Part shown: positions 1-33,041 of the stretch, in pieces
Layout: every line of letters begins with the position of its first letter
Position numbering within the stretch: position 1 is the stretch's first letter
Assembly (NCBI GenBank): GCA_003171255.1
Contig: PMYK01000055.1
Coordinates: forward strand, 1-33,041
DNA length: 33,041 nt
From: Chloroflexota bacterium
GTDB lineage: Bacteria; Chloroflexota; Limnocylindria; Limnocylindrales; CSP1-4
Reading direction: 5' to 3'
Translations under genes and position numbers: made by a program
The notes under the pieces: model-generated
Told to the model about the DNA's origin: nothing
Databases searched by the model: none
Seen by the model: the letters and a program-made list of their open reading frames with translations, nothing else

Positions 1-77
1 ACCTTCTTGACCTCGTAGAGGAGGCGCTCCATCGGCAATGTGGTCGTCGTGTCGACCCGCTCAGCGACCTGGCTCAA
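1..77 (-). CDS. MoxR-family AAA ATPase, N-terminal fragment (cut by window edge)
   Basis: Only the first ~26 codons are present, read on the minus strand from a TTG at 77 and running off the left edge. The peptide begins MSQVAERVDTTTT and continues MERLLYEVKKV. The last part matches the conserved N-terminal helix of MoxR ATPases, which normally runs on into IVGQ before the Walker A region. A GGAAGGG ribosome-binding sequence sits 8 nt before the TTG and supports this start. The gene lies 78 nt downstream of the protease on the same strand, so the two may be co-transcribed. MoxR proteins are chaperone-like ATPases that act with von Willebrand factor-A domain proteins. The call rests on a short stretch and no catalytic motif is visible. 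Confidence 0.5.
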   Translation of the reverse strand, partial: MSQVAERVDTTTTLPMERLLYEVKK

Positions 78-155
78 ATTGAACACCCTTCCTTTCGGCG
101 GGCCCGTGCCCGCGAGTCGGCGAACTGAGGCCGAATGGCGGCCACGCCCGCAAGT

Positions 156-1121
156 TCAGTCCGGCGGCAGACCCGAACCTGCGCCGGCGGTCTCGATCGG
201 CGTGGCGAGACCTATTCCGATGAACACGTCTTGGTTGGTTGGATTGACCAGGGCTTCGACGATTCCGACGACCTGGCCATTGCGATTGAGAAGCGGTCCG
301 CCCGAGCTGCCGGGGTTGACCGCGGCGTCAAACTGGATCAAGCCCTGGAGGTTGGGGCCGTCGTTGGGAAGCTGGAGTGAGCGGTTGAGCCCGGACACGA
401 CGCCGGCCGTCAGCGAGCCAGTCATCCCGAACGGGTAGCCGACGATGTAGGCGTCGCTGCCGACCTGCATGCTCCTCGAGCTGCCGAGAACCGCGGGCAC
501 GAGCTTGGCGGGCGGATTAGTTGCCGTCAGGATGGCGATGTCCCTGGCCGGGTCGGTCGACTTGACCTGCGCCGAGGACGCGTTGCCATCGGCGAAGACG
601 ACCTGGATGGCCGTGGCGTTCAGGATCACGTGCAGGCAGGTCATGATGTCGCCATTGGCGTTGATGATCACGCCGCTGCCGGTGGAGCCGTTGGCGACGG
701 GTGTGCCAAGGCTCGGGCTGGCGGTTGCGCTGGGCTGGGCGCTCGGTGTCGGCCCGGCGCTCGGCCCGGTGCTCGGTGTCGGCCCGGTTTCCATCCCAGG
801 CAGGGGCGGGAACGTCGGGAGGGCCGTGGCAAGCACGATGACCTGGACGACGGAGGGTGCGATGGCCCGATAGACCGCCTGAGCGGCCGGCGGAGCGGGC
901 GTCTGCGAAGCGAGGGTCTTGGTGATGCTCTGGTTGATGTCCTGCTGGGTGAGCGGCCTGGCTCCAGGGTTCATCGCGCCGTAGATCACCACGGCGATCA
1001 GGGCCGCTGCGATGCCCGACGCGAACGGCACGGTCTTCCGGACCCGGGTCCGCAGGCGGGCGAGTGGCCGCGACCAGCGATGGCTCGGCGGCAGAGTCGG
1101 CTCGTCCTGCGGGGAATCCAT
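156..1121 (-). CDS. Membrane-anchored trypsin-like serine protease (S1C/HtrA-like, no PDZ)
   Basis: This 321-residue protein has a basic cytoplasmic N-terminus (1-30), one membrane segment (about 33-52) and an extracytoplasmic chymotrypsin-fold domain. The catalytic triad is visible as His164 in TCLHVI, Asp194 in ARDIAIL and Ser273 in NPGSSGGPL. Family members degrade or process damaged or specific envelope proteins. Two points are unusual. The protein stops soon after the protease domain, so it has no PDZ domain to regulate it. About 40 residues rich in Pro, Ser, Thr and Gly (105-145) interrupt the beginning of the protease fold. The ATG at 1121 has only a weak ribosome-binding site, but it leaves a sensible cytoplasmic tail. 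The downstream neighbour on the strand is the MoxR-like start. The substrate is unknown. Confidence 0.85.
   Translation of the reverse strand: MDSPQDEPTLPPSHRWSRPLARLRTRVRKTVPFASGIAAALIAVVIYGAMNPGARPLTQQDINQSITKTLASQTPAPPAAQAVYRAIAPSVVQVIVLATALPTFPPLPGMETGPTPSTGPSAGPTPSAQPSATASPSLGTPVANGSTGSGVIINANGDIMTCLHVILNATAIQVVFADGNASSAQVKSTDPARDIAILTATNPPAKLVPAVLGSSRSMQVGSDAYIVGYPFGMTGSLTAGVVSGLNRSLQLPNDGPNLQGLIQFDAAVNPGSSGGPLLNRNGQVVGIVEALVNPTNQDVFIGIGLATPIETAGAGSGLPPD
741..787. repeat. 17-bp direct repeat in the protease linker
   Basis: GCTCGGTGTCGGCCCGG occurs at 741-757 and again at 771-787, a 30-bp period, with a related GCTCGGCCCGG between them. It encodes the Pro/Ser/Thr/Gly linker of the protease. 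It probably arose by slippage, and linker length is likely variable among strains. Confidence 0.7.
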
Positions 1122-1436
1122 GGGGCAGACCCAACTCCAGTCCGTGTCGCCGACCGGGTCGAGACGCCTCGGTTACGGCCTGGCGGATGATCCTTCAGAT
1201 AGACAGTGTGGGCTAGATTCTGCAGCCTGCCTGAAAGCGGGCGAAAAGGGCTCGACAGGATGCGTTAGTCGAGACGCGCTCTGTTGCGCAGTTGCCGCCG
1301 GGACGGCCATCATTGGTGCTGCTCTCGAACCTGCCCGGCGCCGGCTGTAGCGGCGCCGCCCGGTTTGGGCCGACGGCCGATCGTCGACGCGATTGGCCTC
1401 GCGCTGCCACGGCAGCCGCCACTGAAAGGGATGACG
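1122..1436. other. Divergent intergenic region with long gnd leader and inverted repeats
   Basis: No gene is supported here. The ORF track extends the gnd frame up to 1284, but that extension has no ribosome-binding site and no family similarity. A TAGATT that could act as a -10 box lies at 1214-1219 without a good -35. If it is used, gnd would have a leader of roughly 200 nt. The region holds CTCGAC/GTCGAG arms around 1250-1275. It also holds a perfect 8-bp inverted repeat, CGGCGCCG at 1336-1343 and 1351-1358 with a 7-nt loop. No known riboswitch was recognised. Confidence 0.35.
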
Positions 1437-2456
<1,020 letters not shown>

Positions 2457-2528
2457 GCGAGTCTCTCGCGTGGAGTGCCGGCGGCCGAAACCGATACCAG
2501 CGAATGGTTATCGTCCCTCTCGTTCGCG

Positions 2529-2621
2529 AGCCGCCCACAAAGAGGCACACCCGCCGCGAGGCGGGGCCGCAAAGCAACGGGACTCGCATGGGAGTCGGCC
2601 GGGCTGCCGAACGGAGAGGCT
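2529..2621 (+). promoter_or_regulatory. Cyclic-di-GMP-I (GEMM-I) riboswitch-like aptamer, apparently orphan
   Basis: The plus strand shows the GEMM-I layout. A GGCACACC segment (consensus GGCAAACC) is followed by stem P2, CCCGCC/GGCGGG, closed by a GCGA tetraloop (2550-2565). Then come GCAAAGC (2569-2575), stem P3 GACTC/GAGTC (2581-2596) and the hallmark GCCGGGCTGCCGAA. Distal P1 pairing AGCC/GGCT brackets the element at 2529-2532 and 2618-2621. In the family, c-di-GMP binding switches the downstream gene. Two deviations stand out: CACACC instead of CAAACC, and GGGCCGCAAAGC where GGGACGCAAAGC is usual. The second change appears to replace the adenine that stacks between the ligand guanines (A47 in Vc2), so ligand binding may be altered or lost. 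Only a 29-codon ORF follows on this strand. Confidence 0.72.
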
Positions 2622-2711
2622 ATGCCGTTGTCGACTGGCGACGGGTCGAAAATGGATCCACGCCAGGCTACCTGGGCCCGTGCCGTTCGAACTCCCGCTG
2701 CTCCTCGATAG
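2622..2711 (+). CDS. Possible 29-aa leader-type ORF behind the riboswitch
   Basis: An ATG immediately follows the aptamer (CGGAGAGGCT then ATG) and opens a 29-codon frame, MPLSTGDGSKMDPRQ..., ending at 2711. GGAG lies 5 nt before the ATG, inside the closing stem of the aptamer, so ligand binding could mask it. The peptide resembles nothing I know. Its 3' end overlaps the 3' end of the DksA-like gene on the other strand. It may be a genuine short peptide, the stub of a lost target gene, or chance. Confidence 0.22.
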   Translation: MPLSTGDGSKMDPRQATWARAVRTPAAPR

Positions 2712-3024
2712 CCCGCTCGGCAAGGGGTTCCGCCTCGAGTCTCTCGTCCGGGATCGCCATCCCGCTCTCGACCGATATGCCGTACGTGCCTCGTGAGATA
2801 CGCTCTTCGGCCCGCCCGACGGCGTCCAACTGCTCGCGGAGGTCGGCCGTGATGGCGACGGCGACCGACTCAGCTTCGAGTCCGCTGCCGGCGTCTTCGT
2901 ACTCTCCCGTCTGCTGGCGCTGAAGCGGCCCGTCGGAAAGGACCTGACCGCTGATCTCGGCGAGCATCGACTCAACTCGCGCCCGTTCCCCGGCGACCAG
3001 CTCGCGAGCCCGTGATTCATTCAC
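2668..3024 (-). CDS. DksA/TraR-type protein lacking all zinc-finger cysteines
   Basis: This 118-residue cytoplasmic protein has a long charged helical N-terminal part (1-80, coiled-coil-like). It ends with the family signature RGTYGISVESGMAIPDERL followed by EAEPLAERAIEEQ. In canonical DksA/TraR proteins the corresponding segment is YGxCxxCGxxI...RLxAxPxxxxCxxCQ. Here the four cysteines are replaced by Ser, Ser, Ala and Glu, so no zinc can be bound, although the IPxERLEAxP core is kept. Family members bind the RNA polymerase secondary channel and modulate initiation. Cysteine-poor members exist, so function may persist. The start is GTG 3024, because GGAGGTGATC precedes it with a 5-nt gap. 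The GTG at 3030 in the ORF track overlaps that site. It lies convergent to the GEMM-like element. Confidence 0.7.
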   Translation of the reverse strand: MNESRARELVAGERARVESMLAEISGQVLSDGPLQRQQTGEYEDAGSGLEAESVAVAITADLREQLDAVGRAEERISRGTYGISVESGMAIPDERLEAEPLAERAIEEQREFERHGPR

Positions 3025-3363
3025 GATCACCTCCGGGCCGGATCGAACCGGCCGGCTGGAAGAACCGAACGACGTCCAGTCACGACATCATCCGATGGTC
3101 AGCGCCGACGCGCGGCGTCCTGTCGCCTTTGGTGCGCAAATCGGTCATCGCGGTGCTCCTCCAGCCATGCTCGGGAGATGGTCATGAATCCTCGAGTCGG
3201 ACTTGAGTCTGGCCACGATCCCCGCCGGCCGCGAGGATGAGAACACGCCCGTTCCGGGCCGGCACAACTTTCAGGCCGCGGTAGGTTCGCAATGCCGTCC
3301 GGTCTGTCGGCCGTTGCGGTTGGCGGCCCGGCGCGCATGTTTCGCTGCGGGGAATCGTGCGAG
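3025..3363. other. 339-bp spacer, no supported gene
   Basis: Short ORFs occur on both strands, but none has a convincing ribosome-binding site or family match. A minus-strand frame contains NGRVLILAAGG, which faintly echoes the Kelch DGRVLIAGG pattern seen elsewhere in the window, but it has no further repeats. No strong terminator follows the GH87-like gene. Confidence 0.3.
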
Positions 3364-5316
3364 CTATCGGTCTTCGCCAGGGCCAGTCTTCAAGGGCCAC
3401 CAGGCCGATGGCACCGGGGCCGGCACGACAGTCGGACGATCTTCACAAATCGAGTCGTCCGTCCAGCCGCCGCCGTTGCCGCCCAGATCCAGGACGCCGA
3501 AGCACGCACTTGGATCGCCCGACTTGAACGGGTCACAGATGTTGATGCCCGCGGCGCCGACATTGCGAGCAACGACGTTCTGAAATGTAGCGGACCCCCC
3601 GACCCGGGCACTCAACACGGATGTGCCGGTGCCGTCCACCTTGATGTCCTTGAAGTGGACGTTGACAATCGAGTACCGGCCCCTGTCCGGCGGGTCGACC
3701 ACGAACATGATCGCGTTGTACGTGTTGTCCAGGTAATGGTCGCCGGTGACCTCGATGACGGCTTCCATCGACCCCTCCTGCGCGTAGAACCAGATCGCCC
3801 CGAGCCCGAAGCCCCATCTCATCTCGAAGGTGCCGGCGCGGACTGTGGTGTTGTTCGTGAAAGCCAGATGCCCGGCGAACGGCGTGCTGCGGAAGCGCTG
3901 ACCCGCGTGCAGGCCGCTGCCCTCGCGGATTGGGTCGGCGACGACGTTGTTCGAAACCTGGTTGTCGCGGCCGCCGTAGATGGCGATGCAGTTGGCCAGC
4001 ACCGGCGTCTGGATGGAGTTGTGGTCGAAGACGTTGCCGGAATTCTCGACGGCAAGAGGGTTGTGCGGATTGGCGCTGCGCGACCACATGGCCATGCCGT
4101 CGTCGCCGTTATTGCGGAAGAAGCAGTTGGTCACACGCGAGTTGGTGACGCCGGAGCAGAAGTTGAGCCCGTCGGCCATCGTGTCCACGACGATCAGGTT
4201 GGCCACGGTGAGGTTGTTCATCGGTCCGTCGAGCCACAGGCCGACTTTTGTGTGGTGGATGTACAGGCCGTCGATCGTGGAATCGCTGAGCGCGCCTCCA
4301 ACGCCGTTGACCTGGTCGCGGTCGATTCGCTCGCGAACGTCGCCCTCGATCGCGAAGCCGGACATGTGTACGTTGGCGCTGCCGCCGTCTCGGGCGTATT
4401 TGCCATAGAAGCCGACACCGGTGTGGGTCGACCCGTCCCGCAGCGGCGAGGCGAGAGCCACGCAATTACCGCGAATGATGGTCCACCAGCTGCCCGCGCC
4501 CTGGATCGTGACGTCGTCGACGATGATGTGGCGGTTGACCTGGAAGGTGCCGGTGGGTATGAAGACGGTCGCGTGGCGGGCCTTCGCTGTGGCGATCGCG
4601 GCGTCGAACGCGTCCGAAGATTCGGCTGCGCCCGTCGGGTCGGCGCCAAAGTCGACCACGGAGAGCGAGCCGTGCGGCGCCTTCGTCGGCGAACCGACCA
4701 GCTCGAAGTCCATCAGGTCGATCGCGTACCACGACGCATCTGTTACCTCGGGCACCGTGAGTCGGATCGTGTCGCCGGCGCGGTACGTTTGGCCGAGCAT
4801 GACGCGCAACTCGTCGTAGAAGTGGTTCGGACGGAATGGCTTCGCGACGGGGTCCGGCTCGGGCTTCCAGGGACCGGGGTCCGGCTCGACTCCCGGGTCG
4901 TTGGAGAACGGGTACACGCCGTAGAACCAGGAGTACTTTGACGTCAGCCTCAGCGTCAACGTTCTGGCCTCGACGCCGGCGAGAACGGGTCCCTCCCGCC
5001 GCGTGGCCGTCAGCTCGATCGGGGCGTCGATCCCACCCCCGGTCGGTGAGTCCGGGATGCTGTATCGAACCGTGATGGCGTTGGCCTCGCGAGTGAGCGT
5101 GAACTCGACGTATTGGCCCGCCCTGGTGAGCATCACCGCCATCCGGCCGGAGGCCTCGGCTGCGAGCGTGTATGCGGAGGTGTCCGGGCCGATGATCTCG
5201 CCGGTGGTGGCGGCGTTCTCGGCCTCCTGCTCGACGAAGTCCACCCTGGCGCCCCGACCGGTGGTCAGAGCCGGGTCAAGCGCTGCGACCGTCTCACGCG
5301 GCGCGGGAGCGGCCAC
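3364..5316 (-). CDS. GH87-like (alpha-1,3-glucanase/mycodextranase type) CBM35 + beta-helix protein
   Basis: This 650-residue protein has two parts. Residues ~25-205 form a carbohydrate-binding beta-sandwich of CBM35/CBM6 style (VEQEAEN start, KYSWFYGVYPFSNDPG, HFYDELRVML, WYAIDLMDFE). From ~215 (SLSVVDFGADPTG) a right-handed parallel beta-helix of the pectate-lyase superfamily runs to about 620. ADG (381-383) and NNGDDGMAMWS (402-412) resemble the aspartate-bearing motifs of GH87 enzymes, which cleave alpha-1,3-glucosidic bonds in nigeran and fungal wall glucan. The start is a GTG 10 nt after the IclR stop, so translation is probably coupled. No signal peptide is encoded, and extending the frame upstream gives no hydrophobic segment. 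That is odd for an enzyme of this class. The alternative is another beta-helix glycoside hydrolase or lyase acting on imported oligosaccharide. Confidence 0.65.
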   Translation of the reverse strand: MAAPAPRETVAALDPALTTGRGARVDFVEQEAENAATTGEIIGPDTSAYTLAAEASGRMAVMLTRAGQYVEFTLTREANAITVRYSIPDSPTGGGIDAPIELTATRREGPVLAGVEARTLTLRLTSKYSWFYGVYPFSNDPGVEPDPGPWKPEPDPVAKPFRPNHFYDELRVMLGQTYRAGDTIRLTVPEVTDASWYAIDLMDFELVGSPTKAPHGSLSVVDFGADPTGAAESSDAFDAAIATAKARHATVFIPTGTFQVNRHIIVDDVTIQGAGSWWTIIRGNCVALASPLRDGSTHTGVGFYGKYARDGGSANVHMSGFAIEGDVRERIDRDQVNGVGGALSDSTIDGLYIHHTKVGLWLDGPMNNLTVANLIVVDTMADGLNFCSGVTNSRVTNCFFRNNGDDGMAMWSRSANPHNPLAVENSGNVFDHNSIQTPVLANCIAIYGGRDNQVSNNVVADPIREGSGLHAGQRFRSTPFAGHLAFTNNTTVRAGTFEMRWGFGLGAIWFYAQEGSMEAVIEVTGDHYLDNTYNAIMFVVDPPDRGRYSIVNVHFKDIKVDGTGTSVLSARVGGSATFQNVVARNVGAAGINICDPFKSGDPSACFGVLDLGGNGGGWTDDSICEDRPTVVPAPVPSAWWPLKTGPGEDR

Positions 5317-5326
5317 GACGCGCCGG

Positions 5327-6112
5327 CTACCGCCCGTCCGGGGCGTGAGGGGTTCCGCCCAGCTGAGTCGACAGGCTCTCGGTGGTGGCCACCAGCGTCG
5401 GCCGCAGCGAGTCCAGGTATTCGACCGTGAAGCGGTTATCCGGGCCGGAGATGCTGATGCCCATCCGGACCCTTGTATCTCGTTCGAAGATGGGAGCGGC
5501 GATGCACCGCATGTGGTCGGACAGCTCGTGGTCGTCGATGGCGTAGCCGCGCAGGCCGATGACCTCGAGCTCGGCTCTGAGAGTCAGTGGATCGACGATC
5601 GTGCCGCTCGCATGTCGCTCGAGCGGTCCGCCCAGGACCTCATCGATGAACCCCGGCGCCTGCCAGGCGAGGACGGCCTTGCCGATAGAGGTGCAGTGGA
5701 GCGGGCTCCGGTCGCCGACGCTGAAGTCGACGCCCACGAGCTGGCTGCCCTCGACCCGCTGGATCACTACCGTCTCGTGACCGTCCAGGATGGAAACGTC
5801 GATGGATTCGCCGGTATCGGCGGAGAGCTTCTCCAGGGCCACTCGAGTGAGCCGCGAGACCTCGTTGTTCGCCAGCAGGTTGCGACTGAGCGAGACGACG
5901 TGATAGCTCAGGCCGTAACGGCGCGAGGCTTCGTCCTGGAACACGTAGCCGGCCACGACGAGCGTGGCGAGCATGCGGTGGGTGGCGCTCTTGTCCAGGC
6001 CGGCACGCGTCGCGATCTCTCCAAGAGTGGACAGGCTGGGTTTGGCGGCCACGGCCTCGACAACGCGGAGAGCCTTGAGGGCGGTAGTGCTGACGGCGGC
6101 ATTCTCGCTCAT
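5327..6112 (-). CDS. IclR-family transcriptional regulator
   Basis: A 261-residue DNA-binding protein. The N-terminal winged helix-turn-helix (about 8-65) includes LGEIATRAGLDKSATHRMLATLVVAGYV. The effector domain (about 80-250) carries SVGDRSPLHCTSIGKAVLAW and RGYAIDDHELSDHMRCIAAPIF, both typical of IclR proteins. The start is placed at ATG 6112 (MSENAAVSTTALKALRVVEAV), which gives the usual family length. The ORF-track start at 6244 adds 44 residues with no similarity and would cover the promoter region. IclR proteins usually sense small acids or aromatics and control an adjacent catabolic operon. This gene is divergent from the aldehyde dehydrogenase/ABC operon and is followed at 10 nt by the GH87-like gene. 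It is therefore the likely regulator of both arms and probably autoregulated through the palindrome at 6119. Confidence 0.9.
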   Translation of the reverse strand: MSENAAVSTTALKALRVVEAVAAKPSLSTLGEIATRAGLDKSATHRMLATLVVAGYVFQDEASRRYGLSYHVVSLSRNLLANNEVSRLTRVALEKLSADTGESIDVSILDGHETVVIQRVEGSQLVGVDFSVGDRSPLHCTSIGKAVLAWQAPGFIDEVLGGPLERHASGTIVDPLTLRAELEVIGLRGYAIDDHELSDHMRCIAAPIFERDTRVRMGISISGPDNRFTVEYLDSLRPTLVATTESLSTQLGGTPHAPDGR

Positions 6113-6118
6113 TGCGGC

Positions 6119-6135
6119 CAGAATATCACATTCTG
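6119..6135. promoter_or_regulatory. Candidate IclR operator, CAGAAT-N5-ATTCTG
   Basis: A perfect 6-bp inverted repeat with a 5-nt centre (ATCAC) lies 6 nt upstream of the iclR start codon, where a bound protein would block that gene. Spacing and symmetry suit a dimeric regulator. Ownership by the adjacent IclR protein is inferred. Confidence 0.55.
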
Positions 6136-6214
6136 AAACGGAGTTGCATGGATCACAATGAATCACCCGAAAACCTTGACACTGTGGCCCGGCTGTTCCA
6201 TTATCTGACCCGCC

Positions 6215-6224
6215 ATTCCGGAAT
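6215..6224. promoter_or_regulatory. Palindrome ATTCCGGAAT in the iclR/aldehyde dehydrogenase spacer
   Basis: A perfect 10-bp palindrome midway between the divergent genes, followed by CTGA. Its GAAT/ATTC half-sites match the half-sites of the 6119 palindrome, so it may be a second operator serving the rightward promoter. Confidence 0.4.
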
Positions 6225-6326
6225 CTGATACGCAGCCAGCGCACCTATCACGGCGGCGTTTCCGTCAATCGCCACCCGCTGGCCCCCTTCCGCTCCTCAT
6301 CGAGTGCAGAAAGAGCGTGGTCGTCG

Positions 6327-7814
6327 ATGCAGCGAATGCTAATCGCCGGAGACTGGGTCGACTCGTCTAATGGTCGCTCCCGGCCCATCCTGAACCCCGG
6401 AACCGGCGAGCCGATCGACGAGGTGCCGCTGGCGACCGAAGCAGACGTGTTGCGGGCCGTCAAGGCCGCACAGCTCGGGAAGGCTGCAATGCGCGCCCTT
6501 CCGGCCCACAAGCGGGCGCAAATTCTGATCGCTACGGCCGGACGGATGGAGCGCGACTTGCCCGAGCTCGCGCTCCTGCTCGCGAGTGAAAACGGCAAGC
6601 CGATCCGCCAGACTCGCGAGGAGGTTGCCGCCGCCGCGCGGATCTTCCGGGGCTTCGGCGAGGAAGCAAAGCGTCTGTTCGGACGGACGATCCCGATGGA
6701 TGCCATTCCCGGCATGGAGCGGCACGTCGCCATGACGATCCGCCAGCCGATCGGCGTCGTTGCCGCGATCGTGCCCTTCAACTACCCGGTCGAGTTGTGG
6801 GCCCACAAGGCGGCGGCTGCGCTCGCGGCGGGCAACGCCCTGATCAGCAAGCCACCGAGCCCATGCCCGCTGACTCTGCTCCGGATCGCGGCCATCCTCG
6901 AGGACGAGGGGCTGCCGCGAAACGCCCATCAGATGATCACCGGCCCGGGCGAGATGATCGGCTCTTTGCTGGCCCAGAGCGAAGGCGTCCAGATCATCAC
7001 GGTGACGGGCTCGGTCGAGACCGGCATCTCGCTCTCCAGGCTGGCCGTCGGCCAGTTGAAGCGGGTCTTCGCCGAGCTCGGCGGCAACGACGCCACGATC
7101 GTCTGCGCCGATGCCGATCTCGACAAGGCCGCCGAGGGGATCGTGCTCGGCCGCCTCGCCCGTGGCAACGGGCAGATCTGCTGCTCGGTCAAGCGCGTGT
7201 TCGTCCACTCGTCCGTGTATGACGAGCTGGCCCGCAAGCTCACCGACTGGTGCGCCCGCCTCGTTGTTGGCGACCAGCTCCTGGAAACGACAGACGTTGG
7301 GCCGCTCATCAGCGAGCAGGCCGCGGTCGAAGTCTGCGGTCTGATCGATCGCGCGGTGGCCGATGGGGCGAAGGTCGCGGCCGGCGGTGGCCGGCATGGC
7401 GCCTTCGTGGATCCGACCGTCCTGACCGACGTCCCGACGGACACGCCGCTCTTCCGCGAGGAGACCTTCGGTCCCGTCGTCCCTCTGGTCCGCTTCGACA
7501 CCATCGACCAGGCGATTGAGATGGCCAACGACTCGCCTTTCGGCCTCCAGGCCGCCGTCTTCACGAGCGATATCTCCACTGCCATGAACGTCGCCTATCG
7601 CCTCGAAGCCGGTGGCGTGATGATCAACTGGGGGTCTGCCCTGCGCGCCGAGACGCTGCCATTTGGCGGTGTGAAGTTCAGCGGGCTCGGTCGAGAGGCG
7701 ATCCACGACACCCTGATCGAGATGACCGAACAGAAGTCGATCGTCATCCACAATGCCCTCGCCGCCCCGAGCGACGAATCGGTCTTGTCGAACGCCGAGC
7801 GAGCCGACCGGTGA
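6327..7814 (+). CDS. NAD(P)-dependent aldehyde dehydrogenase
   Basis: This 495-residue cytosolic member of the ALDH superfamily oxidises an aldehyde to its acid. Visible features are the cofactor-binding PFNYPVELW (150-158) and ISKP (Lys175), TGSVETG (227-233), the general base Glu250 in FAELGGNDA, and the nucleophile Cys285 in GNGQICC. The C-terminal LPFGGVKFSGLGRE loop is also present. Length and motifs fit the succinate-semialdehyde/lactaldehyde/glycolaldehyde dehydrogenase group. It is first in a rightward operon and overlaps the ABC ATPase gene by 4 nt (GTGA). Given its neighbours, the substrate is probably an aldehyde from sugar or deoxy-sugar breakdown, such as lactaldehyde or an aldonic-acid semialdehyde. 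That is inference. The ATG at 6327 gives a normal N-terminus (LIAGDWVDS). Confidence 0.88.
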   Translation: MQRMLIAGDWVDSSNGRSRPILNPGTGEPIDEVPLATEADVLRAVKAAQLGKAAMRALPAHKRAQILIATAGRMERDLPELALLLASENGKPIRQTREEVAAAARIFRGFGEEAKRLFGRTIPMDAIPGMERHVAMTIRQPIGVVAAIVPFNYPVELWAHKAAAALAAGNALISKPPSPCPLTLLRIAAILEDEGLPRNAHQMITGPGEMIGSLLAQSEGVQIITVTGSVETGISLSRLAVGQLKRVFAELGGNDATIVCADADLDKAAEGIVLGRLARGNGQICCSVKRVFVHSSVYDELARKLTDWCARLVVGDQLLETTDVGPLISEQAAVEVCGLIDRAVADGAKVAAGGGRHGAFVDPTVLTDVPTDTPLFREETFGPVVPLVRFDTIDQAIEMANDSPFGLQAAVFTSDISTAMNVAYRLEAGGVMINWGSALRAETLPFGGVKFSGLGREAIHDTLIEMTEQKSIVIHNALAAPSDESVLSNAERADR

Positions 7815-9343
7815 GTCAGGCGGTCGCCCCCGCATCGGTGCCGCCGCGACTGGAGATGCGCGGCATCAGCAAGCGCTACGACGCGACCATCGCCCTGCGC
7901 GCCGTCGATCTGGTGATGCAACCCGGAGAGGTTCATGCGCTCGCGGGCGAGAACGGGGCAGGCAAGTCGACGCTGATCAAGGTGCTGGCCGGCGCGGTCG
8001 GGCGTGACGCGGGCACTATCAAGATCGATGGCTCAGAGACCGAGCTCCCGTCGCCGCATGCGGCTCGTCAGGCCGGGATTCGTGTCGTGTATCAGGAGTT
8101 CAGCCTCGTCCCGCACCTGTCCGTGGCCGAGAACATCCTGCTCGGACAGTTGCCGTCCCGGGCTGCGGGCGTCTGGATTGATTGGAAAGCCGCCGCCCGC
8201 CGCGCCTCGGCCGCGCTGGAATCGCTTGGCTTCGACGTTCCCGACGTTCGTCGACCCGTGGCGTCGCTGCCCGTCTCCCAGCGGCAGATGGTCGAGATCG
8301 CCAAGGCGATGCTCCAACAGCCCCGAATCCTGGTCCTCGACGAGCCGTCGGCCGTTCTCTCAGGGGGCGACCTGGATCGCCTGTTCAGCGCCGTCCGTTC
8401 CCTACGAGACGCCGGGACTTCGGTGCTCTACGTGTCGCACCGGCTCGACGAGGTCTTCCAGATCGCGACCCGGATCACGGTCCTCAAGGACGGCGCACTG
8501 GTCGGCACTGTCGACGCCTCCGCGATCGACCAGCCCGGTCTCGTGCGCATGATGGTCGGCCGGGAGCTCGCCGAGATATACCCTCGGCGCAGCGCGACGC
8601 CCGCGGATCCGCTGCTGCAGGTCCGAGGTCTTTCCCGGCCGGGTGTGTTCAGCGACGTCTCATTCGACCTGGCACCCGGAGAAGTAGTTGGAGTCTTCGG
8701 GCTCGTCGGTAGCGGCAGGACAGACGTCGTCAGGGCCATCTTCGGCGCCGACAGGTCGACTGGTGCGATGGTGCTCGATGGTCAGACGTACCGGCCCCGC
8801 TCTCCCGGCGACGCGCTCAGCCGCGGCGTTGCGATGCTTAGTGAAGACCGTGCCCGCGACGGCCTGATCCTCCAGATGTCTTTGCGCGACAACATGAGCC
8901 TTCCGTCCTTCTCGCGGATGAGCAGGTACGGGCTGATATCCCGCCTTCAACAGACCGTTCTCGTCAGGGACGAGATGGCTGAGGTCGGGGTCCGGGCCCC
9001 TTCGATCGATGCCCCCGTCCGGCGGCTGTCGGGTGGGAATCAGCAGAAGGTCGTCGTAGGGAAGTGGCTCCTGCGCGGGGCCCGGGTCCTCCTCTTGGAC
9101 GAGCCGACGCGTGGCGTCGACGTGGGCGCCAAGGCCGAGATCTACCGGATCATCGCCACGCTCGCCGAGCGCGGCAAGGCAATCCTGCTGGTCTCGTCGG
9201 AGTTGCCCGAGATCCTCGGCATGTCCGATCGAATCCTGGTCATGCGCGGCGGCCGCCTGGTCGGCGAGTTCGCGCGTAGTGAAGCAACCGAAGAGCGGCT
9301 GCTAGCTGCGGCAGCCGGAGTCGTTGAAGAGGACGCCGCATGA
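7811..9343 (+). CDS. Sugar ABC importer ATP-binding protein (RbsA/MglA type)
   Basis: A 510-residue tandem ATPase that energises monosaccharide import. The first domain has Walker A GENGAGKST (46-54), signature LPVSQRQMVEIAKAM and Walker B ILVLDEPSAVL. The second has the degenerate P-loop GLVGSGRTD, signature LSGGNQQKVVVGKWL and Walker B VLLLDEPTRGVDVG. The degenerate second P-loop and the double-domain layout are typical of the ribose/galactose/fucose class. The GTG start overlaps the preceding stop as GTGA, and the gene's own stop overlaps the permease start as ATGA, so the three are translationally coupled. Only one permease follows, so the membrane part is probably a homodimer. The sugar cannot be told from the ATPase. 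Confidence 0.93.
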   Translation: MSQAVAPASVPPRLEMRGISKRYDATIALRAVDLVMQPGEVHALAGENGAGKSTLIKVLAGAVGRDAGTIKIDGSETELPSPHAARQAGIRVVYQEFSLVPHLSVAENILLGQLPSRAAGVWIDWKAAARRASAALESLGFDVPDVRRPVASLPVSQRQMVEIAKAMLQQPRILVLDEPSAVLSGGDLDRLFSAVRSLRDAGTSVLYVSHRLDEVFQIATRITVLKDGALVGTVDASAIDQPGLVRMMVGRELAEIYPRRSATPADPLLQVRGLSRPGVFSDVSFDLAPGEVVGVFGLVGSGRTDVVRAIFGADRSTGAMVLDGQTYRPRSPGDALSRGVAMLSEDRARDGLILQMSLRDNMSLPSFSRMSRYGLISRLQQTVLVRDEMAEVGVRAPSIDAPVRRLSGGNQQKVVVGKWLLRGARVLLLDEPTRGVDVGAKAEIYRIIATLAERGKAILLVSSELPEILGMSDRILVMRGGRLVGEFARSEATEERLLAAAAGVVEEDAA

Positions 9344-10326
9344 GTAGTCACCCGGCCCTAACCGAACGTGCCCTGTCTGTCCTGGCCCGGCAGGTTGGCA
9401 CGGCTCGATCCGAGTGGCGCCGACGCTGGCTGAGCTACGTCCCGACCGTTGCCTTCGTGGTCCTGGCGACGTTTGCGGCGGTGACATCCGACGCCTTCCT
9501 GAGCCAGGGCAACCTTTCGAATCTCTTCAAGCAGATCTTCACGAACGGGCTGATCAGCCTGGGCATGCTGGTTGTGATCCTGAGTGCCGGGATCGACCTG
9601 TCAGTCGGCGCGACCGTGGCGTTGGCCGGCATCGTGGCGGCCGGCCTGCTCAATATGCTGCCCTGGCCGATCGCCATTCCTCTGGCAGTGGCTGTTGCGA
9701 CAGTTGCCGGCGGTCTCAACGGCACTCTCGTCGCCTGGTTCCGCCTGCCACCGTTTGTGGCGACCCTGGCCACCATGTCGGCCATACGCGGCTTCGTGTA
9801 CGTAGTCTCTGAGACGCCGATCACGCCCAACGAGTCGGCCTTCCGCCAGCTCGTGGCCTCCAATGTTGGCCCGGTTCCGACCGTCGCGATCTTCATGGTC
9901 GGCTGCTTCCTTCTCGTCAGCTTCTTCCTGCGGCAGACGACCATGGGTCGCGCCATCTACGCCATCGGCGGCAATGAGGAGGCGGTTCGCCTGGCGGGCA
10001 TCAACGTCCGCGCCCACGTCATGCTCGCCTATCTCATCTCGGGCATGTTTGCCGGCCTGGCCGGGGTAATCCTGGCCTCACGGGTGGGAATCGCCCAGCC
10101 AAGTGTCGGAGCCGGGTTCGAGCTCGACGCCATCGCGGCCTGTGTCATCGGCGGGGCCTCCCTGGCCGGCGGCCGCGGCAGTGTTCGAGGAACGTTCGCC
10201 GGCGTCCTGCTGCTCGGGCTGATCAGCAACCTACTCAACCTCTACAGCGTTCAGGCGTACTACCAGCAGATCTTCAAGGGCGCTTTGATCGTGCTGGCCG
10301 TGCTCGCCAGACGAAGGGAGGGCTGA
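9340..10326 (+). CDS. Sugar ABC importer permease (RbsC family)
   Basis: This 328-residue polytopic membrane protein of the BPD_transp_2 class has about 8-10 hydrophobic segments starting at YVPTVAFVVLATFAAV. Family hallmarks are visible: LISLGMLVVILSAGIDLSVGA in the first third and IGGNEEAVRLAGINV in the cytoplasmic loop that contacts the ATPase. GGASLAGGRGSVRGTFAGVLLLGLI is found near the C-terminus. It forms the translocation path with the preceding ATPase and the following lipoprotein. The start overlaps the ATPase stop by 4 nt. A 74-nt gap separates it from the binding-protein gene. Confidence 0.93.
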   Translation: MSSHPALTERALSVLARQVGTARSEWRRRWLSYVPTVAFVVLATFAAVTSDAFLSQGNLSNLFKQIFTNGLISLGMLVVILSAGIDLSVGATVALAGIVAAGLLNMLPWPIAIPLAVAVATVAGGLNGTLVAWFRLPPFVATLATMSAIRGFVYVVSETPITPNESAFRQLVASNVGPVPTVAIFMVGCFLLVSFFLRQTTMGRAIYAIGGNEEAVRLAGINVRAHVMLAYLISGMFAGLAGVILASRVGIAQPSVGAGFELDAIAACVIGGASLAGGRGSVRGTFAGVLLLGLISNLLNLYSVQAYYQQIFKGALIVLAVLARRREG

Positions 10327-10400
10327 CAAAGCGCCGAAGCATAGGAGTCTGGGAGCGGCTCTTTCCCTGCCGGGGGAGCGAACAACGTGAGGAGAGATAC

Positions 10401-11363
10401 ATGCGTGCACGAGTCCTGTCATTGCTGGCGGTAGCCGTCCTGGTGGCGGCCGCCTGCAGCTCGAGCTCAGGGACGGCGGCTCCGACGACCGCCAAGACGA
10501 TCAAGATCGGCATGGCCAATCTGACCCTCTGCTGCGCGTACTTCATCGGCATGTCGAATGCCGTCCAGGACGAAGCCAAGAACTACTCGAATGTTCAGAT
10601 CATCGCCACCGATGGCGGCGGCGACGTCGCCAAGCTCACGTCTGACATCGAAGACCTGATCTCGAAGAAGGTCGACGGGATCATCATCAGCGGCGGACCG
10701 ATCGAGGCCGCACCCGCAGCCCTCGACGACATCAAAAAGGCCGGCATTCCGGTCGTCATGGTCGACCGCAAGCTAAAGGGCGGCGACTACACCAGCTGGA
10801 TCGGCCCAGACAACTATGCGATTGGACAGGAAGTCGGCGACTTCCTCAAGACCAAGCTCAACGGCACGGGCAAGCTGGCCGTGATCCGTGGTGGCCCAGC
10901 CGACAACAGCATCGGCTCCGACCGGACGAGCGGCCTCCACAGCAAGCTCGACGGAACGGGCATCACAATTGTCACCTACTCCGACTGGGGTAGCTGGAGC
11001 ACGGACGGCGGCAAGAAGGCCATGGAAGACCTCCTGGCCGCGAACCCCGATCTCTCCGCCGTCTTCTGCGAGAACGACTCCATGTGCCTCGGCGCCCAGT
11101 CGGCAATTGCCGATGCCGGCAAGTCGAGCTCGATCGTCGTCGCCGCTGTCGATGGCCAGAAGGAAGCCCTCAAGGAAATCCTCGATGGGACCAACTACGT
11201 GGCCACGGGCCGGAACAACGCCGATCAGATCGGCCGCGCCGGCCTCAACCGAATGATGGGGATCCTTGCCGGTGGCTCTGTGCCGCATGACACGGTTCTG
11301 CCCTCGCCGCTGATCACCAAGGACAACGCGGTCAAGTTCTACGACGCGAACAGCACCTTCTAG
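10401..11363 (+). CDS. Sugar ABC importer substrate-binding lipoprotein (RbsB-like)
   Basis: A 320-residue extracytoplasmic binding protein of the periplasmic-binding-protein-1/4 fold. The N-terminus is a lipoprotein signal with lipobox VAAAC and Cys19 as the lipidated residue, followed by a Ser/Thr-rich tether. The mature protein begins KTIKIGMANLTLCCAYFIG. DLISKKVDGIIISGGP and AVFCENDSMCLGAQSAIADAG are typical of this fold. It presents the sugar to the permease encoded just upstream. GAGGAGAG 4-5 nt before the ATG is a strong ribosome-binding site. A strong 13-bp hairpin follows the gene, as expected where the binding protein must be made in excess of the enzymes downstream. The ligand is not predictable. 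Confidence 0.92.
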   Translation: MRARVLSLLAVAVLVAAACSSSSGTAAPTTAKTIKIGMANLTLCCAYFIGMSNAVQDEAKNYSNVQIIATDGGGDVAKLTSDIEDLISKKVDGIIISGGPIEAAPAALDDIKKAGIPVVMVDRKLKGGDYTSWIGPDNYAIGQEVGDFLKTKLNGTGKLAVIRGGPADNSIGSDRTSGLHSKLDGTGITIVTYSDWGSWSTDGGKKAMEDLLAANPDLSAVFCENDSMCLGAQSAIADAGKSSSIVVAAVDGQKEALKEILDGTNYVATGRNNADQIGRAGLNRMMGILAGGSVPHDTVLPSPLITKDNAVKFYDANSTF

Positions 11364-11384
11364 GTTCGAACTCCTTATCTCCTC

Positions 11385-11416
11385 GGACGGCGGGTGCACG
11401 TGGGCACCCGCCGTCC
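11385..11416 (+). terminator. Perfect 13-bp hairpin after the binding-protein gene
   Basis: GGACGGCGGGTGC and its exact complement flank a 6-nt loop (ACGTGG), 21 nt after the stop codon. No T-run follows. It could be a partial terminator or an RNA-stabilising intercistronic hairpin between transporter and enzyme genes. Confidence 0.7.
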
Positions 11417-11478
11417 AGATTCGTCGATGGATTGGGCCAGCTGCGCTGGGCCGCAAGCTTTCACGGAGAAGCCAGTCA

Positions 11479-12135
11479 ATGAACAGCCACCAGAGCGCTG
11501 GTCCCGTCAGCCGCCCTGCCATCCCCCCGGCCATCTCGCAGGGGCGTGTCATCGCTATAGGACGTCATCTGGATATCGCCTCGGTGCTCGCCATCGGCGA
11601 AGCGCTGGCCACGAGCGGGATCCACGCCTTCGAGCTCACGATGAACAGCGCCTCGGCCGTCGAGGCGATCGCGGCCCTGACCGCCAGGTTCGCGCCCGAG
11701 GAGCTGCTTGTCGGCGCAGGCACGGTGCTCGAAGAGTCCCAGGCTCAGGCGGCCGTCGACGCCGGGGCGCGGTTCCTCGTCATGCCCAACTTCGATCCAT
11801 GGATCGTCGGGTGGGCAGTGCGTCACGAGGTGCCCGTCTTCCCGGGCGCCTTCACACCAACCGAGATCCTCGCCGCGTGGCGGGTCGGTGCCAGCGCCGT
11901 GAAGCTCTTCCCGGCGTCGGCCGTGGGTCCGACCTTCCTGCGTGAGCTGCGGGGCCCATTGCCGCAGATACCACTCATCCCGACCGGCGGTGTGACCGTC
12001 GAGAATGCCCCGGCCTTCATTGCCGCCGGGGCCCTGGCCGTCGGCATGGGAAGCTGGCTGACCGGAGGAGGCGACCCGGCGGTCATCCGCGAGCGAGCAA
12101 GCGCTGTCGTTGCCGCCCTCGCGGTCTCCAGGTAG
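11479..12135 (+). CDS. eda: 2-keto-3-deoxy-6-phosphogluconate (KDPG/KHG)-type aldolase
   Basis: A 218-residue class I aldolase that cleaves 2-keto-3-deoxy-6-phosphogluconate (or a related keto-deoxy acid) to pyruvate and an aldehyde. Family features are FELTMNS (Glu52), LVGAGTVLE (78-85), FLVMPNFDPWIV, VPVFPGAFTPTEI and the Schiff-base Lys142 in SAVKLFPAS. The late PTGGV phosphate-binding segment is also present. It sits between the ABC importer and the KDG-type kinase, which would make its substrate. Together they form the lower Entner-Doudoroff branch. The N-terminal ~20 residues (MNSHQSAGPVSRPAIPPAIS) are longer than usual and probably disordered. A later start is possible, but no better ribosome-binding site was seen. 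Confidence 0.88.
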   Translation: MNSHQSAGPVSRPAIPPAISQGRVIAIGRHLDIASVLAIGEALATSGIHAFELTMNSASAVEAIAALTARFAPEELLVGAGTVLEESQAQAAVDAGARFLVMPNFDPWIVGWAVRHEVPVFPGAFTPTEILAAWRVGASAVKLFPASAVGPTFLRELRGPLPQIPLIPTGGVTVENAPAFIAAGALAVGMGSWLTGGGDPAVIRERASAVVAALAVSR

Positions 12136-12205
12136 GCAGCGCAGCCGAGACATCACTTGGGCGGTCCGCCGCGGAGCGTTCAAGAAGAGGAGAAGAGGCT
12201 TTCAG

Positions 12206-13189
12206 ATGAGCGACGTCGTGACGTTTGGCGAGGGCATGATCCGCCTCGCTCCGCCCTCAAATCGGCGGCTCGAGCAGACCACAACGCTCGAGATGACCGT
12301 GGGTGGCGCCGAGCTCAACGTCGCTTCCGGCGTCAGCCGACTGGGACTGACCAGCTCCTGGGTCTCTTCCTTGCCCGCGAACCCGCTCGGCCGAAGGGTC
12401 CGCAATCGAGCCCGTGAGTTCGGGGTCGACACCTCCCACGTCGTCTGGGACGAGGGCGGTCGAATGGGCATCTTCTTCGTCGAATACGGCTCTTCGCCCC
12501 GCGCCAGCAGCGTTCTGTATGACCGTGCCGCTTCGTCGTTCTGCGAGTTGAGAGGCGCGACGTTCGACTGGCCGGCCATCTTCGCCGGCGCGCGCGCCTA
12601 TCACACGACAGGCATTACGACCGCCCTCGGCGAGCCGACCGCCGAGCAGGTGGCCGCCAGTCTTGCCGCAGCGCGTGGCGCCGGGCTGGTCACCAGCTAC
12701 GACCTCAACTATCGTAAGAAGCTGTGGAGCCCCGACAAGTCGAGGGCGATCCAGGAGCCGCTCATGGCCCTGGTCGACGTGCTGATCACGACGGAGGAAG
12801 ACGCCGAAGTCGTGTTCGGGATCAGTGGCACGGACTACCGCGAGGTGGCCCGGAAGCTGGCGGACCGTTTCGGCTTCAAGGTCGTCACCATCACGATCCG
12901 GGGCGACCTATCGGTCCTGCACAACACCTGGACGGCCATCGCCTACGCCGACGGCGCGATTGTCGACGACCGCGTCTACGACCTCGAACTCGTCGACCGG
13001 GTCGGCGGCGGCGATGCCTATGCCGCGGGCTTTCTGTACGGACTGCTCACCGGCGATGTCAGCCGTGGTGTCCGCTATGGGAACGCGTTCAGCGCCCTGA
13101 AGCAGGCCTCCTGGGACGACTTCAACTTCACCACTCTCGCGGAGGTGGAAGCGCAACTGGGCGGCGCGGGCTCTCGGATCGTCAGGTAG
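12206..13189 (+). CDS. kdgK: PfkB-family sugar kinase, probable 2-keto-3-deoxygluconate kinase
   Basis: This 327-residue ribokinase-fold enzyme phosphorylates a sugar or keto-deoxy sugar acid with ATP. The start VVTFGEGMIRLAPP, the TVGGAELNVASGVSRLG signature (31-47) and RVGGGDAYAAGF with catalytic Asp270 identify the PfkB family. YDLNYRKKLW resembles KDG kinases. Its position directly after a KDPG-type aldolase makes 2-keto-3-deoxygluconate the most likely substrate, giving KDPG. ATG 12206 is chosen because AGAAGAGG lies 7 nt upstream. The ORF-track start at 12110 would run back into the aldolase gene. A fructokinase or tagatose-type kinase cannot be excluded. Confidence 0.85.
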   Translation: MSDVVTFGEGMIRLAPPSNRRLEQTTTLEMTVGGAELNVASGVSRLGLTSSWVSSLPANPLGRRVRNRAREFGVDTSHVVWDEGGRMGIFFVEYGSSPRASSVLYDRAASSFCELRGATFDWPAIFAGARAYHTTGITTALGEPTAEQVAASLAAARGAGLVTSYDLNYRKKLWSPDKSRAIQEPLMALVDVLITTEEDAEVVFGISGTDYREVARKLADRFGFKVVTITIRGDLSVLHNTWTAIAYADGAIVDDRVYDLELVDRVGGGDAYAAGFLYGLLTGDVSRGVRYGNAFSALKQASWDDFNFTTLAEVEAQLGGAGSRIVR

Positions 13190-13235
13190 TCCACCACGTC
13201 GGGAGGAGCGAGTCGCCTCCCAACAGGAGGAACAC

Positions 13236-14117
13236 GTGCGCCTGATCTCGTTCCTGCTGAACAACGAAGCCAGGCTCGGGGTCGAAGCCGGCGGTCGCGC
13301 GCTGGCGGCGACGGAACTGCTCGACAGCGGTCCCCGGACCATGGCCGAACTTCTCGAGCGAGGAGCCGCGGGTCTCGCTGACCTCCGACACGCTGCCCAC
13401 CCGAGCCAGATCGAGGACCGTGGCATCCCGGTCGGGAAGCTGGCACTCCTGGCGCCGGTCCCGCGACCCGGCAAGGTGGTCGCGATAGCCCGGAACTACT
13501 CCGACCACGCCGCCGAGGAGGGGTTGGCCCCGCCATCCGAGCCGGCGATCTTCTCGAAGTGGTCGACCGCCGTGATCGGGTCCGGCGCCGAGATTCGCTG
13601 GGACCCGGAGCTGACATCGAAGGTGGACTACGAAGCCGAGCTGGCGGTAGTGATCGGCCGCCCGGCCAGGCACGTCTCCGTGGCCGAAGCGCTTGACTGC
13701 GTGCTCGGCTATACGTGTCTGAACGACGTCTCGGCTCGAGACCTGCAGTTCGGCGACGCGCAATGGATGCGCGGCAAGTCGCTCGACACCTTCTGCCCGA
13801 TGGGGCCCGTGCTCGTCACTGCGGACGAGCTCCCGGAGCCGGGTAACCTGGAGATCTCATGCCGGGTGAATGACGCCTTCGTGCAGGCGGCGCGCACCGC
13901 GGACATGTACTTCGGCGTGGCCGAGCTGATCGCCTACTGCTCTCGCTCCTTCACCCTGGAGCCGGGCGATGTGATCGCGACGGGGACGCCCGGCGGAGTT
14001 GGCCACAACCGCAAGCCACCTGTCTATTTGCGTGATGGGGACGAAGTGGTGGTCTCGATCGACGGCATCGGCGAGCTCGTCAACACCTGCCGCTTCGAAG
14101 GGCCCGACGCGGACTAG
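13236..14117 (+). CDS. Fumarylacetoacetate hydrolase (FAH)-family hydrolase/isomerase
   Basis: A 293-residue protein with a short N-terminal domain (1-75) and the FAH catalytic domain. The latter includes KVVAIARNYSDHA, SKVDYEAELAVVIG (metal-binding acids), NDVSARDLQFGDAQWMRGKSLD and VIATGTPGGVGHNRKPP. Family members hydrolyse or isomerise beta-diketo acids, for example 2,4-diketo-3-deoxy sugar acids in L-rhamnose/L-fucose-type oxidative pathways, or aromatic-ring-cleavage products. No aromatic genes are nearby. Placed after an aldolase and a KDG-type kinase and with an aldehyde dehydrogenase in the same cluster, a diketo-deoxy sugar acid is the better guess. The GTG start has AGGAGG 7 nt upstream. 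It ends the rightward operon and is followed by a hairpin terminator. Confidence 0.85.
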   Translation: MRLISFLLNNEARLGVEAGGRALAATELLDSGPRTMAELLERGAAGLADLRHAAHPSQIEDRGIPVGKLALLAPVPRPGKVVAIARNYSDHAAEEGLAPPSEPAIFSKWSTAVIGSGAEIRWDPELTSKVDYEAELAVVIGRPARHVSVAEALDCVLGYTCLNDVSARDLQFGDAQWMRGKSLDTFCPMGPVLVTADELPEPGNLEISCRVNDAFVQAARTADMYFGVAELIAYCSRSFTLEPGDVIATGTPGGVGHNRKPPVYLRDGDEVVVSIDGIGELVNTCRFEGPDAD

Positions 14118-14133
14118 CGAGGGGCAATAGAAA

Positions 14134-14163
14134 CGGGGCGGACGCCCGAAGACGCCCGCCCCG
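14134..14163. terminator. Bidirectional terminator between convergent FAH and GH16 genes
   Basis: CGGGGCGG and CCGCCCCG form an 8-bp stem, extended by further pairs after one mismatch, in the 60-nt gap between two converging genes. No clear T-run is present. Position and symmetry suit a shared terminator. Confidence 0.6.
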
Positions 14164-14177
14164 CTGTTGGCTAGAGA

Positions 14178-16445
14178 CTAGCTGCCGTAGACCTGATATT
14201 CCCAGAGCGAGTAGCCGTAGGGCAGCGCCCGTACGGTGCCGTACATTCGAACGTATCGCCCGCTGCCGGAGACGGTCAGCGTCTGCACGCCGCCAGTCCC
14301 GGTCGTGGTCGAGTAGATCGAAGTCCAGTTCACCGCGTCGGGCGAGGTCTGGATCTGGAAGGACTTGCCGTAGGCCGCCTCCCAGTTCAAAACCACCTTG
14401 CTGATGGAGTGGGTCGCGCCGAGGTCGACGTAGATCGACTGCGGATCGCTGAAGGCGCTCGACCAGCGGGTGCCGGTGTTGCCGTCGACCGCGTTGGCGC
14501 AGGGCGAACCCGCGTTCTCGATCGACGAGCAGGTAACCGGATGGCCCTGCGAGAGAAGGGTGCCGGTCGGGGGCGTGGTCGCCGTCGGGGTCGGGGTCGG
14601 AGTCGGAGTCGGAGTCGGGCCGGGCGTGCCGTTGACGGCGAACTCCCAGAGCGAGTAGCCGTAGACCGTGCCACGGACCGTGCCGTTCATGCGGATGTAG
14701 CGGCCGGTCCCGGTGACGGCAAGCGACTGCGTGCCTCCGGTCCCCGTGGTGGTCGTGTAGATCGGAGTCCAGTTCGTGTTGTCGGTCGAGGTCTGGATCT
14801 GGAAGGACTTGCCGTAGGCCACCTCCCAGGTCAGCGTCACGTGGTTGATGTTGTAGGACTGGCCGAGGTCGATATCGATCCACTGCGGATCGCTGGCTGC
14901 CGACGACCAGCGGGTCCCGGCGTTGCCGTCAACTGCGCTGGCACAGGGCGTGCCCGCGTTCTCGATCGATGAGCAGGTGACAGGCTTGCCCAGCGCGATG
15001 TTGGTGCCAGTGCCGGTCGGGGCCGGGGTGGCGGTTGGGGTCGGAGTCGGGGGCGCGGTGGTCGGCGTGGGGGTCGGAGCCCGGGTTGGGCTCGGGGTCG
15101 GGCCGGGGCCACCGAGAGCAGACCACTGCATTTCAGCGGCTGCGCTGCAGTCGAATAGCTGCAGCTGTGTGCCGTTCACCGTCGACCCGGCTGGATCGTC
15201 GACACAGCGGCCGGAGTTCGGGTTCTTCCAGTTGCCGCCGGCCCACTGGTAGATCTGGGCAGCCGAGCCGTTGCAGTCGTAGACCTGGAGCTTGGTGCCG
15301 TTGGCCGTGCCGGCCGCAGCGGCGTCGAGGCACTTGCCGCCGGTGCGGAGCGTGCTGTCGGAGTAGCTGGTCCATGTCTGACCTGCTGCGCCGCAGCCGT
15401 CGATCACGACCGGCGTAGCGTTCGCGGTGTTGCCGCCGCTGTCTTCCATGCACTTGCCGGCGATGCCGGAGGTGATGGTGCCGGTGGCGACGGGCGTCGC
15501 GTATGTGCCCGAGATGGGACCCTTGTTGTAGACGGCGACGCTGTCGATGACCATCGCACCGCCGGAAACGGTTGCCGTCGTCGGTGTCGTGACGCCAGAG
15601 ACGCCGTTGGGGAAGCCGCCGCCCATGGCGAGGTCGTAGATGATGAAGAAGCTGTGGTCGACCGCCAAAGACCACGTCGTCGCGTCGACAGCTGTGGAGA
15701 GGAGGGTGAAGTAGTTATTGCCGTCGAGATACCAGCGGATCTGCTCGGGGTTGGTCGAGCGATCGATTTCGACCGCATAGCTATGTTGCCCGGTCTGGCA
15801 GCCGTTGCAGGCGACCGCGCCGCTGCCACGACCGCTGGTTTCGTTGCACGGGCCACCGGAGCCGACGCCGCAGTGAAGCGTGCCGTATGTGAGGCTCAGC
15901 CCGTTGATGTCCTCGAGGATGTCGATCTCACCTGAGGTCGGCCACGTGAGGCCCGAGCGCAGGGTCGAGCCGAGCATCCAGAACGCTGGCCAGTAGCCGA
16001 GACCGTTGGTGTTGTTGACGTTGGGTTGCTGGAGGATCGACTCCATGCGCACCACACCGCCGGCCGCCGCACCGAAGGTCGCGGGAGTCTCGATCCGGCC
16101 GGAGGTCCAGCCGGTGAGCGGGTTGGTTCCGGAATGCAGGGCCTTGAGCACGAGGTGCCCCGCGCCGTCCTGGTAGACGTTGGCCGTGCTATTGGTCATC
16201 GTCTCGATCTCGCCGGTGCCGAAGACGCCGGTGCCGGTGTCGTACTGCCAGTTGGCCGTGTTGACGCCCGTGTTGGCTGCGCCGGTGAAGTCGTCACTCC
16301 AGGTGGTGGTAAAGCCGGCGGGTGGCGCGCCTACTGCGGCCTGAACCTTCGCTGGCATCGAGACGACGCCGACCAGGGTGCCGACAAATCCCACCAGCAA
16401 GACGAGCGCAACCCTGCGCAAACGGAATGCAGCGCGTCCATCCAT
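14178..16445 (-). CDS. Secreted modular GH16 beta-glucanase with ricin-B lectin and two discoidin domains
   Basis: A 755-residue secreted enzyme. The signal peptide (1-36) contains RRVALVLLVGFVGTLVG and ends near VQA. The GH16 domain (~45-315) carries catalytic Glu173, Asp175 and Glu178 in GEIDILE and WPAFWMLG, as in laminarinases that cut beta-1,3-glucans. A ricin-B/CBM13-type lectin domain follows (~325-450) with QIYQW and EMQW repeat ends. Two F5/8C (CBM32-like) domains then appear (~480-605 and ~630-755), each after a Thr/Pro linker. The two share GTRWSS, AYGKSFQIQTS and YGYSLWE and are clearly duplicates. The start is ATG 16445 with GGAGG upstream; the ORF-track start at 16538 lacks support. 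The binding modules suggest attachment to insoluble polysaccharide or cell surfaces. Confidence 0.9.
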   Translation of the reverse strand: MDGRAAFRLRRVALVLLVGFVGTLVGVVSMPAKVQAAVGAPPAGFTTTWSDDFTGAANTGVNTANWQYDTGTGVFGTGEIETMTNSTANVYQDGAGHLVLKALHSGTNPLTGWTSGRIETPATFGAAAGGVVRMESILQQPNVNNTNGLGYWPAFWMLGSTLRSGLTWPTSGEIDILEDINGLSLTYGTLHCGVGSGGPCNETSGRGSGAVACNGCQTGQHSYAVEIDRSTNPEQIRWYLDGNNYFTLLSTAVDATTWSLAVDHSFFIIYDLAMGGGFPNGVSGVTTPTTATVSGGAMVIDSVAVYNKGPISGTYATPVATGTITSGIAGKCMEDSGGNTANATPVVIDGCGAAGQTWTSYSDSTLRTGGKCLDAAAAGTANGTKLQVYDCNGSAAQIYQWAGGNWKNPNSGRCVDDPAGSTVNGTQLQLFDCSAAAEMQWSALGGPGPTPSPTRAPTPTPTTAPPTPTPTATPAPTGTGTNIALGKPVTCSSIENAGTPCASAVDGNAGTRWSSAASDPQWIDIDLGQSYNINHVTLTWEVAYGKSFQIQTSTDNTNWTPIYTTTTGTGGTQSLAVTGTGRYIRMNGTVRGTVYGYSLWEFAVNGTPGPTPTPTPTPTPTATTPPTGTLLSQGHPVTCSSIENAGSPCANAVDGNTGTRWSSAFSDPQSIYVDLGATHSISKVVLNWEAAYGKSFQIQTSPDAVNWTSIYSTTTGTGGVQTLTVSGSGRYVRMYGTVRALPYGYSLWEYQVYGS
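14190..14990. repeat. Duplicated discoidin-domain coding units and GC-rich linker
   Basis: Two ~350-bp direct repeats (about 14190-14540 and 14640-14990) encode the tandem F5/8C domains. They still share stretches such as GGTCTGGATCTGGAAGGACT. Between them, at about 14578-14626, a run of GGGGTCGGGGTCGGAGTC-type hexamers encodes the Thr-Pro linker. A similar tract lies at about 15020-15110. The G-runs could form quadruplexes on the plus strand. Confidence 0.7.
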
Positions 16446-16818
16446 GAGCGTGAGTCCTCCTTCTCCAATCAGTCGGTCGCGAACTGCGGCGGCGCGCCGC
16501 CGAGACGAGTAATCCTGCCTTTTGTTGTCCGGCACCATAAATACGTCACGTTGCCCATTTCGGGCTCGTGACGCGCCGCTACCGGCGAGTCGCCTTTCGA
16601 GGGTCAGGTGAGAGCGTCGTTCGAGACTCGTTCGAGAGCTACGCTCGCTGCTCGAAGGTCCCTCGCCGAGGTTGCCGGCTGAGGCGAACAGATGAGTCGC
16701 CCATGACGGAACGGGCCCACCCGATGAGGTGAGCCCGTTCTGGAATCTCGAGATCGTGGCGCGACCAGGCGATCCGGCCGCGGAGTCGCCCGGTCCGGGC
16801 CTTGTCGGCCGCCGCCCT
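16446..16818. other. GH16 upstream region with composite hairpin; VOC gene 3' region
   Basis: No gene is supported. At 16544-16573 a composite stem-loop occurs (CGTCACG/CGTGACG outer arms, GCCC/GGGC inner arms), about 100 bp upstream of the GH16 start. It could be an operator or a leader structure. CGTTCGAGA recurs as a tandem pair near 16618-16640. The terminator at 16709-16740 is listed separately. Confidence 0.4.
16709..16740 (-). terminator. Hairpin terminator downstream of the two-domain VOC gene
   Basis: GAACGGGC-c-CACC pairs with GGTG-a-GCCCGTTC across a 6-nt loop, giving 12 base pairs interrupted by one opposed C/A. It lies 80 nt after the VOC stop on the minus strand. No T-run is present. 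Confidence 0.6.
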
Positions 16819-17586
16819 CTAGGTCGTCTTCAGCAGGCCGAAGGTCGCACCCTGCGGGTCGCTGAGGATCGCGAACCGACCGCCCGAGAAGTCCTGCGGG
16901 GCCAGTATCTCCGTGGCGCCGGCCTCGATCGCCTTGCGGAACGAGGCGTCGACGTCGCTGACGTTGAAGTAGACCATCCAGTAGCTGGGGACCTGGGCAG
17001 GCACCATCGGGTTCATCTCCATCGCGCCGGCGATGCTGTCGCCGCCCAGGAGGAACTCGGTGTAGGGCGGTTGCCCTTCGCCCATCTCGCTCCGCTTGGA
17101 TGCCCAGCCGAAGACAGCGGCGTAGAACGGGGCCGCCTTCTCGAGGCCGCGTGCGTTCAACTCAGCCCAGCCGAAGCTGCCCGGTACGTCCGTCCGGAAG
17201 CCGGGCATGGCCTTCGGCTGCCAAGCCGAGATGAATGCGCCTGATGGATCTTGAAGGACGGTCATGCGGCCTTGGTCGCCCACGTCCATCGTAGGAGCGA
17301 TGATCTTGCCGCCGGCTGCCAATACCTTCGCTGCCAGCGCATCGGCATCGCTCGTCCCGATGTAGATCATCCAGGCCGTCGGCGCCTCGGGCATCATCTT
17401 CGGTCCAATGCCGGCGACATCTTTGCCACCGATCTTGGCCAGCGCATACCCGCCGTACTGGGGGTCGGGATTGACCTCGACCTGCCAGCCGAAGAGCTTG
17501 GAGTAGAACTCGCGCGACGCCCCGGGATCGGAACTCGAGAGGTCAACCCATGCCGGCTTGTTGACCACGGCTGCAACGGCGTCCAT
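16819..17586 (-). CDS. Two-domain VOC (glyoxalase/bleomycin-resistance fold) protein
   Basis: A 255-residue cytosolic protein made of two vicinal-oxygen-chelate domains. Domain 1 (about 10-120) opens PAWVDLSSSDPGASREFYSKLFGW. Domain 2 (about 132-253) has GWAELNARGLEKAAPFYAAVFGW. This double SSDPxxxxxFYxxLFGW pattern is typical of actinobacterial hydroxylase/glyoxalase-like proteins annotated only as VOC family. ATG 17586 is chosen because AGGAG lies 7 nt upstream. The ORF-track start at 17910 is a long unsupported extension through the promoter region. Metal ligands cannot be assigned with confidence and the substrate is unknown. It is divergent from the ABC exporter. Confidence 0.82.
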   Translation of the reverse strand: MDAVAAVVNKPAWVDLSSSDPGASREFYSKLFGWQVEVNPDPQYGGYALAKIGGKDVAGIGPKMMPEAPTAWMIYIGTSDADALAAKVLAAGGKIIAPTMDVGDQGRMTVLQDPSGAFISAWQPKAMPGFRTDVPGSFGWAELNARGLEKAAPFYAAVFGWASKRSEMGEGQPPYTEFLLGGDSIAGAMEMNPMVPAQVPSYWMVYFNVSDVDASFRKAIEAGATEILAPQDFSGGRFAILSDPQGATFGLLKTT

Positions 17587-17909
17587 CTCGCATCTCCTAT
17601 GACCCTTGGTCGGCTGCTGAGTTTCACCCCAGTGAGCCCGGACCTGGGTCGGCATTCTGGCATCGCCCACGCGTGGCCCGACCGACGACGACCCTGTGTG
17701 CCGCCTGCCGCAATGGCGTTGCCGGCCACTCAGGGTTGCGATGCCAGCGCAGCGGTTTCCTTGGTTCCCTGGCGATGTTCGCGCAGGCGCGAGACCGGCG
17801 CGCCTCCCGGAACCGGACTCCATGACGCCGCGGGCCCGTCGTGGCAATGTAGGACCGACTGTCGGTCTGCCATTTTGGTTCGACTGAAGAGGTCTACAAA
17901 GGAGCATCA
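17587..17909. other. Divergent promoter region, VOC gene / ABC exporter
   Basis: 323 bp without a supported gene. It contains the TetR-type palindrome at 17853-17867 and the AAAGGAG ribosome-binding site of the ABC ATPase. ORFs here are read-through extensions of flanking frames. Confidence 0.4.
17853..17867. promoter_or_regulatory. TetR-type operator-like palindrome GACCGAC-T-GTCGGTC
   Basis: A perfect 7-bp inverted repeat with one central base lies 43-57 bp upstream of the ABC exporter start. ACCGAC-n-GTCGGT is a shape common for TetR-family repressors of drug exporters. No TetR gene is adjacent, so the regulator would act from elsewhere. Confidence 0.5.
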
Positions 17910-18824
17910 ATGGTCGCCATCATCGAGACCGAGAAGCTGACCAAGTCCTACGGCTCCCATCGGGGGATCGTCGATGTCGATCTGGTGGTGGAGCAGGGCG
18001 AGGTCTTCGGCTTTCTCGGCCCGAACGGCGCCGGCAAGACGACGACCATCCGGGTCCTGCTGGACCTGATCCGGCCGACCAGTGGCAAGGCTTCGGTCTT
18101 CGGCATCGAAACGACGGTCGACCCGGTCTCGATCCACAGGCGGATCGGCTACCTGCCCGGCGAGTTCACGCTCTACGACCGATTGACCGGCGGCGAGACG
18201 CTCGAGTACTTCGGCAACCTCCGCGGCGGCGTCGACACGGCCTACCAGGCGTCGCTGATCGAGCGGTTCGACCTCGACCCGTCGCGCAAGTTCAAGGAGT
18301 ACTCGAAGGGCAACAAGCAAAAGGTCGGCCTGGTCGCCGCCCTCCAGCACAAGCCAGAGCTGCTGGTCCTCGACGAACCCACGGCGGGCCTCGACCCGCT
18401 CGTCCAGCAGACGTTCTTTGCGGTTCTTCGCGAAGCAGTGGACGAGGGTCGAACGGTCTTTCTGTCGAGTCACGTGCTGTCCGAGGCCGAGAAGGCGTGT
18501 GACCGCGTCGGCATCATCCGCGACGGGCGCCTGGTGAAGGTGGACCGGGTCGACGCCCTGCGCGACCTGGCCGCCCACCAGGTCGAGCTGCGTTTCACCG
18601 GTCCCGTTCCGGCCGCCGAGTTCGAGGCGCTGCCCGGCGTGAGCAACGTCACGGCCGAGGACCACGTGCTGCGGATGCACGTCACGGGGCCGATCTCGCC
18701 GGTCGTCAAGGCCGCCGCCCGTTTTGACCTGGCGGACTTCGTGAGCCGTGAGCCAAGCCTCGAAGAGACGTTCCTGGCCGAATACGGCCACGACGCCGTG
18801 GAGGTCGCCAACCATGGCAATTGA
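17910..18824 (+). CDS. ABC exporter ATP-binding protein (drug/antibiotic-type)
   Basis: A 304-residue single ATPase domain with Walker A GPNGAGKTT (about 37-45), the Q-loop region RRIGYLPGEF, signature YSKGNKQKVGL (a variant of LSGGQ) and Walker B LLVLDEPTAGLDP. The switch region SSHVLSEAEKACDRV and a C-terminal regulatory extension of ~85 residues ending LEETFLAEYG follow. This layout is typical of DrrA/CcmA-like exporters and unlike the sugar importer ATPase earlier in the window. AAAGGAG 6 nt before the ATG marks the start. It overlaps the permease gene by 11 nt, so the two form one transcription and translation unit. The cargo is unknown. Confidence 0.9.
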   Translation: MVAIIETEKLTKSYGSHRGIVDVDLVVEQGEVFGFLGPNGAGKTTTIRVLLDLIRPTSGKASVFGIETTVDPVSIHRRIGYLPGEFTLYDRLTGGETLEYFGNLRGGVDTAYQASLIERFDLDPSRKFKEYSKGNKQKVGLVAALQHKPELLVLDEPTAGLDPLVQQTFFAVLREAVDEGRTVFLSSHVLSEAEKACDRVGIIRDGRLVKVDRVDALRDLAAHQVELRFTGPVPAAEFEALPGVSNVTAEDHVLRMHVTGPISPVVKAAARFDLADFVSREPSLEETFLAEYGHDAVEVANHGN

Positions 18825-20508
18825 ACTCGGTCGGTCGCCCATCGCGGCGCCGCGTCGACATGTCTCCGCGTGGAGCCGCGTCTACGGCCTGGGCAGCGTG
18901 TATGCCAAGACCCTGCGCGACTCCAGGCTCGCATTCCTCATCATGGCCGGCCTGCTGGGCGGCATCATGCTTGTGGCCGGTGCGGCGATCGGTACCGCGT
19001 ACGCAACTGCCACCTCCCGAGCCGACCTGGTGAACCTTGCCACCACGGCTGCGGGAAGCATGCCCGGCGTGACCGGCAAGGCGGTCAATGTCGGGACGCT
19101 CGGCGGGTACGTCACCTGGAAGTACGGACCGCTCTTCGTGATCGCCGCCGCCCTGTGGTCGATCCTGGCGCTCTCGGGCACCCTGGCCACAGAAGCCAGC
19201 AAGGGCAGTCTCGAGTTCGTCGCAGTCGCCCCATTCGGCAAGCGCCGTCTCGCCCTCGAGAAGCTGGCGGCGCACCTGACCGTGTTGACGGCCGTCCTGG
19301 CGATCCTTGCGCTGGCTTCCTGGGTGGCAGGCGCAGTGTTCGGATCTGTCCCGGGCGACGCGGTCCCACCCCAGGCGGCAATCGGCTACGCCCTGTGGGT
19401 CGGGCTGATCGCCCTCGCTTCGGGGTCGGTCGCCTTCGCCCTTTCGCCGTCTCTCGGCCGGGCGGGAGCCGCGGGGATCGCGGGCTTCATCCTGTTCGCG
19501 GGCTACCTGCTCAACAACCTGCAGGTGACCGAGCCCGCCCTCACCGGCCCCGCCTACTTGAGCTGGTTCTACTGGACCGCCGGGCATCTGCCGCTGGCCG
19601 GCGAGTACGACTGGGTGTCGCTCGTGCCGGTCGCCGTCGTGGCAGTGGTGCTGTTCGTCGTCGGGCTCGAGGCGTTCGTGCGCCGGGACATCGGAGCATC
19701 GAGTTCCATCAGGACCCCGCGATTGCCGAGGGCGATACTCGGGCTCCACGGCCCGATAGGGCGCGCCTTTGGCGAGCGGTTCTCGATCAGCCTCGCCTGG
19801 GGCATCGGCCTCGGGTTTTTCGGCTTCGGGATCGCAGCCATCAGCCGGTCGCTGGCGGACTCGTTCCACACGATGTCGCCGGCGTCGGTCAAGATCTTCC
19901 ACGACATCTTTCCGCTGTTCGACATCTCCACGGCGGGCGGCTTCCTCCAGGTCGTGTTCGTCCAGCTCGGGTTCATCGTCGTCGGCTTCGCGGCCGCCAC
20001 GCTCGTGTCCGGCTGGGCCTCGGACGAGACTTCGGGCCGGCTCGAGATGCTGCTCGCGACGCCACTCGCCCGCGCGTCATGGGCCGTGAGCGGCGGACTC
20101 GGCGTTTACCTCGCCATCGTGTTGATGACCATCGTGTTTGCCGCGGGCGTGGGGATCGGCGCTCTGATGGCGGGCAGCGATGCGGTGACGCCAATGGCGG
20201 GTTCGGTGACGCTCGGGCTGTATGCGGCGGCCGTGGCCGGAGTCGGGATCGCCATAGGCGGGCTGTTCCGGACCTCGATCGCCGCCGAAATGGCCGCTGT
20301 GGCAGTGACGGTGACCTTCCTGATCGACATGATCGCGCCACCGCTGAGACTACCCGATTGGGTACATCAGCTGGCGCTGACCGCCCACTTCGGCCAGCCG
20401 ATGGTCGGCATCTGGGACGCCAGCGGCGTAGTGGCCTGCCTGGTCATCGCCTTCGGCGGACTCGCTCTCGGTGGCTGGGGCATGCGCCGCCGCGACGTGG
20501 CCCGCTGA
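18814..20508 (+). CDS. ABC exporter permease, fused two-half type (ABC-2 like)
   Basis: A 564-residue membrane protein with about 12 hydrophobic segments in two halves. Each half opens with a similar juxtamembrane motif: YAKTLRDSRLAFLIMAG near residue 28 and FGERFSISLAWGIGLGFFGFG near residue 320. Each also has the intracellular ATEASKGSLEFVAVAPFGKRR or ASDETSGRLEMLLATPLAR segment that contacts the ATPase. A single polypeptide thus supplies both permease halves, as in tetronasin/LmrC-type exporters. ATG 18814 (MAIELGRSP) lies within the 3' end of the ATPase gene; the ORF-track start at 18748 is an artefact of the overlap. An acetyltransferase remnant follows directly after the stop. Confidence 0.85.
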   Translation: MAIELGRSPIAAPRRHVSAWSRVYGLGSVYAKTLRDSRLAFLIMAGLLGGIMLVAGAAIGTAYATATSRADLVNLATTAAGSMPGVTGKAVNVGTLGGYVTWKYGPLFVIAAALWSILALSGTLATEASKGSLEFVAVAPFGKRRLALEKLAAHLTVLTAVLAILALASWVAGAVFGSVPGDAVPPQAAIGYALWVGLIALASGSVAFALSPSLGRAGAAGIAGFILFAGYLLNNLQVTEPALTGPAYLSWFYWTAGHLPLAGEYDWVSLVPVAVVAVVLFVVGLEAFVRRDIGASSSIRTPRLPRAILGLHGPIGRAFGERFSISLAWGIGLGFFGFGIAAISRSLADSFHTMSPASVKIFHDIFPLFDISTAGGFLQVVFVQLGFIVVGFAAATLVSGWASDETSGRLEMLLATPLARASWAVSGGLGVYLAIVLMTIVFAAGVGIGALMAGSDAVTPMAGSVTLGLYAAAVAGVGIAIGGLFRTSIAAEMAAVAVTVTFLIDMIAPPLRLPDWVHQLALTAHFGQPMVGIWDASGVVACLVIAFGGLALGGWGMRRRDVAR

Positions 20509-20613
20509 TCGCTCGGCGATGAGACTTCATCGGTATCGTCCGTAGCCGAGGAGCGACTCTACGCACGAGTCGGCTTCGTCACCGCCGGACGCGTCCTGCA
20601 TATCTCGCGCTAG
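20509..20613 (+). pseudogene. C-terminal remnant of a GNAT acetyltransferase
   Basis: Immediately after the permease TGA, and in the same frame, 34 codons run to a TAG at 20611. The end reads AEERLYARVGFVTAGRVLHIS. AxRLYxRxGF...GR is the conserved C-terminal strand-helix-strand of GNAT N-acetyltransferases. The acetyl-CoA-binding part and the start are absent, so this is a gene stump, probably left by deletion. Its stop overlaps the 3' end of the EamA gene on the other strand. Confidence 0.45.
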
Positions 20614-21464
20614 CCGGCGGGCCGAGTGGCAAGCACCGAGCCCAGGATCACTAGCCCAAACCCAGCGGCCATCGCCGTAGTGAATGACTCGTTCAGAACC
20701 ACGACGCCCAGCAGGGCGGCTACCGCCGGGTTGAGGTAGGTGATCACGGTGGCTCGAACCGGTCCGATCTCATTGATCAGCGCCCAGAACAGCAGGAAGG
20801 CGGCGGCGGTGCAGGCTACGCCCAGGACCGCGACAGCCGCGAACGCGGCTGCGCTGGGCATGATCGTGGGTCGCTGAAGGGCGGCGATCGGGGCGTAGAC
20901 CAGGGCGCACAGCGAGAGGGAGAGCGCCATCACGGCAACATTCGACAGACCGTCGAGCCGGCGAGCCAGGATGGCCGGCCCAAGCGCGTAGCCGATGACA
21001 ACCAGTGCGACCTCGATCAGCGCAGTCGAATTCGACGACTCGAGGTTGACGCCGACGATCGCCGCGACCCCGACGAGCCCGATCAGCAGCCCGAGAACGC
21101 CCGAACGGCCAACTCGATCGCGACCTCCCGTGCCCACCGCGATGACGGTGGCGACCAGTGGCACTCCGGCCACGAGAAGGCCCGCCAGCGAGCTTGTGAT
21201 GTGCTGCTCAGCGGAACCCAGAAGCACCCACGGCAGACCCATCTCGATCACCGCAAAGGCCACCACCCAGCGCCAGCGCGCGAGAGCCGACCGGATGTCG
21301 GTCCGGAGCAGGGCGATCGGAAGCAGGATCACGGCGCCGATCGCGGTCCGGGCAAAGACCAGCGTGGCCGGCGAGATCTCCGCTACGGCGACTCGAATAA
21401 ACAGGTACGGGATGCCCCAGATCACCGACATCACGCCAAAGAGGATCAGCGCCCGCCGGGTCAC
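20610..21464 (-). CDS. EamA/DMT-superfamily transporter
   Basis: A 284-residue integral membrane protein of about ten transmembrane segments in two repeated EamA halves. It starts RRALILFGVMSVIWGIPYLFIRVAV and continues SPATLVFARTAIGAVILLPIALL. The second half holds GPVRATVITYLNPAVAALLGVVVLNESF. These are standard drug/metabolite transporter motifs (RxAWGxxFPxxR-type start, YLxPVxAxLxGxxxLxE-type end). Members export amino acids, purines or other metabolites; the cargo cannot be predicted. It is convergent with the ABC exporter and the GNAT stump and divergent from the following VOC gene. Confidence 0.88.
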   Translation of the reverse strand: MTRRALILFGVMSVIWGIPYLFIRVAVAEISPATLVFARTAIGAVILLPIALLRTDIRSALARWRWVVAFAVIEMGLPWVLLGSAEQHITSSLAGLLVAGVPLVATVIAVGTGGRDRVGRSGVLGLLIGLVGVAAIVGVNLESSNSTALIEVALVVIGYALGPAILARRLDGLSNVAVMALSLSLCALVYAPIAALQRPTIMPSAAAFAAVAVLGVACTAAAFLLFWALINEIGPVRATVITYLNPAVAALLGVVVLNESFTTAMAAGFGLVILGSVLATRPAG

Positions 21465-21726
21465 GGCTCAGGCCGCGGGACCTCGGGGACTGCCTCGTGG
21501 ACGTTCATGCAGGCTGGTGACGGCATCCGAGGCCGAATGATACCCGCGGGCGAGGTTCGCCAACACTCGGCCGGCTCACGCAGCGACGCGCCGCAGTCGC
21601 CCGGCTTGTCCTGCAGAACAGCACCGGATCGTGCCCTTCGTCTGCGTATGCTGGGGATAGACCAGCAGGCGAACACCCGGGCTTGGGCGGAGCGTCGCCC
21701 ACCGACCCGTTGTTGGAGGACCAGCC

Positions 21727-22215
21727 ATGACGAAGATCACACCGAACCTCTGGTTCGACGGCAATGCGGAGGAGGCGGCCAACTTCTACGTCTCACTCCT
21801 GCCCGACAGCCGGATCGACAACGTCTGGCGCTCCCCGGCGGACAACCCGAGCACTCCAGCCGGAGCGGTCCTCCTGGTCGACTTCACGGTCGCGGACCAG
21901 CGGTTCACGGGGATCAACGGCGGTCCCCAGTTCCCGTTCAACGAATCCGTGTCCTTCGTCATCGATTGCCAGGATCAGGCAGAGGTCGACCGGCTGTGGG
22001 ACGCCCTCATCGCGGGTGGAGGATTCCCGGGGCAGTGCGGCTGGCTCAAGGATCGCTTCGGTCTGTCGTGGCAGGTCATACCCCGCGAGATGGGCGAGAT
22101 GTTGGGTGATCCCAACCCGGAGCGGGCAGCTCGCGCCATGGAGGCGATGCTGCGCATGACCAAGATCGACGTCACGGCAATGCGTGAGGCGTTCGACGGC
22201 GTGCCCGTCCGCTGA
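21727..22215 (+). CDS. PhnB-like VOC-family protein
   Basis: A 162-residue single-chain VOC protein of the PhnB/'3-demethylubiquinone-9 3-methyltransferase' domain group. Motifs are KITPNLWFDGNAEEAANFYVSLLPDS at the N-terminus, FPFNESVSFVIDCQDQAEVDRLW in the middle and CGWLKDRFGLSWQVIP near residue 115. The C-terminal helix AARAMEAMLRMTKIDV is also typical. Despite the domain name, these are not methyltransferases by fold. Their functions are mostly unknown. GGAGG lies 7 nt before the ATG. A TATGCT at about 21647 could be a -10 box. It converges on the methyltransferase with a 7-nt gap. Confidence 0.88.
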   Translation: MTKITPNLWFDGNAEEAANFYVSLLPDSRIDNVWRSPADNPSTPAGAVLLVDFTVADQRFTGINGGPQFPFNESVSFVIDCQDQAEVDRLWDALIAGGGFPGQCGWLKDRFGLSWQVIPREMGEMLGDPNPERAARAMEAMLRMTKIDVTAMREAFDGVPVR

Positions 22216-22222
22216 CCTTCGC

Positions 22223-22885
22223 CTACGCCCCGGCCGTCCGCGGCAGGGCATATACCCAGGCCTGCTTACGCTCTAGGTCCTCGAGCTCCGTCGTCGTGCG
22301 GACATCGTACGAAGCGAGCTCGACCAGCTTGTCGGTTGGCAGGTAGCGGCGGCCGGGGTCGCCTACGAGGACGTCGATCCCGCGGTCCCGAGCCTGCCGC
22401 AGCCACGGCATTACGCGACCGGCGAGGCCGGCCTCGTACCAGCAGTCACCGGCCAGGATGACGTCGACCTCGGGCGGCTCCTCGTCGAGGACATCGCGAC
22501 CCACAACGCTCACGCGGTGGCCGTTGGCGCGCGCGTTGAGTTCGATGGCTGCGGCCGCGAAGGAATCGATGTCGACGCCGGTGGCTTCGGCCGCCCCGGC
22601 CTGCATCGATGCGATCGCGCATAGCCCGGAGCCGGACGCCAGGTCGAACACCCGCCGACCCGCCGCGGCCTCGGGGTGCTCGCGCAGGTACCGACCAATC
22701 GCGAGCCCGCCCGCCCATGCGAACGCCCAGTAGGGGAGGGCCGCGTCCGGATCGTCCGTCTCGATCTGGACGGCTCGCCACAGCGGCAGCACCTCGTCGG
22801 CGAGGTGGAGGCGGATCTCCTCGAGGCCCGGCACGGGACGGAGGTGTGTGTGGTGCAGCACGAAGGCACGGGAATGGGCGCCCAT
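22223..22885 (-). CDS. Class I SAM-dependent methyltransferase (NNMT/ETFB-lysine-methyltransferase-like)
   Basis: About 220 residues with a Rossmann-type SAM-binding core. Motif I is RVFDLASGSGLCAIAS (near 80-95), the acidic-loop motif TGVDIDSFAAAAIELNARANG follows, and the late DVILAGDCWYE sits where protein-lysine methyltransferases of the METTL20 group have (D/E)xxY-like residues. PYWAFAWAGGLAIGRYL before motif I is also typical of that group, which methylates the electron-transfer flavoprotein beta subunit. The specific substrate is inferred only from resemblance. Start is ambiguous: ATG 22885 (MGAHSRAF) is preferred, and GTG 22894 adds three residues. Confidence 0.78.
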   Translation of the reverse strand: MGAHSRAFVLHHTHLRPVPGLEEIRLHLADEVLPLWRAVQIETDDPDAALPYWAFAWAGGLAIGRYLREHPEAAAGRRVFDLASGSGLCAIASMQAGAAEATGVDIDSFAAAAIELNARANGHRVSVVGRDVLDEEPPEVDVILAGDCWYEAGLAGRVMPWLRQARDRGIDVLVGDPGRRYLPTDKLVELASYDVRTTTELEDLERKQAWVYALPRTAGA

Positions 22886-22994
22886 CGACGCCACTCTACC
22901 GACCGGCGAGCGATCTCGCGGCGCCGCCGCCTCAAACTCCGAATGAGTCGACCAGGAACTGGGTCGATCTCGACACTGGTGAGAGAATCGGCCG

Positions 22995-23348
22995 GTGAAG
23001 GCTGAACTGGTTGCGTTTGGAGAGCTCGAGATCGAAGGGGTGCGCTACCACAAGGACGTGGTGATCGAAGGCGGACAGATCCGCAAGCGCGACAAGGGCC
23101 CTTCCAAGGCGCTTGCGGGCAAGGCGCGCCACACGCCGCTGTCGGCCGCGGAGCAGATCCCCTGGGGAGGCAGGCGGCTCATCATCGGCACAGGCGCGCG
23201 CGGACAACTCCCCATCGCTCGCGAGGTTGGCGAGGAAGCGGAACGGCGGGGAATCGCCATCGAGGCCCTGCCGACCATCGAGGCCTGCCGTCTGCTCGCC
23301 GACGTCGAGCGGGCCGACGTCTACGCAATCCTGCACGTCACCTGCTAG
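22995..23348 (+). CDS. Mth938-domain (NDUFAF3-like) small protein
   Basis: A 117-residue cytosolic protein matching the Mth938/DUF498 family. It has ELEIEGVRYHKDVVIEGGQIRKRDKG at the N-terminus, RRLIIGTGARGQLPI in the middle, and PTIEACRLLADVERADVYAILHVTC at the end. Human and bacterial relatives include the complex I assembly factor NDUFAF3, but most bacterial members have no assigned role. The GTG start is at 22995 and the length equals the usual family length. It lies directly upstream of the uvrA stump. Confidence 0.85.
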   Translation: MKAELVAFGELEIEGVRYHKDVVIEGGQIRKRDKGPSKALAGKARHTPLSAAEQIPWGGRRLIIGTGARGQLPIAREVGEEAERRGIAIEALPTIEACRLLADVERADVYAILHVTC

Positions 23349-23429
23349 GAGCGAGCCCACAGGCTGCGCTCGCGACCTTCGGAACGCTGCGGCCCTAAGC
23401 CCTGGGCCTTGGGTACGTAGACTGCCTCC

Positions 23430-23585
23430 ATGCACGAGTCGATCGTCATCAAGGGCGCGCGGCTGCACAACCTCAAGGACGTCACGCTCGCCATCCCGAA
23501 GAACCGGCTCGTCGTCTTCACCGGCGTCTCCGGCTCGCGTGCATGTAGGGCGCTCCTCCTTGCGTTGGTCGCCGCGATTCGGTAG
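23430..23585 (+). pseudogene. uvrA: uvrA 5' fragment, broken inside the Walker A motif
   Basis: The first 36 codons ([20 protein letters not shown]..., then VVFTGVSGS) match the extreme N-terminus of excinuclease subunit UvrA, which continues GVSGSGKSSLAFDT. Here the sequence after GVSGS changes to RACRALLL and stops at TAG 23583-23585. Thus about 36 of roughly 950 codons survive and the P-loop is destroyed, so no function is possible. UvrA is the damage-recognition ATPase of nucleotide excision repair; an intact copy presumably exists elsewhere. The break lies at about 23536, next to GGCTCG. On its right side a minus-strand start codon is interrupted at the same place. Confidence 0.75.
23518..23544 (-). 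pseudogene. Truncated minus-strand gene start at the uvrA junction
   Basis: An ATG at 23544 on the minus strand follows AAGGAGGAG at 7-8 nt spacing, an excellent ribosome-binding site, but the frame ends after 8 codons (MHASRRRR). The frame crosses into the uvrA fragment after about four codons. This looks like the real start of a gene once divergent from uxaC, whose body was lost at the same break. Confidence 0.4.
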
Positions 23586-23646
23586 CGCAAATGTGGCGGC
23601 CGGGCGGGCGGGCGGCCGGCATCTGGGCCCAGCGGAGGCTGAAGGT

Positions 23647-23666
23647 ACACTGCCATCGAGCAGTGT
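23647..23666. promoter_or_regulatory. Operator-like inverted repeat ACACTGC-N6-GCAGTGT upstream of uxaC
   Basis: A perfect 7-bp inverted repeat with a 6-nt spacer ends 13 nt before the uxaC start codon. It overlaps the expected transcription start or leader, a position suited to repression by a GntR- or LacI-type uronate regulator. No such gene is in the window. Confidence 0.5.
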
Positions 23667-23679
23667 GAGAAGGGTGGCC

Positions 23680-25143
23680 GTGAAGCTCGAACCGACTCTG
23701 GAAGCCAACCGCTTGTTCGCGCCGGATCCCGCCCAGAGGCGGGTCGCCCGCGAACTCTACGACGCCGTCGCCGGCCTCCCGATCGTCAGCCCGCACGGCC
23801 ACGTGGACCCGCGACTACTTGCCGACCCGGACGCGACTTTCGGGACGCCGACGGACCTGTTCATCATTCCCGACCACTACATCTTGCGGATGCTTTACTC
23901 GCAGGGGATCCCGCTCGAGGCACTCGGAGTTCCCGTCCGAAACGGAAATTCGGCCGGCCCGGCGACCCAGACCGACCACCGCCGCGTCTGGCAGCTTTTC
24001 GCCGACAACCTCTTTCTGTTTCGGGCGACGCCGTCCGGCTTGTGGCTTGCGGACGAGCTCCGCGGTGTGTTCGGCATTGCGCAGCCGCTGACGAGCGACA
24101 ATGCGGCGGCCGTCTATGACGAGCTATCGGCGAAGCTTGCTCGTCCGGAATTCCGGCCGCGCGCCCTCTTCGAGCGGTTCGGCATCGAGACGCTCTGCAC
24201 GACGGACGATGCGGCCGACCCGCTCGTCGGCCACGGGGCGATCCGAGCATCTGGCTGGTCGGGCGACGTACGCCCGACCTTCCGGCCGGACGGTGTGGTT
24301 GACCTCCTCGCCCCCGGCTGGCGGGATCGGTTCGACGCCCTGTCGGAGGCAACCGGCCGGGAGATCACACGGACCGCCACGTTCCTAGCCGCCCTCGAGG
24401 AGCGCCGCTCGTTCTTCGTCACGATGGGTGCAGTCGCCGCGGATCACGGCGTCGAGTCGGCGTACACGGCGTCGCTCGACGAGGTCGAGGCCGACGCGAT
24501 CCTCGCCCGTGCCTTGCGCGGCGAGGCCACGCTCGAAGATGCCCGCCAATTCAGCGGTCACATACTGATCGAGCTCGCCCGGATGAGTGTCGAGGATGGG
24601 CTCGTCATGCAGCTCCACGTCGGCTCGCTCCGAAACCACAACCGGACCCTGTTCGAGCGATTCGGAGCCGACATGGGCGCGGATATACCGGTCGCCGCCG
24701 AGTTCACCCGCAACCTGCAGCCGCTCCTGGACCGGTTTGGGAACGATTCGCGGCTGAGGCTCATCGTATTCACGCTCGACGAGACCGCGTACGCGCGCGA
24801 GCTGGCACCGCTCGCCGGCCACTATCCCGCGCTTCGGCTCGGTCCGCCGTGGTGGTTCAACGACAGCTTGAATGGGATGGCCCGCTACTTCGATCAGGTG
24901 ATGGAAACTGCCGGGCTCCATAACACCGTGGGTTTCAATGACGACACGCGCGCCTTCTGCTCGATCCCTGTCCGCCACGATGTCTGGCGGCGGACAAGCG
25001 CGAATTGGCTCGCAGGCATGGTGATCCGCGGGATCGTTGAGGAATCCGAGGCGAGCATCATGGCTCACGAGATGGCGTATGGCCTGGCGAAGCGGGCCTA
25101 CCGCCTGGACGGCGGCGACACGGCCGTGGATCGACTCTCCTAG
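23680..25143 (+). CDS. uxaC: Uronate isomerase (glucuronate/galacturonate isomerase)
   Basis: This 487-residue amidohydrolase-superfamily enzyme converts D-glucuronate to D-fructuronate and D-galacturonate to D-tagaturonate. It has metal-site PHGHVDP with His39 and His41, DHYILRMLYSQGIPLE, IETLCTTDDAADPL, VMQLHVGSLRNHN, and PPWWFNDS followed by FNDDTRAFCSIPVRHDVWRR near the end. The HGHVDP variant differs from the HCHLSP of enterobacterial enzymes but is common in other phyla. Start: GTG 23680, with GAGAAGGG 5 nt before it. The GTG at 23674 is too close to that site, and the ORF-track start at 23113 crosses the uvrA stump. The products would normally go on to KDG, which the kinase and aldolase earlier in the window can use. 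No uronate reductase or dehydratase gene is in the window. Confidence 0.93.
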   Translation: MKLEPTLEANRLFAPDPAQRRVARELYDAVAGLPIVSPHGHVDPRLLADPDATFGTPTDLFIIPDHYILRMLYSQGIPLEALGVPVRNGNSAGPATQTDHRRVWQLFADNLFLFRATPSGLWLADELRGVFGIAQPLTSDNAAAVYDELSAKLARPEFRPRALFERFGIETLCTTDDAADPLVGHGAIRASGWSGDVRPTFRPDGVVDLLAPGWRDRFDALSEATGREITRTATFLAALEERRSFFVTMGAVAADHGVESAYTASLDEVEADAILARALRGEATLEDARQFSGHILIELARMSVEDGLVMQLHVGSLRNHNRTLFERFGADMGADIPVAAEFTRNLQPLLDRFGNDSRLRLIVFTLDETAYARELAPLAGHYPALRLGPPWWFNDSLNGMARYFDQVMETAGLHNTVGFNDDTRAFCSIPVRHDVWRRTSANWLAGMVIRGIVEESEASIMAHEMAYGLAKRAYRLDGGDTAVDRLS

Positions 25144-25149
25144 CGAACC

Positions 25150-25323
25150 GTGCACCTGTTGCCGTCCCAGGTGGCCGCGGGCGTCGCGGCGATTCTCGCC
25201 TCGTGCGAGGTGTTCGATCCGGCGACCGGCAAGCTGAGCCCGACAGGCTCGATGGCTATCGGGCGTCTGGGCAACTGCGCGATCATGATTCTCGACGGCC
25301 GCCCGACACAGCCGCTCAACTGA
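25150..25323 (+). pseudogene. Kelch-repeat fragment
   Basis: A 57-codon frame directly after uxaC contains CEVFDPATGKLSPTGSMAIGR and then ILDGRP. This matches one blade of the Kelch-like protein at 29390-30742, whose blades read ELYDPETGTFSPTGSM and [12 protein letters not shown]. It has no start signal, signal peptide or complete propeller and ends at TGA 25321. It is a stump of a gene of that family. Confidence 0.6.
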
Positions 25324-25380
25324 CCAGTGTCGGGTGGTTACGCCGGCGACCCGCGGGAGGTCGAGGTCATACCGTGAGCG

Positions 25381-26040
25381 AACGATGACGACCGTTGCCA
25401 CGACCTCGAGCATGACGAGCCGCTCGTCCACGAGGGAGCATTGGATGACCATCCAGACCGTCTTGGCGTCGTTCGGAGTCATCTCCCAGTTAGCTGGCGT
25501 GGGCGGCGTCGACGACATCACCATCACCGAGGCCGCCTGCCTCTACAACGACCGACCAGCCCAGGTGGCAGGGTCACGCTCGGTCGGATCGAGCGGGATC
25601 GTGGCGAGCTTGGTCGTCATCTCGCTCGCACGCGCGACGTGGTCACCTGCCAGACGGGGATGGCTCGACTCGACGCGGAATGACAGCTCGCTCGGGAGCC
25701 GGTCCAGACGGGCCGCCTGACCCCGCCAGAGGTCGTGGCCTACCTGCGACCGCTGCCGGCGCTGTGGGCCGACTCAGGCCCGGATGGACCTCAAGCCCTG
25801 GCTCTGGCCTTGTTCGCCCGCACCGAAGTGACAGGATTCGAACAAATGAGCTATCAGCTGACGCCAGAAGCAATCGAGCTTGGCCTCAACGCCGCACTGC
25901 CGCCCGTGTACGAACTCAAGGCATCGATTGCTGAGTTTGGTCGGGGCGAGAGGATTAGGGCCGACACACCGTCGTCATCTTTGCTGATCCCGGTAGCGAA
26001 CATACCGAGCTACGTTGGTCGGGTCTGGAAGACGGCTTGA
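25381..26040 (+). pseudogene. Large serine recombinase, C-terminal pseudogene with in-frame stop
   Basis: One frame from about 25381 to 26040 carries recombinase C-terminal signatures. DEPLVHEGALD lies at 25414. A coiled-coil-like stretch, RIERDRGELGRHLAR, leads to LAREPVQTGRLTPPEVVAYLRPLPALW. Next is GPDGPQALALALFARTEVTGF and then LTPEAIELGLNAALP. The frame is broken by TGA at 25681-25683, just before QLAREP, and the catalytic serine domain and zinc-ribbon cysteines are absent. It ends AEFGRGERIRADTPS, where the DNA coincides with the tRNA-3'-end-like repeat at 25938. Such enzymes integrate mobile elements. This copy cannot be active, and its upstream limit is uncertain. Confidence 0.6.
25938..25956. 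repeat. att-like repeat copy A (tRNA 3'-end-like)
   Basis: TGGTCGGGGCGAGAGGATT. On the minus strand this reads as ...CTCTCGCCCCGACCA, the form of a tRNA 3' end with CCA (tRNA-Pro-like acceptor). On the plus strand it encodes FGRGERI at the recombinase pseudogene's end. After ATT the tRNA resemblance stops abruptly, as at an integration crossover. Confidence 0.5.
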
Positions 26041-26156
26041 GGGCGTTCGTTCCAAACCGTGGGGGTCAAGAACCCGGATATGGGCATTCCAGTTTCCGGA
26101 CGGTCACGAATCTGAGTTACTGATCCCCACGGGTCGCCGCCTTGAGTTGGTCATGG

Positions 26157-27173
26157 CTAAGCTTTGGCGCCCGCCGCGCTCATCGCCACGACCACCTTAC
26201 CGTGGGCATGACGCGTCTCGAGGTGTCGAAGCGCGTCGGCCGCCTGGGCGAGCGGGTAGCTCCGGTCCATGACCGGTCGCAGCTTGCCCTCCTCGACGAG
26301 ATTCTTGATGAGCAGCAGATCTTCGGCCTTCGTCTGCGCGACCATCGTCAGGACTCGAGGGCCAAGGAATCTCGACTGGAGCCTTGCCCCGAGGATCTGC
26401 GCTATTGGCCCGAGGACCCGCCCCCCTCCGGCGCCCACAAGCACCAATGTTCCGCTGGGCTCAAGGGCTCTGCAGAGCGATCTCAGTGAGCGATTCCCGG
26501 CCGTATCGATCAGCAGGTCATACCCTCTGCCCTGCTTGGTAAAGTCCTCGCGCTCGTAATCGATCACCTCGTCGGCACCAAGTGAGCGGACCATCTCTGA
26601 GCTTGCGGCGCTGCAGACCCCGGTTACCGCCGACGCACCCAGGGCCTTCGCGAGCTGAACTGCGAACGAGCCCACACCGCCGGCGGCGCCGTTGACGATT
26701 ACTCGCTGGCCGGACCGGAGACCGCCGACGTCGCGCAGGCCCTGGAGGGCCGTCAGAGCCGCCATCGGGAGAGCCGCGGCCTGCTCGAAGCCGATGTTGG
26801 TGGGCTTGGGCGCGACGGCGCCGGCTGACACGGCTACAAGATCGGCTAGGCCACCGAGCCCGACCGTGCCAAAGACCTCATCGCCGGCGCGGAAGCCTGT
26901 GACGTTTGGGCCGACGGCCTCGACCACGCCGGCTACGTCCGAGCCCAGGATCACCGGTCGACGAGGCTTGCGGAGCCCCAGGCCCATCATCGGACGGGCG
27001 ACATACGGATCGCCGTGCAGGAAATGGAGATCGTACGGATTGAGGCCGACGGCTCGAACCCGAACCAGGATCTGCCCATCCCCGGCAACCGGCGGCTCTA
27101 CATCGGTCGATTCCAGAACCTCCGGGCCGCCGTATCGCCGGAAGACCAGAGCCCGCATTCTGTCGCCGCTCAT
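26157..27173 (-). CDS. Zinc-free MDR-family NAD(P)H oxidoreductase (quinone reductase-like)
   Basis: A 338-residue medium-chain dehydrogenase/reductase. The GroES-like N-terminal domain starts MRALVFRRYGGPEVLE and includes VLVRV-type strands and GSDVAGVVEAVG. The nucleotide-binding domain carries VIVNGAAGGVGSFAVQLAKALGA and VTGVCSAASSEMVRSLGADEVIDY. The structural-zinc cysteine cluster and catalytic-zinc ligands of alcohol dehydrogenases are not apparent. That fits the quinone-oxidoreductase/reticulon-4-interacting-protein-like branch, which reduces quinones or enones with NADPH. The start is ATG 27173 with GGAGG 5 nt upstream. It is divergent from a TetR gene with paired operators between them, so it is probably repressed by that TetR and induced by its ligand. 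Confidence 0.88.
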   Translation of the reverse strand: MSGDRMRALVFRRYGGPEVLESTDVEPPVAGDGQILVRVRAVGLNPYDLHFLHGDPYVARPMMGLGLRKPRRPVILGSDVAGVVEAVGPNVTGFRAGDEVFGTVGLGGLADLVAVSAGAVAPKPTNIGFEQAAALPMAALTALQGLRDVGGLRSGQRVIVNGAAGGVGSFAVQLAKALGASAVTGVCSAASSEMVRSLGADEVIDYEREDFTKQGRGYDLLIDTAGNRSLRSLCRALEPSGTLVLVGAGGGRVLGPIAQILGARLQSRFLGPRVLTMVAQTKAEDLLLIKNLVEEGKLRPVMDRSYPLAQAADALRHLETRHAHGKVVVAMSAAGAKA

Positions 27174-27196
27174 CTAGGCCTCCATGTGTGCTACGT

Positions 27197-27211
27197 TCGT
27201 ACGGTGTACGA
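27197..27211. promoter_or_regulatory. TetR operator copy 1, TCGTACGGTGTACGA
   Basis: A perfect 6-bp inverted repeat (TCGTAC/GTACGA) around a GGT centre lies 24 nt from the oxidoreductase start. Its nearly identical partner lies 35 bp away centre to centre. It is very probably bound by the divergently encoded TetR protein. Confidence 0.75.
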
Positions 27212-27231
27212 TATCCGCAAGTCAACGATAT

Positions 27232-27246
27232 TCGTACGGCGTACGA
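27232..27246. promoter_or_regulatory. TetR operator copy 2, TCGTACGGCGTACGA
   Basis: The same 6-bp arms as copy 1 around a GGC centre, 25 nt upstream of the tetR start. Both copies are preceded by T, giving TTCGTACGGYGTACGA. Together they could close both divergent promoters. Confidence 0.75.
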
Positions 27247-27271
27247 CTGTCAAGACGTGCTGGAGGATTCC

Positions 27272-27964
27272 GTGGTGAGCCCAGGCACCGATAGCGTGGC
27301 GTCAGGCAGGGAACGCCTGAGCATGGCTCGTGTGCTCAAAGCTGCGATCACGATGGCCGATGAGTCCGGGCTCGATGGTCTGACCATGCGCCGGCTCGCG
27401 CGGTCGCTCGGCTCCGAGGCCATGTCGCTCTACTACTACGTCAAGAGCAGGGACGCTCTGCTCGATGAGATCCTCGACGCAGTGGTCGGTGAGATCGGGC
27501 CTGTGGCGGGCGGGTCCGGCTGGAAGGACGAGATCAGGCAGATTGCGATCTCGGCCTACGAGATGCTGGAGCGGCACCCGTGGGCGGCAGCATTGATGAT
27601 GTCGCCAACCCGTGTCAGGAGCGCGCGGATGCGCTTCATGGAGTCGCTGCTAGGGCGACTTCGACAGGCCGGCTTCTCAGCCGAGATGACAGACCGGGCC
27701 TATCACGCGCTCGACAGCCACATCATCGGCTCGACGCTCTGGGAGACGGGATACTCGTCCGGGTCGAGCGGCCTCGACGACTACGCGGAGCAGTTCCTGC
27801 GCGCCTTCTCTGAGGACGAGTTCCCGTACCTAGCGGAGCACGTGACACAGCATGTGGAGGAGATACCTGCCGCCGGCGACCCGACGTTCGCCTTCGGGCT
27901 CGACCTGATCCTCGACGGCCTCGAGCGGTTGCTCGCCGAAGCGACGCCGGCAGAGCCAATGTGA
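27272..27964 (+). CDS. TetR/AcrR-family transcriptional regulator
   Basis: A 230-residue repressor. The N-terminal helix-turn-helix (about 15-62) includes ITMADESGLDGLTMRRLARSLGSEAMSLYYYVKSRDALLDEIL. The YYYVKSRDALLD wing is the TetR/TetR_C-type signature. The ligand domain follows, with AALMMSPTRVRSARMRFMESLL. Start: GTG 27272 (GGAGG 5 nt upstream) or the adjacent GTG 27275. The ORF-track start at 27188 lies inside the operator region and is rejected. It is divergent from the MDR oxidoreductase and probably controls that gene and itself. It may sense an electrophilic or aromatic compound, but this is inference. Confidence 0.9.
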   Translation: MVSPGTDSVASGRERLSMARVLKAAITMADESGLDGLTMRRLARSLGSEAMSLYYYVKSRDALLDEILDAVVGEIGPVAGGSGWKDEIRQIAISAYEMLERHPWAAALMMSPTRVRSARMRFMESLLGRLRQAGFSAEMTDRAYHALDSHIIGSTLWETGYSSGSSGLDDYAEQFLRAFSEDEFPYLAEHVTQHVEEIPAAGDPTFAFGLDLILDGLERLLAEATPAEPM

Positions 27965-28177
27965 TGGCCCCGGTCGTGGAGGCAATTGGAGGCTTGCGGC
28001 GGTTAGGGACGTGTCGAAGCCTGTCGGGTGCAGTTATTCGGTCGTGAGGTCGGCCACGGGTGGCCGGGTATTGGCCGAGGGGGTTAGAAACCCAGATTCG
28101 AACCGCGACTGTCGCGCTGGAGGTTGGTGATCGCTCGCGCGGCGATTCAACGCGCGGGTAGGCGTCACCTACCTGAA

Positions 28178-28200
28178 TGATCGGGGCGAGAGGAGTAGCG
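28178..28200. repeat. att-like repeat copy B
   Basis: TGATCGGGGCGAGAGGAGTAGCG. It matches copy D at 29064 over about 23 bases with two to three differences and encodes DRGERSS in the frame matching the recombinase end. Confidence 0.5.
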
Positions 28201-28355
28201 CCGCAGGTAACCCACTCATCGGGGATCTGAATCCCGCGTCTCTACCGCGGCCGTGTCCTCGTCACCACGGGCGGCGCCATGCCACCGCTGCGCTCGGTGC
28301 GCTCTGCAGGTGACGCGTTGGCCTCGTCCGTGGTTCATCGGATGTGCTGGGTATC

Positions 28356-28377
28356 TTCGGGGCGAGAAGAGTCAGCG
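28356..28377. repeat. att-like repeat copy C (degenerate)
   Basis: TTCGGGGCGAGAAGAGTCAGCG shares the GGGGCGAGA core with copies A, B and D but has several substitutions. It may be an eroded copy or chance resemblance. Confidence 0.3.
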
Positions 28378-28536
28378 TCTGGGCGATCAAGGTTCTGCTG
28401 CGCCTGTTGGATAGGGGCGCAGCGATTCGCCGAAGTCCGCCTGCATCCTCTATCTCGGTACCAGGTGCCAGGCGACGAAGGACCGACGGCTCCGCGTGAG
28501 GAGCCCGGTGGGGCTGGCACCCTCCCGACCTCGGGC

Positions 28537-28920
28537 TCAGGCGTCGCCAGCCCGGCGCAGGCGCTCGAGCTCGCGCCGGAGACGCTTGCCGGGCCGGCCC
28601 TCCCCGCGGATGCGCATCATCCCCGGCCCGGCCTCCGTTACGACCGGCGGGCTGTGGTCCACATAGCAGGTCGCGGCGGCGGGGGCCCCGACCCGCGACT
28701 CGATCGGCCGCACGACCTCGATGATGCGCTCGCGATCCGCGATGAGGGCCTCCACCCGATCACCTGCGCGAACTTTGGTCGACGGCTTGGCCGGCGACCC
28801 GTTCACGATGACGTGGCCGCCGTCGCACAGCCCTGTCGCGAGCGGGCGGGTCTTCACGAGGCGCACCGCGCACAGCCAGCGGTCAATGCGCGTCTCGTCG
28901 GCGGCGGTGGGATCAGTCAC
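28537..28920 (-). CDS. S4-domain RNA-binding protein (HslR/RqcP-like)
   Basis: A 127-residue basic protein whose N-terminal S4 RNA-binding domain (about 10-60) reads RIDRWLCAVRLVKTRPLATGLCDGGHVIVNG and then KVRAGDRVEAL. The C-terminal part is basic (GRPGKRLRRELERLRR). Bacterial Hsp15/HslR and RqcP proteins of this size bind the 50S subunit carrying a stalled peptidyl-tRNA and assist nascent-chain rescue. The family match is clear, but whether this one does the HslR or RqcP job is not. The start is GTG 28920, without a strong ribosome-binding site. It is the only apparently intact gene between repeat copies B and D. Confidence 0.82.
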   Translation of the reverse strand: MTDPTAADETRIDRWLCAVRLVKTRPLATGLCDGGHVIVNGSPAKPSTKVRAGDRVEALIADRERIIEVVRPIESRVGAPAAATCYVDHSPPVVTEAGPGMMRIRGEGRPGKRLRRELERLRRAGDA

Positions 28921-29022
28921 GCGATCAATGATCCCACGGGTGGAGGAGGCGTCGCGGCGCCAACTGCCGCCTGTCGCGGTTCGCCGATGGCTGGATCGGG
29001 CTTCTCGCCCGGCAACAAGAAA

Positions 29023-29043
29023 GCCGGACCGCTAAGGTCCGGC
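29023..29043 (-). terminator. Intrinsic terminator on the minus strand
   Basis: GCCGGACC-TTAGC-GGTCCGGC, a perfect 8-bp stem, is followed on the minus strand by TTTCTTGTT. It lies 347 nt downstream of the Kelch gene. It may end that operon or a short RNA encoded between. Confidence 0.75.
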
Positions 29044-29063
29044 TCGAACGTGTCTCACAGAAA

Positions 29064-29087
29064 TGGTCGGGGCGAGAGGAGTGGCGG
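29064..29087. repeat. att-like repeat copy D
   Basis: TGGTCGGGGCGAGAGGAG followed by TGGCGG. It is identical to copy A over the first 17 bases (including the CCA complement TGG) and to copy B through GAGAGGAGT. In one frame it encodes NGRGERSGG. Confidence 0.5.
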
Positions 29088-29389
29088 CCACGCTTTCCAA
29101 CTGACCTACGCGATCGTGCCGGAAGCTGGCTGCTGGTCGAGGTAGCGTAGTCGGGGCCCGCCGCCATCGCGATCGCCGGGTATGAGCATCAGCAGCAACG
29201 CAAGGCAGCGTCCAGGGATTGGCGTCCACAGCGGACTGTGGAGCTGGTCCGAAGAGGCTCAGCGCGCCCGATAGTGCCGCTTCGAGACGGTCAAGGCCGC
29301 AGCGGCCCGACGTCTCCCGTCCGCAGACGCGACACCCAGCCAGCTCGACCGCGAGTGCAGTGGCCGCGAACCTTCTCCTGAAAGCAGTC

Positions 29390-30742
29390 CTACGGTTGGT
29401 ACAGCTCGGCAGAGCTGAGTGGGTTGACTACGCTGTTACCCAGGCTGTCATAACCTCCGGCGATGAGGACGCGGCCGTCGGAAAGCAGGGTCGCCGTATG
29501 GTCGACACGAACGGTGGTCATGGAGCCGGTCGGACTGAAGGTGCCGGTCTTGGGGTCATACAGCTCGGCCGACGCGGGGATGTTGCCCGCGAGGATAGCT
29601 CCCGGGCTGGCGCTGCCTCCGGCGATCAGGCTGGGGTCGCTGCCTCCGGCGATCAGGACGCGGCCGTCCGAAAGCAGGGTTGCCGTGTGGCTGATACGAG
29701 CGGTGGCCATGGCGCCGGTCGGACTGAAGGTGCCGGTCTCGGGGTCATACAGCTCGGCTGAGGCGAGGACCTTGACCGCGAGGACATCTCCCGTGCTGTC
29801 GCCGCCTCCGGCGATCAGGACGCGGCCGTCCGAAAGCAGGGTTGCCGTTTGACCGACACGAGGCGTGGTCATGGAGCCGGTCGGACTGAAGGTGCCCGTC
29901 TCGGGGTCGTACAGTTCGGCTGAGGCGAGGCTCATTGTCAGCGGGCGAGTCGTCGTGCCGTCATAACCTCCAACGATCAGGACGCGGCCGTCCGAAAGCA
30001 GGGTTGCCGTATCTACGATACGAGCGGTAGTCATCAAACCTGTGGCCGCAAATGCGTTGGTGGAAGGGTCGTAAAGCAACGACGGTTGGGAACCGACCCC
30101 ACGGGCGACCAGCACACGGCCGTCGTTGAGCAGAGTGGCGGTGCAGAACTCGCAGCCGGTCGAGCCACCGCCCGTAATCGGACCAATTGCGCTGAAGAGA
30201 CCCGTGGACGGGTCGTATACGTCGGCAAGCTGCGACCCGCAGCCCACACTTGCATCACAACCTATGACCAGGACGCGACCGCTCATGAGCAGGACGCTGG
30301 TGATCGGTACCCCAGACACGTGTGGAGATCCGGTGAGAGTGAACTTGCCGGTCGCCGGATCGTAAAGCTCCGCCGAGGGAGCGGTGGCGAGGTTGTTGGC
30401 AGCATTCCCGCCGACCACAAGTACGCGCCCGTCCCTGAGCAAAGTCGCCGACGCTTGCTGGCGCGCCCCATTCATGGACCCCGTGGCGGAGAACGTCTGG
30501 TGTGAAGCTGTCGCGGCGGCCGACGGCTTCGCGCCAGCAGAGCCGTGCTGCCACGGCCCAAAGGTCGATGAGCCGACGACGACCACGAGCCCGACAACCA
30601 GAACTGCGGCAGCCCAGCCCAAGGGCAATCCGCTTGCCCGGACGGGTGTGCGGCCCATCGCCAGATCAGGAAACTCCCGGTTGTAGGTCCGCTGGTCGGA
30701 CGGCCTGGTTCGGAGCAGCTCTTCGAGGCGTTCTGGGGTCAT
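29390..30742 (-). CDS. Membrane-anchored Kelch-propeller protein coupled to an ECF sigma factor
   Basis: A 450-residue protein. Residues 1-40 are cytoplasmic (MTPERLEELLRTRPSDQRTY), 41-59 form one transmembrane helix (LGWAAAVLVVGLVVVVGSS), and ~65-85 are an Ala/Ser/Thr tether. From ~85 to 450 run seven Kelch-like repeats with [14 protein letters not shown] and SAELYDPETGTFSPTGSM. A closed beta-propeller outside the cell is expected; the last repeat ends at SSAELYQP. The start overlaps the sigma-factor stop as ATGA, so the two proteins are made together. Position and topology match an anti-sigma factor, but the cytoplasmic part is very short and lacks the HxxxCxxC zinc motif. The propeller could sense a polysaccharide or surface ligand. 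This role is inference; the domain reading is direct. Confidence 0.82.
   Translation of the reverse strand: MTPERLEELLRTRPSDQRTYNREFPDLAMGRTPVRASGLPLGWAAAVLVVGLVVVVGSSTFGPWQHGSAGAKPSAAATASHQTFSATGSMNGARQQASATLLRDGRVLVVGGNAANNLATAPSAELYDPATGKFTLTGSPHVSGVPITSVLLMSGRVLVIGCDASVGCGSQLADVYDPSTGLFSAIGPITGGGSTGCEFCTATLLNDGRVLVARGVGSQPSLLYDPSTNAFAATGLMTTARIVDTATLLSDGRVLIVGGYDGTTTRPLTMSLASAELYDPETGTFSPTGSMTTPRVGQTATLLSDGRVLIAGGGDSTGDVLAVKVLASAELYDPETGTFSPTGAMATARISHTATLLSDGRVLIAGGSDPSLIAGGSASPGAILAGNIPASAELYDPKTGTFSPTGSMTTVRVDHTATLLSDGRVLIAGGYDSLGNSVVNPLSSAELYQP
29461..30034. repeat. Near-identical DNA repeats in the Kelch gene
   Basis: Units starting CGAT(C/G)AGGACGCGGCCGTC at about 29461, 29650, 29811 and 29974 repeat at roughly 160-190 bp. 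The first three share long near-identical stretches such as GCCGGTCGGACTGAAGGTGC. Identity is much higher than protein constraint would need. This points to recent duplication or gene conversion of propeller blades. Confidence 0.8.
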
Positions 30743-31290
30743 CGGAGTTCCTCCTGCCCGAATTGACGGCGCAGTCTCGCGAGGGCAGTGCTGACGTGGC
30801 TTCGTGCTGCCACCGGGCTAATTCCCATTGCCAGGCCGATCTGCTCGAAGGCCATGTCGGCTCGATAGCGCAAGTAGACGGCGGCGCGCTGGCGTTCGGG
30901 GAGTCTGTCCACCGCCCGCCATACCGCGTCTGCTTCGGTCGAGTCGGCCGGGTCGGGGGCAATCTGAACAGTGCCGGACAGGAGCTTGCCCAGGGAGCCG
31001 GCGACGCGCTTGTGAAGACGGTGCCGATCCATCGCCAGGCGATAGGTCACCCGGAATGCCCACGCGTCCAGGTCCATGAGCTCCTTGCCGGAGATGAGCT
31101 CGCGCCAGAGGCGGAGCATCGCGTCCTGGACCGCATCCGCCGCGTCGTCGTCGGACAACCCCATTCGCACGGCAAAGCCGTACAGGTCCTGGCCTCGCCG
31201 CGCGTGGAGCGACCGCACCCGGCGTTCCATCTCCGCGTCATCGCCGGCGACGGCCGCGGGCGCAGTCCCCGGCGATCCCAATCCGATCAT
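30739..31290 (-). CDS. ECF-type RNA polymerase sigma factor
   Basis: A 183-residue sigma-70-family protein with only regions 2 and 4. Region 2 (about 20-90) has DLYGFAVRMGLSDDDAADAVQDAMLRLWRE and LDAWAFRVTYRLAMDRHR. Region 4 (about 125-178) has VDRLPERQRAAVYLRYRADMAFEQIGLAMGISPVAARSHVSTALARLRR, a standard helix-turn-helix for -35 recognition. ATG 31290 is chosen because AGAGGG lies 5 nt upstream. The GTG at 31314 in the ORF track is badly spaced from its nearest purine run. It is translationally coupled to the Kelch membrane protein. It probably directs its own operon and perhaps the neighbouring glucanase gene, but no matching promoter pair was established. Confidence 0.88.
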   Translation of the reverse strand: MIGLGSPGTAPAAVAGDDAEMERRVRSLHARRGQDLYGFAVRMGLSDDDAADAVQDAMLRLWRELISGKELMDLDAWAFRVTYRLAMDRHRLHKRVAGSLGKLLSGTVQIAPDPADSTEADAVWRAVDRLPERQRAAVYLRYRADMAFEQIGLAMGISPVAARSHVSTALARLRRQFGQEELR

Positions 31291-31398
31291 CAATGCCCTC
31301 TGCTTGCTGATCACACCTCAAAGACGCGGCAGCCGCGCAATACGTTTAGGCGCTCGTGATCCCGTCTATGGTGTGTACACCTCAGCAGAGGCGATGTT

Positions 31399-31662
31399 TC
31401 AATTGTTGATGTGATCGTTGTCTGAACCACCGACGATCAGGACACGCCCATCCAACAGCAGCGTTGCCGTGGCGCTGAATCTAGCCTCAACCATCATGCC
31501 GGCGGGAGTGAATTCGCCGGTGGTCGGGTCGTACAGCTCGGCGCTGCCGAGGACCGACGAGGGGATGCCTCCTAGGCCTCCGGCGATCAGGACCCGCCCA
31601 TCCGCCAGCAGAGTGGCAGTGGCGTCGTCAAGGCGAGTGATCCTACGGCTTCGCGGCGACAA
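31399..31662 (-). pseudogene. Kelch-repeat fragment (two blades)
   Basis: An 87-codon frame with two Kelch blades, [16 protein letters not shown]...[18 protein letters not shown] and then [17 protein letters not shown], ending NDHINN. It lacks a membrane anchor and a full propeller, and its TTG 'start' has no ribosome-binding site. It lies just downstream of the GH16 lipoprotein gene on the same strand and upstream of the sigma gene. It is probably the 3' end of a lost Kelch gene whose 5' part was replaced, or a blade reservoir for its neighbour. The blade sequence is clearly related to 29390-30742. Confidence 0.65.
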
Positions 31663-31674
31663 TCAGCCACTCGC

Positions 31675-32640
31675 CTAGCCCCCCAGCTGGTAGACGCGGA
31701 TGTAGTCGACCGACATGCTCTCGGGGAAAATCGTGGCCGGGTCGATCAGCCCGCCCAGGCCCCCGATGGCAACGTTCATCAAGATGAAGAAGTCATGGTC
31801 GAAGACCCACTCGTCTCCGGCCGGGACGTCGGTGGGGGTGATATGGAAGTAGGGCTGGCCATCGAGCGTCCAGACGATGCTGTTTGGCTGCCACTCGACT
31901 GCGAAGACGTGGTAGTCGTCCGAAAGAGGCCGGTCAGCCTCGAGGGTGGCGCCGAGCCCCGATCCGCCGGAGTAGCCAGGACCGTGAGCCGTCCCATATA
32001 GCCTGTTCGGGTGCAGCCCGACGTATTCCATGATGTCGATTTCGCCGCACGCCGCCCACCCGACCTTGTCGTAGTTGGCGCCGAGCATCCAGAACGCCGG
32101 CCACAAACCGATCCCGCCGGGGACCTTCATGCGGGCCTCGATCAGGCCGTACTTGACCTGGTAGATGCTCTTGGTCGTCAGTCGCGCCGACGTGTACTTG
32201 CAGGCCCCGTAGTAACAAGCCAGCGATCCGTCGCTCTTGCGGGCCGTTATATCCAGGTAACCCTTGCCGTCCATCGATACGTTCGCGGGGTCGTTGGTGT
32301 AGTACTCCCACTCGTTGTTGCCGTAGCCACTCCCGGAGGTGAGGTCGTAGGTCCAGAGCTTGGGGTCGGGCAACGTGCCGGCCGGGCCGTTGAACTCGTC
32401 GTTCCAGACCAGGTGCCAGATTCCGCCTGTCGCTCCCGGCGCCGATGTGGATAGCGGGGTACTCGTCGCCGATATGGACGGCGAGGCACTCGTCGCCACC
32501 GAAGTGGCGCCTGCACCGCCGCAGCCCGACGCCGATACCAGCAGGACGGCCACCGATGCCAGCAGGACGCCACGATGGGCCACCTCGTGGCTCAGCCCGA
32601 TCCGGCCGCCATCCCGGGTTATCCCGCGCCGCCCGAACAT
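31675..32640 (-). CDS. GH16 endo-beta-1,3-glucanase-like lipoprotein
   Basis: A 321-residue surface lipoprotein. The signal segment VLLASVAVLLVSASGC places the lipid on Cys40. A Ser/Thr-rich tether (41-72) follows, then the GH16 domain starting IWHLVWNDEFNGPAGTLPDPKLW. Catalytic Glu200, Asp202 and Glu205 lie in CGEIDIMEYVG. WPAFWMLG, EWQPNSIVWTLDG and the C-terminal MSVDYIRVYQ strand complete the fold. Such enzymes cut beta-1,3-glucans (laminarin, curdlan, fungal wall). Unlike the GH16 at 14178 it has no extra binding domains and stays on the cell. GGAGG 6 nt before ATG 32640 fixes the start. It is followed by the Kelch fragment and then the sigma/Kelch pair. Confidence 0.92.
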   Translation of the reverse strand: MFGRRGITRDGGRIGLSHEVAHRGVLLASVAVLLVSASGCGGAGATSVATSASPSISATSTPLSTSAPGATGGIWHLVWNDEFNGPAGTLPDPKLWTYDLTSGSGYGNNEWEYYTNDPANVSMDGKGYLDITARKSDGSLACYYGACKYTSARLTTKSIYQVKYGLIEARMKVPGGIGLWPAFWMLGANYDKVGWAACGEIDIMEYVGLHPNRLYGTAHGPGYSGGSGLGATLEADRPLSDDYHVFAVEWQPNSIVWTLDGQPYFHITPTDVPAGDEWVFDHDFFILMNVAIGGLGGLIDPATIFPESMSVDYIRVYQLGG

Positions 32641-32758
32641 ACCTCGCCTCCCATGCTTTCAGCCCGCCCTACGGCACCACACCGCTCACGCCCCGGGTGT
32701 TCGCGACCTGGACGGGGTTCGCGGCACCCGGTGAGAAGATACCGCCTCGGCATCGTCG

Positions 32759-33041
32759 ATGCGGACCCTTGCTGAACGCACGCGACCGTCCACGAGGGGG
32801 TCCGGGGAGATCAACTCATTGCAGGGAAGAACAGGAGGCTCGGAGGCCTCGCGAGCGACAGGGCTGTACCGGTCGGAGCGAGCAGTCGAGTATCTGCAGG
32901 CGCTCGGAGACGCGTGGCGGCTCGCCGAAGCGGGACCGGGGGGGGGCGATGGTCGCGCGCTCAGTATTCGGGCGGCTGGAGTCCTCAGGGTACCGTGAGC
33001 TGAAGGTGCATCTGACGGAGGAGGCCCGCGCTCACGCGTTC
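32759..33041 (+). pseudogene. Serine recombinase C-terminal remnant, frameshifted at a G9 tract
   Basis: One frame reads RSERAVEYLQALGDAWRLAEAGPGG up to a run of nine Gs (32938-32946). The next frame continues MVARSVFGRLESSGYRELKVHLTEEARAHAF to the window edge. Joined, this matches the recombinase C-terminal pattern (VxYLxxLPxLWxxAGPxGRxxLxxxLFERxxxxGxRxLxVxLTxEAxxHGF), also seen at 25735-25900. Removing one G restores one frame, so a single-base insertion, real or a sequencing error, separates the halves. Residues before ERAVEYL show no similarity. The region 32641-32758 upstream holds only the GH16 promoter side and nothing recognised. The gene continues outside the window. Confidence 0.45.

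Follow-up and report, generated by a model that had tools for sequence, protein, structure and literature searches.

Working riboswitches have a target gene downstream on the same strand, a feature of the working switch and not of the aptamer fold itself. In the Vc2 c-di-GMP-I riboswitch, G20, A47 and C92 contact the ligand (PMC4744006, PMC3764141), and A47 stacks between both guanines of c-di-GMP (PMC3764141). The conserved nucleotides also include A48, A49, C44 and G83, the last two forming an interhelical pair (PMC3764141). Binding of cGAMP goes with an A at position 20, and a G20A mutant of GEMM-I binds cGAMP (PMC6274999).

Here we describe a member of this family that faces no intact target. 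With a probability of about 0.8, it is a genuine c-di-GMP-I riboswitch, recently orphaned, that formerly exerted translational control over a secreted, C39-peptidase-like protein. A deletion of ~1.2 kb would have taken nearly the whole target gene together with the hairpin after it.

The aptamer and its ligand pocket

Covariance searches identify a single structured RNA in the window, the whole 33,041-nt stretch of DNA analysed. Of 4227 Rfam families, only c-di-GMP-I (RF01051) matched, at full model length and well above its gathering cut-off (54.6 bits against 35; E = 3.4e-8). This is also the sole RF01051 match in the genome to which the window belongs, G000, a 2.56-Mb, 55-contig assembly that is 91% complete (E = 6.1e-10). 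The first-pass annotation had proposed a GEMM-I element to be checked with a covariance model, and the score bears it out. All the elements it named are present, and its two odd bases, C2567 preceding CGCAAAG and C2548 within CACACC, read as it described. So do the 29-codon ORF and the oppositely oriented gene that follow. Its span of 2529-2621 holds the aptamer and is slightly wider, taking in a ribosome-binding site. A 201-nt segment centred on this region showed no folding signal over shuffles (z -0.12), a sigma-70 promoter scan found none, and a terminator scan returned one weak minus-strand site and nothing else.

Table 1. Positions of the riboswitch, its ligand-pocket bases and the neighbouring genes in the window; the last row gives related loci elsewhere in the family
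Feature	Position	Strand	Basis
6-phosphogluconate dehydrogenase-family gene (6PGD), upstream, left synteny anchor	1437..2456	+	NCBIfam NF007161, 435 bits; G011 copy 93.5% aa identical
c-di-GMP-I (GEMM-I) aptamer	2534..2611	+	RF01051 54.6 bits; RF03167 55.4 bits, under its cut-off of 59
G, equivalent of Vc2 G20, ligand contact	2544	+	RF01051 alignment
GCGA (GNRA) tetraloop of P2	2556..2559	+	sequence, RF01051 alignment
C, equivalent of C44, interhelical pair with G83 (2598)	2568	+	RF01051 alignment
AAA, equivalents of A47-A49	2571..2573	+	RF01051 alignment
C, equivalent of Vc2 C92, ligand contact	2607	+	RF01051 alignment
Shine-Dalgarno-like GGAGAGG of the lost gene, right after the aptamer	2613..2619	+	sequence; same position in G011, G020, G003
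5' stump of the lost secreted-protein gene, MPLSTGDG... (G011: MPLSTDGG...)	2622..2662	+	alignment to G011
29-codon ORF, the stump continued over the junction into DksA-like antisense	2622..2711	+	ORF list, sequence
Deletion junction	2645..2666		blastn and global alignment; homology to G011 back at 2663-2666
DksA/YteA-like gene, convergent with the riboswitch, right synteny anchor	2668..3030	-	TIGR02890 E 1.2e-11, under curated cut-off; 98% identical in G011
Micropeptide and riboswitch loci (Limnocylindrales family)	L180-L184, L186-L190, L192, L193, L195, L196		

The ligand pocket is intact. By the RF01051 alignment, the ligand contacts and the other conserved nucleotides named above are all retained (G2544, A2571, C2607, A2572, A2573, C2568 and G2598), as is G45; the altered pocket and changed ligand suggested earlier find no support here. 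The two odd bases occupy positions 24 (C2548) and 43 (C2567). Both lie in the P2 internal loop, and neither is on the published list of conserved nucleotides (PMC3764141). We scanned aptamers from relatives at these positions, reading L006, L014, L188 and L013 by eye and leaving out L016, L017 and L021. The window, L007, L008, L013, L015 and L018 all have C at 24 together with a base other than A at 43; an A at 24 comes almost always with an A at 43. On this pattern, the two departures seem to form a single linked variant that is tolerated.

A switch of ligand, to cGAMP or another dinucleotide, is on this evidence extremely unlikely. It could appeal to the departures at 24 and 43 and to a broken pair at the base of P3 (A2576.G2602), but the contacts G20, A47 and C92 are all canonical. 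The same two departures occur in L007, L008 and L013 ahead of intact secreted-protein genes, and L015 combines C at 24 with T at 43. The P3 pair is equally broken (C.A) in the closest relative, G011, which retains its gene. The mark of cGAMP-type aptamers, an A at position 20, is absent, G standing at 2544. We rejected an altered ligand on the strength of the intact contacts and of departures common to other family aptamers; the ligand is presumably c-di-GMP.

Membership of the c-di-GMP-I-GGC family (RF03167) was also rejected: the score stays below the cut-off (55.4 against 59 bits), and at the A47 position, where its consensus (CGCGAA) has G, the window and the parsed relatives carry A. RF03167 outscores or rivals RF01051 on A47-bearing aptamers, among them L002, L005, L007 and L009, so the Rfam label alone is no proof of a GGC variant. 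Consensus departures in an orphan riboswitch should not be taken for a new ligand.

The missing target gene

Comparison with a syntenic relative reveals what the riboswitch once controlled. The closest relative found, G011 (PLNK01000071.1, Chloroflexi bacterium fen_1071), is a metagenome-assembled genome from a fen; the other relatives compared are labelled Candidatus Limnocylindrales. Its gene order runs 6PGD, riboswitch, a 408-residue signal-peptide gene, then the DksA-like and glucanase genes on the minus strand. In blastn and global alignments the window matches this layout on both sides and lacks only the 408-residue gene with the hairpin 3' of it. What remains of the lost gene is its ribosome-binding site and start (ATGCCGTTGTCGAC); the retained sequence, GGAGAGGCTATGCCGTTGTCGAC, is the ribosome-binding site and start of the G011 gene. 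The stump comprises the first ~8-13 codons: confident alignment stops at ~2644, placing the left breakpoint at 2645-2662, and homology resumes ~25-30 nt past the stop codon of the G011 gene, beyond the hairpin, which is likewise lost. A same-strand target thus lies downstream of the aptamer in G011 and survives in the window only as a stump, and the earlier description of the element as an orphan or relic holds.

Insertion of the gene in G011 was rejected as the alternative to deletion: the window retains the gene's ribosome-binding site and first codons, and G003 and G020 carry the same gene start behind the riboswitch. In these two genomes the riboswitch and a gene beginning MPL(S/T) lie elsewhere. 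A target moved elsewhere within G000 was looked for and not found; the assembly has no close copy of the lost protein, just a paralogue of 29% identity. Synteny can explain an apparently orphan riboswitch, with the missing target found in a relative and the deletion mapped.

The mode of control can be read from the spacing in relatives. Within the genus, the target's start codon lies 11-12 nt past the aptamer with the ribosome-binding site between them. This leaves no room for a terminator, so control of the lost gene was most likely translational, as we infer from sequence.

Most genomes of the genus encode several members of the secreted family to which the lost protein belongs, and one Cys and one His are invariant among its members. 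Similarity to Pfam C39-like peptidases is weak (3 of 16 family members, best E 0.0021), and we call the family C39-peptidase-like tentatively. Single-sequence structure prediction of the lost protein reached a mean pLDDT of 31.6, and a profile search of the PDB returned nothing convincing.

Two further observations concern the flanking DNA. A second content difference lies nearby (window 1121-1431 against L023 6271-9186): in G011 a sigma factor and a SurA/rotamase-like gene separate the gene for a trypsin-like protease from 6PGD, and both are absent there in the window. The DksA/YteA-like protein reads GTYGISVESGMAI at a site where one would look for a zinc-finger CxxC, and its cysteines are apparently missing.

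Timing, present role and competing explanations

Divergence from G011 changes abruptly at the junction. At fourfold sites it is 62/194 (32%) in 6PGD, to the left, and 1/68 in the DksA-like gene and 17/355 (4.8%) in the glucanase gene, to the right; identity steps from ~89% to 98%. This fall from 32% to 1.5-5% indicates that the right-hand DNA was recently exchanged between lineages, in either direction. The left edge of the recombination tract would be the junction itself or lie within the deleted stretch. The low-divergence tract spans window 2663-5798 (L023 11632-14761), its right end inside an IclR gene. Genome-wide, G000 and G011 form a mosaic of tracts ~80-95% identical.

The deletion would have come with this exchange or before it. 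The aptamer differs from that of G011 at 8 of 78 positions, well under the neutral 32%. If the deletion accompanied the recent exchange, the aptamer has not had long enough to decay; its intact pocket is then no evidence of current function, and its low divergence would reflect constraint while the gene was present. The same 8/78 would be compatible with continued function as well, but the time it records may lie mostly before the deletion. Loss of c-di-GMP signalling was rejected as a cause, since G000 still has 11 matches to GGDEF and at least 4 to EAL; with these, the ligand is probably made. The stranded element is now likeliest functionless, and is probably a commonplace relic of evolution instead of a sensor of some new molecule.

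An assembly artefact, in which two strains or distant pieces were misjoined and the target is actually present, is unlikely. The metagenomic origin of the assembly and the step in identity at the junction would suit it, yet the pieces concerned also lie side by side in G011, with matching order and orientation. At the junction only a few bases agree with either parent sequence, fewer than an assembler would need for an overlap. Identity to G011 right of the junction is 95-97% instead of 100%, and tracts 92-95% identical to G011 occur elsewhere in the genome too. In an assembly of 55 contigs and 91% completeness, the absence may still stem from a faulty join, or the gene may have a copy in the part that is missing. 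The first-pass suggestion of a tiny peptide, with the 29-codon ORF as a real c-di-GMP-controlled product, is exceedingly improbable: it has a good ribosome-binding site, and conserved micropeptides do follow related riboswitches in the family, but the ORF opens with codons matching the N-terminus of the 408-residue secreted protein and is a truncated 5' part of that longer gene. The second half reads the DksA-like gene in antisense, and the ORF has neither the hydrophobic stretch of the micropeptides nor their AGxRW ending.

The other role suggested at first pass was antisense control, in which, on a change in c-di-GMP, plus-strand transcription would run through 2612-3030 and interfere with the convergent DksA-like gene. 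The geometry allows this: the aptamer points toward the 3' end of that gene, 56 nt away, the intergenic hairpin of G011 is lost in the window, and in a published survey no riboswitch family was as enriched in antisense orientation as that of c-di-GMP (PMC9943018). We nevertheless regard it as very unlikely. The arrangement occurs in one genome only and in no relative, arose as a by-product of the deletion, and comes with no visible expression platform or new conserved element; the same survey regards cases beside pseudogenes as mostly fortuitous (PMC9943018). That loss of the target and hairpin turned a translational switch into a source of c-di-GMP-responsive antisense RNA against the DksA-like gene is, if anything, a shade more doubtful; if true, a new regulatory link would have arisen from gene loss.

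Micropeptides and comparison with known systems

Elsewhere in the family, c-di-GMP-I riboswitches do stand before small peptides. The L006, L014 and L015 riboswitches are followed by short ORFs encoding a conserved, hydrophobic peptide of ~30 residues ending in AGxRW. This micropeptide occurs in 20 of the 61 family genomes searched, and a c-di-GMP-I aptamer lies close by on the same strand at 14 of the 20 micropeptide loci fetched (Table 1). The peptides, of ~28-35 residues (for example MARTLKAQAFRVLLVLSALASSALVLEAGQRWK), sit directly behind the riboswitches, often as tandem pairs; several loci have two in tandem. Four examples searched against Pfam matched no family. We read them as conserved membrane peptides preceded by many of the family's c-di-GMP-I riboswitches. 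At L193 (G076), three c-di-GMP-I aptamers fall within ~1.3 kb alongside several micropeptide ORFs. L002 (G023:C22) has the top-scoring RF01051 aptamer of the set (75 bits), with nothing behind it but a 36-residue signal-like ORF and a tRNA on the minus strand; it is possibly another stranded or micropeptide-controlling riboswitch. These membrane micropeptides are a more interesting lead than the stranded switch.

Among described systems, the element is closest to RF01051 c-di-GMP-I riboswitches, sharing a full-length match above the cut-off, the ligand contacts, the GNRA tetraloop and the C44-G83 pair. It differs from them in lacking an intact target, in A24C and A43C in the P2 internal loop, and in one broken P3 pair. 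Its overall sequence also resembles c-di-GMP-I-GGC (RF03167), whose cut-off the relatives with intact genes exceed and the window does not; where that model has G, the window and its relatives have A47. With the cGAMP-sensing GEMM-I riboswitches of Geobacter it shares the fold, whereas position 20, where an A goes with cGAMP binding, is G here. Like the surveyed riboswitches that face pseudogenes or antisense genes (PMC9943018), it confronts an opposed gene after gene loss or rearrangement; unlike them, its lost target and the deletion that removed it have been identified from a syntenic relative.
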